From Caviibacterium pharyngocola (lineage in GTDB: Bacteria; Pseudomonadota; Gammaproteobacteria; Enterobacterales; Pasteurellaceae): a DNA stretch of 64,000 bases. This document shows positions 1 to 64,000 of the stretch, piece after piece. How positions within the stretch are numbered: position 1 is the stretch's first letter; each line of letters begins with the position of its first letter. The notes under the pieces are model-generated. The model was not told the DNA's origin and did no database searches. It was given only the letters and a program-made list of their open reading frames with translations. Made by a program: the position numbers and the translations under genes. Location of the stretch: the NCBI RefSeq assembly GCF_002795405.1, contig NZ_PHGZ01000013.1:1-64000 (forward strand), in the 5' to 3' direction.

Positions 1-961
1 CATAACCGGCGTCGCGCATTGCTTTAATTTCTAATTGACCGAGACCACCTGCGTCCGCCAACGCCGAACCGGACATACCGGAGAAGATTAAGCTCGCGCC
101 GATATTAACGTGACCCATACCGCCGGTATAGTGACCGAGTAAGGCTTTCGCGAAGTTGAAGATCCGTTCGGTGATCCCGCCGGTGTTCATTAAAATACCG
201 GTTAAGATAAAGAAAGGTACGGAAAGTAGCGGGAAGCTGTTTAAGCTGTCCACTAATTTGTTAGACGCCGAATTGACGATATTCCAACGAGTCATTGAGA
301 AATATAAAATCGTGGCGATAAACAAAGACCAACCCACCGGCGTGCCGAGGAACATAATCACCAACCAAACGATTAAGGTGATAAATACGGCATTGCTGCC
401 GAATTTCACATAGTTGGTAATGCGCAACACTTTATAAGCGTCCGGCGAAACGAACAAAATTGCTAATAAAAGCACCGCACTTATTAGGAAAAACGTCGCC
501 GGCAAATAGCTTAAACCATTTTTAAAGTTTTCCGCTTGCGCTTGTAAAAAACGGAAGAACATTAGGACGGAAATAAACGGCAGCGCCGCATACAGCCATT
601 TTTCCGAAATGCCCAAGGAAACGATTTCAAAGGTGGCATCAAGGAAAACTTTCAATCCCAAATGGAAGAATAAAAAAATACAGGCGAAAATAATCAGTTG
701 GACGAAAGAGTTACATAATTTTCTGATTTTCTCCGGCATAAAGTTGGTTAAAAAGTCGATATAGACGTGTTGCTGAGTGCGCACCGCCATACTAATACCG
801 AGCATACCGACGTAAATAAATAGCAGTCGTGCCAATTCTTCACTCCAGATAAACGGCGAATGAAAAAATTGGCGGGCAATAATCTGAGCCAGAAGAATTG
901 CAAAGATAATGAGGAATAATACACCACCGATCCATTCTTCTAATTTGTTGATAAGTTTCAT
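1..961 (-). CDS. siaT: Sialic acid TRAP transporter, fused small and large permease subunits (SiaT/SiaQM), 3' part missing
   Basis: Membrane permease of the sodium-driven TRAP system that imports N-acetylneuraminate delivered by the periplasmic binding protein SiaP. Translation from the ATG at 961 gives [20 protein letters not shown] and runs open to the window edge (320 codons). The first 160 or so residues look like the four-helix DctQ subunit (a WSEELAR motif near residue 40). The later part, with [13 protein letters not shown] and [16 protein letters not shown], is DctM-like, so this is the fused QM form typical of Pasteurellaceae. It is divergent from the nan catabolic operon, which supports the substrate. 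SiaP is not encoded in the gap before this gene, where it usually lies; it may be downstream of the window edge or elsewhere. Confidence 0.93.
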
Positions 962-1426
962 ATGTACTCCGATACATTAAATTAAAAGACTGCTTTCCTG
1001 CTCAGGAGCCTCGCTAAGAATAATAGAACCGCATTTCTATTTGATCAGGAAAGCCGGGCGGATTTCACTATTAAATCCGCGCCGAGAATCAAGTTTTCCG
1101 TTGTTATCCGAATAGGCATTGACGAGATAATAAAAAAGATGTGTCGCCGCTGTCGAATCGAATCATCATTCATAAAATAATGAAGTAATATTTCAGAAAT
1201 GTGATTTTATCGTTGCGTGAAAGACGCATTGGATAAGCAAGAAAACTCACTTACCCGTTTAAAATACAAGTTAAATACTGTTTCTTCAAATTATTTTGTG
1301 AAATTTTGCTCCATTTTATGATCTAGATCTCACTTTTAAACTATTTTCCTTGTTTTTTATTTTAAGAGGATTATGCTTAGCAAAACGAAAATTAACTTCT
1401 TTTATAATGTTTATATTGGAGTTCAT
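962..1426. promoter_or_regulatory. Divergent siaT / nanE control region
   Basis: This 465-base gap holds no convincing gene. On the siaT side there are two inverted repeats: GCGGATTT (1057-1064) pairs with AAATCCGC (1072-1079), and CTTTCCTG near 992 pairs with CAGGAAAG near 1045, so the siaT transcript would have a structured leader. On the nanE side there is a CRP-like site and a possible promoter (TTGTTT near 1350, TATGCT near 1372). A short minus-strand reading frame across the first hairpin has no start codon and I do not call it a gene. No siaP-like sequence was recognised. Confidence 0.6.
1317..1332 (+). promoter_or_regulatory. CRP-like site upstream of nanE
   Basis: TATGA-TCTAGA-TCTCA matches the TGTGA-N6-TCACA consensus at 8 of 10 positions with the correct six-base spacer. 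Its centre is about 60 bases before the start expected from the TATGCT -10 at 1372-1377, a usual activator position. Catabolite control of nan genes is established in H. influenzae; the site here is inferred from sequence alone. Confidence 0.55.
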
Positions 1427-2116
1427 ATGTCAAAATTACCAAATAAAGATGTACTCGAAAAAATCAGATACGGATTAATCGCTTCTTGCCAACCGGTTGA
1501 CGACGGCCCGATGGATAGTCCGGAAATTGTTGCCGCAATGGCGCAAGCATCGGTTATCGGTGGTGCCGCCGGATTGCGCATCGAAGGCGTAGAAAATTTG
1601 AAAGCCGTGCGTAAAGTCGTCAATATTCCGATTATTGGAATTGTAAAACGCGATTTACCGGACAGTCCGGTGAGAATTACCCCATTTTTACAAGATATTG
1701 AAGATTTAGCTGCCGCCGGTGCGGATATTATCGCCGTGGACGGTACGGATCGCGCCAGACCGGTGGACATTGAAAGTGCGGTGAAAAAAATCAAAGAAGT
1801 CGGCTGTCTTTCAATGGCGGATTGTTCTAATCTAAAAGAAGGGCTTTACTGTCAACAGCTCGGTTTTGATATTGTCGGCAGCACAATGTCGGGTTATACC
1901 GGCGGCGAAGTGCCGGAAGAACCGGATTATCAACTCGTGAAAGATCTCAAAGCCGCCGGTTGCTATGTAATGGCGGAAGGTCGTTATAACACCCCTGAAT
2001 TGGCGAAAACCGCGATAGAAATCGGCGCGGATGCCGTGACCGTCGGCTCGGCATTGACCCGTTTGGAACATATTGTCAGCTGGTTTGCCGGTGCGATTAA
2101 ATCGGCACATAAATAA
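1427..2116 (+). CDS. nanE: N-acetylmannosamine-6-phosphate 2-epimerase
   Basis: Converts ManNAc-6-phosphate to GlcNAc-6-phosphate in cytoplasmic sialic acid breakdown. The 229-residue product is a TIM barrel with NanE hallmarks: [10 protein letters not shown] near residue 45, [10 protein letters not shown] near residue 70 (the lysine lies where the family has its catalytic residue), the DGTDRARP segment near 105 and [10 protein letters not shown] near 182. An in-frame ATG exists at 1373, but the ATG at 1427 is preceded by TTGGAG and gives the usual family N-terminus, so I use it. First gene of nanE-nanK-nanQ-nanR-nanA, with 11 bases to nanK. Confidence 0.95.
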
Positions 2117-2127
2117 GAGGAGTGATT

Positions 2128-3015
2128 ATGCGTTGTTTGGCTTTAGATATCGGCGGAACCAAAATTGCCTCCGCCATTATTGAAAACGGCGTTATCGAAC
2201 AACGCCGTCAAATCACCACACCGCAAGACGACGCGGCGACGGCGATGCATCAAGCTCTGGCGGAAATTGTTCGCCATTACGAAGGACAATTCGATGCGGT
2301 CGCCGTGGCTTCCACCGGCATTATTAATAACGGTATTTTAACCGCATTAAACCCGAAAAACTTGGGCGGCTTGGCAGATTTTCCATTAAAAGAAAGCATT
2401 GCGCGCCACACCGATAAACCGATCGGATTGTTAAACGATGTGCAAGCAGCGGTGTGCGCGGAATATGCGCAGCAAGATAAAAGTGCGGTGAAAAATTTTG
2501 TCTTTATTACGGTTTCAACCGGTGTCGGCGGTGGTATTATTTTAGACGGACAACTTTCTACCGGTCCGAACGGCGTAGTCGGACATATCGGTCATAGTTT
2601 GGCAGATCCGAACGGCCCGTTATGCGGTTGCGGACGTCGCGGTTGTGTCGAAGCCGTTGCCGCCGGACGTGCGATCGAAGCGGTTTCGTCACAGTGGAAT
2701 CCGCCGTTGAGTCCGAAAGAAGTGTTCGAACAATTCAGAAAACAAGATGAAAAAGCCACCGCACTTATTCGTCGTTCTGCTGCGGCGATTGCAAATTTAG
2801 TCGCGGATATGGTGATCGGATTGGATGTACAAAAAGTAGTCATTGGCGGTAGCGTCGGCTTGGCGGAAGGTTATTTGCCTTTGGTGCAAGCTTATTTGGA
2901 CGAAATGCCGAAATTTTATCGTTGCCCGTTGGAACGCGCGGTATTCGGCGGTGACGCCGGTTTGATCGGCGCGGCATATTGGGTGGAAGAACAATTACGA
3001 CAAAATTTATTGTAA
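2128..3015 (+). CDS. nanK: N-acetylmannosamine kinase
   Basis: Phosphorylates ManNAc to ManNAc-6-phosphate with ATP, the step between NanA and NanE. It is a 295-residue ROK-family sugar kinase: the N-terminal phosphate-binding motif LALDIGGTK, the LLNDVQAA segment near residue 105 carrying the expected catalytic aspartate, GVGGGIILDG near 137, and the zinc motif LCGCGRRGCVEA near residues 164-175. The ATG at 2128 follows AAGAGGAG at good spacing; the GTG at 2122 in the same frame is less likely. Position between nanE and nanQ fixes the substrate within this broad family. Confidence 0.94.
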   Translation: MRCLALDIGGTKIASAIIENGVIEQRRQITTPQDDAATAMHQALAEIVRHYEGQFDAVAVASTGIINNGILTALNPKNLGGLADFPLKESIARHTDKPIGLLNDVQAAVCAEYAQQDKSAVKNFVFITVSTGVGGGIILDGQLSTGPNGVVGHIGHSLADPNGPLCGCGRRGCVEAVAAGRAIEAVSSQWNPPLSPKEVFEQFRKQDEKATALIRRSAAAIANLVADMVIGLDVQKVVIGGSVGLAEGYLPLVQAYLDEMPKFYRCPLERAVFGGDAGLIGAAYWVEEQLRQNLL

Positions 3016-3495
<480 letters not shown>

Positions 3496-3512
3496 TAAAA
3501 GGGAGGCGTATT

Positions 3513-4382
3513 ATGGCGGCAACAAGCGGCAACATTTTAGACACTATTGGTGCTTTATATAATAGCCTGACCAAAACGGAGAAGAAAATCGCCAGCACGA
3601 TTTTATCTTCGCCGCATTTATTAAGCCAATGTTCTTTGGCTGAAATTGCCGAGCAATTTGATGTGGGCGAAGCGACTTTTATCCGTTTTTGTCGGACGTT
3701 GGGATTTAAAGGTTTCACCGATTTTAAATTGCAGTTGTCCATTGAATTGGCAACCAGAGAAAAACAGCCGAATTCTTTATTAGACAGCGATATTACGCCG
3801 ACCGACGACGCGCAACATATCGCGGAAAAACTGCAAAATTCCATTAATAATGTGATTTCCGAAACCATTAATTTATTGGATAGCTCGCAGTTGGAAGAAT
3901 CCGTTGCCGCATTACGCAGAGCCAATCGGATTTTCTTATTCGGTGTCGGATCCTCAGGTGTAACGGCGGAAGATACCAAACACAAACTGATGCGAATCGG
4001 ATTGCAGGTTGATGCTACAAGCAATAACCATTTTATGTATATGCAGGCGGCGTTAATGCGCGACGGTGACGTAGTGATCGGGATAAGTCATTCCGGTTAT
4101 TCGAAGGAAACTACCCAAGCGTTAAGTATTGCCAGAAAAAACGGGGCGACCACCATTGCCTTAACTCATAATCTGCGCTCGCCGATTACGCAAGTGGCGG
4201 ATTATGTTTTGATAAACGGTCACCGCCAAGGACAGTTGCAAGGCGACTCAATCGGAACGAAAATCGCGCAACTTTTCGTTCTGGATTTGATTTACGCGTT
4301 ATTGGTACAAGCTGAAGAAGATAACGCCGTAGAAATGAAGCAAAAAACCGTTAATGTCATTTTAGAACAACGAATTAAATAA
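3513..4382 (+). CDS. nanR: RpiR-family transcriptional regulator of sialic acid genes (NanR/SiaR)
   Basis: A 289-residue DNA-binding regulator. The N-terminal 80 residues form the RpiR-type helix-turn-helix (KTEKKIASTILSSPHLL, then AEIAEQFDVGEATFIRFCRT), and residues of about 125-255 form a SIS sugar-phosphate domain (FLFGVGSSGVTAEDTKHKL, then VVIGISHSGYSKET). In H. influenzae the equivalent SiaR represses nan and siaPT and responds to glucosamine-6-phosphate, with CRP at the shared promoter. Being inside the operon it controls implies autoregulation. The enterobacterial NanR is a GntR-family protein and unrelated. Confidence 0.93.
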   Translation: MAATSGNILDTIGALYNSLTKTEKKIASTILSSPHLLSQCSLAEIAEQFDVGEATFIRFCRTLGFKGFTDFKLQLSIELATREKQPNSLLDSDITPTDDAQHIAEKLQNSINNVISETINLLDSSQLEESVAALRRANRIFLFGVGSSGVTAEDTKHKLMRIGLQVDATSNNHFMYMQAALMRDGDVVIGISHSGYSKETTQALSIARKNGATTIALTHNLRSPITQVADYVLINGHRQGQLQGDSIGTKIAQLFVLDLIYALLVQAEEDNAVEMKQKTVNVILEQRIK

Positions 4383-4402
4383 CCCCTCAATAGGAGAAAA
4401 CA

Positions 4403-5281
4403 ATGAAAAATTTAAAAGGTATTTTTAGTGCGCTATTAGTGTCTTATAACGAAGACGGCTCAATTAATGAAAAAGGCTTGAGACAAATTATTCGTCATAA
4501 CATTGATAAAATGAAAGTGGACGGTTTATATGTCGGCGGCAGTACCGGCGAAAACTTTATGTTGTCCACCGAAGAGAAAAAACAAATCTTCCGTATTGCA
4601 AAAGACGAAGCGAAAGATGACGTCGCTTTAATTGCACAAGTGGGTAGCGTTAACTTACACGAAGCGGTGGAATTAGGTAAATACGCAACGGAATTAGGCT
4701 ATGACAGCTTATCTGCGGTAACACCGTTCTACTACAAATTCAGTTTTGCGGAAATCAAAAACTACTACGAAACCATTATTGCCGAAACCGGTAACTATAT
4801 GATCGTTTACTCCATCCCGTTCTTAACCGGCGTAAACATCGGTGTCGAACAATTCGGCGAATTATACAAAAACCCTAAAGTATTGGGTGTGAAATTCACC
4901 GCCGGCGACTTCTATCTATTAGAACGCTTGAAAAAAGCTTATCCGGATCACCTCATTTGGGCGGGCTTCGACGAAATGATGTTACCGGCAGCGGCATTAG
5001 GTGTGGACGGCGCGATCGGTAGTACCTTTAACGTCAACGGTATCCGCGCAAGACAAATCTTTGATTTAACCCGCGCGGGCAAATTGGACGAAGCGTTACG
5101 CATTCAACACGTTACCAACGATTTAATCGAAGGTATCTTAGCGAACGGCTTATATCTCACCATCAAAGAATTATTGAAACTTGAAGGTGTGGACGCAGGT
5201 TACTGCCGCGAACCGATGACTGCCAAAGCAACCGAAAAACAATTAGCGGTTGCCAAAGAATTAAAAGAAAAATTCCTTTAA
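4403..5281 (+). CDS. nanA: N-acetylneuraminate lyase
   Basis: Splits N-acetylneuraminate into ManNAc and pyruvate, the first catabolic step. The 292-residue TIM barrel has the class I aldolase features of the DHDPS/NAL family: GGSTGEN at residues 45-51 (pyruvate carboxylate binding), Tyr136 in VYSIPFLTG, and Lys164 in [10 protein letters not shown], which forms the Schiff base. The length matches the family. A strong ribosome site (TAGGAGAAAACA) precedes the ATG. Last gene of the operon; a short palindrome and an inverted uptake-signal pair follow. Confidence 0.96.
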
Positions 5282-5320
5282 TTCCGGATTTATTAAATAA
5301 ATTAAACTATTCTGTTGTAG

Positions 5321-5338
5321 GGGCGTATGCATACGCCC
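5321..5338. repeat. Short palindrome GGGCGTATGCATACGCCC behind nanA, possible terminator
   Basis: A perfect 18-base palindrome preceded by TGTAG and followed by TTTTATG. A closely related 23-base palindrome lies behind dacA at 12007-12029 (AGGGGCGTATG-C-CATACGCCCCT, then ACA). The two appear to be members of one dispersed intergenic palindrome; here the poly-T may also make it terminate the nan operon. Confidence 0.65.
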
Positions 5339-5359
5339 TTTTATGTTTATCGTTAACCT

Positions 5360-5389
5360 AACCGCACTTTAAAAGTGCGGTTGTTTTTT
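5360..5389. terminator. Inverted uptake-signal pair forming a terminator
   Basis: AACCGCACTTT and AAAGTGCGGTT are two uptake signal sequences in opposite orientation, giving an 11-bp stem with a tiny loop, followed by GTTTTTT. It ends the nan operon a second time after the palindrome at 5321. Pairs of this kind are known to serve as terminators in Haemophilus. Confidence 0.8.
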
Positions 5390-5434
5390 AAGCGTATTCC
5401 TATCTTCCTCATCTCGTGTTAAAATTACACATTT

Positions 5435-5620
5435 TTGATAACATCAAAGTAATAAGCGAATATTTTTTACCCTAGCACGGCAAAGCCGTAGGGTATAGCC
5501 TATGGCTGAAGTCGCCCCTCCGGGGCTACTAGAGTGGCGGAGCTACTCCACTATACGTAACCGATTGCAACCGTAGGTTGCTGTCGGATAAAAGTTGATA
5601 ACATCAAAGTAATAAGCGAA
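5435..5620 (+). repeat. 26-bp direct repeats flanking a multi-hairpin element (copy 1)
   Basis: The same 26 bases (starting TTGATAACATCAA and ending AATAAGCGAA) occur at 5435-5460 and 5595-5620. Between them lies a 127-bp element (about 5467-5593) running from TTACCCTAGCAC to GTCGGATAAAA. It folds as a string of hairpins with three-base loops: TACCCT/AGGGTA enclosing ACGGC-AAA-GCCGT; AGCC-TAT-GGCT; GCCCC-TCC-GGGGC; GAGTGGC-GGA-GCTACTC; and CCGA/TCGG enclosing GCAACC-GTA-GGTTGC. The downstream repeat ends seven bases before the rsfS start. The arrangement looks like an insertion with target duplication. No protein is encoded. Confidence 0.85.
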
Positions 5621-5627
5621 ATATATA

Positions 5628-5936
5628 ATGACCTTAACCGATTTTTTAATGACTAAATTGGACGATTTAAAAGCGACGGATATTTTAAATTTTGATGTAC
5701 GAGGCAATTCTTCCGTGACCGATAATATGATTATCTGCACCGGCACATCCGCCCGTCACGTTGCTTCATTGGCGCAAAAATTGATCGACGAAAGCAAACA
5801 GGCGGGCTTTGAAGCTTTCGGCGAAGAAGGCAAAGCAACCGCCGATTGGGTGGCGGTGGATTTCGGTCAAGCCATCGTGCATATAATGCAACGAGAAAGC
5901 CGCGAGTTGTATCAATTAGAAAAACTCTGGAGCTAA
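5628..5936 (+). CDS. rsfS: Ribosomal silencing factor RsfS (YbeB/Iojap family)
   Basis: A 102-residue protein that binds uL14 on the large ribosomal subunit and blocks subunit joining when nutrients run out. It matches the family in length and motifs: KATDILNFDVRGNSSVTDNM, CTGTSARHVASLA, and the C-terminal DWVAVDFGQAIVHIMQRESRELYQLEKLW. The start codon has only a weak upstream ribosome site, and the second 26-bp repeat lies directly in front of it, so the native leader seems to have been displaced or duplicated by the repeat element. rlmH follows after about 130 bases, as in other Pasteurellaceae. Confidence 0.94.
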   Translation: MTLTDFLMTKLDDLKATDILNFDVRGNSSVTDNMIICTGTSARHVASLAQKLIDESKQAGFEAFGEEGKATADWVAVDFGQAIVHIMQRESRELYQLEKLWS

Positions 5937-6065
5937 ATGTTTCAACACACAGAGCCTCATAAGAGCGAGGCCCTATGTGTTGCCCTGAATTGGAAGAGGT
6001 TACGCCTCTTCCAATTAAATTATCCGCCATAAATGGCTGGGTTTCAACCATAAGGTAGATATTTG
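5937..6065. repeat. Intercistronic hairpins between rsfS and rlmH
   Basis: Three inverted repeats fill this spacer. AATTGGAAGAGG (5988-5999) and CCTCTTCCAATT (6005-6016) form a perfect 12-bp stem with a five-base loop. GCCTC and GAGGC, with outer complementary arms, pair within 5944-5981. GCCAT-AA-ATGGC lies near 6029-6040. None is followed by a T-run, so they are not ordinary terminators; they resemble the other hairpin strings in this window without sharing their core sequence. Confidence 0.7.
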
Positions 6066-6533
6066 ATGAAAATTCAGTTAATTGCGGTCGGCACCAAAAT
6101 GCCGGATTGGGTAACTCGCGGATTCGAAGAATATCAACGCCGTTTCCCGAAAGATATGCCTTTGGAGCTGATTGAAATTGCGGCGGGAAAACGCGGCAAA
6201 AACGCGGATATTAAGCGAATCTTGGAACAAGAAGGCAAAGCCGCGTTGAATGCGTGCGGCAAAAATAAAATCGTCACCTTGGATATTCCCGGTAAACCTT
6301 GGACGACAGCACTGCTGGCGGAACAATTAGAAGCGTGGAAAAATGATGGGCGCGATATTTGCATTTTAATCGGCGGGCCGGAAGGTTTATCGCCGGAATG
6401 TAAAGCCGCCGCCGAACAAAGCTGGTCGCTGTCGCCGTTGACCTTGCCGCATCCTTTAGTGCGCATTGTGGCGGCGGAAAGCCTATATCGTGCGTGGTCG
6501 CTCACGGCAAATCATCCGTATCACCGCGAGTAA
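6066..6533 (+). CDS. rlmH: 23S rRNA pseudouridine-1915 N3-methyltransferase
   Basis: Methylates pseudouridine 1915 in helix 69 of 23S rRNA using S-adenosylmethionine. The 155-residue protein has the typical length and the SPOUT knot motifs [14 protein letters not shown] near residue 100 and [20 protein letters not shown] near the end. ATG at 6066 gives the family start MKIQLIAVG; the TTG directly before it is also in frame. It lies 33 bases before mrdA. Confidence 0.96.
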
Positions 6534-6566
6534 CCCGAAACCAATGATCGAAAGCAGATTATAGCA

Positions 6567-8504
6567 ATGAATTTAAAGAAATTTCTCGCTCAACAAACCC
6601 ACGAGCCGATTCGCGACAATAAAGCGGAGCGCAATTTATTTGCACGCCGCGCATTGGTGTCGTTTATCGGCGTTTTGGCGTTATCGGCGGTATTGTTCAC
6701 TAATTTATATCATCTGCAAATCGTGAATTACGAAACTTATCAAACGCGTTCGAACGGCAATCGCATTAAATTGTTGCCACTGCCGCCGACACGCGGATTG
6801 ATTTACGATCGCTACGGTCGAATGTTGGCGGAAAATTTAACCTTTTTCGGCTTATATATCGTGCCGGAAAAAGTAGAAAATTTAGACCGCACTTTTGACC
6901 AACTTAAACAGCTTGTCGGCTTAACCGACGAAGATATTGAAAATTTTAAGAAAGAACGTCGCCGTTCCTCGCGTTATACCTCAATTTTATTGAAACCGGA
7001 TTTAACCGAAGAACAAATCGCACGCTTTGCGGTGAATCAATATCAATTCTCCAGTTTGGAAATTAAACCTTATTTTAAACGGCATTATTTATACGGTGAA
7101 CCGCTGACTCATATTTTGGGCTATGTGGCGAAAATTAACGATAAAGACGTCGAACGTTTGAAAAAAGCAGATAAATTCGCCAATTATGCCGGTTCGCACG
7201 ACATCGGCAAATTGGGCATCGAACGTTATTACGAAGATCAATTACACGGCACGGTCGGTTTCGAAGAAGTGGAAATCAACAATCGCGGTAAAGTGATTCG
7301 TAAATTGCGCGAACAACCGGCGATCGCGGGCAAAAGCGTGCATTTGACGGTAGATTTGGATTTACAACGTTACATCACCGATTTATTAGCCGGCAAAAAA
7401 GGCGCTGCGGTGGTGTTGGATCCGAAAGATAGCAGTATTTTGGCAATGGTTTCTACGCCGAGTTACGACAATAATTTATTCGTCGGCGGCATTTCGGGCG
7501 AAAATTATAAACGCTTGTTGGAGGATCCGAATCGTCCGTTATACGGTCGTGTCACCCAAGGCGCGTATCCGCCCGCTTCTACGGTCAAACCTTTTATCGC
7601 GGTCGCAGGCTTGCAGGAAGGCGTGATAACGCAAAATACCACGGTATTCGATCCCGGTTATTGGATTTTACCGAACAGCACCAAGCGTTTCCGCGACTGG
7701 AAAAAATCCGGTCACGGTTATACGGATTTAAACAAAGCGATTACCGAATCCTCCGATACTTATTTTTATCAGCTGGCGTACAATATGGGTGTTGATCGCC
7801 TGTCCGACTGGATGAAACGTTTCGGTTTCGGCGTGCCGACGGGCATCGATATTCAGGAAGAAACCGCCGCGATTATGCCGAGCCGCGAATGGAAACAAAA
7901 ACGCTATAAAAAACCTTGGGTGCAAGGCGATACGATTTCCGTCGGTATCGGGCAAGGTTATTGGACGGCAACGCCGTTGCAAGTGGCGAAAGCGCTTGCA
8001 GTGTTAGTGAATAACGGCAAGGTAAACACACCGCACTTAATGAAATCCATTGAAGGCAGCACGGTGGAGCCTTATAAAGATCCGTTGTTATACGACGATA
8101 TTAAAGAACCGAGTCAAGCTTATTGGGACGCGGCGAAACGTGGAATGTTCAATGTAGTGAATGCGGGCAACGGCACGGGGCGCAAACCTTTTGCCGGTAC
8201 GCGTTATCACGTGGCGGGCAAATCGGGCACGGCGCAGGTGTTCAGTTTGAAAGAAAATCAAACCTATAATGCCGGCGCGTTGGTGAAAGAATTACACGAT
8301 CACGCGTGGTTTATCGCTTACGCACCTTATGAAAATCCGAAAATGGTGGTGGCGGTGATCTTGGAAAATGCCGGCGGCGGCGGCTCCAACGCCGGTCCGG
8401 TGGTGCGAAGCATTATGGATTATTACTTAAACGTTCGCTTGCCTCAGGTGAATGAAATGCAAAAACCGATCGATGAGCAAGAGCAAAACGAGGTGGCGGA
8501 ATGA
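6567..8504 (+). CDS. mrdA: Penicillin-binding protein 2 (elongation transpeptidase)
   Basis: Class B PBP that crosslinks peptidoglycan during rod elongation, working with RodA. In the 645-residue protein an N-terminal membrane segment ([18 protein letters not shown], residues 30-47) is followed by the pedestal domain and then the transpeptidase domain with the three active-site motifs: Ser338 in ASTVK, the SSD form of SxN near residue 396, and KSGT near 552. Length agrees with E. coli PBP2 (633). The stop codon overlaps the rodA start (ATGA), so the two are probably translationally coupled. Confidence 0.96.
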
Positions 8505-9619
8505 TGGAAGAAAAGAAAATATGGCTATCGCTGTGGCGACGTTTGCACATCGATCTTTGGTTATTTATCGGCTTGGTGGTCATTTCCGCTTACGGATTAT
8601 TGGTGTTATACAGCGCATCCGGCGCAAACGAAGCAATGTTCCGTAACCGTGTGATTCAGGTCTCCCTCGGCTTTGCGGTAATGTTGGTAATGGCACAATT
8701 TTCGCCGAAATTTTATCAACGCGTCGCGCCTTATTTATTCGGTGCAGGTATCGTATTGTTGATTTTGGTGGATTTAATCGGTACCACCAGCAAAGGCGCG
8801 CAACGTTGGTTGGATTTAGGCATATTGCGTTTCCAGCCTTCCGAAATCGTAAAACTCGCCGTGCCTTTAATGGTGGCGGTGTATTTGGGCAAGCGCGCCT
8901 TACCGCCGAAATTAAAAGATACCTTTATCGCGCTGGGATTAATTCTCGGTCCGACTTTGCTTGTGGCGATTCAGCCGGATTTAGGCACATCGATTTTAGT
9001 CAGCGCCTCCGGCGTGTTCGTGGTGTTTTTAGCCGGAATGAGCTGGTGGTTGATTTTAACTGCGGTGGTTGCGTTAGTCGGTTTTATTCCTATAATGTGG
9101 TTTTACCTAATGCACGATTACCAGCGCACACGGGTATTAACCTTACTTGATCCGGAAAAAGATCCGCTCGGTGCGGGGTATCATATCCTGCAATCGAAAA
9201 TCGCCATCGGATCGGGCGGCATTTGGGGCAAAGGCTGGATGCAAGGCACGCAATCCCAGCTGGAGTTTTTGCCCGAACCGCATACGGATTTTATCTTCGC
9301 CGTCTTAAGCGAAGAACACGGAATGATCGGCTTTGCCGTGTTAATGGCGATTTATTTGTTTATCGTGGTGCGCGGATTAATGATCGGCGTGAATGCGCAA
9401 ACCGCATTCGGACGCATATTAGTCGGTGCGTTAACCTTAATCTTTTTTGTCTATGTATTTGTGAATATTGGTATGGTGAGTGGTATTTTACCGGTAGTGG
9501 GCGTGCCGTTGCCCTTAATGAGCTACGGCGGCACTTCATTTGTGACGATTATGGCAGGATTCGGCTTAATAATGTCCGTTCACACTCACAAAGAACATTT
9601 TTTCAAGGGAACTAAATAA
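8501..9619 (+). CDS. rodA: Rod shape-determining peptidoglycan glycosyltransferase RodA
   Basis: SEDS-family polymerase that makes glycan strands for the elongasome with PBP2. The 372-residue protein is very hydrophobic, with about ten membrane segments, and carries SEDS signatures: [11 protein letters not shown]-like [14 protein letters not shown] near residue 110, IQPDLGTS near 155, [19 protein letters not shown] near 257, and [10 protein letters not shown] near the end. It starts within the mrdA stop (4-bp overlap); a second ATG three bases later is an alternative. Confidence 0.96.
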
Positions 9620-9670
9620 GATTTTGCGAATCTTAGAAACGGAACCTGATAAAAATTGAGCATATTTAAT

Positions 9671-10519
9671 ATGAAACTAACGAAAACCTTAAAATGTATT
9701 CTTGCCTTGTCGATTGCGGCGGTAACACTTTCGACGCAGGCGGAAACAAAGAAGTTATACGGCGTGCAAGGCCCCAAGTTGACTTATAAACAACCGACGA
9801 CCAAATCGCATTCTTACCAAGTGAAGGGCGTCACTTATACGACCAAAACGCATCATAATGCGAAAAATTATTCGAAAGAAGGCGTAGCGAGTTATTATCA
9901 CGCCAAATTCAGCGGGCGCAGAACCTCGAACGGCGAACTTTACAGTCCGGCGTTATACACCGCTGCGCATAAAACGCTGCCGTTGAATTCCTATGCGTTA
10001 GTTACCAACTTACATAATAATCGTAAAGTGATTGTGCGGATTAACGATCGCGGACCGTTCACCCGCGGACGAATTATCGATTTATCCTCCGCAGCGGCAA
10101 AAGAAATCGGTCTTCTCGCACGCGGCACGGGCAATGTGCGAGTTGAAGCTTTACACGTTAGCTCGGAAGGTAAAATTTCCGGCCCTGCGGCGGCGGCATT
10201 GGCAAAAACAACAACCCATCCCGAAGGGCTCAGCCGATTAGACACAAGTGCGGTGGAAAATTCGGCGAAAAATAAAAAGCCCTCCGAAAATATGGACGGC
10301 TATAAAATCCGAATGTTGAACGTCAACAGCAAACAACAAGCGGAACAAGTGATTGCGGAATTGGCGCTGGAAAACGTCAAAGCCGAAATTTCACAAAACG
10401 GCAAAAAATACGATATTCACTTCGGGCCGGTGACAAGCAAAAACGAAGTGAATCGGCTAAAAGCACAGTTACAAAAACTTAATCGTTCCAAACAACTGAT
10501 TGTTTATGGCTATAACTAG
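9671..10519 (+). CDS. rlpA: Septal ring lytic transglycosylase RlpA family protein
   Basis: Cuts or binds denuded glycan strands at the division site. From the ATG at 9671 the 282-residue protein has a signal peptide (KCILALSIAAVTLSTQA), a double-psi beta barrel (GVASYYHAKFSGRRTSNGE, then RINDRGPFTRGRIIDLSSAA, near residues 70-150) and a C-terminal SPOR domain (roughly 205-280) that binds peptidoglycan. Unlike E. coli RlpA, no lipobox cysteine follows the signal, so it may be a free periplasmic protein. A TTG at 9656 in frame would add five residues. It closes the mrdA-rodA-rlpA group. Confidence 0.92.
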   Translation: MKLTKTLKCILALSIAAVTLSTQAETKKLYGVQGPKLTYKQPTTKSHSYQVKGVTYTTKTHHNAKNYSKEGVASYYHAKFSGRRTSNGELYSPALYTAAHKTLPLNSYALVTNLHNNRKVIVRINDRGPFTRGRIIDLSSAAAKEIGLLARGTGNVRVEALHVSSEGKISGPAAAALAKTTTHPEGLSRLDTSAVENSAKNKKPSENMDGYKIRMLNVNSKQQAEQVIAELALENVKAEISQNGKKYDIHFGPVTSKNEVNRLKAQLQKLNRSKQLIVYGYN

Positions 10520-10566
10520 GGCGTGTTGAATTTCTGAGTATATAAATGACGCCGAAATAGTTCCGT

Positions 10567-10694
10567 TTTTATCCGACAGCGACCAACGGTCGCAATCGGT
10601 TACGCATAGTTGAGTGGCTCCGCCGCTCTATACTATGAAGGAGAAATTCCGTCGTAGTCTGATTGTAGCTGTGCGGTTTGGTGTGCTAGGGTAA
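10567..10694 (-). repeat. Multi-hairpin intergenic element, copy 2 (reverse orientation), between rlpA and dacA
   Basis: Read on the minus strand this 128-bp stretch starts TTACCCTAGCAC and ends GTCGGATAAAA, the same ends and length as copy 1. The shared core has GAGCGGC-GGA-GCCACTC (10612-10628 on plus) followed by CCGA/TCGG enclosing GCGACC-GTT-GGTCGC (10573-10599). The left half differs from copy 1 and is less well paired. No coding potential was seen. Confidence 0.8.
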
Positions 10695-10780
10695 GAATGG
10701 TACGGGTTTAAAATAGTAAATTCAAAAGATCAACAAACCTGAAATTAATTCAAAATAAATTTATTTAGGACATTAGATGT

Positions 10781-11968
10781 ATGCTTAAAAAAGTCTTTAA
10801 AAAAACCAAAATCGCGGTGATTTCAAGCGTATTGGCAATGCCGCTTTTAGCTCAAGCGGACGATATTCAATACGGCATCACTGCGCCGGAACTCAATGCG
10901 CAAACCTATATTTTAATGGATTACAATTCCGGTGCGGTTTTAGCGGCGCTAAATCCGGATCAACGCCAATATCCGGCGTCATTGACCAAAATGATGACCA
11001 GCTATGTGGTGGGTGACGCATTAAAACAAGGTAAAATTCATAACACGGATTTAGTGACAATCGGCGAAAGTTCGTGGGGGAAAAACTTTCCCGGCTCGTC
11101 TAAAATGTTCTTGAATCTGAATCAACAAGTTTCCGTGTCCGATTTAAATCGCGGTATTATCGTAGTATCGGGCAATGACGCTTGCGTGGCAATGGCGGAA
11201 CATATTTCCGGCTCCGAGCAAAATTTTATTGACGCGATGAACAAATACGCCGCGCAGTTCGGCTTGAAAAACACCCATTTCACCACCGTGCACGGCTTAG
11301 ATGATGATAATCAATATTCCTCTTCACGCGATATGGCGATAATCGGCGCACATATTATTCGCGATTTGCCGGAAGAATATAAAATTTACGCGGAAAAAGA
11401 TTTCACCTTTAACAAAATCAAACAACCGAACCGCAACGGTTTATTATGGGATAAAAGCATTAATGTTGACGGAATGAAAACCGGTCATACCGACAAGGCG
11501 GGCTATAATTTAGTCGCCTCCGCAACCGGCAACGGCAATATGCGTTTAATTTCTGTGGTAATGGGCGTGCCGACATATAAAGGTCGGGAAGTAGAAAGCA
11601 AAAAACTCTTACAATGGGGCTTTGCGAATTTCGAAACCTTTAAAGCCCTAGAAGCCGGAAAAGCGGTTTCCGAACAAAGCGTGTATTACGGCAACAGCGG
11701 CAAAGTGCAATTAGGCGTGTTGCAAGATGCATTCATCACCTTACCGAAAGGACGTCAAGCGGACGTAAAAGCGCGTTATGAATTGGAACAAAAATACCTA
11801 CAAGCGCCGTTAGCGAAAGGTCAAGTCGTCGGACAGGTGGTTTATCAGCTGGAAGGCAAAGACATCGCTAAAGTCAATTTACAAGTAATGGAAGAAGTCA
11901 GTGAAGGCGGTTTCTTCGGCAAAGCTTGGGACTGGTTGGTGTTAACGGTGAAAAGTTTGTTCGGTTAA
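10781..11968 (+). CDS. dacA: D-alanyl-D-alanine carboxypeptidase (PBP5/6 family)
   Basis: Removes the terminal D-alanine from peptidoglycan stem peptides in the periplasm. The 395-residue protein has a signal peptide ending LLAQA, the class C low-molecular-weight PBP motifs Ser67-Lys70 in PASLTKMM, SGN near residue 129 and KTGHTDKAG near 233, then the PBP5 C-terminal beta domain and an amphipathic tail (GGFFGKAWDWLVLTVKSLFG) that anchors it to the inner membrane. The ATG at 10781 is preceded by TAGGA. Its gene is bracketed by repeat elements in opposite orientations (copies 2 and 3). Confidence 0.96.
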   Translation: MLKKVFKKTKIAVISSVLAMPLLAQADDIQYGITAPELNAQTYILMDYNSGAVLAALNPDQRQYPASLTKMMTSYVVGDALKQGKIHNTDLVTIGESSWGKNFPGSSKMFLNLNQQVSVSDLNRGIIVVSGNDACVAMAEHISGSEQNFIDAMNKYAAQFGLKNTHFTTVHGLDDDNQYSSSRDMAIIGAHIIRDLPEEYKIYAEKDFTFNKIKQPNRNGLLWDKSINVDGMKTGHTDKAGYNLVASATGNGNMRLISVVMGVPTYKGREVESKKLLQWGFANFETFKALEAGKAVSEQSVYYGNSGKVQLGVLQDAFITLPKGRQADVKARYELEQKYLQAPLAKGQVVGQVVYQLEGKDIAKVNLQVMEEVSEGGFFGKAWDWLVLTVKSLFG

Positions 11969-12029
11969 ACGACCGAACATAACGGCGGATAAGTTATAAC
12001 TGCGAAAGGGGCGTATGCCATACGCCCCT
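11959..12029 (+). terminator. Hairpins behind dacA, including the GGGGCGTATG palindrome
   Basis: GTTCGGT and ACCGAAC (11959-11978) form a stem spanning the stop codon, and AGGGGCGTATG-C-CATACGCCCCT (12007-12029) is a 23-base palindrome related to the one behind nanA. Neither has a strong T-run, so termination is only probable. Confidence 0.5.
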
Positions 12030-12324
12030 ACAATAAAACTAAAAAGATTTTATAAATCAAATGATTAGATTAATTTTGCGTAGAGAATATGTTATAGCCC
12101 TAATAAACGCATTTTATAATAATCTGTACCCCTCCTGCATTACAGAGTGGCGGAGCCACTCAACTATGCGTAACCGATTGCGACCGAAGGTCGCTGTCGG
12201 GTAACAAATTGACAAATAGGGAACCTGTAGGAACGCACTGCGTGCGTCCGTATTCTGCCTAACCGATTGCGACCGAAGAGCGCTGTCGGATAAAAATCCC
12301 ATACGATAATAAAAGGAAAAACGA
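12030..12324 (+). repeat. Multi-hairpin intergenic element, copy 3 plus a second partial core, between dacA and ybeD
   Basis: The core at 12145-12203 has GAGTGGC-GGA-GCCACTC (12145-12161) and CCGA/TCGG enclosing GCGACC-GAA-GGTCGC (12174-12200). A second half-core follows at 12259-12292, with a decayed stem (GCGACC against GAGCGC). Between them ACGCAC-TGC-GTGCGT (12233-12247) adds another three-base-loop hairpin. The left end TTACCCTAGCAC is missing, so this copy is truncated or rearranged. The remaining bases, 12030-12140, are AT-rich with no recognised feature apart from the ribosome site of ybeD near 12314. Confidence 0.8.
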
Positions 12325-12621
12325 ATGACGGAAAAAATCGTAAAATTAGAAGATATTCCTCAACAACAGCTAAAAGATTTATTAGATTTCCCTTGCCCGT
12401 TCACCTTCAAAGTGGTCGGCAAAAACAGACCGGATTTAGTGGACGACACCCTTGTGGTGATACAACGTTACGCCAAAGGCGATTATAACCCGCGTCAGCA
12501 CATCAGCTCGAAAGGCACATATAATTCGGTTTCCGTGGATATTGTGGCGGAAAATATCGAACAAGTGGAAACCCTTTATCAAGAACTGGCGAAAATCGAC
12601 GGTGTGAGAATGGTGCTTTAA
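12325..12621 (+). CDS. ybeD: DUF493 family protein YbeD
   Basis: A 98-residue conserved cytoplasmic protein of the YbeD/DUF493 family; its fold resembles regulatory ACT-like domains but its role is unsettled. The sequence [18 protein letters not shown] and the C-terminal [14 protein letters not shown] match the family. It precedes lipB by three bases, and the dacA-ybeD-lipB-lipA order is conserved in gamma-proteobacteria. The ATG follows AAAAGGAAAAACG. Confidence 0.92.
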
Positions 12622-12624
12622 CTA

Positions 12625-13278
12625 ATGGATACGGACATTATTATTAGGCAATTAGGTGTGCGCGATTATCAGGAAATTTGGCATAAAATGCAGGAATTTA
12701 CCGATAACCGCACGGCGACCACGACGGATGAAATCTGGTTGGTGCAACATCCCGCTGTATTTACCCAAGGTTCCGCCGGAAAGCCGGAGCATTTATTGCA
12801 GCGCAGCGACATTCCGGTGGTGCAATCGGATCGTGGCGGGCAAATTACCTATCACGCACCCGGTCAGCAAATAATGTATGTATTGATTGATATTAAACGA
12901 CAAAAAGCCGCCGGACGCGATCTCAATATTCGTCAATTAGTGACCGCACTTGAGCAATCGGTGGTCAACACCTTGGCGGATTACGGCATCAAAAGCTACC
13001 CGAAAGCAGATGCGCCGGGGGTTTATGTGGACGGCAAAAAGATTTGTTCGCTCGGATTACGCATCCGTCGCGGCTGTTCCTTTCACGGTTTGGCGCTTAA
13101 CGTGAATATGGATTTATCGCCGTTTTTAATGATCAACCCTTGTGGCTATGCCGGTTTGGAAATGTGTCAGTTAGCGGATTTTATCGCGCAAGATGAAGCG
13201 CAATGCGAAAAAGTGTCACCGAAATTAGTTGCATACTTTACCCGATTATTAGGCTATAATAATGTAACAAATTTTTAA
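12625..13278 (+). CDS. lipB: Octanoyl-[acyl-carrier-protein]:protein octanoyltransferase
   Basis: Moves octanoyl groups from acyl carrier protein to lipoyl domains of 2-oxoacid dehydrogenases and the glycine cleavage H protein. The 217-residue sequence has the LipB motifs [14 protein letters not shown] near residue 72, [15 protein letters not shown] with the catalytic lysine near 139, and Cys173 in [11 protein letters not shown]. It begins three bases after ybeD and works with lipA 14 bases downstream. Confidence 0.96.
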
Positions 13279-13292
13279 CAAAAGGAACGGTT

Positions 13293-14255
13293 ATGGCAAC
13301 GCCTTTCAAAATGGAACGCGGCGTGAAATATCGCGATGCGGCAAAAACCTCGATTATTCCGGTCAAAAATATCGATCCGAATCAGGAATTATTAAAAAAA
13401 CCGGCGTGGATGAAAATCAAATTACCGGCGAACAGCGCAAAAATCGACAGCATCAAAAACGGAATGCGCCGCCACGGTTTGCACTCGGTTTGTGAAGAAG
13501 CTTCCTGCCCGAATTTGCACGAATGCTTTAATCACGGCACCGCAACTTTTATGATTTTAGGTGCGATTTGCACCCGTCGTTGCCCGTTTTGCGATGTGGC
13601 GCACGGCAAACCTTTGCCGCCGGATCCGCAAGAACCGCAAAAATTAGCCGAAACCATTCAAGATATGAAATTGCGCTATGTGGTGATCACCTCAGTGGAT
13701 CGCGATGATCTGCCGGATCGCGGCGCAGGGCATTTTGCCGAATGCGTGAAAGAAATTCGCCGCTTAAATCCGGGCATTAAAATCGAAATTCTCGTACCGG
13801 ATTTTCGCGGACGCATTGAGGCGGCGTTAGATAAATTAAAAGATAACCCGCCTGATGTGTTTAACCATAACTTGGAAAACGTACCGCGTTTATATCGCGA
13901 AATTCGTCCCGGCGCAGATTATCAATGGTCGCTGAAATTATTGCGCGAATTTAAAGCGATGTTTCCGCATATTCCGACGAAATCCGGTTTAATGGTGGGT
14001 TTGGGCGAAACCAATGAAGAGATTTTGCAAGTAATGCAAGATCTACGCAGCAATGGCGTCACAATGCTGACTTTAGGGCAATATTTGCAACCGAGTCGCC
14101 ATCACTTACCGGTTGCGCGTTATGTACCGCCGGAGGAATTTGACGATTTCCGCGAAAAAGCGCAACAAATGGGCTTCGAACACGCCGCCTGCGGGCCTTT
14201 CGTTCGTTCTTCCTATCACGCGGATTTACAAGCGAGCGGTGGACTGGTGAAATAA
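13293..14255 (+). CDS. lipA: Lipoyl synthase
   Basis: Radical SAM enzyme that inserts two sulfur atoms into protein-bound octanoyl chains. The 320-residue protein has both iron-sulfur cluster motifs: the auxiliary [12 protein letters not shown] and the SAM-binding CTRRCPFC (near residues 94-101), plus the C-terminal RSSYHA segment with the conserved arginine-serine. The ATG follows AAAGGAACGGTT. It ends the ybeD-lipB-lipA unit. Confidence 0.97.
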
Positions 14256-14818
14256 TTCTTCCGCTTGTCATCTCATACATTTGTCGGGCGAACGTTGTGT
14301 TCGCCTTGAGATCATTGACAAACTCTAATTTATTGTATTTATAAATTAAGATTTTTATCAGTCTGATGCGCTCCGAATTTTTTGCGTAAAAACCACCGCA
14401 CTTTTACTAAAAACCTATAAAAACAATTCCTTATGATTATCGGTTGAAATGTAGCATAAAACGCAAAATAACTATAAAGAGGTATGTCTAATAATTTATT
14501 CTATTTTCCGAGTGAATATTCATAACTTTTTGAAATATCTGGTTTTTATAACACTTACTAATTATTTTAATGTAGCAAAAATAACTCCAATGAGTTATCT
14601 TTCAAAAAAATCTTGATCAAACGCAATAAATCTTCAAATAACCCTGAAAAATTTCGGGCGATTTGCTATTTTTAATCCTGAATTCTTCTCTTTTTATTTA
14701 TTATCGTATTGTTTTTAATGATAAAAATTCTCATTTGATATGAATTCGATGAATAGTGAATAATGTTAAATTTGTATGTACGAACTGACCTTGATCAATT
14801 TTTAGTGGAGTAATTATC
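14256..14818 (+). promoter_or_regulatory. Long AT-rich region upstream of nrfA
   Basis: 563 bases without a gene. A hairpin GGCGAAC/GTTCGCC at 14287-14305 may end lipA transcription. A single uptake signal lies near 14396. ATAACTC-CAAT-GAGTTAT (14581-14598) is a perfect inverted repeat. TTGATCAA occurs at 14613-14620 and 14791-14798, and TTGATATGAATTC at 14735-14747 resembles an incomplete FNR site; FNR and NarP control of nrfA is established in related bacteria, but none of these sites matches well enough to assign. GTGGAG (14805-14810) is the nrfA ribosome site. Confidence 0.5.
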
Positions 14819-16318
14819 GTGAACATTTTCAGAAAAACCCTGACATCTCTGGCGATTGCCGGATTCGGTTTGAGCGTTATGCACAGCGCCGCAGCCGAAA
14901 CGAAAGCCGTAACCACCGAAAGCGGTAAAATGGCACCGACTTTGCAAGAGCTTGCAAAACCGAGCGATGTAAAAATCGAATCGAATAATGATAAGTTTGC
15001 GGAAAGATATGCTCGCCAATATAACAGCTGGAAAGAAACATCAAAATCCACCGAAATCGTTCCCGCGATTGAAGTTGATCCGCGTATGATCGTGTTATGG
15101 GGCGGTTATGCGTTCTCAAAAGAATACAACAAACCGCGCGGACACTTTTATGCCGTTACCGACGTGCGTAATATTTTGCGTACCGGTGCGCCGATGGACG
15201 CAAACGGCGGGCCTCAACCTATGGCGTGTTGGACTTGTAAAGGTCCGGACGTAGCGCGTTTGATTGCCGAATGGGGTGAGGAAGGCTATTTTAACGGCAA
15301 ATGGGCGAAAGGTGGAGCGGAAGTGGTCAATTCTATCGGTTGTGCCGACTGCCACGATACGACTTCACAAGATTTCGCCGAAGGTAAACCTGCGTTACGT
15401 ATCGCTCGTCCGCACGTTTTACGCGCTTTGGACGCAATCAGCAAAGACTTCCCGCAACTGGATAAAACCGATAAACGCGCGGCGGTGTGTGCAAACTGCC
15501 ACGTTGAATATTATTTCGATAAAAACGTCACCAACAACGTCGTATTCCCTTGGTTTAACGGTGTGGACGTGGACGGTATCGAAAAATATTACGACGATAT
15601 CGAATTCAAAGACTGGGTTCACTCCGTCTCTAAAGCGCCGATGTTAAAAGCGCAACATCCGGATTATGAAACTTGGTCTTTAGGCATTCACGGTAAAAAC
15701 GGTGTGACCTGTATCGACTGTCATATGCCGAAAGTACAAGGTGCCGACGGTAAAGTTTATACGGATCACAAAATCGGTAATCCGTTCGATGCCTTTGAAA
15801 GCACTTGTGCAAACTGCCACGATCAAAGCAAAGAAAAATTACAAAGCATTGTTGCGTCGCGTAAACACGATATTAAAGACGTGATGATTAAACTTGAAGA
15901 TCAACTTGTACGCGCGCACTTCGAAGCGAAAGCAGCTTGGGATGCGGGTGCTACCGAAGCGGAAATGAAAGACGCGTTACAAGCGATTCGTCACGCGCAA
16001 TGGCGTTGGGATTACTCTGCGGCAGGTCACGGCGGTCATATTCACGCACCGGATGTGTTGTTGAAAGTGATTGCTAGCGGTTTGGATCGTGCGGCGGACG
16101 CGCGTGCTAAATTAGCGGCGATTTTAGTGAAACACGGCGTGCAAACTCCGGTTCAAGTGCCGGATATTTCAACCGCCGAATTAGCGTGGAAAGCTATCGG
16201 TATCGACATTGAAAAAGAACGTGCCGATAAAGAAAAATTCCTCAAAGAAGTTGTGCCGCAATGGAATAAAGAAGCCCTTGATAAAGGCTTAATTCTTGAA
16301 GCGCCACCGGCAAAATAA
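14819..16318 (+). CDS. nrfA: Ammonia-forming cytochrome c nitrite reductase
   Basis: Periplasmic pentahaem enzyme reducing nitrite to ammonium with six electrons. The 499-residue protein starts at GTG (14819) after a GTGGAG ribosome site, has a signal peptide ending HSAAA, the unusual active-site haem motif CWTCK near residue 136, and four CxxCH motifs (CADCH, CANCH, CIDCH, CANCH), giving the five haems expected. Length matches E. coli NrfA. Electrons reach it through NrfB from NrfC-NrfD in the same operon, and NrfE/F/G encoded downstream are needed for the lysine-ligated haem. Confidence 0.97.
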
Positions 16319-16328
16319 TCCGAAAAAT

Positions 16329-16354
16329 GACCGCACTTTCGATAAAGTGCGGTC
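16329..16354. terminator. Inverted uptake-signal pair between nrfA and nrfB
   Basis: GACCGCACTT and AAGTGCGGTC, with extra pairing bases toward the loop, form a strong stem. No T-run follows, so it may stabilise the nrfA message or lower expression of nrfBCD compared with nrfA. Confidence 0.55.
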
Positions 16355-16385
16355 GAAATTGCGCAACGAATTGAGGTAAAAAAAG

Positions 16386-17012
16386 ATGAATTTCGTATTG
16401 AAAAATATACTCAAGCTGGCGGCGTTAGCCGGTGTGATGATGTTTGCATTGCCTGCAAGCGCTCAAACCGCTACCACCGATCCGCTTACTTACGAACCGA
16501 CATTGGAAAATCAGCGTAATCCGAACGAATATTGCGCGAAATGTCATAAATTGGATGCGAACGAAGAACAATCCGGCGGTGAATTCCACTTCGGAAAATT
16601 CCACGGTACGCACTTGTCGCAAAAAAATCCGAATAACGGAAAAGCTATTACTTGCGTGAACTGTCACGGTAATATTTCCGAAGATCACCGTCGCGGCGTG
16701 AAAGACGTGATGCGTTTCGAAGGCGATATTTTCAGCGGAAAACAGCCGATGTATTCGGTGCAAGAACAAAACCAAGTGTGTTTCTCTTGTCACCGTCCTG
16801 ACAAATTACGCGAAAAGCTTTGGGCGCACGATGTTCACGCGATGAAACTACCTTGCGCAAGTTGCCATACATTGCACCCGAAAAAAGATGCGATGGACGG
16901 CATCGAGAAGAAAGAACAAGTGAAACTTTGCGTCGATTGCCACGGTGAACAGCAAAAACGTAAAGAAGCTCAAGCCAATACCGAATCAACCGAACAAAAG
17001 GATAAAAAATGA
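16386..17012 (+). CDS. nrfB: Pentahaem cytochrome c NrfB, electron donor to NrfA
   Basis: Small periplasmic cytochrome that passes electrons from the NrfCD quinol-oxidising complex to NrfA. The 208-residue sequence has a signal peptide ending ALPASA and five CxxCH motifs (CAKCH, CVNCH, CFSCH, CASCH, CVDCH), as in E. coli NrfB. A lysine- and glutamate-rich tail follows the last haem. Its stop overlaps the nrfC start by four bases. Confidence 0.95.
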   Translation: MNFVLKNILKLAALAGVMMFALPASAQTATTDPLTYEPTLENQRNPNEYCAKCHKLDANEEQSGGEFHFGKFHGTHLSQKNPNNGKAITCVNCHGNISEDHRRGVKDVMRFEGDIFSGKQPMYSVQEQNQVCFSCHRPDKLREKLWAHDVHAMKLPCASCHTLHPKKDAMDGIEKKEQVKLCVDCHGEQQKRKEAQANTESTEQKDKK

Positions 17013-17686
17013 CAGCTTGCTCACGCCGAAATTTTGTTTCCGGTATGGGTGCGTTAATCCTAATGACGGGAACAACAATTAAATCAGCGGCACAAGGCAC
17101 AACGCAAGCGCAACCTATTCGCTATGCAATGTTACACGATGAAACCGCGTGTATCGGCTGTACGGCGTGTATGGATGCTTGTCGTGAAACCAATCAAGTG
17201 CCGGAGGGTGTTTCTCGTTTGGAAATTATCAGAAGTCAGCCTTACGGCGAATTTCCTAATGTGAAATATGAATTTTTCCGCCATTCTTGTCAGCATTGCA
17301 GCAATGCGCCTTGCGTCACCGTGTGTCCGACCGCCGCATCTTATATCGATCCGGAAACAGGCATTGTTGACGTGCATAAAGATTTATGTGTCGGTTGCCA
17401 ATATTGTATTGCGGTTTGTCCGTATCGCGTGCGCTTTATTCATCCGGTGTATAAATCGGCGGATAAATGTAATTTCTGCCGCGATACCAATTTAGCCGCG
17501 GGTAAACAACCGGCTTGTGTGGAAGCCTGCCCGACAAAAGCTTTGACCTTCGGCGATACGAATGATCCGAATAGTGCGATTTCTTTGAAACTACAAGAAA
17601 AACAAACTTATCGGACAAAAGTCGAATTGGGTACGGATCCGAATTTATATCACGTTCCGGCACGTCCGGGGGAGGTTAGACGATGA
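17009..17686 (+). CDS. nrfC: NrfC, periplasmic 4Fe-4S ferredoxin subunit
   Basis: Transfers electrons from the membrane subunit NrfD to NrfB. The 225-residue protein has a twin-arginine signal (SRRNFVSG near residue 5), so it is exported folded by the Tat system. Four cluster motifs follow: CIGCTACMDAC, CQHCSNAPCVTVC, CVGCQYCIAVC, and CNFC with CVEACPTKA. This is the DmsB-type pattern for four 4Fe-4S clusters. It overlaps both nrfB and nrfD by four bases. Confidence 0.95.
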   Translation: MTACSRRNFVSGMGALILMTGTTIKSAAQGTTQAQPIRYAMLHDETACIGCTACMDACRETNQVPEGVSRLEIIRSQPYGEFPNVKYEFFRHSCQHCSNAPCVTVCPTAASYIDPETGIVDVHKDLCVGCQYCIAVCPYRVRFIHPVYKSADKCNFCRDTNLAAGKQPACVEACPTKALTFGDTNDPNSAISLKLQEKQTYRTKVELGTDPNLYHVPARPGEVRR

Positions 17687-18645
17687 ATAGCCCGTTTCAT
17701 TTTCCCTCTCTAGTGTGGGATCACGCCATTGCGGTTTATCTCTTTTTATTAGGGATTTCCGCTGGGGCGACAATGCTTGCGGTATTATTAAAACGCAGCG
17801 GTTTGGCAGGAGAAAATCCGGCGGAGAATAATATTCTGCGCTGCAATGCCTTGCTTGCGCCGATCAGTATTACCATCGGTTTGTTATTGTTGATTTTCCA
17901 CTTGGCGAAACCTTGGACGTTCTGGTATTTGATGTTTAATTATCATCACACCTCCATTATGTCCGTCGGGGTGATTTTATTCCAAGTGTATATGCTGTTC
18001 CTCATTTTATGGTTGGCGATTATTTTTAAAGATCTCGTGTTAAGCCTAATCAATCGCTTTGTGCCGAAATTGTCTGCATTGGCAACAAAAGTGATTGATA
18101 TTTCGGCGAAATTCACCGGTTTTATTGAAATCGTAACCTTAATTTTGAGTGTGGCGCTCGGTGCTTATACCGGTTTCTTGTTATCGGCGTTAATCAGCTA
18201 TCCGATGTTGAATAATCCGGTGTTGCCGATTTTGTTCCTTGCGTCGGGAACCTCATCCGGTATTGCCGCATTGATTTTCTGCACCTTATTGTTTACCAAA
18301 GAAAGTACGCATTCTGCCTCAATCGGCTTTTTGCATAAATTCGAATTGCCGGTGGTGTTAATTGAAGCCTTCTTGTTGTTCGCCTTTTTCTTCGGCTTAT
18401 ATTTGGGCGGCGGACAAAAAACCGTTGCCTTCGAAACGGCGGTATTAGGCGGTTTCTGGGCGAATGTGTTCTGGATCGGTGTCGTGGGAATCGGCATTGT
18501 TGCGCCGTTGGTGCTTAATGCGATCGCCGGCAATCAACTAAAACATAACAGAGGTTTTATGATCTTTGTGGCGACCTTAGGATTAATCGGCGTGCTGTGC
18601 CTGCGCTACTTTATCCTATACGCCGGACAAATGACTTTGGCATAA
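17683..18645 (+). CDS. nrfD: NrfD, quinol-oxidising membrane subunit
   Basis: The 320-residue integral membrane protein of the NrfD/PsrC family oxidises menaquinol and feeds NrfC. It has about eight to nine hydrophobic segments and starts SPFHFPSLVWDHAIAVYLF, with GISAGATMLAVLLKR in the first helices as in relatives. It starts inside the nrfC stop (4-bp overlap) and is followed by a terminator, so nrfABCD seems to be one unit. Menaquinone supply fits with the men genes elsewhere in the window. Confidence 0.94.
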   Translation: MNSPFHFPSLVWDHAIAVYLFLLGISAGATMLAVLLKRSGLAGENPAENNILRCNALLAPISITIGLLLLIFHLAKPWTFWYLMFNYHHTSIMSVGVILFQVYMLFLILWLAIIFKDLVLSLINRFVPKLSALATKVIDISAKFTGFIEIVTLILSVALGAYTGFLLSALISYPMLNNPVLPILFLASGTSSGIAALIFCTLLFTKESTHSASIGFLHKFELPVVLIEAFLLFAFFFGLYLGGGQKTVAFETAVLGGFWANVFWIGVVGIGIVAPLVLNAIAGNQLKHNRGFMIFVATLGLIGVLCLRYFILYAGQMTLA

Positions 18646-18660
18646 GCCGATTAAGTTTAA

Positions 18661-18689
18661 AATAGGGCGCGTTCGGCGCCTTATTTTTT
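18661..18689 (+). terminator. Rho-independent terminator behind nrfD
   Basis: AATAG-GGCGC-GTTCG-GCGCC-TTATTTTTT: a GC stem of five pairs extended by AT pairs and followed by a T-run. It separates the nrfABCD unit from nrfE and its partners. Confidence 0.8.
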
Positions 18690-18797
18690 GTCGTCATTTT
18701 TTGTTTAACGCGCGGTTATACCTCTAAAATGTCAATGACATTTCGGCGGGATTTCACTAGAATAAACCTACTTTTAAGCGAGGGTGAAATAGATAAA

Positions 18798-20702
18798 ATG
18801 CTTCCGGAACTTGGTTTTATTGCGTTACTTTTTGCGTCGGTTTGCTCGATATTGTTAGCGCTCGTCCCGCAAATCGGCATTATGAAACATCGTCCGGATA
18901 TAATGAGATTCGCGTGGCATTTCAGTTATTTATTCGGAATTTTCACCGCACTTTCGTTGTTTTTCTTAGCCTATTCCTTTGCAACGGACGATTTTTCCGT
19001 CGAATATGTCGCCGCCCATTCTAATTCTCAGCTGCCCGTATTTTTTAAACTTGCCGCTGTTTGGGGCGGACACGAAGGCTCGATGCTGTTTTGGCTGTTT
19101 TCCCTCGCGCTTTGGGTAACTGCGTTTGCCTATTTCAGCCGAAAAATCGATCCCTTGATTGCGACGCGCACTTTGTCCGTTTTAGGTTTACTGTGCGCAG
19201 GGTTTGCGATTTTTATTTTGTTTTTCTCCAATCCCTTTATCCGCCTTTTCCCGATACCCTTGGAAGGTCGCGATCTTAATCCGATGTTGCAAGACGTAGG
19301 CTTAATTTTTCACCCGCCGTTGTTGTATATCGGCTATGTGGGATTTGCGGTGAATTTCGCCTTAACCGTCGCCGCCTTATTAAGCGGGCATTTCGACGCA
19401 GCGATTGCCCGTTGGACGCGCGCTTGGGTGTTGGTTTCTTGGATGTTTCTAACTCTTGGCATAATGTTGGGATCTTGGTGGGCATATTACGAATTGGGCT
19501 GGGGCGGCTGGTGGTTTTGGGATCCGGTGGAAAACGCCTCATTAATGCCGTGGCTATTAGGTTTAGCGTTGCTGCACAGTTTATATGTCACGGAAAAACG
19601 CGGCATTTTCAGCTATTGGACAATTTTATTTTCGCTTTTCGCCTTTGCCTTTAGTTTATTAGGCACCTTTGTGGTGCGCTCCGGCGTATTGACTTCCGTT
19701 CACGCCTTCGCCTTAGACGGCGAGCGCGGAATTGCCTTATTAATGCTATTCTTTTTGTTAACCGTGGGATCATTGACGCTATTCGCCTTAAAAGTGAACC
19801 TTCAACCCGTTAGTGTGCGTTTTGCCCTGTTTTCGCGCGAAACTTTGATGTTGCTCGCGAATATTATTTTTACCGTTGCGGCGGCGAGCGTATTTATCGG
19901 CACTTTTTATCCGATGTTGTTTTCCGTGTTGGGATACGGTTCCATTTCCGTCGGCGCGCCGTATTTTAATACCGTCTTTTTGCCTTTATTTATCATCCTA
20001 TTGCTGATAATGATCTTGGTATTAGCGACTTTTTGGAAAACGGGACATTTCGCCATATTGCGCCGTAACGGATTGCTGTTATTGCCCGCGTTAGCTTGTG
20101 CTTACGCAATGATCGCCTTGACCGTTAAAGCAGACGAAAGTTTGCGTTTTAACGCCGTCGCATTTTTATTGGTGACGCTTGCCTGTTGGTTGTTGTTCAC
20201 AACTCTATGCGTGAATCCTTTTAAATCGAACATTAAAGGTTTGGGAATGATCTTCGCTCATTGCGGCGTGGCGATTGCAGTGATCGGCGCGGTGATGTCG
20301 AGCTATTTCGGCACGGAAATCGGCGTGCGCTTATCGCCCGGCGATAGACAACAACTGAACGGCTATGATTTTCATTATGTGGGATTTACCAATGAATTAG
20401 GCGCCAACTACACCGCCGAGAAAGCCCATTTCGAGGTGTTTAAAAATAACGAAAAAGTGACCGCACTTTATCCTGAACGGCGCTATTATGAGGTGCGCAC
20501 GATGAATATGTCGGAAGTCGGTTTGCATTGGGAGTGGTTAGGCGATATTTACATCGTAATGGGCGACAAACTCGGCGCCGGCGAATTTACTTTCCGCTTG
20601 CATTACAAGCCTTTTATTCGCTGGTTATGGGCGGGCGGATTATTAATGGCGTTCGGCGCGTTTTGTGCGGCTGTAGGATTAAGACGAAAAAATGATGAAT
20701 AG
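18798..20702 (+). CDS. nrfE: NrfE, CcmF-like haem lyase subunit
   Basis: CcmF/CcsA-superfamily membrane protein of the haem lyase that attaches haem to the CxxCK site of NrfA. The 634-residue protein has many membrane segments and the haem-handling tryptophan-rich motif [20 protein letters not shown] near residue 235, with [13 protein letters not shown] near 90 and VHAFALD near 300. An upstream ATG at 18729 would add 23 non-hydrophobic residues; I choose 18798 because [13 protein letters not shown] is the family-like N-terminus. Naming it NrfE rather than CcmF rests on the neighbouring nrfF and nrfG; it could also serve general cytochrome c maturation. Confidence 0.88.
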
Positions 20703-21219
20703 AAAACTGGTTTTTGTGCCGTTATTATTGATTCTTGCTCTGTGCTTTTTATTGTTTCGCGGCTTGCAACAGGATCCGAAACAAATCGCCTCGGCATTAA
20801 TCGGCAAACCGATTCCCGAATTTTATCAAGCGGATTTGTTAAATCCGACAAATACGCTGAGCAACACGGATTTACCCAAAGAACCTTTTTTATTAAACGT
20901 CTGGGGCAGTTGGTGCGTCTATTGTAAAATCGAACATCCGTTTTTGATGCGGCTTACCGAGCAAGGCATAAAAATCGTCGGCTTAAATTATCGCGACAAG
21001 GCGCAAAGTGCGGTGGAAATGTTGCGCAAAATGGGCAATCCTTTTGTTTCCGTTATCGACGACAGTCAAGGAATTCTTGCATTGAAACTCGGCGTTGACG
21101 GCGCGCCGGAAACCTATTTAATCGACGGAAACGGCGTCATTCGCTATCGTCATTCGGGCGAATTAAACCAAGAAATTTGGCGACAAAAATTTTTACCGGA
21201 ATGGGAAAAATGGCAATAA
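20692..21219 (+). CDS. dsbE: DsbE/CcmG-like periplasmic thiol-disulfide protein of the nrf cluster
   Basis: A 175-residue membrane-anchored thioredoxin-like protein. An N-terminal anchor ([19 protein letters not shown]) precedes a periplasmic domain with [13 protein letters not shown] (the CxxC pair near residue 78), the family's acidic GLNYRDK segment, and a cis-proline region ([12 protein letters not shown] near 145). The role is to keep apocytochrome cysteines reduced for haem attachment. It overlaps nrfE by 11 bases and nrfF by about 10, so it belongs to the assembly module; such a gene between nrfE and nrfF is familiar in Pasteurellaceae. Confidence 0.92.
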
Positions 21220-21701
21220 TAAAAAAATTCACCGCACTTTTGACGTTTTTTTCGGCAATATTATTATATTGCGCACCCGTGCGCGCAGAAATGGTGGACA
21301 CCTATCAATTCGCCAATGCGCAAGAACGCACGCGCGCCGTGGAGTTGGCAAAATCCTTGCGTTGTCCGCAGTGCCAGAATCAAAATCTGGTGGAATCCAA
21401 TTCGCCGATCGCTTATGACCTGCGCATTGAAGTGTACGATATGGTGAACCAAGGCAAAAGCAACGAGCAAATCATTGAGGCAATGACGGCGCGATTCGGC
21501 GATTTCGTGCGCTATAACCCGCCGTTTAAAGCAACCACCGCGTTATTGTGGGGATTGCCGTTTTTATGTTTTTTGGCGGGTATCGTCGGTGTTGTTTATT
21601 ACCTCCGCCGCCGAACTTCCACCGAGGCAAAAAACGCCTCGCTTAATCAAGCGCAACAACAAGCATTAAACGACTTATTGCAAAAAACGGGAAAAAAATG
21701 A
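21210..21701 (+). CDS. nrfF: NrfF, CcmH-like haem lyase subunit
   Basis: Periplasmic membrane-anchored thiol-redox partner of the haem lyase. The 163-residue protein has a signal sequence ([17 protein letters not shown]), the CcmH motif [16 protein letters not shown] with its redox CxxC near residue 50, [15 protein letters not shown] near 97, and a C-terminal membrane helix ([20 protein letters not shown]). I take the ATG at 21210; ATG at 21201 is in frame too. An uptake signal falls in the signal-peptide codons. It overlaps the dsbE-like gene and nrfG. Confidence 0.92.
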
Positions 21702-22537
21702 ACGAATTTATCATCGGAATGTTGGCGTTTGTGGTGATTGCGCTGTCGGTTTTTCTGCCGTTGTCCGGACGAATAGATTGGCAACGCGCTTATCGACGCG
21801 AACAAAACGTCGCATTATATCAACGGCAACTGCGCGCCAATCCGCCTGCCGACTTAGCGGACGAATATGCGCAACGTTTATTGAATGACGAAAAACAGCT
21901 GCAAAATTCACCGCACTTTTATTCGCCGAATATCGCCACGAATCATTTTTGTTACGCAAGTTTGCTATTTTTGCTGCTCACCTTGCTTCCGCTCGGCTAT
22001 TATTTTTCCTTACAACGTTTCGACGTGGCGCAAATGGGCGTACAAGACGGCACGGAAATGCGCATAAAATCGGAAAACCGCGATGCAATCGACAAAAATA
22101 ACGACTACATCTTAACCGTGCAAAACCGCTTACGCCGTGATCCGAATAACGCCGCCCATTGGGTGGAATTAGGGCAGGCATATATGCTTAATAACGAATT
22201 TGAAAACGCCCTGATCGCTTATAACAATGCTGCAGGATTGGAAGGACAAAAACCTTATTTGCTCGGCTTGGCGGCAAGTGCGCAATATTACCGCGACGGG
22301 CAAAAAATCACACCGGCAACGGAAAACTTATTAACCCGCGCTTTACAACAAGATCCGCAAGAAATCTCCGCCCTCTCCTTATTGGCAAGCGACGCCTTCC
22401 TCCAAGCGGATTACCGCCGCGCCTTAAGTTTATGGCAGCGAATCCTTGACGGCGACAAACCGGAAACCGACCGCCGCGCCATCATCCAAAGTATGCAAAT
22501 GGCGGAAATGTTGTTGAAGGCGGGGGAGAGGGAATAG
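21698..22537 (+). CDS. nrfG: NrfG, TPR protein of the haem lyase
   Basis: Binds the C-terminus of apo-NrfA and presents the CxxCK site for haem attachment. The 279-residue protein has a CcmI-like N-terminal part with two membrane segments (near residues 5-23 and 83-101) and a C-terminal half with tetratricopeptide repeats (NNAAHWVELGQAYMLNNEFE, then LLTRALQQDPQEISALSLLA). Its stop codon directly abuts the convergent melR stop, with no base between them and no visible terminator. Confidence 0.9.
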   Translation: MNEFIIGMLAFVVIALSVFLPLSGRIDWQRAYRREQNVALYQRQLRANPPADLADEYAQRLLNDEKQLQNSPHFYSPNIATNHFCYASLLFLLLTLLPLGYYFSLQRFDVAQMGVQDGTEMRIKSENRDAIDKNNDYILTVQNRLRRDPNNAAHWVELGQAYMLNNEFENALIAYNNAAGLEGQKPYLLGLAASAQYYRDGQKITPATENLLTRALQQDPQEISALSLLASDAFLQADYRRALSLWQRILDGDKPETDRRAIIQSMQMAEMLLKAGERE

Positions 22538-23524
22538 TCATCTTTTAAGGAGATCTTTACCGTCACTCGCACCTTTATTGATTTGTTCGGTTGGGATAAA
22601 TCCTTGGCTAGCCCATTTCTCGTTTGAACGACTCAGTTTACGATAATTTTGCGGCGATACGCCGGTGTATTTTTGGAAGCTATCATAGAACCGGCTAATT
22701 GAATTAAATCCGGCGGTGAGTGAAATATCTAATACTGTTTTATCAGTGTCGCTTAAAAGTGCTTTAGAATGGTTAATCCTCATCATCGTAATATATTGTT
22801 TAATTGTTAACTGCATTACGGTTTGAAATAATCGCATTGCATAATGCGTATTTAATCCGACTGCGCTTGCCACATTTTCTACCGTGAGTGCATCGCTATA
22901 ATGATTTGCAATATGATCTAACATTAAGCTTACATAATGTTGAGTATGTTTAGATGATTTGATTTGTTGATTTGATTGGTATGTGTTTTCTAATAAGAGT
23001 TCCCAACCGTCAAAACTTAAACGTCTTAACATTAGTTGAATTTCATCATAAGCCAACTGCTGCACATTCAAATTGTCTGATTGCAACTCCTTTTCCCAGC
23101 GTGTTATTTCAAAAGCGCTGACAAGTTCGGCGTGCTTTGATTGAATGACAATTCCGTGTGTTACGTGGTTAATAAGTTCGCGCGAGAGCGGCCAAGATAG
23201 GAATAAGTGTACTGGAATATCCAAAACAGCCATTGAACGGCAATGTTTACAATCAACTACTCGATGAGGAACTGAAGCCCAAAAAAGCGCGATATGTCCT
23301 GCTTGAATAGTGACGTTACGTCCATTGAAAATGTATTCGACGTTGCTATCAAAAGGAATGTTTATTTCTATATGTCCGTGCCAGTGATAACCAGCCATTA
23401 CATAAGGTGGTTGTTGTAAAACGACATTGAGTGTTTGTTTATCGGAATATAAAGATAACGGACTGATAATTTCACTGTTAAAGGCGGAAGTATCAACCGT
23501 TGTATTATTTCTTTTTTTCATCAT
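22538..23524 (-). CDS. melR: AraC-family melibiose operon regulator MelR
   Basis: Activator of melAB in response to melibiose. The 328-residue protein has an N-terminal cupin domain (GYHWHGHIEINIPFDSNVEY near residue 45, then HLFLSWPLSRELINHVTHG) and a C-terminal pair of helix-turn-helix motifs (VENVASAVGLNTHYAMRLFQ, then LDISLTAGFNSISRFYDSF), both strongly reminiscent of E. coli MelR. It is divergent from melA. The DNA is AT-richer than in the flanking genes. It is about 25 residues longer than E. coli MelR, mostly at the two ends. Confidence 0.93.
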   Translation of the reverse strand: MMKKRNNTTVDTSAFNSEIISPLSLYSDKQTLNVVLQQPPYVMAGYHWHGHIEINIPFDSNVEYIFNGRNVTIQAGHIALFWASVPHRVVDCKHCRSMAVLDIPVHLFLSWPLSRELINHVTHGIVIQSKHAELVSAFEITRWEKELQSDNLNVQQLAYDEIQLMLRRLSFDGWELLLENTYQSNQQIKSSKHTQHYVSLMLDHIANHYSDALTVENVASAVGLNTHYAMRLFQTVMQLTIKQYITMMRINHSKALLSDTDKTVLDISLTAGFNSISRFYDSFQKYTGVSPQNYRKLSRSNEKWASQGFIPTEQINKGASDGKDLLKR

Positions 23525-23600
23525 AAATTGACCGCACTTTAAGTTTATTCCTGAATTAGAGTATTCGTTTAACCGAAAAAAAGATAGTAATTTTTTGCTA

Positions 23601-23662
23601 AAAATTCCTAAAAACTCATATTTTGATATCTAGAACAATAAAAGTGAGTTTTTGGGAATTTT
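23601..23662. promoter_or_regulatory. Inverted-repeat operator between melR and melA, probably for MelR
   Basis: AAAATTCCTAAAAACTCA (23601-23618) and TGAGTTTTTGGGAATTTT (23645-23662) are 18-base arms matching at 17 positions, 26 bases apart. In E. coli, MelR binds several 18-bp sites between these genes, so this pair is the likely counterpart. A TATGAT box at 23705-23710 may be the melA -10, and AGGAG near 23757 is its ribosome site. Confidence 0.7.
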
Positions 23663-23767
23663 ATTAAAGAATGTGATATTAATTTTTTTCGATATTTTGG
23701 GCATTATGATTTTAGGTAAATGTACCTTTCGATCTGATGAGTAATTAATTTTTATAGGAGTAATACT

Positions 23768-25120
23768 ATGAGTTCCCCTAAAATCACGTTTATTGGCGCA
23801 GGATCTACAGTTTTTGTTAAGAATATTTTAAGTGATGTTTTTCATAAGCCTGCGTTAAAACAAGCTCGTATTGCACTAATGGATATTGATGAGAATCGAT
23901 TACAGGAATCTCACTTTGTTATAGATAAACTAATGAAGTCTGTCGGTGCAAACGGCATCATTGAATGTTATACAGATCAAAAAGAAGCGTTAAAAGGTGC
24001 TGACTTTGTTATTGTCGCTTTTCAAATTGGCGGCTATGAGCCTTGTACGGTAACGGATTTTGAAATCTGTAAAAAATATGGTTTAGAGCAAACTATTGCC
24101 GATACCTTGGGCGTTGGCGGCATTATGCGAGCGCTACGTACAATTCCTCATTTATGGAAAATTTGTGACGATATGCTAGAAGTTTGTCCAAATGCGACAA
24201 TGCTAAACTATGTAAACCCTATGGCGATGAATACTTGGGCGATGTTTGAGAAATATCCTCAAATTAAGCAAGTTGGATTATGTCATTCTGTGCAAGGAAC
24301 AGCGGAAGAATTAGCCAGAGATTTAGATTTGAATCATCAGGATTTACGTTATGTTTGCGCAGGAATTAACCATATGGCTTTCTATCTCAATCTTGAGAAA
24401 AAACAAGCGGATGGCAGCTATGTGAGTATTTATCCAGATTTATTAGCCGCGTATGAAAGTGGACGTGCGCCGAAGCCAAGAATGGATAATAACCCGCGCT
24501 GTAACAATATTGTGCGTTATGAGATGCTGAAAAAATTAGGCTATTTTGTAACAGAATCTTCGGAACATTTTGCTGAATATACGCCGTACTTTATTAAACC
24601 TAATCGCCCGGATTTGATCGAACGTTATAAGGTTCCTCTTGACGAATACCCGAAACGTTGTGTTGAACAAATTTCAAAATGGAAAAAAGACTTAGAAGAA
24701 TATAAACAAGCGGAAAGTATTTGTATGCCAGAATCTCGTGAATATGCAAGTACGATTATTAATTCTATTTGGACAGGAACGCCAAGTGTGATTTATGGAA
24801 ATGTGAAGAATGTGGATTTAATAGATAACTTACCACAGGATTGTTGCGTAGAAGTTGCGTGTTTGGTAGATGCGAATGGTATTAGACCAACAAAAGTAGG
24901 TGCAATCCCTAATCATTTGGCGGCATTGATGCAGACTAATATCAATGTGCAACGTTTGGCTACAGAGGCTTTATTAACACAAAATCGTGATCGTATTTAT
25001 CACGCTGCAATGCTGGATCCGCATACTGCGGCAGCATTAGGGTTGGAGGAAATTTATAGCCTAGTTGATGAATTGTTGATTGCTCATAAGGATTGGTTGC
25101 CTGAATGGATTAACCAATAA
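23768..25120 (+). CDS. melA: Alpha-galactosidase MelA (glycoside hydrolase family 4)
   Basis: Hydrolyses melibiose to galactose and glucose in the cytoplasm, using NAD+ and Mn2+ in the redox-assisted mechanism of GH4. The 450-residue sequence has the N-terminal dinucleotide-binding motif FIGAGSTVFVKN, FQIGGYEPCTVTDFE near 85, DTLGVGGIMRALRT near 118, CHSVQGT near 178 with the metal-ligand cysteine, and AGINHMAF near 200. Length equals that of E. coli MelA (451), and I see long identical stretches. Codon use is AT-rich compared with flanking genes. Confidence 0.97.
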   Translation: MSSPKITFIGAGSTVFVKNILSDVFHKPALKQARIALMDIDENRLQESHFVIDKLMKSVGANGIIECYTDQKEALKGADFVIVAFQIGGYEPCTVTDFEICKKYGLEQTIADTLGVGGIMRALRTIPHLWKICDDMLEVCPNATMLNYVNPMAMNTWAMFEKYPQIKQVGLCHSVQGTAEELARDLDLNHQDLRYVCAGINHMAFYLNLEKKQADGSYVSIYPDLLAAYESGRAPKPRMDNNPRCNNIVRYEMLKKLGYFVTESSEHFAEYTPYFIKPNRPDLIERYKVPLDEYPKRCVEQISKWKKDLEEYKQAESICMPESREYASTIINSIWTGTPSVIYGNVKNVDLIDNLPQDCCVEVACLVDANGIRPTKVGAIPNHLAALMQTNINVQRLATEALLTQNRDRIYHAAMLDPHTAAALGLEEIYSLVDELLIAHKDWLPEWINQ

Positions 25121-25213
25121 ACATAAAATAAAGAGGCGTTGATTTGGAATATTGATTAGATATTAGCAAAAATAGCGCCTTTTCCCATTATTAAAATAAC
25201 GCGGAGGTTTTTT

Positions 25214-26596
25214 ATGAGCTTATCGATGAAAACAAAAATTAGTTTTGGGCTAGGTGCATATGGTAAAGATTTTGCCATAGGCATTGTGTATATGTATTTA
25301 ATGTATTACTACACTGATATTATCGGTGTATCTGCTGCAACAGTCGGAACCATTTTTATGGTAGCCAGAATTTGGGACGCATTAAATGATCCTATTATGG
25401 GCTGGATTGTTAATAATACGCGTACACGCTGGGGAAAATTCAAACCGTGGATTTTGATTGGCACAATATTGAATTCCATTTCATTATTTTCTTTATTTTG
25501 CGCGGATTACTTTAGCGGAGACGCATTAATTATTTATATCGCAGTGACTTATATCCTTTGGGGGATGACCTATACGTTAATGGATATTCCTTTTTGGTCT
25601 TTAACTCCGACGTTAACGCTTGATCAACGTGAACGAGAAGAACTAGTGCCTTATCCACGTTTCTTTGCAAGTTTGGCAGGGTTTGTCACAGCTGGTATTT
25701 GTATGCCGTTTGTTGATTATGTCGGGGGAGATGATAAAAGTTTCGGCTTTAGAATGTTTTGTTTGATCATCATTGCTTTCTTTGTTATTTCAACTGTAAT
25801 TACGCTGATTAATGTGAAGGAAAAATATTCATCGGATAACCTTGAAGGCGGAAATCAAACAGCTGCTAAAGTTCCTCTAAAAACATTAGTATCTTTGATT
25901 CCGAAAAATGATCAGCTGTTAAGCTTGTTAATAATGGCGCTTTGTTACAATATTGCAGGTAATATCATTTCTGGGTTCGCGGTATATTATTTCACTTATG
26001 TTGTCGGTGATAAAGAAATGTTCCCATATTATATGTCTTATGCGGGTATTGCTAATCTTGCCGTTATCATATTATTTTCACGCTTAGTGAAATTCTTTTC
26101 TCGCCGAACATTATGGATAGGTATTTCTGTGAGTTCTATTTTAAGCTGTGCTATTTTAGCTTATGCCGGATTGGCGGAAAATACGAGCGCCTTTATGATT
26201 ATTTTAGCCGGTGTATTTATGCAGATCGGTAGTGCAATATTCTGGACATTGCAAGTTATTATGGTTGCCGATACTGTTGACTATGGTGAATATAAACTTA
26301 GTATTCGTTCGGAAAGCATTGCTTATGCCGTACAAACAATGGTAGTTAAAGCAGGATCCGCTGTATCAGCTTTCTTAATTGGTGTTTTACTCACCGCTAT
26401 CGGTTATATTCCTAATGTTGAGCAAACACCGGAAACGATTTTCTGGATGAAAGCAATTATGATTGCGCTACCTATAATGTTCTATGGCATTAAATTAATC
26501 GTGTATTTCCGTTATTATCGATTACACGGAGATCTATTAGCAAAAGTGAATATCACATTATTAGATAAATATCGCAAAGTAGATGTAAGATATTAA
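25214..26596 (+). CDS. melB: Melibiose:cation symporter MelB
   Basis: Imports melibiose with Na+, H+ or Li+. The 460-residue protein is a GPH-family (glycoside-pentoside-hexuronide) transporter with twelve hydrophobic segments and family motifs near the N-terminus ([20 protein letters not shown], then [20 protein letters not shown] containing the cation-site aspartates) and [20 protein letters not shown] near residue 125. It follows melA by 93 bases, with GCGGAGG as ribosome site. Together with MelR and MelA it forms a complete melibiose pathway. Confidence 0.95.
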
Positions 26597-26629
26597 TATC
26601 TTGCTATATTCAGCAGCTTTATGTGATCT

Positions 26630-26682
26630 GCACCCCAAGAGTCGGGCGAAACACCCAACCTAGTAAGGTGCAGATTTTATTA
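26630..26682. repeat. Inverted repeat behind melB, terminator or insertion-sequence remnant
   Basis: ATCTGCACC and GGTGCAGAT (about 26630-26638 and 26669-26677) enclose a smaller imperfect stem (GTCGGGCG/CACCCAAC with AAA loop), followed by TTTTATT. The structure could end melB transcription. The TGCACCCCAAGAGTCGGG wording also recalls ends of IS3-family elements, which would fit the edge of a horizontally acquired block. No transposase is present. Confidence 0.45.
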
Positions 26683-26774
26683 GAACGAAGATCAATAAGT
26701 CCTAGATATACTGTACTTTTCCCATAGAAAATGATAGCTTTCCCGCCAAGATTTCCGGAAAGGCGATAAGTTGA

Positions 26775-27989
26775 ATGAATCACTTTGTTTTTTATGACAC
26801 CGTTATTATCGGCGCGGGGGCGTCGGGGTTGTTTTGTGCGGCGCGTATCGCCGAAAACGGCGGGCAGGTTTGTGTGCTGGATAATGGCAAAAAAATCGGG
26901 CGGAAAATTTTAATGTCCGGCGGTGGGTTTTGTAATTTCACTAATCTTGATGTCACGCCGCAGCACTATCTTTCGCATAATCCGCATTTTGTAAAGTCTG
27001 CCTTGGCGCGGTTTAACCAATGGGATTTTATCGCCTTGGTCGCGCAATACGGCATTGCTTATCACGAGAAAGAACAAGGACAGCTTTTTTGTGATCGTAG
27101 CGCAGAAGATATTGTGGCGATGTTGGCGGCGGAATGTGAAAAATACGCGGTGAATATTCATTTACGTCAACAAATCGAACGCGTGGAGCGGGCAGATGAT
27201 AATTCGCAGGGACGTTTTATTTTATATGCGAACGGGCAGGCGATTCGTTGCCGGAATTTGGTGATTGCCACCGGTGGGCTTTCGATGCCGGGATTAGGCG
27301 CAACGCCTTTCGGCTATCAAATCGCGCAACAATTCGGGCTGAATGTTTTTGCGCCGCGAGCAGGTTTAGTGCCGTTCACTTGGCGAGAAACGGACAAATT
27401 CTACACCGCACTTTCCGGTATTTCGCTGCCAGTGGAGATTACGGCGGCGTGCGGAAAATCTTTTGCGAACAGCTTATTATTCACGCATCGCGGACTTTCC
27501 GGCCCGGCGGCACTGCAGATTTCGAATTATTGGCAGTCGGGCGAAAGTTTGCATATCGATTTATTACCGTCGGAAGATATTGCGCAATATATCTTGAATT
27601 TACGTCGAACGTCGCCGAAATTACAGTTAAAAACCGCATTATCTCGCCTATTGCCGAACAAATTGGTCGAATTGTGGCTTGCGCAAGGCATATTGCAAGA
27701 TGAAGTGATTGCGCAAATGAGTAAAGTGCGGTTGGAAAATTTGACGAATTCGGTTCATCATTGGCATTTTCAACCGAACGGCACGGAAGGTTATCGCACG
27801 GCGGAAGTGACTTTGGGCGGCGTGGATACTGATGAAATTTCTTCAAAAACAATGGAAAGCAAACGAGTGAAAGGATTGTATTTTATCGGCGAAGTGTTGG
27901 ATGTCAGCGGCTGGTTGGGCGGTTATAATTTTCAATGGGCGTGGAGCTCGGCATATGCCTGCGCACAGGGCATCTGCGCACAGGAATGA
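26775..27989 (+). CDS. yhiN: Flavoprotein of the HI0933/YhiN family
   Basis: FAD-dependent oxidoreductase-like protein of 404 residues. The N-terminal dinucleotide fold VIIGAGASGLFCAARIAENG, the KIGRKILMSGGGFCNFTN motif near residue 40, ATGGLSMPGLGATPFGYQ near 165 and the C-terminal GEVLDVSGWLGGYNFQWAWS are the hallmarks of this family, which has known structures but no agreed substrate. In my recollection of H. influenzae this gene lies next to the nrf assembly genes, so the melibiose block seems to have come between them here. Confidence 0.9.
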   Translation: MNHFVFYDTVIIGAGASGLFCAARIAENGGQVCVLDNGKKIGRKILMSGGGFCNFTNLDVTPQHYLSHNPHFVKSALARFNQWDFIALVAQYGIAYHEKEQGQLFCDRSAEDIVAMLAAECEKYAVNIHLRQQIERVERADDNSQGRFILYANGQAIRCRNLVIATGGLSMPGLGATPFGYQIAQQFGLNVFAPRAGLVPFTWRETDKFYTALSGISLPVEITAACGKSFANSLLFTHRGLSGPAALQISNYWQSGESLHIDLLPSEDIAQYILNLRRTSPKLQLKTALSRLLPNKLVELWLAQGILQDEVIAQMSKVRLENLTNSVHHWHFQPNGTEGYRTAEVTLGGVDTDEISSKTMESKRVKGLYFIGEVLDVSGWLGGYNFQWAWSSAYACAQGICAQE

Positions 27990-28302
27990 TTTATTGCGGC
28001 ACGCAAATTTTTCGAATCAATGACGAACCTATATAGCCGTTTATCACCATTTTTAGGTGAGAGTTTACAAAATGAATGTAAACGATGTCTTCGGGTTAAT
28101 ATGTAAAGGATGTTCGGGTTGTACCGATTACACTTTATCAACAAACTAACGCATTAAAAAATGTCACCAATTTCAGGAATCGTACCCTTCGATTCCTTTT
28201 TTATGCAAAAATTTCAGCAAAATCAACCGCACTTTTAGTCCTTTCGAGATTGGGATATAATGATTCGGTTTTTTACAACCCGATAAAATGAAGGAATAAA
28301 TA
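27990..28302 (+). promoter_or_regulatory. Spacer before menB with terminator and promoter
   Basis: 313 bases. AGGAATCG/CGATTCCT (28175-28197) followed by TTTTTA is a good terminator. TATAAT at 28256-28261 is a likely menB -10. Two small inverted repeats (CACC/GGTG near 28050 and GTTTAC/GTAAAC near 28065) and a 25-codon frame at 28071-28148 (MNVNDVFGLICKGCSGC...) have no recognised role. A single uptake signal lies near 28226. Confidence 0.6.
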
Positions 28303-29160
28303 ATGCAAAACCCAAAAGACGATGTACTTTATGCGCCGATTGAGTGGGCGGATCACAGCGAGGGCTATACGGATATTCTGTATCACAAATCCGCCGACGG
28401 TATTGCCAAAATCACCATTAATCGCCCGCAAGTGCGTAATGCCTTTCGTCCGCAAACCGTCAAAGAAATGATTCACGCCTTTTCGGATGCGCGTTTCGAT
28501 GAAAAAATCGGTGTTATTGTATTAACAGGACAAGGCGAAAAAGCTTTCTGCTCCGGCGGCGATCAAAAAGTGCGCGGCGATTACGGCGGTTATAAAGACG
28601 AAAGCGGCGTACATCACTTAAACGTATTGGATTTTCAACGCGATATTCGCAGCTGCCCGAAACCGGTGGTGGCAATGGTGGCGGGTTATGCTATCGGCGG
28701 CGGTCACGTTTTACATATGTTATGCGATTTGACCATTGCGGCGGATAACGCGATCTTCGGGCAAACCGGCCCGAAAGTCGGCTCTTTCGACGGCGGCTGG
28801 GGCGCAAGTTATATGGCGCGTATCATCGGTCAGAAAAAAGCGCGCGAAATTTGGTTCTTATGCCGTCAATATAATGCGCAAGAAGCCTTGGATATGGGCT
28901 TGGTGAACACTGTCGTGCCTTATGCGGATTTGGAAAAAGAAACCGTGCGTTGGTGTCGCGAAATGTTGCGTAACAGCCCGATTGCCTTGCGTTGTTTGAA
29001 AGCAGCGTTAAACGCGGATTGCGACGGACAAGCCGGCTTGCAAGAATTGGCGGGCAACGCGACAATGTTGTTCTATATGACCGAAGAAGGTCAGGAAGGT
29101 CGCAATGCGTTTAACGAAAAACGCGCGCCGGATTTCAGTAAATTTAAACGTAATCCTTAA
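28303..29160 (+). CDS. menB: 1,4-dihydroxy-2-naphthoyl-CoA synthase
   Basis: Cyclises o-succinylbenzoyl-CoA in menaquinone synthesis. The 285-residue crotonase-fold protein has the CoA and oxyanion motifs [16 protein letters not shown] near residue 83 and [20 protein letters not shown] near 127, [20 protein letters not shown] near 152, and the C-terminal [11 protein letters not shown] typical of MenB. ATG follows AATGAAGGAATAAATA. menC follows after 56 bases. Menaquinone is the electron donor pool for the Nrf pathway. Confidence 0.96.
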
Positions 29161-29216
29161 TCGGGTTGAAAAGCGGGGCGACAAAGTGCGCCCTGCGTTT
29201 TATTAAGTAGGAAAAT

Positions 29217-30224
29217 ATGACCGCTCGCCGTTATCAACTTTATCAATACAGTATTCCCGTTGACAGCCAACTGATTTTGCGCAATCGTTTTTTGAAACGG
29301 CGTGAAGGCTTGTTAGTGCATATTCAATGCGGGCAACACGAAGGCTGGGGCGAAATCGCACCTTTGCCCGAATTTAGCGAAGAAACCTTGGAAATGGCGG
29401 AAAAACAGACCGCACTTTGGCTGAAAAACTGGGACGAAGCCCGCGCCAACAATCAAAAATTGTCTTTGGACGGACTTTATCCTTCTGTGGCATTCGGTTT
29501 AAGCTGCGCTTTGGCGGAGTTAAAAGGCAAATTGAACGCGCAAGGGAATTATCAGGTCGCGCCGCTTTGTTACGGCGATCCTGACGAACTTTACGAACCT
29601 TTGAATCAGATGCAAGGAGAGAAAGTCGCCAAAATCAAAGTGGGAATGTATGAAGCAAATCGCGACGGAATGATCGCCGATATGTTGTTGGAAGCCATTC
29701 CCGATTTACAGTTACGCCTTGACGCCAATCGCAGTTGGACGCCGGAAAAAGCGCAATTATTCGCCAAATATGTCAAACCGCAACATCGCGCGCGCATTCA
29801 ATTTTTGGAAGAACCTTGCAAAACGCGCGAGGCAAGTCGTCAATTCGCCGCGGAAACCGGCATTGCTATTGCGTGGGACGAAAGCGTGCGAGAAGCGCAA
29901 TTTCGCGTCGAAAAAGAACCGCACTTAGCAGCGATCGTGATTAAGCCGACATTGGTCGGATCACTGGATTATTGTATCGAACTCATCGAACAAGCACATC
30001 GACAAGGGATTAAAGCGGTAATCAGTTCGTCTATCGAAAGTAGCCTCGGATTAACTCAGCTTGCGCGCATTGCGCAGCAATACACGCCGAATGTAACGCC
30101 GGGCTTGGATACTTTAAGTTTGATGGATTACCAAGTGTTAAGACAATGGCCGGATTCGACCTTGCCGTTAATCGGATTGGATTCGCCGTTTATTCGCGCG
30201 ATTGATCTTGACGAACAAGTTTAA
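29217..30224 (+). CDS. menC: o-Succinylbenzoate synthase
   Basis: Dehydrates SHCHC to o-succinylbenzoate in menaquinone synthesis. The 335-residue enolase-superfamily protein shows the expected catalytic residues: KIKVG near residue 140 (KxK), LRLDANRSW near 162 (first Asp ligand), IQFLEEPCK near 193 (Glu ligand), AWDESVRE near 220 (Asp ligand) and VIKPTLVGS near 241 (lysine). An uptake signal lies in codons near 29420 (reading TAL). Its start is preceded by TAAGTAGGAAAAT. Confidence 0.94.
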
Positions 30225-30272
30225 TATTGGTTTGACCACAGTTTATCTTACTGCGATTTTTATAAAAAACGC

Positions 30273-30278
30273 TATAAT
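30273..30278 (+). promoter_or_regulatory. Probable aroQ -10 element
   Basis: TATAAT at 30273-30278 with TTACTG about 19-20 bases upstream as a weak -35. It would start transcription just before aroQ, whose ribosome site AAGGA lies near 30297. Confidence 0.45.
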
Positions 30279-30307
30279 GCGGTCTCTGAAGGAAAAAGGA
30301 TGGAATT

Positions 30308-30775
30308 ATGTCGCAATTACCACGCATTTTGCTGTTAAACGGCCCGAACTTAAATATGTTGGGCAAGCGCGAACCGGCGCATTACGGTCATTTATCTCTT
30401 GCGGCGATTGAGCAACAACTGAGCGAATCGGCAAAACAAAAAGGTATCGAATTAGAATGTTTTCAAGCAAATAGCGAAGAAAAATTGATCGAACGTATTC
30501 ATCAAAGTTTCCGTCAAGTGGATTTTATTATTATTAATCCGGCGGCTTACACGCACACCAGCGTCGCTTTGCGCGACGCCTTGTTGGCGGTGGCGATTCC
30601 GTTCGTCGAAGTGCATTTGTCCAACGTACATAAACGTGAGCCGTTTCGTCATCATTCTTATTTCAGCGATATTGCCGAAGGCGTGATTTGCGGATTAGGC
30701 GCGCAAGGATACGAATTCGCTTTGCAATATGCCGTTGCGCATTTGCCGAGAATTAACGAAATGACGGAAATTTAG
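30308..30775 (+). CDS. aroQ: 3-dehydroquinate dehydratase, type II
   Basis: Third enzyme of the shikimate pathway. The 155-residue type II dehydratase (dodecamer in relatives) has [19 protein letters not shown] near the N-terminus with the catalytic tyrosine, [17 protein letters not shown] near 77, and [18 protein letters not shown] near 99 containing the active-site histidine. It lies between menC and accB as in other Pasteurellaceae. Confidence 0.97.
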
Positions 30776-30848
30776 CGAAATTTGCAGAATTTTGTCGCCA
30801 ACACGCAGATTTTCAGGTAATCTCACGGGCGATAATTTAAAAGAAACC

Positions 30849-30896
30849 CGCCGCACTTTTTAGCGCTTTGTTTGTCCAATAAAAAAAGTGCGGTCA
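30849..30896. terminator. Inverted uptake signals between aroQ and accB
   Basis: CCGCACTTTTT near 30851 and AAAAAGTGCGG near 30885 are inverted, with a loop of about 24 bases; bidirectional termination is possible. The accB promoter must lie in this region or just downstream. Confidence 0.5.
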
Positions 30897-30923
30897 AAAT
30901 TTTTAATATTTTAGGAAAACAGT

Positions 30924-31382
30924 ATGGACATTCGTAAAATTAAGAAACTTATCGAATTAGTGGAAGAATCGGGCATTATGGAGCTTGAGATTTCGGAAGG
31001 TGAAGAATCGGTACGCATTAATCGCGGTACGCCGGCGGTGACTGCCGTGCAATACACGGTTCCTGCGCCGACACCGGCTCCGGTAGCGCCGGCTGTGACA
31101 CCTGCGGTTGCAGCGCCTGCGGCACCGGCTGCAGCGGAAGAAGTGTCCGGTCATATCGTTCGTTCGCCGATGGTGGGTACTTTCTATCGTAGCCCAAGTC
31201 CGGATGCAAAAGTATTCGTCGAAGTCGGTCAAACCGTGAAAGTGGGCGATGCGTTATGTATCGTTGAAGCGATGAAAATGATGAACCGTATCGAAGCGGA
31301 TAAGGCCGGTGTGGTGAAAGCGATTCTTGTCAATGACGGCGAGCCGGTTGAATTTGACGAACCGTTAATCGTTATCGAATAA
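30924..31382 (+). CDS. accB: Biotin carboxyl carrier protein of acetyl-CoA carboxylase
   Basis: Carries biotin between the carboxylase and transferase subunits in the first step of fatty acid synthesis. The 152-residue protein has an N-terminal segment ([20 protein letters not shown]), an alanine-proline linker (about residues 45-75) and the biotinyl domain with Lys118 in VEAMKMMN as attachment site. accC follows after 72 bases that contain CGTAGATC/GATCTACG, a hairpin at 31393-31414. Confidence 0.97.
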
Positions 31383-31454
31383 TTCGTTTTTTCGTAGATC
31401 TTTGTCGATCTACGCCAAGGTCAACAGACCCGAATAGGCTAAGAGTAAATGCTT

Positions 31455-32801
31455 ATGTTAGAAAAAGTTGTTATTGCCAACCGCGGCGAAATCGCCTTGC
31501 GTATTTTACGCGCCTGTAAAGAGCTGGGGATTAAAACCGTTGCGGTTCATTCCACCGCCGACCGTGAATTGAAACACGTTTTATTGGCGGATGAAACCAT
31601 TTGTATCGGCCCGGCGCCTTCCGTGAAAAGTTATTTGAATATTCCGGCGATCATTGCCGCCGCCGAAGTGAGCGGCGCGGATGCGATTCATCCGGGGTAC
31701 GGTTTCTTGTCGGAGAATGCGGATTTTGCCGAACAAGTCGAGCGTTCCGGTTTTACCTTTATCGGCCCGACAGCGGACGTGATTCGTTTAATGGGCGATA
31801 AAGTGTCCGCGATTAACGCAATGAAAAAAGCCGGCGTGCCTTGCGTGCCGGGCTCGGACGGCCCGTTGGGTTCGGATATGGCGAAAAATAAAGAAATCGC
31901 CAAATGTATCGGTTATCCGGTGATTATTAAAGCTTCCGGCGGTGGCGGCGGGCGCGGTATGCGCGTGGTGCGCGGTGAAAGCGCCTTGGAAGAATCCATC
32001 GCAATGACCAAAGCGGAAGCGAAAGCGGCGTTTAATAACGATATGGTGTATATGGAAAAATACTTGGAAAATCCGCGTCACGTCGAAATCCAAGTGTTAG
32101 CCGACACCCACGGCAACGCCGTGTATCTTGCCGAACGCGATTGTTCGATGCAGCGTCGTCACCAAAAAGTGGTGGAAGAAGCGCCGGCACCGGGAATCAG
32201 CGAAGAAGTGCGTCGCGACATCGGCTCGCGCTGTGCGAAAGCTTGTGTAGAAATCGGCTATCGCGGTGCGGGTACGTTTGAATTTTTATATGAAAACGGC
32301 GAATTTTATTTCATCGAAATGAACACGCGGATCCAAGTGGAACATCCGGTGACCGAAATGATCACGGGCGTGGATTTGGTGAAAGAGCAGTTGCGTATTG
32401 CCTCCGGTTTACCGATTTCCTTCAAACAGGAAGATATTCAAGTGAAAGGTCACGCAATGGAATGCCGAATTAATGCGGAAGATCCGAATACCTTCTTACC
32501 GTCGCCGGGTAAAGTAACGCATTTACATTCGCCGGGCGGATTGGGCGTGCGTTGGGATTCTCACGTTTATGCCGGTTATACCGTACCGCCGCATTACGAT
32601 TCGATGATCGCAAAATTGATCACTTACGGCGACACGCGCGAAGTGGCGATTCGTCGTATGCAAAACGCATTGGCGGAAACTATTATCAGCGGTATTAAAA
32701 CCAATATTCCGTTACACGAATTGATTTTAGCCGATGAAAATTTCCAAAAAGGCGGCACGAATATTCATTACCTAGAGAAAAAACTGGGAATGCGTGATTA
32801 A
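31455..32801 (+). CDS. accC: Biotin carboxylase subunit of acetyl-CoA carboxylase
   Basis: ATP-dependent carboxylation of biotin on AccB. I use ATG 31455, giving [17 protein letters not shown] and 448 residues, the usual length; ATG 31449 would add two residues with a ribosome site that is too close. ATP-grasp features: [14 protein letters not shown] near residue 160, [17 protein letters not shown] near 200, [19 protein letters not shown] near 233, and [17 protein letters not shown] near 285 with the catalytic residues. Confidence 0.97.
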
Positions 32802-32818
32802 ACGATTTGATTTAATGA

Positions 32819-32847
32819 AAAAAGTGGAGTAATTTCCACTTTTTTTA
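32819..32847 (+). terminator. Terminator behind accC
   Basis: A-rich arm with AGTGGA pairing with TCCACT and followed by TTTTTTT. Ends the accBC unit. Confidence 0.85.
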
Positions 32848-32911
32848 TAGGTGAAATTCGCCTATTCGCAAAAACGATAAAAATTACTCTCATACAATGG
32901 AAATGAAAAAA

Positions 32912-33160
32912 ATGCAAACAAACTTACGTTACAAACAAGCGTCGAAAGAGGCGCGCTGGGCATTGGGGCTAACCGTGCTTTATGTCATCGGTTGGTGTCT
33001 GTGTGCGTATTTGCCGAAAGAAACAAGCGGGCCGCTCGGTTTCCCGTTATGGTTCGAATTGGCTTGTATTTATCTTCCCGTATTGTTCATCGTTGTGGCG
33101 TACTGGGTCATCAAAATCGTCTATCAGGACATTTCACTTGAAAATGAGGAAGAAAAATGA
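32912..33160 (+). CDS. yhdT: YhdT family membrane protein (DUF997)
   Basis: A small inner-membrane protein of 82 residues with two hydrophobic helices (ALGLTVLYVIGWCLCAYL, then LACIYLPVLFIVVAYWVI) and an acidic C-terminus. It overlaps panF by four bases, the same pairing as in E. coli, so it may assist or regulate pantothenate uptake, but its function is unknown. The ATG at 32912 has GGAA at good spacing; ATG 32897 is in frame but lacks a ribosome site. Confidence 0.88.
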   Translation: MQTNLRYKQASKEARWALGLTVLYVIGWCLCAYLPKETSGPLGFPLWFELACIYLPVLFIVVAYWVIKIVYQDISLENEEEK

Positions 33161-34596
33161 ATTTGGGAATTATTCTTCCGTTGGGAATTTATTTAACCTT
33201 CGTGTTCGGTGCGGCGATTTATGCTTATGTCAAACGTTCCGGTAATGATTTTTTGACCGAATATTATGTGGGCAACCGCTCGATGACCGGTTTTGTCTTG
33301 GCGATGACTACCGCCTCCACCTATGCCAGCGCCAGTTCCTTTATCGGCGGGCCCGGCGCTGCTTATAAATTCGGTTTAGGTTGGGTATTGCTGGCGATGA
33401 TTCAAGTGCCGGCGGTGTGGTTGGCGTTGGGTGCATTAGGGAAAAAATTCGCCTTGTTATCGCGCGAAACCAATGCGCTGACCATTAACGATTTGCTACT
33501 TTATCGCTATAAAAATAAATTCTTAGTGTGGATTTCCGGCTTTGCCTTGTTGATCGCCTTTTTCGCTGCGATGACCGTGCAATTTATCGGCGGCGCGCGT
33601 TTATTAGAAACGACTATCGGCATCGGTTATACGCAAGCCTTGCTGATTTTCGCCTTAACCGTCGGGCTTTACACCTTTATCGGCGGATTTCGCGCCGTGG
33701 TGTTGACCGACACCATTCAAGGCACGGTAATGATTTTAGGCACGATCATCTTGCTTGTGGCAACCGTTTATGCCGCCGGCGGCGTGGAAAGTGCGGTGCA
33801 AAAATTAACGGAAATCGACCCGCACTTAGTTACGCCTTACGGACCGAACGATATGTTGGATTTCCAATTTATGGCATCTTTCTGGATTTTGGTGTGTTTC
33901 GGCGTGGTCGGCTTACCGCATACGGCGGTGCGTTGTATGGCGTTTAAAGACAGTAAAGCACTGCATAACGGAATGTTGATCGGCACCGTCGTTTTGAGTG
34001 TGATTATGCTCGGAATGCACCTTGCCGGTGCATTAGGTCGTGCAGTGATTGGGGATTTAACCGTGCCGGATCAAGTGATCCCGACTTTAATGCTGCACGT
34101 TTTACCGCCGGTCGTCGCCGGTATTTTCTTAGCCGCGCCAATGTCGGCGATTATGTCCACCATTGACGCGCAACTGATTCAATCGTCGTCGATTTTCGTC
34201 AAAGATTTATATTTATCGGCAAAACCGGAAATGGCGCAAAATCAGAAGAAAATCAGCCGGCTTTCTTCCCTGATTACGCTCGGTTTGACTGCGCTGCTCA
34301 TTTTTGCCGCGCTGAATCCGCCGGATATGATTATCTGGTTGAATCTTTTCGCTTTCGGCGGATTGGAAGCCGCATTTTTATGGGTGATCGTACTCGGTTT
34401 ATATTGGGATAAAGCCAATGCCTACGGCGCGATCAGTTCAATGGTGATCGGACTCGGCAGTTATATTTTACTGACTTCGCTTTCAATTAAACTACTGAAT
34501 TTCCACGCAATCGTGCCGTCATTAGTCTTCGGTTTAGCGGCATTTTTAGTGGGAAATTACTTCGGCGTAAAACGAAACAAACAAAAAAATCGTTAA
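33157..34596 (+). CDS. panF: Sodium/pantothenate symporter
   Basis: Imports pantothenate for coenzyme A synthesis, driven by Na+. The 479-residue SSS-family protein has about thirteen membrane segments and family motifs: FLTEYYVGNRSMTGFVLAM near residue 32, TTASTYASASSFIGGPGAAY near 50, FIGGFRAVVLTDTIQGTVM near 173, and LAAPMSAIMSTIDAQLIQSS near 325. It is coupled to yhdT by a 4-bp overlap. Confidence 0.94.
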   Translation: MNLGIILPLGIYLTFVFGAAIYAYVKRSGNDFLTEYYVGNRSMTGFVLAMTTASTYASASSFIGGPGAAYKFGLGWVLLAMIQVPAVWLALGALGKKFALLSRETNALTINDLLLYRYKNKFLVWISGFALLIAFFAAMTVQFIGGARLLETTIGIGYTQALLIFALTVGLYTFIGGFRAVVLTDTIQGTVMILGTIILLVATVYAAGGVESAVQKLTEIDPHLVTPYGPNDMLDFQFMASFWILVCFGVVGLPHTAVRCMAFKDSKALHNGMLIGTVVLSVIMLGMHLAGALGRAVIGDLTVPDQVIPTLMLHVLPPVVAGIFLAAPMSAIMSTIDAQLIQSSSIFVKDLYLSAKPEMAQNQKKISRLSSLITLGLTALLIFAALNPPDMIIWLNLFAFGGLEAAFLWVIVLGLYWDKANAYGAISSMVIGLGSYILLTSLSIKLLNFHAIVPSLVFGLAAFLVGNYFGVKRNKQKNR

Positions 34597-34647
34597 AAAA
34601 ACACCGCACTTTTGCGATAATTTAACGAGAAAACAAAAGGAAACAAA

Positions 34648-35529
34648 ATGGCTTGGATACAAATCAGAATTAACAGCACCAATCAACAAGCGGAAAAGCT
34701 TAGCGATTATTTGGATGAAATCGGCGCGGTGTCGGTGACTTTTATGGATAGTCAGGATACGCCGATTTTCGAACCGCTGCCGGGCGAAACGCGCCTGTGG
34801 GGTAATACCGACGTCATCGCGTTGTTCGATGCGGAAACGGATATGCAACGGATTGTGCGCGCGTTGCAACAAGCTGGTCATCTTGACGAGCAAAGCGCGT
34901 ATAAAATCGAACAAATCGAAGATAAAGATTGGGAACGCGAATGGATGGATAATTTTCATCCGATGCAATTCGGGCGGCGTTTATGGATTTGTCCGAGCTG
35001 GCGTGAGATTCCCGATCCCGACGCAGTGAATGTAATGTTGGATCCGGGCTTGGCGTTCGGCACGGGAACTCACCCGACCACTGCGTTATGTTTAGAATGG
35101 CTGGACGGTTTGGATTTGGAAGGTAAAACCGTAATCGATTTCGGTTGCGGCTCCGGTATTTTAGCCATTGCCGCGTTGAAATTAGGCGCAAAAAGTGCGG
35201 TGGGAATCGACATTGATCCGCAAGCGATTTTAGCCAGCAAAAATAATGCCGAACAAAACGGCGTGGCGGATCGCTTACAGCTTTTCTTGTCGCAAAACAA
35301 ACCGGCGGATTTGCAAGCGGATGTGGTGGTGGCGAATATTTTAGCCGGCCCGCTGAAAGAACTCTATCCGGTAATCAGCCGCTTAGTGAAACCGCAAGGC
35401 GTGTTGGGATTATCCGGTATTTTAGAGACGCAAGCACCGTCGGTGTGTGAGGCTTACGAGCAAACGTTTGCGCTGGATGAGGTGAAAGTTCGCGAGGAAT
35501 GGAGCCGTATTACAGGGAAATTGAAGTAA
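34648..35529 (+). CDS. prmA: Ribosomal protein uL11 methyltransferase
   Basis: Trimethylates ribosomal protein L11. The 293-residue protein has an N-terminal substrate-recognition domain ([18 protein letters not shown] near 93) and a SAM-binding domain with [20 protein letters not shown] near residue 132 and [20 protein letters not shown] near 162, then [10 protein letters not shown] near 232. It stands between panF and dusB as in H. influenzae. An uptake signal lies in its codons near 35200. Confidence 0.97.
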
Positions 35530-35728
35530 ATTTGTCAAGCATAAAAAACGGTTTCTCGATAGAAATTTAATGAAATTTAGACATTAATTAACGAATCGAA
35601 AAAAAATGCGTTTTGTATAAAAAATATGCTTTTCAAATGGGTTAAAAGTGCGTATCATAGCACGCCTTGTCGGTTGGCAGGCGTGTTTAATTTTTAGCGG
35701 ATCAGGTGTGTTTAACGAGGAAAAGAAA

Positions 35729-36691
35729 GTGCGGATTGGTTCTTATCAACTGAAAAACCGTATTATTTTGGCTCCGATGGCAGGCATTACCGATCAACCG
35801 TTTCGGCGACTTTGCGCACACTACGGTGCGGCGTTAACTTTCTCCGAAATGATGTCAACGAATCCGCAAGTTTGGCATACCGAAAAATCGAAGCTGCGCT
35901 TGGCTCATCACCAAGACGCGGGAATTAACGCCGTGCAAATCGCGGGCGCCGATCCTGATGAAATGGCGCAAGCGGCGCAAGTAAACGTGGAATACGGTGC
36001 GGACATTATTGATATAAATATGGGCTGCCCGGCAAAGAAGGTGAATCGTAAAATGGCGGGATCCGCGCTTTTACAATATCCCGATTTGGTTCGACGGATT
36101 CTTGAAGCGGTGGTTAATGCCGTAAACGTGCCCGTAACATTAAAAATTAGAACGGGTTGGGATCGCAATAATCGAAATTGCACGGAAATCGCGAAAATAG
36201 CGGAACAAGCCGGTATTCAAGCGCTGACCGTTCACGGTCGAACGCGCGAATGTCTGTTTGAAGGCGAAGCGGAATACGAACATATCCGCGCGGTGAAAAA
36301 GCAAGTTTCGATACCGATTATTGCGAACGGCGACATAATTTCGCCCCAAAAAGCATTGGATGTGCTTAACTATACCGGGGCTGATGCGGTAATGATCGGA
36401 CGCGGTGCATTAGGTCGCCCTTGGTTGTTTCAATCAACGGTGAGTTTAGTGGAAACGGGTTCGACGATACCGGAACCGAGTTTAGCGGAAAAGTGCGGTG
36501 TAATTTTGCAACATATTCGTGATCTTCATCAATTCTACGGTGAAGAAAAAGGGTATCGTATAGCACGCAAGCACGTTGCTTGGTATTTGCAGGGAATTCA
36601 ACCCAATTCCGGTTTTAGACAGACTTTTAATGCAATAACTGACGCCAAAACGCAGCTAATTGCATTGGAAGAATTTTTTAATTTGATTTAA
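35729..36691 (+). CDS. dusB: tRNA-dihydrouridine synthase B
   Basis: FMN enzyme reducing uridine 17 in tRNA. The GTG at 35729, preceded by GAGGAAAAG, gives [20 protein letters not shown] and 320 residues as in E. coli DusB; the open frame extends to a GTG at 35648 but the added residues are not family-like. Motifs: [34 protein letters not shown] near residue 91 with the catalytic cysteine, LTVHGRTRE near 164, and [16 protein letters not shown] near 214. It is co-transcribed with fis, 14 bases downstream. Confidence 0.96.
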
Positions 36692-36705
36692 TTGGATAAA
36701 GAGAA

Positions 36706-37005
36706 ATGTTAGAACAACAACGTAATCCGGCTGAAGCTTTAACGGTTTCAGTTTTAAATTCACAATCTCAAGTAACAAATAAACCACTTCGTGATTCTGT
36801 GAAACAAGCATTAAGAAACTACTTATCACAGTTAGACGGTCAAGATGTGAACGATCTTTATGAATTAGTTTTAGCGGAAGTTGAACACCCTATGTTGGAT
36901 ATGGTTATGCAATATACGCGCGGCAACCAAACGCGCGCGGCGACAATGCTCGGCATTAACCGCGGAACATTACGCAAAAAATTGAAAAAATACGGTATGG
37001 GTTAA
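36706..37005 (+). CDS. fis: DNA-binding protein Fis
   Basis: Nucleoid-associated protein that bends DNA and activates rRNA promoters in fast growth. The 99-residue protein has the C-terminal helix-turn-helix [20 protein letters not shown] and KKYG, with the central [20 protein letters not shown] helix. The dusB-fis operon is conserved in gamma-proteobacteria. Confidence 0.98.
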
Positions 37006-37023
37006 TTCTTAATCGATATTGAC

Positions 37024-37057
37024 AAAAACGCCCTTGTTGCAAAATAAGGGCGTTTTT
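37024..37057 (+). terminator. Terminator behind fis
   Basis: AAAAACGCCCTT pairs with AAGGGCGTTTTT across a ten-base loop; a strong intrinsic terminator usable in both directions. Confidence 0.9.
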
Positions 37058-37068
37058 CGTTTTATCTC

Positions 37069-37107
37069 GCGCAAACGTTTTCGTTTCTCGTCGAATTCCT
37101 TTATAAT
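37069..37107 (+). promoter_or_regulatory. purL promoter with PurR-type operator
   Basis: GCGCAAACGTTTTCGT (37069-37084) matches the PurR consensus ACGCAAACGTTTGCGT at 14 of 16 positions. TATAAT at 37102-37107 is the probable -10, so the operator covers the expected -35. PurR repression of purL in response to purines is established in E. coli; here it is inferred. Confidence 0.75.
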
Positions 37108-37147
37108 AGCCTGTATTTTCAATCAGCTAATCAATGGTAAAAAGTCT

Positions 37148-40100
37148 ATGTTACAGGTTTTTCGCGGATCACCCGCACTTTCTTCCTTCCGTTTGAATCA
37201 ACTTGCCGCCCGTTTCCAAAAAGCGGATTTACCGGTTAAATCCTGCTATGCGGAATATTTGCATTTTGCGGAATTAACCGCCGAATTGACGGCGGAAGAA
37301 ACCGATAAATTGGAACAATTATTGCATTATGGCCCGACACTTGCGCAGCACGAACCGAGCGGCGAATGTTTTATCGTGATTCCGCGAATCGGTACTATTT
37401 CCTCTTGGTCGTCCAAAGCGTCGGATATCGCGCATAACTGCGGATTGAATAAAGTGGCGCGCTTGGAACGCGGATTAGCGTTTTATTTCGAGCTGGAACG
37501 CGCATTGACGGAGGACGAAGAACAACAACTGATTTCACATATTTACGACCGAATGATGGAAAGCGTGATTCGCTCGCCGAATGATGCTGCGGCGTTATTC
37601 CGTCATCAAGAACCGAAACCTTTCGTAACCGTAGATATTTTATCCGGCGGGCGCAAGGCATTGGAAACAGCCAACGTTGAACTCGGACTGGCTTTAGCGC
37701 AAGATGAAATCGATTATTTGGTGGAAAATTTCACCGCACTTGGTCGCAATCCGCACGACATCGAATTATATATGTTCGCGCAAGCTAACTCCGAACATTG
37801 CCGCCATAAAATTTTTAACGCGGATTGGATCATCGACGGCGAAAAACAGGAAAAATCCCTGTTTAAAATGATTAAAAATACCTTCGAAAAAACACCGGAT
37901 TATGTGCTTTCCGCTTATAAAGATAACGCAGCGGTAATAGAAGGTTCCAAAGTCGGACGTTTCTTCCCTGATAAAGACGGACAATATCGCTATCACAATG
38001 AAGACGCCCACATTTTAATGAAAGTGGAAACTCATAACCACCCGACCGCCATTTCGCCTTTCCCGGGTGCGGCAACAGGTTCGGGCGGGGAAATTCGCGA
38101 CGAAGGCGCTACCGGACGCGGCGCGAAACCGAAAGCAGGTTTAACCGGTTTCTCCGTATCAAACTTAGTGATCCCGAATTTCGAACAACCTTGGGAAAAT
38201 CCGTTATCTAAACCGAATCGTATCGCCTCCGCCTTAGATATTATGATCGAAGGCCCGTTGGGTGGCGCGGCGTTTAATAACGAATTCGGTCGTCCGGCAT
38301 TATTGGGATATTTCCGCACTTACGAAGAAAAAGTCAACAGCTTCGGCGGCGAAGAAGTGCGCGGCTATCACAAACCGATTATGTTAGCGGGCGGGATCGG
38401 CAACATTCGTGCCGAACACGTTCAAAAAGGCGAGATTCCGCTCGGCGCGAAATTAATCGTGTTAGGCGGCCCGGCGATGAATATCGGCTTGGGCGGCGGC
38501 GCGGCGTCCTCAATGGCATCGGGAAAATCCAAAGAAGACTTGGATTTTGCCTCCGTGCAACGGGATAACCCTGAAATGGAACGTCGTTGCCAAGAAGTAA
38601 TCGACCGTTGCTGGCAACTCGGTGAAGACAACCCGATTGCCTTTATTCACGACGTCGGTGCCGGCGGCTTATCTAACGCAATGCCGGAATTGGTACACGA
38701 CGGCGGTCGTGGCGGGCGCTTTGAATTACGCGATATTTTATGCGACGAACGCGGAATGTCGCCGTTGGAAATCTGGTGTAACGAATCGCAAGAGCGCTAT
38801 GTGTTAGCGGTTGCGGCGGACAAATTGGCGGTGTTCGAAGAATTCTGTCGCCGCGAACGTGCGCCTTATGCGATTATCGGCGAAGCGACGGCGGAAGAAC
38901 ACTTAACCTTGCACGATAACCATTTCGATAATAATCCGATCGATTTGCCGATGAACGTATTGTTAGGCAAAACGCCGAAAATGACCCGCGATGTGAAATC
39001 AAGTGCGGTGGAAAATCCGGCGGTTTCGCAAGATCACATTCAATTAAAAGAAGCCTTGCATCGCGTCTTGCGTTTGCCGGTCGTGGCGGAAAAAACCTTC
39101 TTGATTACTATCGGTGACCGTTCCGTCACCGCAATGGTGGCGCGCGATCAAATGGTCGGTCCTTGGCAAATTCCGGTGGCGGATTGCGCCGTCACTACCG
39201 CAAGCTTAGACAGCTATTACGGCGAAGCGATGTCCATCGGCGAACGCGCGCCGGTTGCATTATTGGATTTCGGCGCTTCCGCGCGCTTAGCGGTGGCGGA
39301 ATCCATCACCAATATCGCTGCGACGAATATCGGCGATATTAAACGCATTAAACTCTCCGCCAACTGGATGTCGGCGGCAGGACACCAAGGCGAAGACGCC
39401 GGTTTATATGAAGCGGTGAAAGCCGTGGGCGAAGAACTTTGTCCGGCGCTAGGCATTACCGTGCCGGTGGGTAAAGACTCAATGTCGATGAAAACCACTT
39501 GGAACGAAAACGGCGAACAAAAATCTGTTACCGCGCCGCTTTCTTTGGTGATTTCCGCCTTTGCGCGCGTGGAAGACGTGCGCAAAACCGTCACGCCGCA
39601 ACTTCGCACCGATAAAGGCGCTAGCCGTTTGTTATTGATTGATTTGGGTGAAGGCAAAAATCGTTTGGGCGCGACCGCACTTGCGCAAGTGTATAAACAG
39701 CTCGGTGATAAACCGGCGGATGTGGAAAACGTCGAACGCCTTAAAGGTTTCTTTAACGCAATGCAAACTCTTGTTCAACAAGATAAATTGTTGGCTTATC
39801 ACGATCGTTCCGACGGCGGTTTGATTGTCACTTTAGCGGAAATGGCATTTGCCGGTCATTGCGGCGTTGCCGTTGACATTAGCGCCTTGGGCGATAACGA
39901 TTTAGCGGTCTTGTTTAACGAAGAACTCGGTGCCGTGATCCAAGTGCGCGAAAGCGAAATTAGCGAAGTACGCGAAGTGTTGAACCAAAACGGATTATTG
40001 CATTTAACCAAAGAATTGGGTGAAGTGACGACTTCCGATCATATTGAAATTACACGCGGGCCGAAAGTCTTATTAAGCGAAAAACGTTCCGAATTACGCG

Positions 40101-41041
40101 GTATTTGGGCGGAATTAACCCATCAAATGCAGCGTTTGCGTGATAATCCGGAATGTGCCGATCAAGAATTCGCCGCCAAAAAAGATCCGAATGATAAAGG
40201 ACTTTCCGTACATTTGTCTTATGATGTGAATGAAGACATTGCCGCGCCTTATATTGCCAAAGGCGTGAGACCGACGGTCGCCGTGTTGCGCGAACAAGGA
40301 GTGAACAGCCATTACGAAATGGCGGCGGCGTTTGATCGCGCCGGTTTCAACGCGATCGACGTGCATATGTCCGATTTAATGACGGGTAAATATAACTTGA
40401 CCGATTTCAATGCAATGGTGGCGTGCGGCGGTTTCTCTTACGGCGACGTACTCGGTGCCGGCGGCGGTTGGGCGAAGTCCATTTTATTCAACCCAATGTT
40501 ACGCGAGCAATTCGGTACTTTCTTTGCCAGCCCGAACACCTTAGCGCTCGGCGTGTGTAACGGTTGTCAAATGGTGTCGAACCTGGCGGAAATCATTCCG
40601 GGAACGGAAAACTGGCCGCGTTTCGTGCGCAATAAATCCGAACGCTTCGAAGCGCGCGTCGGCTTGGTGAAAATCAACCAAACCAATTCTTTCTGGTTCC
40701 AAGGAATGGCGGGATCGCATATGCCGATCGCGGTATCTCACGGCGAAGGGCAAGTGGAATTTAAAGACGCGGCTCAGCTTGAAAATCTACAAAAACAAGG
40801 TTTGGTGATTGCGCAATATGTCGATCACAATCTTAACCCGACGGAAATTTATCCGGCGAACCCGAACGGTTCGGTGAACGGCATTACTGCCGTCAGCAAC
40901 CAAGACGGTCGCGTCGCCATTATGATGCCGCATCCGGAACGCGTATTCCGCGCGGTCAGCAACTCTTGGTATCCGGAAGATTGGAGCGAAGACGGCGCGT
41001 GGATGCGCATCTTCCGCAACGCACGCGTTACCCTCGGCTAA
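37148..41041 (+). CDS. purL: Phosphoribosylformylglycinamidine synthase
   Basis: Converts FGAR to FGAM with glutamine and ATP, the fourth step of purine synthesis. From ATG 37148 the protein has 1297 residues, the size of the large single-chain gamma-proteobacterial form. It has an N-terminal PurS-like part, the synthase domains ([18 protein letters not shown] near 215, [20 protein letters not shown] near 300, [18 protein letters not shown] near 884) and a C-terminal glutaminase domain with the nucleophile in LGVCNGCQM near residue 1138 and HPE near the end. Confidence 0.97.
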
Positions 41042-41054
41042 TTGTCGTTCAAAT

Positions 41055-41089
41055 GAAAAAAGCTAACGTTAATGTTAGCTTTTTTTCGC
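41055..41089 (+). terminator. Terminator behind purL
   Basis: AAAAAAGCTAAC and GTTAGCTTTTTTT with a six-base loop. A wider inverted uptake-signal pair (about 41114-41175) follows and may terminate the convergent lipoprotein gene. Confidence 0.9.
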
Positions 41090-41180
41090 TTCGAATCGGT
41101 CGGTAACAGTTCAAAGTGCGGTGCAATTTTTCATTATTTCGTGCGCAAAATGCGTGAAAAAAACACCGCACTTTTCGTCC

Positions 41181-41735
41181 TTACAACAATAATGCCGAGC
41201 CCCATTTGATAATATCAAAGAAGAATTTATTTTGGTTGGTGGCGACGCCGTCCGAATTGGTATTGGCGTCCGCTTTATTTTCTTCCGCCATTCCACTTTT
41301 GTATTCGCCTTTCACCACGGCAAGATCATCGCGTGCTTTGTTGCGCAAGGTGACGCACTGCTCTTGTTCCAAAGGTTTCGTATTCAAGGACTTAAATTTT
41401 TTATATTGATATTGGGCGTAACCCATTGATTTTTCATCGGTTTGGATCATTTTGACATAATCTGCGCCGATCACGCTTTCCAATGGATAGAAAAAGACGT
41501 ATTGAGAATGAATATAAGCATCCTCTTTAGAAAAATGCTCTTGCTGGATGCGAGTTAAATTCGGGTAAATACATTGTTCTGCCTGATGACTGGCGACAAC
41601 CCAGCGCTGTGCGTCTTGATCGGTTAAGATATAATCCGCATTGGCGAATTGCGCGGGAAAGGTATCGTTCGTCGTGTTCCAACTGCAACCCGCAAGCGCT
41701 ATCGCGACTGAAGATAATAACAATTTCTTTAACAT
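41181..41735 (-). CDS. Small lipoprotein of unknown function
   Basis: A 184-residue protein beginning [19 protein letters not shown], a clear lipoprotein signal with the lipobox LAGC, so it is probably attached to the outer or inner membrane facing the periplasm. The mature part has cysteines in [10 protein letters not shown] and [12 protein letters not shown] that could form a disulfide. The C-terminus ([16 protein letters not shown]) is hydrophobic. I think it belongs to a Pasteurellaceae-restricted family (possibly DUF5358), but I cannot verify this. It lies 39 bases downstream of rlmB on the same strand. Confidence 0.8.
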
Positions 41736-41774
41736 TTTTTATTCACCTAGTTAAAACGGAAATAATTACTCGCA

Positions 41775-42512
41775 TTATGCCGAACGTTGGCGGACGATTT
41801 CGAACAAACAAACGCCGGTGGCGACCGACACGTTCAGCGAGGAAACCGTGCCTGCCATTGGGATACTGATCAGTTGATCGCAGGTTTCGCGTGTTAAACG
41901 ACGCATTCCGTCACCTTCCGCGCCCATTACTAAAGCGAGCGCGCCGGTCAATTTGCTTTGATACAGCGTTTCGGTGGCTTCTCCGGCAGTGCCGATGACC
42001 CAAATATTATGCTGTTGCTGTAAATCTCGCAACGTTCTAGCGAGATTAGTGACGCGGATAAGCGGCACGGATTCCGCGGCGCCGCAAGCTACTTTACGCG
42101 CAATCGAGGTCAGTTGCGCCGATTTGTCTTTCGGCACAATCACCGCGCACACGCCCGCGGCATCCGCCGTGCGCAAACAAGCGCCGAGATTATGCGGGTC
42201 GGTTACGCCGTCTAATACCAATAATAGCGGATTGGTATGTTTTTGTAGAATTTGATCTAAATCGTTTTCGTTCAGTTCTTTCGCGGCTTGTACGCGCGCG
42301 ATAATGCCTTGGTGCACTTCGCCGTCCGCTTTTTTGTCTAAACTGTCGCGATTTAAAAATTGTACCGAAATACCTAAGCGGTGCAGTTCGTTCAATAGTG
42401 GCTGTAAGCGTTTATCTTCGCGCCCTTTCAGCACATAAACTTCGATCAATCTTTCCGGTGCGTTAGCAAGAAAGGCGCTCACCGCGTGAATACCGTAAAT
42501 TTTTTCTGACAT
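41775..42512 (-). CDS. rlmB: 23S rRNA (guanosine-2251-2'-O)-methyltransferase
   Basis: Methylates the P-site loop of 23S rRNA. The 245-residue SPOUT enzyme starts [17 protein letters not shown], has [20 protein letters not shown] near residue 107, [19 protein letters not shown] near 195 and [20 protein letters not shown] near 218, the trefoil-knot SAM site. It follows rnr by 12 bases, and the rnr-rlmB operon is also found in E. coli. Confidence 0.96.
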
Positions 42513-42524
42513 TTTTATTCCTTT

Positions 42525-44921
42525 TTATTTTTTATTCTTTTTTGTTTTTTTCGAAACGTTCGATTTTTTCACCGCACTTTTTTTCGCTACGTTTTTGCTG
42601 GTCGCAGCTTTTTTTACGCTCGCTTTTTGTTTTTTGATACTTTCGGCGTAACGTAAATTTTTCTTCGCGCGATCTTTTGCCGTTTTTCCTGCCCGCATTG
42701 GTTTACGTTCGCTGGAAATCAGCGTGAAATCCACTTGACGTTGTTCCAAGCTCACGGCTTCGACGCGGATTTTCACTTTATCGCCCAAGCGATAAATCAT
42801 CCCGCTATTTTCGCCGATCAGTTGTTGTTTGCCGAGATCGAATTGATAATAATCGTTATCTAAGGTTGAAATATGCACCAATCCGTCGATAAACAAATCA
42901 TCCAAACGCACGAACAAGCCGAAACCGGTCACGGAAGAAATGACGCCGCTAAATTCTTCGCCGACGTGATCTTGCATATATTCGCATTTCAGCCAATCCG
43001 CTACTTCGCGTGTGGCGTCATCGGCGCGTCGCTCGGTCATCGAACAATGTTCTCCGAGAACGTCCATTTCTTCTTCGTTGTAATGATAACCGCCGGTATC
43101 GGTGGTTTTGCGTTTGGAGCCTTTTTGCTTGGCGAGCAAATATTTAATGCCTCGGTGTAAAGTCAAATCGGGATAACGGCGAATCGGCGAGGTAAAATGC
43201 GCGTATTCTTCCAGCGCTAAACCGAAGTGTCCGATATTCTCAGGATCGTACATTGCTTGGCTTAAGGAACGCAGCAACATTGTTTGAATTAATTCGTGAT
43301 CCGGTCGAACGCGCACTTGCTCCAAAAGTTTGGCGTAGTCGGCAGTGGTCGGTTTTTCTCCGCCGCCGAGGGTTAATCCGCATTCGTTTAAAAAGCCTCG
43401 GAACGCGGTAAGTTTTTCCTCGCTAGGGCCGGCGTGAATACGGTATAACGCCGCTTCTTGATGGTGTTCCATAAAATTCGCCGCCGAAATATTGGCGAGA
43501 ATCATACATTCTTCGATGATTTTGTGCGCGTCGTTGCGCACCACCGGCTCAATGCTTTCAATGCGTCCCATTTCGTTAAACACAAATTTGCTTTCGATAG
43601 TTTCAAAATCAATGGCGCCGCGTTGGTGGCGCGCTTTGATAAGCGCTTGATACATTTGATGTAATTCTTGCAAATGCGGCACTAATTCTTGATAACGCTC
43701 ACTGAGTTCTTCATCGCCTTCTAAAATACGCGCCACTTTGGTGTAGGTCAGGCGGGCGTGCGAATTCATTACCGCTTCGTAAAAGCGATAATCGGTCAGC
43801 TTGCCTTTTGCCGATAAATCCATTTCGCACACCATACACAGGCGATCCACTTGCGGATTAAGGGAACATAAGCCGTTGGATAAAATTTCAGGCAACATCG
43901 GTACGACCCGATTCGGGAAATACACCGAATTGCCGCGATTGTAGGCTTCCGTATCAAGCGCCGTGCGCAGGCGAACATAGTAGCTTACATCGGCAATGGC
44001 GACCCAAAGTTTCCAGCCGCCTTTGGCTTTTTTCTCGCAATAAACCGCGTCGTCGAAGTCGCGCGCGTCCTCACCGTCAATGGTGACAAGCGGCAAACGG
44101 CGTAAATCTACGCGATTTTTCTTCGCTTCTTCAGGCACTTCTTCGGTGAATTTTTTAATTTGTTTTTCCACCGCACTTGGGAAAATATGCGGAATATCGT
44201 GATTACGAATGGCGATTTCCGTTTCCATTCCTTTCGCCATATTTTCACCGAGGATCTCGGTAATTATACCCACCGGACGGGTAAATGCGGCGGTGCGCGG
44301 TTTGAGTTCCACTACAACCACCTGTCCCATTCTGGCACCTTGGCGATTTTCGTTCGGAATTAAAATATCACGGTTAATTCGGCTGTCATCGGGCACGACA
44401 TAACTGATTCCTTCTTCCAAGAAAAAGCGCCCGACGATTTGTTTTTTGCGGCTTTCCAATACGCGCACGATACGCACTTCGCGGCGTCCTTTGCGATCAA
44501 ACCCGCTCGGCTGGGCAAGTACATAATCGCCGTGCATTGTGCGTTGCATTTGTGCGTTCGGGATAAACCAGTCTTCTTTCGAACCTTCCACTTGCAAAAA
44601 ACCATAGCCTTCGCGATGTCCGATGACCAAGCCTTTAATTAAATCCAGCTTTTCCGGTAGGGCATAACGGTTGCGCTTGGTGAAAATTAATTGTCCGTCG
44701 TTTTCCATTGCACGCAAACGACGGCGCATTCCTTCCTGACGTTCTTCATCTTGAATGTTCAACGAGGCGAGAATTTCTTCGCGTGACATCGGCGCGTTAT
44801 GCTCTCGAATAATACTGAGAATAAATTCACGGCTGGGAATCGGATTGTCGTATTTTTCCGCTTCTTGTCGATAATTCGGGTCAACAAGTGCGGTGTTTTT
44901 TTTGTTTGTTTTGCGTGCCAT
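42525..44921 (-). CDS. rnr: Ribonuclease R
   Basis: 3'-5' exoribonuclease that degrades structured RNA. I take ATG 44921 (798 residues), which has GAGGAAATTTCT in front; the frame extends 14 residues further upstream. Domain order: N-terminal helix-turn-helix, two cold-shock domains ([16 protein letters not shown]), the RNB domain with [16 protein letters not shown] near residue 280 holding the metal-binding aspartates, S1 domain ([20 protein letters not shown] near 650) and a long lysine-rich tail. rlmB is co-transcribed. Confidence 0.96.
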
Positions 44922-45008
44922 AGAAATTTCCTCATATGGAATGGATAGTGATAAGTTTGACACCGCGAGGAGGGGAAAGCAAGGAAAGAATGCAGCAAGC
45001 GGTAAACA

Positions 45009-45035
45009 ATAAAAAACCCGACCGAAGTCGGGTTT
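45009..45035 (-). terminator. Terminator of the rpsF-priB-rpsR-rplI operon
   Basis: Read on the minus strand: AACCCGAC-TTCG-GTCGGGTT followed by TTTT. The tight GC stem with a UUCG-type tetraloop directly follows rplI. Confidence 0.9.
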
Positions 45036-45054
45036 CGCGTATCAGAACGAAGAA

Positions 45055-45504
45055 TTATTCTGCAACGACAACGACGTTTAATGTTGCAAATACTTCGCCG
45101 TGTAATTGGAAGCGAACTTCGTGATCGCCGGTAGTACGAAGCGGGCCGGTTGAAAGGCGAACTTCGCTTTTCGCAACTTCAACACCTGCCGCGGTGACTG
45201 CTTCGGCAACATCGCGAGTGGTGATAGAACCGAATAAACGACCTTCGTCACCTGCTTTAGAAGCGATGGTGATTGTTGCTAATTCGGCTAATTTCGCTGC
45301 GCGAGCTTGAGCTGCGGCTAAAGATTCCGCTGCTTTCGCTTCTAATTCGGCGCGACGCGCTTCAAAGTGTTCGATGTTAGCTTTGGTCGCCATTACCGCT
45401 TTACCTTGCGGGATTAAGAAGTTACGGGCATAACCTGATTTAACGCTAACTTGATCACCTACGCTACCTAGGTGAGCGATTTTATCTAAAAGAATTACTT
45501 GCAT
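45055..45504 (-). CDS. rplI: 50S ribosomal protein bL9
   Basis: The 149-residue L9 has the N-terminal rRNA-binding domain ([36 protein letters not shown]), a long helix (residues about 40-75, alanine-rich) and the C-terminal domain ([16 protein letters not shown]). Last gene of the rpsF operon, 18 bases after rpsR. Confidence 0.98.
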
Positions 45505-45522
45505 TACCGTATCCTCTCTTGA

Positions 45523-45762
<240 letters not shown>

Positions 45763-46086
45763 CTAATCTATAAATTCGATTTGCTCGGCGTGCAAAACTA
45801 ATTGGCTTAAACCGTTTGCGGTTTTATGCGAGGTAATAAATCCCACTACCAATAATTGCCGACCGACCGTAATGCTTTGAGTGATTGCTATTAATTCGCC
45901 GCTGACCTGAATCGCCATTTTACACCATGCTTGACGAGGTAATCCTGCTTCCATTTGTTCGGAACGATGTTCCAATGAAAAGCGACAATGGCCGATTCCG
46001 CTTGGGCTGGTATATCGTTTAGGAAAATCGGCGACTTGTCCGATTAAAGATAAACGATTATTAATATTCAAATTACTCTTCAGCAT
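45763..46086 (-). CDS. priB: Primosomal replication protein PriB
   Basis: Single-stranded DNA-binding OB-fold protein that helps PriA restart stalled forks. I use ATG 46086, giving [20 protein letters not shown] and 107 residues; it overlaps the end of rpsF by 14 bases, so translational coupling is likely. [20 protein letters not shown] near residue 30 and the short beta-rich length agree with the family. Position between rpsF and rpsR is standard for gamma-proteobacteria. Confidence 0.94.
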
Positions 46087-46450
46087 CCTCAAAATCGTTG
46101 TTTTCAACTTCAGCTAAAGGTTTACGCTCTTCGCGTGCTTTAACCGTTGGGGACGCTTCTGTTACGGCGTGCTTAGTACGAATAATTACGTTACGAAGAA
46201 CTGCGTCGTTGTAACGGAAAGTTGTCTCTAGCTCGTCGATGACTTCTTGAGGCGCTTCTACATTCATAAGCACATAATGTGCTTTGTGTAATTTATTGAT
46301 TGGGTATGCTAATTGACGGCGACCCCAATCTTCTAGGCGATGAATTTGACCGCCGGCTTCTTTTACAGAACCGGTGTAACGTTCAATCATACCTGGTACT
46401 TGTTCGCTTTGGTCCGGATGAACCATAAACACGATTTCGTAGTGACGCAT
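46073..46450 (-). CDS. rpsF: 30S ribosomal protein bS6
   Basis: The 125-residue S6 starts [20 protein letters not shown] and has the [20 protein letters not shown] segment of the ferredoxin-like fold, followed by a C-terminal tail ending in acidic residues (NNDFEDAEE), the substrate region for glutamate addition by RimK in species that have it. First gene of the operon; its leader appears structured. Confidence 0.98.
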
Positions 46451-46560
46451 TACTGCTCCTTACGGGTTAATCAGCCTCCGACTGTAAGACCAGTCACCAA
46501 TCTTGCGGAAGCAAGGAACGAAAATATGATGTGACTGTAAGGCGTGCGATTATACAGAGA
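46451..46560 (-). promoter_or_regulatory. Structured rpsF leader (possible S6:S18 autoregulatory element) and promoter
   Basis: On the minus strand a TATAAT box (46549-46554) is followed by a leader with two stems: CAGTCAC/GTGACTG (46491-46497 with about 46532-46538) enclosing TTGC-GGAA-GCAA, and CTTAC/GTAAG (46459-46463 with 46484-46488) just before the ribosome site. S6:S18 complexes repress their operon through a leader hairpin in several bacteria, so the second stem is a candidate for that element. Confidence 0.6.
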
Positions 46561-46684
46561 GAAAGCGAAAAAGACAAGTCGAATCGTTTAAAAAGTAGGT
46601 GGTTTTTGCAGAAAAATAATTAAATCCGACAGGTGTTTTATTTAATTGTGAGCTGCCGGATTAACGATGCTTTTATTCCTTCCG

Positions 46685-46961
46685 TTACTTTTGATTATTT
46701 TCTTGATGGCTATCTTCTTTCATTTCTTCTTTCATTTTTACTTGAACCTGATTTTCTTTTGTCGGATCGTAATAGATGTACAAAGGACAAGAAGATTCTT
46801 CAATAATCGCTTGAAAGTGAAAATTACTATAAGTATCCGCATATTGGCATTTGGAATGATAACGCCCGACTTGTCCGAGATCTTGCGCAAGCATTGCTTG
46901 TTCCCATTTGGCATAGTTAAGCGCGCTAAAAAGCAGTGTAAATAAAAGTAAGGTATTTCAT
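46685..46961 (-). pseudogene. Small exported protein of unknown function with a frameshift in its signal peptide
   Basis: From ATG 46961 the frame reads MKYLTFIYTAF and stops. Removing one C from the CC in codons 3-4 joins it to a long frame: MKYLLLFTLLFSALNYA, a good signal peptide, then KWEQAMLAQDLG and on to a stop at 46685 (about 91 residues in all). The mature part has two cysteines (SKCQYADTY and ESSCPLYIYY) suited to a disulfide and a charged, lysine-glutamate-rich tail. So this is either a recently broken gene, a phase-variable one or a sequence error. The internal ATG at 46894 would give a 69-residue product without export signal. It is divergent from the XRE regulator gene. Confidence 0.65.
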
Positions 46962-47078
46962 TGTTGTTTATCTATAGAGGAGTGGTTTTTATTAATATTA
47001 CTCATTTAAGACAGTTTATTCAAGAGTAAAAATAAATAAAAATAGCTAAAGATGAGTATCTAGATGGAATAATATTTA

Positions 47079-47411
47079 ATGGCGCAGTTGGCTCCCGAAT
47101 CTTTTGACAAATTAATCGGTAAACGTATTCAAAAGAAACGCTTGGAATGGGGGTTGTCTGCGGATAAGTTATCGGAATATATCGGCATTTCTCAACAGCA
47201 ACTTTCACGTTATGAACGCGGAACGAATAAGATTAATGTCAGTCATTTAATCAGCATTGCAGCCTATTTAGAAACGCCGATCGAATGGTTTTTCGAAGAT
47301 TGCTTATCTACAAAAGCAACAGACAAAGAATTGGATAAATATTGGAATGAGTTAAATCTTATTCAAAAACAAACCTTAGTTTCTTTTCTACAGGCTGTGA
47401 AGAATTCTTAA
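47079..47411 (+). CDS. XRE-family helix-turn-helix regulator
   Basis: A 110-residue Cro/C1-type DNA-binding protein. Residues about 10-68 carry the domain (IGKRIQKKRLEWGLSADKLS, then YIGISQQQLSRYERGTNKIN), followed by a short C-terminal segment (LDKYWNELNLIQKQTLVSFL) resembling small stand-alone regulators rather than phage repressors. No toxin-like partner is visible next to it; the only neighbour on the divergent side is the frameshifted exported protein 117 bases away. Its targets cannot be told from sequence. Confidence 0.85.
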   Translation: MAQLAPESFDKLIGKRIQKKRLEWGLSADKLSEYIGISQQQLSRYERGTNKINVSHLISIAAYLETPIEWFFEDCLSTKATDKELDKYWNELNLIQKQTLVSFLQAVKNS

Positions 47412-47497
47412 AAAAGAGAATTTCGATTGAATATAACTATACAAAAGCGTCTTATTTTTGTCCTACAGCGCTCTACGGTTATATTCAAATAGCTTTA

Positions 47498-47537
47498 TTT
47501 GCGGTGAAAAAAAACGATTTTTCCACCGCACTTTTTC
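47498..47537. terminator. Hairpin between the XRE gene and lexA
   Basis: GCGGTG (47501-47506) and CACCGC (47524-47529) enclose complementary A- and T-runs and are followed by ACTTTTT; a likely bidirectional terminator for these convergent genes, including an uptake signal. Confidence 0.7.
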
Positions 47538-47552
47538 GTGAATTATCTTCGA

Positions 47553-48185
47553 TCACATCCACGCATTATTACGGATAATTCCGACGGCGATGCCTTCGAT
47601 TTCGAAATCGGCTTGTTGATTTAAATCAACCACAATCGGCGCGAATTCTTCGTTTTCAGCGTGTAAATACACAATCGAGCCTTTGCGTTCCAAGCGTTTT
47701 ACCGTCACTTCATCTTCAATACGAGCGACCACGACTTGTCCGTTGCGCACATCTTTGGTGCTGTGCACGGCGAGTAAATCGCCGTCTAAAATGCCGATGT
47801 CTTTCATTGATTGACCGTACACTTTAAGCAGAAAATCCGCTTGGGGTTTAAACATATTGGCATCGACGCGATATGTGCCTTCGATATGTTGTTCGGCGAG
47901 AATCGGCGCACCTGCGGCAACCCGACCGACCAAAGGTAAGCCTTCCGGTTCGTTTTCTTCTTCGTTAGCCAATAAACGAATACCGCGCGAGGCGCCGGAG
48001 ATAATTTCGATCACACCTTTTCGCGCTAGTGCTTTCAAATGTTCTTCGGCGGCATTGGGCGAACGAAAACCCAGTTCTTTCGAGATCTCCGCCCGCGTCG
48101 GCGGCATTCCGGTGGTTTCCAAATGTCGTTTGAGGAGATCATAAACTTCTTGTTGGCGCGCGGTCAGCGCTTTTGTTAATCCCAT
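47553..48185 (-). CDS. lexA: SOS repressor LexA
   Basis: Represses DNA damage genes and cleaves itself when stimulated by RecA filaments. The 210-residue protein has the N-terminal winged helix ([40 protein letters not shown]), the cleavage site Ala91-Gly92 in RVAAGAPIL, and the catalytic pair Ser126 (YGQSMKD) and Lys163. ATG 48185 follows CAGGAGAAGAAA. Two SOS boxes lie in its promoter, so it represses itself. It is divergent from plsB, as in H. influenzae. Confidence 0.97.
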
Positions 48186-48194
48186 TTTCTTCTC

Positions 48195-48231
48195 CTGTTT
48201 TTATATACATAATCACTGTTATTATATACAG
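48195..48231 (-). promoter_or_regulatory. Tandem LexA boxes in the lexA promoter
   Basis: CTGTTATTATATACAG (48216-48231) is a perfect CTGT-N8-ACAG box. CTGTTTTTATATACAT (48195-48210) differs at the last base. Their centres are 21 bases apart, the tandem arrangement known from E. coli lexA. Confidence 0.9.
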
Positions 48232-48342
48232 AAATGCGCCGGTTGCAATCTTTCTTTTGTGATCTATATAAAAGAAATTATCGGATTTTGTGTTAAAATG
48301 AGGTAAATTTTTTAAATCGATTAACCAGTTAGTGGAATTTTT

Positions 48343-50766
48343 ATGTCCGGCATTGTTAAGTTATACAGAAAGTTACTTGAATTACCCTTATCTCTTTTGG
48401 TGAAAAATAATCCGATTCCGCATAATCCTATTGAAGAATTAGCTTTGAATACGGCGCAGCCTGTGGTGTACGTTCTGCCTTATACTTCTCAGACGGATTT
48501 GGTGATTTTTCGTAAGAATTGTTTGAGCGTGGGCTTGCCCGATCCCTTTGAGAATAACGAAATCGACGGCGTATCTTTGCCGCGTTTCGTATTTTTAGAC
48601 GAAGGTCGTCGTTTTTTCAAAAGTAAAGGCGCGAAGCAGGAAACGATAAAAATTTTCAATAAATATTTAGAATTACACCGCACTTTGACGGAATTGGACG
48701 TGCAATTAATTCCGGGATCCGTTTTGTGGGGGCGCTCGCCGGGACACGAAAGTAAATCGGGCTTGCCGAATTTGCGCTTGCTGAACGGTATTCAAAAAAC
48801 GGCGGCGGCAATTTGGTTCGGGCGCGATACCTTCGTGCGTTTTTCGCAAGCGGTTTCTTTGCGTTATATGGTGAACGAACACGGATTCGATAAAAAAATC
48901 GCCAATAAATTGGCACGCGTGGCGAAAATTCACTTTTCCAAACAACGTATTTCTGCCACCGGACCGCGTTTGCCGAATCGACAAGCGATGTTTAATAAAT
49001 TATTGCAATTACCGACGATTTTAGAAGCCATTGAGGACGAAGCGAAAAACAAAAAAATCAGCAAAGAAAAAGCGGAAAAAGAAGCCTATAAAATTTTGGA
49101 TGAGATCGCCGCAAATGTGAGTTATGAAGGCTTGCGCGTGGCGGATCGTTTTTTACGTTGGTTATGGAATAAGCTTTATCAAGGTATTGACGTACAAAAC
49201 GCCGATCGTGTGCGCAAACTGGCGTTAGACGGGCACGAAATCGTCTATGTGCCTTGTCACCGTAGCCATATCGACTATTTATTATTATCTTATGTGTTAT
49301 ATCACCAAGGGTTGGTGACGCCGCACATTGCCGCCGGTATTAACTTGAATTTCTGGCCGGTCGGCGCAATGTTCCGTCGCGGCGGAGCGTTTTTTATTCG
49401 CCGCACATTCAAAGGTAATCGCTTATATTCCACCATTTTCCGCGAATATTTGGCGGAATTATTCCATCGCGGTTATTCGGTGGAATACTTTATCGAAGGC
49501 GGACGTTCGCGCACCGGACGTTTATTAGCGCCGAAAACCGGAATGATGTCGATGACCTTGCAAGCCTTGCAACAGCGCCAAACTCGACCGATTTCCGTAG
49601 TGCCCGTTTATGTGGGCTATGAACACGTTTTGGAAGTTGACACTTACGCGAAAGAATTGCGTGGCGCGGCGAAAGAAAAAGAAAATGCCGGCTTGGTGTT
49701 GCGTGTGATTAAAAAATTACGCAATTTGGGTAAAGGTTATGTGAATTTCGGCGAGCCGATTGTGTTAAGCAATTACTTAAATCAACATTTCCCAGAATGG
49801 AAGGAAGAAAGCGATGAAGATCGCCCGCAATGGTTTAGCCGCGCGGTGGATAGCGTTTCTAATCAAGTGATGATTAATATTAATAAAGCGGCGGCGGTGA
49901 ATGCGATGAACTTAACCGGCACGGCGTTATTGTCTTCCCGTCAACGGGCGCTATCCCGCGAGCAATTATTGGAGCAGCTGGCGAGCTATCAACAGTTCTT
50001 GCAAAATGTGCCTTATTCCGCGGATATGATTGTTCCGACGGATACGCCGGAAGCGATGTTGGAACACGTGTTGAGCTTAGATCGCGTCGGCGTGTTGGTG
50101 GAAAAAGATAATTTCGGTGAAATCGTCCGTTTAGAACGCAATTCCGCCGTGTTGATGACCTATTACCGCAACAATATTCAACATTTCTTGGTATTGCCGT
50201 CGTTAGTCGCAAGCGTTGTATTACATTATGAAGCCATTCAAAAAGATTTGGTATTGGATGCCGTAAGCAAAATTTATCCGTTCTTACAAGGCGAATTGTT
50301 TTTACATTTCCCGCAAGAAGAATTGGTGGCGAGAGTTGAAAAAATTATCGCCGAATTGTCGCGTCAGGGAATGATTAAATACAACGAAAATCTGTTATCG
50401 ATTAATAAAGCGCAGGTGCGCACCCTGCAACTCTGGTCTGCCGGCGTGCGTGAAATTTTACAACGTTATTATATTACCGTCAGTATTTTGCAAAAAGAAC
50501 CGACTATTCCGCGTGCGACCTTGGAAAAAGAAAGTCAATCCGTGGCGCAGCGCTTATCGGTTTTACACGGTATTAACGCACCGGAATTTTTTGATAAAGC
50601 CGTATTCTCCGCCTTTATCGCCGGATTGAAAACTAGTGGTTATTTTGATGATGAAGGCGTGGTGGATATGCAAAAATTAGGCAATATCGCCGATATTCTT
50701 GAACATATGATTTCCAGCGAAATCGGCTTAACCATCAAAAGTGCGGTGGAAAAAGGCGAAGAATAA
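48343..50766 (+). CDS. plsB: Glycerol-3-phosphate 1-O-acyltransferase
   Basis: Membrane-bound first enzyme of phospholipid synthesis, acylating glycerol-3-phosphate. The 807-residue protein has the acyltransferase block [15 protein letters not shown] near residue 305 (HxxxxD), block [19 protein letters not shown] near 348, block [15 protein letters not shown] near 385 and block [14 protein letters not shown] near 420. The length matches the E. coli enzyme. An uptake signal lies in the final codons. It is divergent from lexA. Confidence 0.96.
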
Positions 50767-50791
50767 CGCAGAAAAATAAAATGATTTAAGG

Positions 50792-50823
50792 AAAAAATGC
50801 AATCTAAGGATTGCATTTTTTAT
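50792..50823. terminator. Bidirectional terminator between plsB and the VOC gene
   Basis: AAAAAATGCAAT and ATTGCATTTTTT around a six-base loop. It touches the stop of the convergent VOC gene. Confidence 0.9.
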
Positions 50824-51200
50824 TCAATATTACTCAATTCGATTAAATTACCGTCCGGATCGCGCAAGTAAATCGAACGAATATTACCTGTCGCACCGGT
50901 GCGCGTAACGATGTCGCTTTCCAGAGGAATATTCTGCCGATTCAGATAGCGCACCGCTTCTTCCAAGGGCGTTTCGATAATAAAACACAAATCGGCGCTG
51001 CCGCAAACCGGTAGGCGAGCGTGCGGAGAAATTTCTTCGCTTTTTTGGTGTAAGTTGATTTTTTGTCGTCCGAATAATAAGGCTTTGCGCTGATTACCGA
51101 AGGTAATTTCTTGAAAGCCTAACGCGGTATAAAAATCAAGACTGCGTTGAATATCGGCAACGGTTAAGACTAAATGATCCAAGTGAGAAATATCAAGCAT
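50820..51200 (-). CDS. VOC-family (glyoxalase-like) protein
   Basis: A 126-residue single-unit vicinal-oxygen-chelate protein: DHLVLTVADIQRSLDFYTAL at the N-terminus, INLHQKSEEISPHA in the middle and YLRDPDGNLIELSN at the end, with the His and Glu positions expected for metal binding. These small proteins include glyoxalase I, fosfomycin-resistance and dioxygenase relatives; the substrate here is unknown. It follows ffh on the minus strand. Confidence 0.88.
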   Translation of the reverse strand: MLDISHLDHLVLTVADIQRSLDFYTALGFQEITFGNQRKALLFGRQKINLHQKSEEISPHARLPVCGSADLCFIIETPLEEAVRYLNRQNIPLESDIVTRTGATGNIRSIYLRDPDGNLIELSNIE

Positions 51201-51212
51201 TTCGTTTCTCCG

Positions 51213-51243
51213 AAAAAAATGCGGTGAAAATCACCGCACTTTG
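51213..51243 (-). terminator. Terminator behind ffh
   Basis: On the minus strand GTGCGGTGA-TTT-TCACCGCAT followed by TTTTTT; one arm carries an uptake signal. Confidence 0.8.
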
Positions 51244-51251
51244 ACAGGTTA

Positions 51252-52640
51252 TTAACGTTTGAACATTCCGCCCAAACCGCCGAGCGCGCCCATTCCGCCG
51301 CCCATCATTCCTTGCATTCCGCGCATCATTTTTGCCATACCGCCTTTGCGCATTTTTTTCATCATTCGTTGCATTTCGTCAAATTGTTTGAGTAATTTAT
51401 TGACGTCTTGCACTTGCGTGCCGGAACCGAGGGCAATACGACGACGGCGTGAACCTTTGATAATGTCGGGATTAGCGCGTTCTTTCAATGTCATTGAATT
51501 AATGATCGCTTCCATTTTTACAAACATTTTATCGTCAACTTGGTTTTTTACGTGATCAGGCAAATTTTTTGCGCCCGGCAATTTTTCCAACATCGACATC
51601 ATTCCGCCCATTTTTTTCATTTCGATCAGCTGTTCGCGGAAATCTTCCAAGGTGAAATCGTCGCCTTTTTTGAATTTCTTCGCCATTTTTTCCGCTTTTT
51701 CTTGATCGACGGAACGTTGCAAATCTTCGATCAAGGAAAGTACGTCACCCATTCCTAAAATGCGTGAAGCGACGCGATCCGGATGGAACGGCTCCAAGGC
51801 ATCGGTTTTTTCGCCGACCCCTAAGAATTTAATCGGCTTGCCGGTGATTTGGCGAATGGATAACGCCGCACCGCCGCGCGCGTCACCGTCCACTTTTGTT
51901 AAAATCACACCGGTAAGCGGTAAAGCTTCGTTGAAGGCTTTTGCCGTGTTAGCGGCATCTTGACCGGTCATCGCGTCAACGGTGAATAGCGTTTCAATCG
52001 GGTTTAAAGCGGCGTGAATTTGTTTGATTTCATCCATCATTTCGCCGTCAACGTGCAAACGACCCGCCGTATCCACGATCAACACATCGTAGAATTTCAG
52101 TTTGGCATCCGCTAAAGCGGCTTTGACGATTTCGATCGGTTTTTGTTGCGTATCGGAAGGGAAGAAATCGGCGCCGACCGCTTGCGCTAAGGTTTCCAAC
52201 TGTTTGATCGCCGCCGGGCGGTAAACGTCGGCGGATACGACCAAGACTTTTTTCTTATGGCGTTCCTTTAAGAATTTCGCTAATTTACCGACCGAGGTGG
52301 TTTTCCCCGCACCTTGCAAACCCGCCATTAACACGACGGCAGGCGGTTGCGCTGCTAGGTTCAAACTTTCGTTCGCCTGACCCATTGCCGCTTCTAATTC
52401 CGCTTGGACGATTTTGAGAAATTCTTGTCCCGGCGTTAAACTTTTGTTCACTTCTTCGCCGATCGCACGTTCTTTGACTTTGTTGATAAATTCGCGAACG
52501 ACCGGTAACGCCACATCGGCTTCCAATAACGCCATACGCACTTCGCGCAGGGTTTCTTTAATATTTTCTTCGGTTAAACGGCCTTTCCCCGTGATATTGC
52601 GTAGGGTTTTGGACAGGCGATCCGATAAATTTTCAAACAT
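51252..52640 (-). CDS. ffh: Signal recognition particle GTPase Ffh
   Basis: Binds signal sequences of nascent membrane proteins with 4.5S RNA and docks on FtsY. The 462-residue protein has the N and G domains (GLQGAGKTTSVGKLAKFL near residue 107, DVYRPAAIKQLETLA near 138, DTAGRLHVD near 190, TKVDGDARGGAALS near 248) and the methionine-rich M domain with a long Met/Gly tail (MMRGMQGMMGGGMGALGG). The divergent ypjD lies on the other side. Confidence 0.97.
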   Translation of the reverse strand: MFENLSDRLSKTLRNITGKGRLTEENIKETLREVRMALLEADVALPVVREFINKVKERAIGEEVNKSLTPGQEFLKIVQAELEAAMGQANESLNLAAQPPAVVLMAGLQGAGKTTSVGKLAKFLKERHKKKVLVVSADVYRPAAIKQLETLAQAVGADFFPSDTQQKPIEIVKAALADAKLKFYDVLIVDTAGRLHVDGEMMDEIKQIHAALNPIETLFTVDAMTGQDAANTAKAFNEALPLTGVILTKVDGDARGGAALSIRQITGKPIKFLGVGEKTDALEPFHPDRVASRILGMGDVLSLIEDLQRSVDQEKAEKMAKKFKKGDDFTLEDFREQLIEMKKMGGMMSMLEKLPGAKNLPDHVKNQVDDKMFVKMEAIINSMTLKERANPDIIKGSRRRRIALGSGTQVQDVNKLLKQFDEMQRMMKKMRKGGMAKMMRGMQGMMGGGMGALGGLGGMFKR

Positions 52641-52781
52641 TTTTTATCCTAATCTTTTCATTAAAATTTTCCCAATTATACTGAAATTCAGCGGATTTTC
52701 ATCATTTGAAAGAAATTTATAGCGATTTTGGCACGGCAAAGTTAGAATAAAAACGATTCGTAGCAAGGTGAGGATAAAGGA

Positions 52782-53585
52782 ATGTGGTTTGCGATAAGTT
52801 CAATGTTGTTATATTTGCTCAGTATCTTATTGATTGTGCCGATGTTATTAAAAGCGCAAGCGGGCGCACATACGGAAAAACCGAATAAAATTTTATTTTT
52901 TTCTACCGCACTTTTAGCCATTATTGCCCATTGTTTCAGTTTATTTCCGCTGTTGACACATCTTTTCGGCGGTGAAAATTTCACCTTAATGCAAATCGGA
53001 TCCTCGGTCAGCGTGATCGTTGCAGCATTGGCGACGGCGGCAATGTGCTTAAAAGTGAATACCCTGTGGTTTTTGTTGCCGATCGTGTATTGTTTTTCGA
53101 TTATCACCTTGATTTTACAAACCTGTCTACCCGGTTCCGTGGTACAACATTTAAGCCAAAATACCGGCTTGTTGATTCATATCGCCTTGGCGTTATTCGC
53201 TTATGCGGTGTGTTTTATCGCAACCTTATACGCCGTGCAATTAGGCTGGATTGATCATAATTTGAAGCATAAAAAAATGTCTTTTTCACCGATTGTACCG
53301 CCGTTAATGACTGTGGAACGGCATTTCTTCCGTTCAATGTTAAGCGGCGAAATTTTACTGACATTAACCTTACTTTCCGGTTCGATTTATCTCGCCGATT
53401 TTTTTGCCGCCTCGAATATTCAAAAAGCCGCCTTTTCGTTTTTGGCGTGGATCGTATTCGGTTTGGCGTTAATCGGACATTGGAAACTGCATTGGCGCGG
53501 AAAAAAGATGATAATTTATACAATTTCAGGTATGATCTTGCTAACGATTGCTTATTTCGGCAGCCGTGTAATGTTTGATCTTTAA
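52782..53585 (+). CDS. ypjD: YpjD-like CcsA/CcmC-family membrane protein
   Basis: A 267-residue inner-membrane protein with about eight hydrophobic segments, related to the cytochrome c assembly proteins CcsA/CcmC but without the full tryptophan-rich motif. Conserved histidines (LLIHIALALFAYAVCFIATL, and WIVFGLALIGHWKLHWRGKK) could coordinate haem. Its position between ffh and yfjD is the same as in E. coli. Ribosome site GTGAGGATAAAGG precedes the ATG. Function unknown. Confidence 0.9.
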   Translation: MWFAISSMLLYLLSILLIVPMLLKAQAGAHTEKPNKILFFSTALLAIIAHCFSLFPLLTHLFGGENFTLMQIGSSVSVIVAALATAAMCLKVNTLWFLLPIVYCFSIITLILQTCLPGSVVQHLSQNTGLLIHIALALFAYAVCFIATLYAVQLGWIDHNLKHKKMSFSPIVPPLMTVERHFFRSMLSGEILLTLTLLSGSIYLADFFAASNIQKAAFSFLAWIVFGLALIGHWKLHWRGKKMIIYTISGMILLTIAYFGSRVMFDL

Positions 53586-53596
53586 TGATATTTTTG

Positions 53597-53634
53597 AAGT
53601 GCGGTGAAAATTCGCAAAAAATCACCGCACTTTT
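53597..53634. terminator. Inverted uptake-signal pair behind ypjD
   Basis: AAGTGCGGTGA (53597-53607) and TCACCGCACTT (53622-53632) give an 11-bp stem with a 14-base loop and trailing TT. Confidence 0.7.
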
Positions 53635-53664
53635 AGTCTTTACCGACAAAAGGATGAGTTTGTT

Positions 53665-54945
53665 TTGGATAGTATTCCCCTTAGTACCTTATTTATTACC
53701 TTAATTATTTTACTTATTGCGTCCGCATATTTTTCCGGTTCGGAAACCGGCTTGCTCTCGGCGAATCGTTATCGGATGCGTTTTTTATCGGAAAAAGGGC
53801 ATAAAGGCGCGCAAAAAGCCGAAAAATTACTGAAAAAAACCGATATTCTGCTGAGCCTAATTTTAATTTGTAACAACCTCGTGAATATTTCCGCATCCGC
53901 CATCGCGACGATTATCGGAATGCGCTTATACGGCGACATCGGCGTGGCGATTGCTACCGGTGTGCTGACTTTCGTAATGCTGATATTTTCGGAAATTTTC
54001 CCGAAAACCATCGCAGCGATTTATCCGGAGCGTGTAGCGTTCGTATCCAGTCATTTATTAACGATTTTATTGAAATTGTTCAGTCCGATCGTTTTTGTAA
54101 TGAATCTGATTATTCGTAGCTTGATGAAAATTGTCGGCGTGAAAAACGAGGTGAAAGGTAATTCGTTAAGCACCGAGGAATTGCGTGCGATTGTGAATCA
54201 ATCGGGCAAATTTATTCCTTCCGCTCACCAAGAAATGCTGCTGTCGATTTTAGATCTGGAAAAAGTGACCGTGGACGACATTATGGTGCCGCGCAACGAC
54301 ATCGGCGGTATCGATATCGAAGACGATTGGAAATCCATTATGCGTCAGTTAAACCACGCAGCGCACAGTAAAGTCGTGTTATATAAAGAAAGTATGGATG
54401 AAAACGTACTGGGCATTTTGCGCGTGCGCGAGGCGTTTCGTTTAATGTTGGATAAAAACGAGTTCACCAAAGAAACCTTGATTCGCGCGGTGGACGAAGC
54501 TTATTTTATTCCGGAAGGCACGCCGTTGAATGCGCAGTTGCTGAATTTTCGCAGCCGTAAGGAACGAATCGGTTTGGTGGTGGACGAATACGGCGACATT
54601 AAAGGTTTGGTCACGTTGGAAGATATTTTAGAAGAAATCGTCGGTGAATTTACTACCTCTACCGCGCCGTCGATTAATGAAGAAGTCACGCCGCAATCGG
54701 ACGGCTCGATGATTATCGAAGGTTCGGCGAACATTCGCGATTTAAATAAATTGTTCGATTGGCATTTGGATACGGAAGATGCGCGCACGTTCAACGGATT
54801 GATTTTGGAACACTTGGAAGAAATTCCCGACGAAGGCACGGAATGCGAAATCGATGGGTTGAAAATCACCATTTTGGAAGTAGCGGACAATATGGTGAAA
54901 CAAGCCAAAGTGGAAAAACTCCCGCCGGCAAACGAACAAAATTAA
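53665..54945 (+). CDS. yfjD: CNNM/CorC-type membrane protein with CBS domains (YfjD family)
   Basis: A 426-residue probable metal-ion transport protein. Residues about 10-170 are a DUF21 membrane domain (ILLIASAYFSGSETGLLSAN start), followed by two CBS motifs (KVTVDDIMVPRNDIGGID near 195, LVVDEYGDIKGLVTLEDILE near 310) and a CorC_HlyC domain at the end. The start is probably TTG at 53665 with AGGATGAG upstream; it yields MDSIPLSTLFITLI, the family-like start. Often proposed to export Mg2+ or Co2+, but unproven. Confidence 0.9.
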   Translation: MDSIPLSTLFITLIILLIASAYFSGSETGLLSANRYRMRFLSEKGHKGAQKAEKLLKKTDILLSLILICNNLVNISASAIATIIGMRLYGDIGVAIATGVLTFVMLIFSEIFPKTIAAIYPERVAFVSSHLLTILLKLFSPIVFVMNLIIRSLMKIVGVKNEVKGNSLSTEELRAIVNQSGKFIPSAHQEMLLSILDLEKVTVDDIMVPRNDIGGIDIEDDWKSIMRQLNHAAHSKVVLYKESMDENVLGILRVREAFRLMLDKNEFTKETLIRAVDEAYFIPEGTPLNAQLLNFRSRKERIGLVVDEYGDIKGLVTLEDILEEIVGEFTTSTAPSINEEVTPQSDGSMIIEGSANIRDLNKLFDWHLDTEDARTFNGLILEHLEEIPDEGTECEIDGLKITILEVADNMVKQAKVEKLPPANEQN

Positions 54946-54966
54946 TTCAATCATTGAAAATCATAT

Positions 54967-54998
54967 AAAACGACGGTAATAAAATCGTCGTTTTTTTT
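54967..54998 (+). terminator. Terminator behind yfjD
   Basis: AAAACGACG and CGTCGTTTT with a ten-base loop and eight T residues. Confidence 0.88.
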
Positions 54999-55037
54999 AT
55001 TTTTAATGATTCGTTAACGCGTTTTTAGATTCTATTC

Positions 55038-55070
55038 TTGACATTAAACAATAAATGAGAATAATTAGCA
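55038..55070 (+). promoter_or_regulatory. Promoter with Fur box before the TonB-dependent receptor
   Basis: TTGACA at 55038-55043 and AATAAT near 55060-55065 form the promoter. TGAGAATAATTAGCA (55056-55070) matches the Fur 7-1-7 core TGATAATNATTATCA at 12 of 14 defined positions and overlaps the -10, so iron should repress the receptor. Confidence 0.75.
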
Positions 55071-55110
55071 TTTGCTATTTAGGCCTCATAATTAATTTTA
55101 AGGAAGAATA

Positions 55111-57093
55111 ATGAAAAAGACACACTTTGCACTTTTACCTCTCGCAGCATTCATTGCCTCCGCCGCGCACGCCGATACTCAGGCGTTGGATACCATTGAT
55201 GTGGTGAGCGATAATTTTTCTCCGCAAGCGGAAAATATTGCGGCGAAAGGCGTAACGAAAGTTCGTCAAGCGACTAAAATGTCGGACGTGATTCGCGGCG
55301 TACCGGGCGTGAATGTTAACGGCGCGCGTTCGGCGGTGGAACGTTACAACATTCGTGGCGTTAGCGAAGAATATTTAACCGTTACTGTGGACGGCGCAAG
55401 ACAAAACGGTTATGCCTTCCACCACGCCGGTAACTACGGTATCGATCCGGAAATTTTAAAACGCGTGGATATTGATGTGGGCTCGAATTCCGTTGTTGCC
55501 GGCGCCGGTTCTTTAGGCGGTTCGATTAAATTCGAAACCGTTGATGCAGCGGATTTGTTGGAAGAAGGGCAAAACATCGGGGCGAAATTGAAATATGCAT
55601 ACGGCTCCAACGGTAATTCTCATCAAGGTATGGCGACGCTTTATGGTCGTAGCGGCGATTTGGATTTATTAGGCTATTTCAATTATCGTCATCAAGAGGA
55701 CGGTAAAGATGGCAACGGCGTGAAAAATGCTAACCGCGGTCATTTACAAAACTATTTGTTTAAAGCCAAATATAATATTAGTCCGGAACAATGGTTAAAA
55801 GTTTCCACCGAGCGTTATACCAACACTGCGTTCAGCTGTTTCCGTGCAAATTTCGGTACTTGTTTGGGTGATGTGCCGCAAGAAGGGGAAAAAGGTTATG
55901 TCAGCTCGAACCATAGTCGCGCTTATACGGAATTAACCCGAAAAACGCACACATTAAGCTACGGTTTTAATCCGCAAGATAACAAATGGGTGAATGTGAA
56001 ATTTAACGCCTATAATACGGAAACCGAAATGGCGTCAATGGGTAGCCCGCAAACCAAAGTGGAAACCAACGGTGCGACTTTATTAAACACTTCGGAATTT
56101 GATTTGGGCGTAACCGGACACCGCGTGTTATTCGGCGGCGAGTTATATCAAACTAAATCCAAAGCCTTAAATGACACGGAAAAAACCTACGAAACCAAAG
56201 TCACCAGCACTTCCGTTTATTTAGAAGATCAAATTGCTTTGGGTGATTTCTTAATTACGCCGGGTGTTCGTTATGATCACCATAAAGCGGATTTGGATCC
56301 GAGCTTTAACAGAACTTATCAACGCTTTTCCAAAGCGCTCGGTTTGAAATATGCCTTAACGGATGAAATCGTCTTGTTCGCCAATTATACGGAATTGTTC
56401 AAAGGGCCGGATGCCGGTGAAATTATGTTAAGAGGTTCTCGCAACTATTCCGCTAACTTAGAAGCGATTCGCGGCGATAATAAAGAAGTTGGTTTCAACT
56501 TTGTGAAGGATCGTTTATTGTCCGACAATGACGGTTTATCCTTCACGGCGAAATATTTCCATACCGATTATGACAATTTAAACAAAAATACCACCGCACC
56601 TAAACCGCTAAGCGGTAGCTTATACACCAGTGTCGGCGCGGTAAAATTGAAAGGGGTGGAAGCGTCGGCGAAATATCGTTATGACAACACGCAACTTTCC
56701 GTCAGCTATGCGCGTGCACGCAGCGAACAAAAATCCGATCATTTAGCAGCGTTCCCGGATACCGGCGACCGTTATACTTTCGGCATCAGCCAATATATTC
56801 CGGCGGCGCACGTGGAATTAGGTTGGAACACAATGTTTGTGAGAAACCTGTATATGCCGACTCTTGTAGGTTCACGTGGTGCACAAAAAGCGGGCAAATT
56901 GCGTAAAGACGGCTATGCGGTCAGCAATCTTTATGTCAGCTGGTCACCGGAACAAGTGAAAGGTTTAGAATTAACGGCGGGTATTGATAATATCTTTAAC
57001 AGAGCCTATAAAGATCAAAGTACCCAATATTACGGCTCCGTCGATTTGGATCCGGGTCGCAACTATAAATTATCCGTTGCCTATAAATTCTAA
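55111..57093 (+). CDS. TonB-dependent receptor, probably for haem or haemoglobin
   Basis: A 660-residue outer-membrane barrel with a signal peptide ending ASAAHA, a TonB box near the mature N-terminus (LDTIDVVSD), a plug domain (KMSDVIRGVPGVNVNG, RYNIRGVSEEYLTVTVDGAR, SVVAGAGSLGGSIKFETVD) and a barrel that ends in YKLSVAYKF with the terminal aromatic residue. The plug and the YTELFKGPDAGEIMLRGSRN segment recall haem receptors (HmuR/HemR type). The Fur box and the downstream exbB-exbD-tonB genes support iron or haem uptake. The exact ligand is not shown by sequence. Confidence 0.88.
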   Translation: MKKTHFALLPLAAFIASAAHADTQALDTIDVVSDNFSPQAENIAAKGVTKVRQATKMSDVIRGVPGVNVNGARSAVERYNIRGVSEEYLTVTVDGARQNGYAFHHAGNYGIDPEILKRVDIDVGSNSVVAGAGSLGGSIKFETVDAADLLEEGQNIGAKLKYAYGSNGNSHQGMATLYGRSGDLDLLGYFNYRHQEDGKDGNGVKNANRGHLQNYLFKAKYNISPEQWLKVSTERYTNTAFSCFRANFGTCLGDVPQEGEKGYVSSNHSRAYTELTRKTHTLSYGFNPQDNKWVNVKFNAYNTETEMASMGSPQTKVETNGATLLNTSEFDLGVTGHRVLFGGELYQTKSKALNDTEKTYETKVTSTSVYLEDQIALGDFLITPGVRYDHHKADLDPSFNRTYQRFSKALGLKYALTDEIVLFANYTELFKGPDAGEIMLRGSRNYSANLEAIRGDNKEVGFNFVKDRLLSDNDGLSFTAKYFHTDYDNLNKNTTAPKPLSGSLYTSVGAVKLKGVEASAKYRYDNTQLSVSYARARSEQKSDHLAAFPDTGDRYTFGISQYIPAAHVELGWNTMFVRNLYMPTLVGSRGAQKAGKLRKDGYAVSNLYVSWSPEQVKGLELTAGIDNIFNRAYKDQSTQYYGSVDLDPGRNYKLSVAYKF

Positions 57094-57104
57094 TTTTCCT
57101 CAAA

Positions 57105-57135
57105 AGTGCGGTGATTTTCATCGCACTTTTTGTCA
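57105..57135. terminator. Inverted uptake-signal-like pair behind the receptor gene
   Basis: AAAAGTGCGGTGA and a TCATCGCACTTTTT partner form a stem followed by T residues; one arm deviates from the uptake signal by one base. Confidence 0.65.
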
Positions 57136-57182
57136 ATACGTTTTGACCCTGCCTCGTGATTTTGCTAGAATTTCAATCTAAT

Positions 57183-57197
57183 TGAAATTAATTCTCA
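57183..57197 (+). promoter_or_regulatory. Fur box upstream of exbB
   Basis: TGAAATTAATTCTCA matches the Fur core TGATAATNATTATCA at 11 of 14 defined positions, in the spacer after the receptor terminator. It suggests exbB-exbD-tonB has its own iron-controlled promoter. Confidence 0.6.
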
Positions 57198-57231
57198 ATT
57201 ACAAAATTCTAATTAATTTAAGGGTATGTTA

Positions 57232-57687
57232 ATGTCGCAGCTATTTGATTTTTTACAACAGTACGTTGATTATATTATTCTCGGTTTGCTCGGTTTGATG
57301 AGCTTTTTGATGTTATGGTTCGTTATCGAACGCTTTATTTTCTTAAGCCGCGTCAAAGTGGCGCAATATACCAATATTCACGAATTGGATATCGATTTAA
57401 ACCGCAATTTAACCGTCATTTCCACCATCGGCTCCAATGCGCCTTATGTGGGTTTGCTTGGTACGGTAATCGGGATTTTATTAACGTTTTATGAATTAGG
57501 GCATTCCGGCGGCGACATTGACGCCGCGGCGATTATGCTGAATTTATCTCTTGCCTTAAAAGCTACGGCGGTGGGGATTTTAGTGGCGATTCCTTCGATG
57601 GTGTTTTATAACGGCTTGGTGCGTAAAGTGGAAGTCAATCGCTTAAAATGGAAAGCCTTAAACGGACAAAAAAACGTAGGGGCATAA
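57232..57687 (+). CDS. exbB: ExbB, proton channel subunit of the TonB system
   Basis: With ExbD it powers TonB using the proton gradient. The 151-residue short form (E. coli has 244) is the type known from Haemophilus; three membrane segments ([20 protein letters not shown], then [20 protein letters not shown], then [20 protein letters not shown]) match the MotA/TolQ family. ATG 57232 is preferred because AAGGG lies at the proper distance; ATG 57226 is in frame. Confidence 0.94.
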
Positions 57688-57688
57688 G

Positions 57689-58075
57689 GTGAAAAAATTC
57701 GACGAAATCAACATTATTCCGTTTATCGACATAATGCTGGTCTTATTGGCGATTGTGTTGATTACGGCCTCTTTTATTTCGCAAGGTAAAATTCAAGTAA
57801 ATGTGCCGAAAGCAAGCAGCACGGTGGCGTTTAAGTCGGACGATTTGGCTAAATTATTGACCGTGACGGAACAGGGCGAGATTTATTTTAACGATAAACC
57901 GATTTCCATTGATGCGTTGGAACAAGAAATTTCTACTTGGAATAAAGATCAAAAAGTGACGCTAAAAGTGGATGCTAAGTCCACTTTCCAAGATTTTGTC
58001 ACCTTAACCGATTTAATGGCGAAAAATCAGATTAAAAACGTCGCGATCGTCACAATGAAAGAAAAAGGCAAATAA
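57689..58075 (+). CDS. exbD: ExbD, proton channel subunit of the TonB system
   Basis: A 128-residue protein with one membrane helix containing the essential aspartate ([18 protein letters not shown], residues about 8-25) and a periplasmic TolR-like domain. It starts at GTG, one base after the exbB stop, with AGGGGC as ribosome site inside exbB. tonB starts directly after its stop. Confidence 0.94.
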
Positions 58076-58840
58076 ATGGCGAATAAGCATCGTTCTTGGT
58101 TAGGTTTCTGGTTGTCTTTGCTGTTTCATTCCGCAGTGATCGGCGCGTTGTTTTATACGGTAAAAAGCGACAGTGCCAGTGCGTATCAGGCGCAAGTGAC
58201 GGATACCAATATTTCAATGGAAATGATTATGGGAATGGTGGAAGAAACGCCGCCCGAACCGGAACAAGTAAGCGAGCCGGAGCCCGTAGTACAAGAAACC
58301 TTGCCGGATCCGACGGTGAAACCGCTACCGGAAAAACCGAAAGAGCCGGAGAAGAAAAAAGAGAAACCGAAAGAAAAGCCGAAGCTGCAAGAAAAACCGA
58401 AGGATAAACCGAAAGAGAAACCTAAAAAGCCGGTTGATTCGGCAATGCCGAAAGGCGAGCGCACGATTAAATCGGAACACAAGGTCAATTCGGCGGCAAG
58501 CGCGCCGGCAAAAGCGACCACGGATAATCAGAATCTCGCCGGAAGCGGCGCGAGTGCGGACGAGTTAAACGCCTATCGCTCGGCATTACGGCGTGAAATC
58601 GAACGGCATAAACGTTATCCGCAACGGGCGAAAATGATGCGCAAACAAGGCGTGGTGAATGTGAACTTTACGTTGGGTGCCGACGGCGGTTTAACGAATG
58701 TTCGCGTAGGTCAATCTTCCGGTGCGGAAGACTTGGATACGGCGGCGGTTGCAGCGGTGCAAAACGCACGTTCTATCGGCCCGCGCCCGAAAGGAATGGA
58801 TGCAAATATTTCCGTGCCGATTAGTTTTAAATTGCAGTAA
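58076..58840 (+). CDS. tonB: TonB, energy transducer to outer-membrane receptors
   Basis: The 254-residue protein has an N-terminal anchor (SWLGFWLSLLFHSAVIGALF, with the conserved Ser and His), a long Pro-Glu-Lys spacer (residues about 58-125: EPEPVVQE, KPKEPEKKKEKPKEK) that spans the periplasm, and a C-terminal domain (RYPQRAKMMRKQGVVNVNFT, LGADGGLTNVRVGQSSG) that binds the TonB box. It is adjacent to exbD with no gap. An inverted uptake-signal terminator follows. Confidence 0.96.
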   Translation: MANKHRSWLGFWLSLLFHSAVIGALFYTVKSDSASAYQAQVTDTNISMEMIMGMVEETPPEPEQVSEPEPVVQETLPDPTVKPLPEKPKEPEKKKEKPKEKPKLQEKPKDKPKEKPKKPVDSAMPKGERTIKSEHKVNSAASAPAKATTDNQNLAGSGASADELNAYRSALRREIERHKRYPQRAKMMRKQGVVNVNFTLGADGGLTNVRVGQSSGAEDLDTAAVAAVQNARSIGPRPKGMDANISVPISFKLQ

Positions 58841-58842
58841 AT

Positions 58843-58893
58843 AAAAAAGTGCGGTCGATCATTAAATTTTTTAGAATCGACCGCACTTTTTGT
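58843..58893. terminator. Inverted uptake-signal pair between tonB and the M48 peptidase gene
   Basis: AAAAAAGTGCGGTCGAT and ATCGACCGCACTTTTT enclose an AT-rich loop; symmetric A- and T-runs suit both convergent genes. Confidence 0.85.
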
Positions 58894-58902
58894 TGAACGG
58901 AA

Positions 58903-59673
58903 TTATTTCTTGCCTTTATAAATCGCAACCGCTTCGGGCATTAAACGCAATAAATTGGCTTGGCGATCTTTATCGCTCGGGTGGGTGGAAGACAGAGCGG
59001 CTAACACGCTGTCGGAACCGGAGGATGCCGCTTGCATTTTGTCCCATAATTTCGGTGCGGCTTCCGGATTGTAGCCCGAACGCGCCATTAATAACAAACC
59101 GACTTCATCGGCTTCTGTTTCGGCGCTGCGCGAATAAGGTTTATCCAACGCCCAATCTTTGGTTAATCCCACCACAACGGCACTGCCGTCGGAGCCGATT
59201 TGGGTCGCGAGCGCAACGTGCGCCACTTGTGCCAACACATTGGTAAATTGCCCCATATTGGCTTTTTTCTTGCCGTGTTCTTTCAGCGCGTGCGCCATTT
59301 CGTGGCCCATTACCGTGGCAATTTCATCATCGGTTAATTTCAAATTATCCACCAAGCCGGTATAAAACGCCATTTTCCCGCCGGGCATCGCCCACGCATT
59401 TAATTCTTTTGATTTGATCACGGTTAATTGCCAATTAAACACTTGTCCCGTATGGTTTTCTTTGTCTGCATAAGGACGCATTTGGTTGAAAATTTTATGC
59501 ACGCGTTTTGCCGTGGTGGAAGTGGTATCCACCGCGCCTTGGGTTTTCGCTTCATTCACGGTCTCGACATAGTTCGCGGCGGCTTGTTGATTAATATCGG
59601 CGGAACTGGCACAAGCGTTGACGAACAAAACAAGCAACGAGATCGATAAGGTTTTTTTCATTGAAAATAGCAT
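58903..59673 (-). CDS. M48-family metallopeptidase lipoprotein (LoiP/YcaL-like)
   Basis: Probably a periplasmic, lipid-anchored zinc protease of the outer-membrane quality-control group. From ATG 59673, which follows AAGGAAAT, the 256-residue protein has a lipoprotein signal (ISLLVLFVNAC, lipobox VNAC), the zinc motif HEMAHALKEHG near residue 130 (HExxH) and the third-ligand region AETEADEVGLLLMARSGYNP near 175. The STHPSDKDRQANLLRLMPEA end is typical of LoiP. The frame continues 16 residues upstream without a good ribosome site. Confidence 0.88.
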   Translation of the reverse strand: MLFSMKKTLSISLLVLFVNACASSADINQQAAANYVETVNEAKTQGAVDTTSTTAKRVHKIFNQMRPYADKENHTGQVFNWQLTVIKSKELNAWAMPGGKMAFYTGLVDNLKLTDDEIATVMGHEMAHALKEHGKKKANMGQFTNVLAQVAHVALATQIGSDGSAVVVGLTKDWALDKPYSRSAETEADEVGLLLMARSGYNPEAAPKLWDKMQAASSGSDSVLAALSSTHPSDKDRQANLLRLMPEAVAIYKGKK

Positions 59674-59701
59674 TCGGATTTCCTTAAGTCGTAATTCGGA
59701 T

Positions 59702-59734
59702 AAAAAAATACCGCTCCGCAAGGCGGAACGGTAT
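59702..59734 (-). terminator. Terminator behind ppa
   Basis: On the minus strand ATACCGTTCCGC-CTT-GCGGAGCGGTAT followed by seven T residues; the stem is 12 bp with one mismatch and a three-base loop. Confidence 0.88.
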
Positions 59735-59744
59735 CGATAAAAAA

Positions 59745-60272
59745 TTATTTTTTCGCGCGTTCGAAGGAATCTAAAATTTCTTTGCGCGCTTCGTTAACAT
59801 CGCCCCAGCCTTCGACTTTCACCCATTTGCCGGCTTCAAGCGCTTTATAGCTTTCGAAGAAGTGTTGAATTTGCGCTTTTAACAATGTCGGTAAATCGCC
59901 TACATCTTTAATGTGATCGTATTCTTTGCTTAATTTCGTATGCGGAACGGCAACCACTTTTGCATCGCCGCCGGCTTCGTCGGTCATTTTTAACACACCG
60001 ACCGGACGACAACGAATTACCGAACCCGGTTGAAGCGGATAAGGTGTTGGAACTAAAACGTCAACCGGATCGCCGTCGGAAGAAAGGGTGTTGTTGACAT
60101 AACCGTAGTTTGCCGGATAGAACATTGCGGTTGCCATAAAACGGTCAACGAATAATGTGCCGGTTTCTTTATCGACTTCATATTTGATCGGATCGGAGTT
60201 TGCCGGAATTTCAATAACGACATAAATATCATCAGGCAATTCTTTACCTGCTGGTACGCTTTCTAAGCCCAT
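59745..60272 (-). CDS. ppa: Inorganic pyrophosphatase
   Basis: Hydrolyses pyrophosphate, driving polymer synthesis forward. The 175-residue family I enzyme has the metal-binding signature [12 protein letters not shown] near residue 66, [10 protein letters not shown] near 56, and [15 protein letters not shown] near 109. Length agrees with E. coli Ppa. A TATAAT box on the minus strand at 60316-60321 is the likely promoter -10. Confidence 0.97.
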
Positions 60273-60405
60273 TTGCTGTTCCTTCTTAAAAGTTAATTGT
60301 GAATAAAACGAGTTAATTATAGCTTTAATTAAGGGAAGTTGTCGAGGTGCGCCGCACGGTGAAGGGAAAAAAGTCCTCGACCTCCGAAATTGTGTAAAAA
60401 CGACA

Positions 60406-60438
60406 TTGTAATTTTAATTTGTACTATTATAATAGTTC
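60406..60438 (+). promoter_or_regulatory. mtr promoter with TrpR-like operator
   Basis: TTGTAA (60406-60411) and TATAAT (60428-60433) form a promoter with a 16-base spacer. GTACTATTATAATAGTTC (60421-60438) covers the -10, contains a perfect 14-base palindrome and matches the TrpR operator consensus GTACTAGTTAACTAGTAC at 13 of 18 positions. Tryptophan-dependent repression is inferred. Confidence 0.6.
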
Positions 60439-60468
60439 AAAATTATATTCTCTTAAACGGAAAAAACT

Positions 60469-61725
60469 ATGTCAAATAAGAAAACTCCTTCGTTATTCGG
60501 CGGCGCGATGATTATCGCGGGCGGCACAATCGGTGCCGGAATGTTGGCAAATCCGACCTCTATGGCAGGCGTGTGGTTTGTGGGATCTTTATTAATCCTT
60601 GTTTATACGTGGTTTTGTATGACGACTTCAGGCTTAATGTTGCTTGAAGCAAATTTGCATTACCCGACCGGCGCGGGATTCGACACCATTGTGAAAGATT
60701 TGCTTGGTAAAGGTTGGAATGTCTTCAACGGTTTATCCTTAGCTTTCGTGCTTTATATTTTAACCTATGCCTACATTACCTCCGGCGGCGGTATTACCGA
60801 AGGCTTTTTAAATCAGCTGCTCAGTTCGGAACAAAGTGCGGTGGAAATCGGCCGCACTTTCGGCTCGTTAATTTTCTGTGTTATTTTGGCGGCGTTCGTT
60901 TGGCTTTCCACCAAAGCGGTGGATCGCTTTAGCGTGGTGTTAATGGCGGGAATGGTGATTTCTTTCTTCCTATCGGTCAGCGGATTGCTTTCTTCGGCGA
61001 AAACCGAGGTGTTGTTTGATACGCTCGCCCAAGGCGAACAACAATATTTACCTTATGCTTTGGTGGCGTTGCCGGTTTGTTTGGTGTCCTTCGGTTTCCA
61101 TCAAAACGTACCGAGTTTGGTGAAATATTATGATCGCGACAGCCGACCGGTGGTGAAAGCGATCTTTATTGGCACCGGCATTGCCTTGGTCATTTATGTA
61201 TTATGGCAGTTGGCGATTCAAGGTAATTTGCCGCGCGCGGAATTTGCACCGGTGATCGAAAAAGGTGGCGACATCGCCGTGTTGCTGGATGCCTTGGGAC
61301 GCTATTTGCAAACGGATTACATCGCATTGATTTTACGTTTCTTCGCCTATATGGCGATTGCCAGCTCCTTCCTCGGCGTGACTTTGGGCTTGTTCGATTA
61401 CATCGCCGATTTATTTAAATTTGATGATAGCGTAGCGGGCAGAACCAAAACCACCTTAGTCACCTTCTTACCGCCGTTGTTATTAAGCTTGCAATTCCCT
61501 TATGGCTTCGTAATCGCTATCGGCTACGCCGGCTTAGCGGCAACCGTTTGGGCGGTGATCGTGCCGGCGTTATTGGCGAAAGCCAGCCGTCGTAAATTCG
61601 CCCAATCCGGCTATACCGCTTACGGCGGCAACGCGATGATTTACTTTGTATTGCTATTCGGTATTTTGAATATTTTCGCCCAAATCGCAATGCAATTCGG
61701 TTGGTTGCCGGTGTTTACAGGTTAA
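60469..61725 (+). CDS. mtr: Tryptophan permease Mtr (aromatic amino acid permease family)
   Basis: High-affinity tryptophan importer of the inner membrane. The 418-residue HAAAP-family protein has eleven hydrophobic segments and shares with E. coli Mtr the stretches GGTIGAGMLANP near residue 18, FDTIVKDLLGKGWNVFNGLS near 72, VWLSTKAVDRF near 144 and SSFLGVTLGLFDYIADLFKF near 305. TyrP and TnaB are close relatives; the TrpR-like operator favours Mtr. The next gene starts on its stop codon. Confidence 0.92.
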   Translation: MSNKKTPSLFGGAMIIAGGTIGAGMLANPTSMAGVWFVGSLLILVYTWFCMTTSGLMLLEANLHYPTGAGFDTIVKDLLGKGWNVFNGLSLAFVLYILTYAYITSGGGITEGFLNQLLSSEQSAVEIGRTFGSLIFCVILAAFVWLSTKAVDRFSVVLMAGMVISFFLSVSGLLSSAKTEVLFDTLAQGEQQYLPYALVALPVCLVSFGFHQNVPSLVKYYDRDSRPVVKAIFIGTGIALVIYVLWQLAIQGNLPRAEFAPVIEKGGDIAVLLDALGRYLQTDYIALILRFFAYMAIASSFLGVTLGLFDYIADLFKFDDSVAGRTKTTLVTFLPPLLLSLQFPYGFVIAIGYAGLAATVWAVIVPALLAKASRRKFAQSGYTAYGGNAMIYFVLLFGILNIFAQIAMQFGWLPVFTG

Positions 61726-62471
61726 TGATGAAACAAAGCGTGTATGATACGGCGGAATTTTTTTCGCTGTATCAAAAATTGCGGGAAAATCCGCTCAGCC
61801 TGAATGAATGCGTAGAAAAACCGACAATGTTGTCGCTATTGCCGGATGTAAACGGAAAACGAATATTGGATTTAGGCTGCGGTTGCGGCGAACATTTGGC
61901 GTTATATTTGCAGCGAGGTGCTGCGTCTGTCGTCGGTGTGGATTTGTCGGAAAAAATGTTGCAACAAGCGCAGCAAAATCTTGCGGATTTTTCACCACAC
62001 TTTGCTTTGCACCGTTTATCAATGGAACGACTTGAATCGCTGCCCGAAACGAATTTTGACTTGATCACCAGTTCTTTTGCGTTTCATTATATTGAAGATT
62101 TCGATGCATTATTGCAGCAAATCGCAGCAAAATTAACGCCGAACGGCTATTTGATCTTTTCCCAAGAACATCCGATTGTGACCTGTTATCGCGAAGGCGA
62201 TCGTTGGGAGAAAAATGCACAGAAAGAACAAGTCGCCTATCGATTGAATTATTATCGCGAAGAAGGCGAGCGCGATCGAAATTGGTTTAAACAGCCGTTT
62301 AAAACCTATCATCGCACCTTATCGACTGTCGTGAATCTGTTGATTAAAAACGGCTTTCAAATCGAAGAAATGGCGGAACCGATGCTTACGCAGCAGTCGC
62401 AATGGCACGCGGAATTTAAAGATTTACGTCACCGTCCGGTGCTGTTGTTTATCAAAGCGAAAAAAATCTAA
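61725..62471 (+). CDS. Class I SAM-dependent methyltransferase
   Basis: A 248-residue methyltransferase with motif I RILDLGCGCGEHLALYL near residue 45, the acidic VGVDLSEKML near 70, and LITSSFAFHYIEDFDALL near 110, then FSQEHPIVTCYREGDRWE. The substrate is not known; UbiE-like small-molecule methyltransferases are the closest type. It starts at the ATG overlapping the mtr stop (TAATG) and is probably co-transcribed with mtr. A run of A residues follows its stop. Confidence 0.88.
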   Translation: MMKQSVYDTAEFFSLYQKLRENPLSLNECVEKPTMLSLLPDVNGKRILDLGCGCGEHLALYLQRGAASVVGVDLSEKMLQQAQQNLADFSPHFALHRLSMERLESLPETNFDLITSSFAFHYIEDFDALLQQIAAKLTPNGYLIFSQEHPIVTCYREGDRWEKNAQKEQVAYRLNYYREEGERDRNWFKQPFKTYHRTLSTVVNLLIKNGFQIEEMAEPMLTQQSQWHAEFKDLRHRPVLLFIKAKKI

Positions 62472-62479
62472 AAAAAGAC

Positions 62480-62508
62480 TTGCCGAGCAAACGATTTCCT
62501 AGTAGATT
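62480..62508 (+). promoter_or_regulatory. his operon promoter
   Basis: TTGCCG (62480-62485) and TAGATT (62503-62508) with a 17-base spacer, about 30 bases before the hisL start. Confidence 0.55.
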
Positions 62509-62538
62509 AAAAACCAACTTAATTTTGGAATAAATCAA

Positions 62539-62586
62539 ATGAATTTTAACCGCACTTCTCATCATCACCACCATTTCCCTGATTGA
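62539..62586 (+). CDS. hisL: Histidine operon leader peptide
   Basis: ATG to TGA encodes MNFNRTSHHHHHFPD: five consecutive histidine codons, the sensor of charged histidyl-tRNA. The E. coli leader also ends in a histidine run followed by PD. Ribosome stalling here decides between antiterminator and terminator in the downstream leader. The codons for RT contain an uptake signal (ACCGCACTT at 62549-62557). Confidence 0.93.
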   Translation: MNFNRTSHHHHHFPD

Positions 62587-62604
62587 TCTTTCAGGCGTTT
62601 TGTG

Positions 62605-62689
62605 GTGCTTGGAAGATAACCTTCCGAGTAAGTGCAGTAAGCAAATAGGAAAACCTCTCGGAAGATAACTTTCGAGAGGTTTTTTTATC
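62605..62689 (+). terminator. his attenuator
   Basis: AACCTCTCG (62652-62660) pairs with CGAGAGGTT (62673-62681), extended inward by AAG/CTT, and is followed by TTTTTT: an intrinsic terminator upstream of hisG. An earlier stem GGAAG-ATAA-CCTTCC (about 62612-62626) shares the GGAAGATAAC wording, so the two regions can pair alternatively, which fits an antiterminator. Confidence 0.88.
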
Positions 62690-62717
62690 ATTATTAAAAA
62701 TAAAAAAGGAAAACAAT

Positions 62718-63617
62718 ATGTCAGACAACAAAAGATTACGCATCGCAATGCAAAAAAAAGGCAGATTAACCAAAGAATGCAGCGAATTGCTCAAACAATG
62801 CGGTGTAAAAATTAACTGGAACGAACAACGTTTAATCGCTTATGCGGAAAATATGCCGATTGAAATTTTACGCGTGCGCGACGACGATATTCCGGGCTTG
62901 ATTTTCGATGGCGTGGTGGATCTCGGCATTATCGGCGAAAACGTGCTGGAAGAGGAAGAACTCGGTCGCCTCGCCGCCGGTGAAGCCGTTGCCTATAAAA
63001 AATTACGTCAATTCGATTTCGGCGGCTGCCGTTTATCTCTCGCCATCGACCGTGATCGCGCTTACCGCAATGTGCAAGATTTCACCAATGCCACCATCGC
63101 CACATCTTACCCGAATTTGTTAAAACGCTATATGAAAGAACAAGATGTGCCGTGCAAAAGCATTCTATTGAACGGTTCGGTGGAAGTGGCGCCAAGCGCA
63201 GGGCTTGCCGATGCGATTTGCGATTTGGTTTCCTCCGGCGCAACTTTGGAAGCCAACGGCTTGCGCGAAGTGGAAGTAATTTATCAATCCAAAGCCTGCT
63301 TAATTCAACGCGCCGAACCTTTAGATGCCGACAAGCAAGCGCTTGTGGATAAATTGCTCACCCGTATCCAAGGCATTTCCCAAGCTCGCGAATCCAAATA
63401 CATTATGCTACACGCACCGACAGAAAAATTACAAGAAATCACCGCACTTTTACCCGGTGTCGAACACCCGACTATTTTACCTTTAGCGGAAGACGGCAGC
63501 AAAGTGGCAATGCACGTCGTCAGCCAAGAAAATCTGTTCTGGGAAACAATGGAAAAATTAAAAGCCGCCGGCGCCAGCTCGATTTTGGTGTTACCGATTG
63601 AGAAGATGATGGAGTAG
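62718..63617 (+). CDS. hisG: ATP phosphoribosyltransferase (long form)
   Basis: First step of histidine synthesis. The 299-residue long form includes the catalytic domains ([20 protein letters not shown] near the start, [12 protein letters not shown] near 73, [20 protein letters not shown] near 150 with the PRPP-binding site) and the C-terminal ACT-like domain for feedback inhibition ([20 protein letters not shown] near 225). Expression is controlled by the hisL attenuator. The gap to hisD holds a hairpin cluster. Confidence 0.96.
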
Positions 63618-63619
63618 TC

Positions 63620-63714
63620 CCTATACTGACGTATAGGGTTACGCATTGTGCGGTTGCTCCGCAACCTGTCGCAGCGCGACAGCATTATGCGTAACCTAGC
63701 ACGCAGTGCTAGGC
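63620..63714 (+). repeat. Multi-hairpin element, copy 4, between hisG and hisD
   Basis: CCCTATAC-TGAC-GTATAGGG (63620-63639) is followed by GGTTACGCAT (63638-63647) pairing with ATGCGTAACC (63688-63697) around two inner hairpins, GGTTGC-TCC-GCAACC and CTGTCGC-AGC-GCGACAG. CCTAGCAC-GCA-GTGCTAGG (63696-63714) ends it. The ATGCGTAACC and CCTAGCAC words are shared with copies 1-3, so it is a variant of that family. It lies inside the his transcript. No T-run. Confidence 0.75.
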
Positions 63715-63745
63715 ATAAAACGTAAATTTAGAATAAGGAAAAAAT

Positions 63746-64000
63746 ATGCAAACCCTAATCTGGAATACTCTAACCGAAATCGAAAAACAACAAGCCCTTA
63801 CTCGTCCGGCGATTTCCGCCTCAAACGAAATCAAAAGTGCGGTGGAAAATATCGTTAATTTAGTGAAAAGCCAAGGCGATAAGGCGTTGTTTGAATTGAC
63901 GGAAAAATTCGATAAAACGAAATTGGATAATTTAATTGTGTCGCGAGCGCAAATCGAACAAGCAAGCGCACGCATTCCGCAAGAATTAAAACAAGCGATT
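63746..64000 (+). CDS. hisD: Histidinol dehydrogenase, 3' end outside window
   Basis: The last two steps of histidine synthesis (histidinol to histidine). Only the first 85 codons are present (MQTLIWNTLTEIEKQQALTR start); ALFELTEKFDKTKLDNL matches HisD N-termini. ATG 63746 follows AAGGAAAAAAT. Second structural gene of the his operon after hisG, as expected. An uptake signal lies near 63836. Confidence 0.92.
   Translation, partial: MQTLIWNTLTEIEKQQALTRPAISASNEIKSAVENIVNLVKSQGDKALFELTEKFDKTKLDNLIVSRAQIEQASARIPQELKQAI

Follow-up and report, generated by a model that had tools for sequence, protein, structure and literature searches.

The hairpin-rich sequence lying between two identical 26-bp repeats in the rsfS leader of Caviibacterium pharyngocola is likely a non-autonomous, REPIN-like A-D miniature (after its terminal hairpins, A and D) that inserted there, with the 26-bp repeat as a one-off by-product. 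The element is one of a dispersed family associated with a Y1 transposase, and its chief interest lies in linking a transposase of apparent subclass 1.2 type to hairpin elements of its own, rather than in the 26-bp repeat. The window, that is, the whole 64-kb stretch of DNA analysed, contains the following features.

5417-5425, plus strand: extended -10 box TGTTAAAAT of the promoter presumed for rsfS, found at a similar position in relatives (by-eye comparison)
5435-5460, plus strand: 26-bp direct repeat, promoter-proximal copy (exact, maximal match)
5467-5591, plus strand: REPIN-like A-D element, core (covariance model built without the rsfS copy); a T-run and an A-run at its flanks stretch it to about 5464-5593
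5469-5494, plus strand: A terminal hairpin, ACCCTAGCACGGC AAA GCCGTAGGGT, slightly decayed
5497-5548, plus strand: three inner hairpins, AGCCTATGGCT, GCCCCTCCGGGGC and GAGTGGCGGAGCTACTC (same plan in the L002 and L003 copies)
5561-5587, plus strand: D terminal hairpin, CCGATTGCAACC GTA GGTTGCTGTCGG
5595-5620, plus strand: 26-bp direct repeat, start-codon-proximal copy (exact match)
5628-5936, plus strand: rsfS, 102 aa, with the element in its 5′ leader (open reading frame; relatives up to 84% identical)
10567-10694, minus strand: second A-D copy with a decayed A hairpin, inside a MITE at about 10516-10742 (genome search, covariance model)
12101-12204, plus strand: partial copy, D half kept (covariance model)
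12209-12293, plus strand: partial copy, D hairpin (genome search, covariance model)
63615-63717, minus strand: related hairpin-pair element of another subtype (covariance model)

The 134 bp between the 26-mers (ends included) fold as five successive hairpins, in keeping with the 127-bp multi-hairpin element that a previous sequence-only reading had placed at 5467-5593. A known RNA family was rejected for this structure because Rfam gave no match within 5435-5620; elsewhere in the window, Rfam recognised a His operon leader (62562-62687) and an RpsF leader (46534-46448). Searching the element's own genome (2.49 Mb, 43 contigs) returned 28 partial or full matches; 13 near-full A-D copies retain both ends, and 11 of these were aligned and folded. 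These copies share a plan that begins with the A hairpin, CCTAGCACGGC-AAA-GCCGTACTAGG, and a linker, continues with two or three inner hairpins whose loops are mostly of three bases and a mirrored linker, and ends with the D hairpin, CCGATTGCGACC-NNN-GGTCGCTGTCGG; a T-run ahead of A and an A-run behind D are usual. Four stem pairs have changed on both sides, in an alignment much of which is too conserved to test, and the D hairpin of the rsfS element itself carries a compensated change from G-C to A-T relative to other copies. A search pattern for the D hairpin with a fixed 4-nt spacer matched just two copies, because most D loops differ in length.

A covariance model built from the 11 copies, with the window copies excluded, recovered the rsfS element at 5467-5591 (73.8 bits, E 1.5e-15) and the second copy at 10694-10569 (53.5 bits). 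This second copy, which the sequence-only reading had already pointed out, is real, but it lies on the minus strand, its A hairpin is decayed, it has no 26-mers and it sits inside a larger inverted-repeat MITE. The partial and related copies at 12101-12204, 12209-12293 and 63615-63717 are additional to it. In the wider search of Pasteurellaceae that the same reading had called for, the model matched 57 of 140 genomes, with hits per genome reaching at least 25, a count that overstates copies, these palindromes often being detected on either strand. A comparison of congeners for empty sites of stand-alone copies found three loci without the element, which indicates its turnover, the intergenic DNA being too diverged for a base-exact junction. 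At one orthologous site (L327; G085 908788-909376), just the left half of the element is retained, which suggests decay via internal deletion.

The genome encodes one full-length Y1 transposase (tnpA; about 151-153 aa; L029 1489-1950 on contig C13) and one fragment. Inverted D hairpins flank the full-length gene, and a complete A-D element lies directly upstream of it. The protein matches the Y1_Tnp profile PF01797 at 81.6 bits and the IS200 profile NF033573 at 64.3 bits (cut-off 55), and it also has sequence matches to solved Y1 transposases. Relatives of TnpA occur in 46 of the 140 family genomes, in one to three divergent copies each. Counting stable hairpins within 120 bp of the gene at 30 tnpA loci, a procedure that often missed the D hairpin owing to its internal mismatch, we found them upstream at 24, downstream at 25 and on both sides at 20, compared with 11% of control windows. 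In three relatives (loci L174, L175 and L178), a D and an A hairpin bracket tnpA, matching the pair found in the element; taking tnpA out of such a unit would thus leave an A-D element. Across genomes, TnpA and element matches occur together in 38, TnpA alone in 8, the element alone in 19 and neither in 75 (Fisher p 1e-12, ignoring shared ancestry), an association that is partly circular in that hairpins adjacent to tnpA can also match the covariance model. Weighing against the proposed reading, 19 genomes have element matches and lack this TnpA, and some of these elements have spread in MITEs by another route.

The TnpA family shares the motifs DHIH/DHLH and YIKNQK-HH and an extra C-terminal tail. 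The Y motif of the C. pharyngocola protein reads YIKNKKEHH, with K in place of the Q found in the other aligned relatives. The motif and the tail also occur in homologues on Bernardetia and Persicobacter plasmids (30% identity), but not in a Klebsiella plasmid IS200-type transposase. Judged by these motifs, the transposase appears to be of the TnpAY1 subclass 1.2 type. By eye, repeated palindromes are also visible beside the gene on the Bacteroidota plasmids (L392 88-400; L393 100-400 and 830-1000).

At rsfS, a gene named from the earlier reading and from gene order, the arrangement of the leader points to an insertion. None of the 40 upstream regions inspected in relatives contains the element; in most of them a -10-like box precedes the rsfS start by about 35-50 nt, and the promoter-to-ATG leaders of relatives are short. 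In the window this distance is 202 nt, and removing the element together with one 26-mer restores the usual spacing, at 42 nt. In the closest relative (G007), the -10 box is followed by TTTTAGTTAAATCAACG, which by eye resembles TTTTTGATAACATCAAAG in the window. One copy of the 26-mer is joined to the promoter and the other to the start codon, and the 5′ half of the 26-mer resembles the single leader of G007. The 26-mer is therefore most likely pre-existing rsfS leader sequence that now stands on both sides of the element. We also considered the 26-mer as a component of the element and rejected this, as no other copy in the genome carries it. The earlier suggestion that a small, mobile, non-coding element had inserted upstream of rsfS is thus upheld by the multi-copy family, the likely cognate transposase and the absence of the element from rsfS in the relatives inspected.

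Another dispersed repeat, about 140 bp long, strongly folded and without an Rfam match, occupies 5936-6081 between rsfS and rlmH. It ends in AAGGTAGATATTTGATGAAA and may thereby give the gene that follows its ribosome site and start codon. Nine more copies, 77-98% identical, occur in the same genome, and G018 has two; ATGAAA follows in both of the copies inspected.

The 26-bp repeat is itself exceptional in the window. The 26-mer TTGATAACATCAAAGTAATAAGCGAA occurs at 5435-5460 and again, exactly as first reported, at 5595-5620; the match is maximal, with no extension on either side. Nowhere else in the 64 kb do exact direct repeats of 20 nt or longer lie within 400 bp of each other, and the chance expectation of such a pair is about 4e-9. 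The palindrome TTGAT-AAC-ATCAA with which it begins, previously read as a hairpin with a three-base loop, is negligible, folding at only -0.2 to -0.9 kcal/mol. The element ends 1-3 bp from each 26-mer. The two 26-mers are perfectly identical, versus 82% identity between the rsfS element and its nearest copies, which suggests that the duplication event was recent.

This duplication is not shared by the family. When the 70-bp flanks of the other 12 copies in the genome were compared, the longest direct repeats measured 5-11 bp, within the range of shuffled sequences, and the 11-mer contains a DNA-uptake-signal word; at 45 copies in 13 other genomes, the maximum is 10 bp. Target duplication is not expected of Y1 transposition. 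Since none of these 57 copies has a comparable duplication, the 26-bp repeat is peculiar to the rsfS site, a one-off event and not a signature of the family. It is a local curiosity, and it cautions against inferring target-site duplication from one copy.

We propose that the sequence at 5464-5593 would combine, back to back, the two terminal hairpins of a Y1 unit (D from its left end, A from its right), with tnpA missing. The genome's TnpA would recognise the D and A hairpins in single-stranded DNA and move the element, which would have entered the rsfS 5′ leader between the promoter and the start codon. The 26 bp of leader would have been duplicated at insertion, by gap repair or template switching at the hairpin-rich junction, and not as a regular target-site duplication. 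The repeat probably stems either from such repair or template switching or from an earlier duplication of the leader. The latter, in which slippage first duplicated the leader in tandem and the element later inserted between the copies without a duplication of its own, is unlikely in our judgement: it needs no special mechanism and agrees with the lack of flanking repeats at other copies, as Y1 insertion predicts, but it demands a near-exact strike at the junction, and none of the relatives inspected has a tandem leader. With the element lying 1-3 bp from each repeat, a duplication that arose during or after insertion is more likely than insertion into an older tandem repeat.

MITEs constitute a second vehicle for these elements. 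Many copies, including that at 10567-10694, lie inside MITEs of about 200-220 bp with inverted ends of about 20 bp (GGGCTTGTTGATCTTTTGAG-like) and with apparent 4-bp YTAR targets; from these ends and targets, the MITEs appear IS5-like. In one genus, near-identical MITEs carrying the element inside are scattered genome-wide, and the A-D pair was observed as cargo of IS5-like-ended MITEs in several genera (L002, L003, L004, L008 and L012; L232-L246; L272-L307). Other copies stand alone without MITE arms (L007, L013, L016, L017 and L019). A non-coding element would thus travel as a passenger of a second transposition system, unrelated to the first. No autonomous IS for the arms came up in searches with the arm DNA and with DDE_Tnp_1 or among the small contigs and contig starts inspected; the autonomous partner may lie in an assembly gap, since such an arm is cut off by the end of the contig in two cases. 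Arrival of the element at rsfS inside such a MITE, mobilised by a DDE enzyme and since stripped of its arms, would fit the fact that its nearest copies (L002 and L003) and the 10567 copy all sit in MITEs. We nevertheless consider this route very improbable, given that 5435-5620 holds no trace of an arm, that the targets of these MITEs look to be 4 bp rather than 26 and that arm-free copies exist.

An equally doubtful reading takes the structure as a selected regulatory leader, with RNA hairpins controlling rsfS expression, and not as a passenger insertion. Its strong folding and its position in the presumed 5′ UTR would suit such a role, but the inspected relatives lack it at rsfS, other copies lie at unrelated genes and Rfam does not recognise it. 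Perfect repeats abutting the rsfS element had also prompted the proposal that long target duplications, of about 26 bp, are a regular property of the family, which is scarcely credible now that the 12 other copies in the genome and the 45 elsewhere show nothing above 11 bp, the 11-mer itself being a DNA-uptake-signal word.

The insertion of a REPIN-like A-D miniature therefore remains our preferred reading, and it can be set against several known systems. REPINs (Bertels and Rainey 2011, PMC3116915) likewise consist of two inverted REP-like hairpins and a spacer, are dispersed between genes, are non-autonomous and are tied to a Y1 transposase gene that carries the same flanking hairpins. Here too, an inverted hairpin pair is repeated as a unit and the Y1 gene is flanked by such hairpins. 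In contrast to REPINs, the element has unlike ends (A and D), two or three further hairpins in the spacer and no GTAG foot, and its transposase is not a classical RAYT (22.8 bits against profile NF047646, cut-off 80). The GTAG-type REPs and RAYTs of Haemophilus (Nunvar et al. 2010, PMC2817692) also comprise REP-flanked Y1 genes in the same bacterial family; however, those REPs, which begin GTAGGGTGGG, fall within the RAYT branch, and the A and D hairpins differ from them in sequence and foot. A classical GTAG RAYT system was rejected as a candidate, the Y motif being YIKNxKxHH and not Y---NP, the NF047646 score falling below its cut-off and the foot being absent. We found nothing relevant on Pasteurellaceae MITEs or palindromes in the open-access literature.

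Like IS200/IS605 elements and their miniature derivatives, the system has a Y1 HuH transposase and subterminal hairpins. As to insertion without target duplication, the 57 other copies show no duplication, whereas the rsfS copy has its 26-bp repeat. It differs in having one full-length gene instead of many identical IS copies, and in non-coding copies that far outnumber gene copies. The closest counterpart of the transposase is TnpAY1 subclass 1.2, described by Quentin et al. 2018 as low in copy number, without REPs and mostly from Cyanobacteria and Bacteroidetes, with a Y---Q--HH motif, a length of about 148 aa and a conserved C-terminal tail (PMC6006769). The TnpA family agrees in its length of about 150 aa, DHIH, the YIKNxKxHH motif (K for Q in the C. 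pharyngocola copy), the C-terminal tail and a low, divergent copy number; unlike the published members, it occurs in Pasteurellaceae and is flanked by hairpins. The published automatic REP search demanded a GT[AG]G foot (PMC6006769), whereas the feet in the copies and around tnpA read TTAACC or GTAACC. On balance, we favour the view that subclass 1.2 Y1 transposases have a REP-like class of their own, without a GTAG foot and with two unlike hairpins, which forms REPIN-like populations in Pasteurellaceae, possibly also in Bacteroidota, and has spread further inside IS5-like MITEs. The REP/RAYT story would then gain a transposase branch that had been regarded as REP-less, and one gene, two unlike hairpins and tens of copies would offer a compact system in which to test how REP-like elements move.
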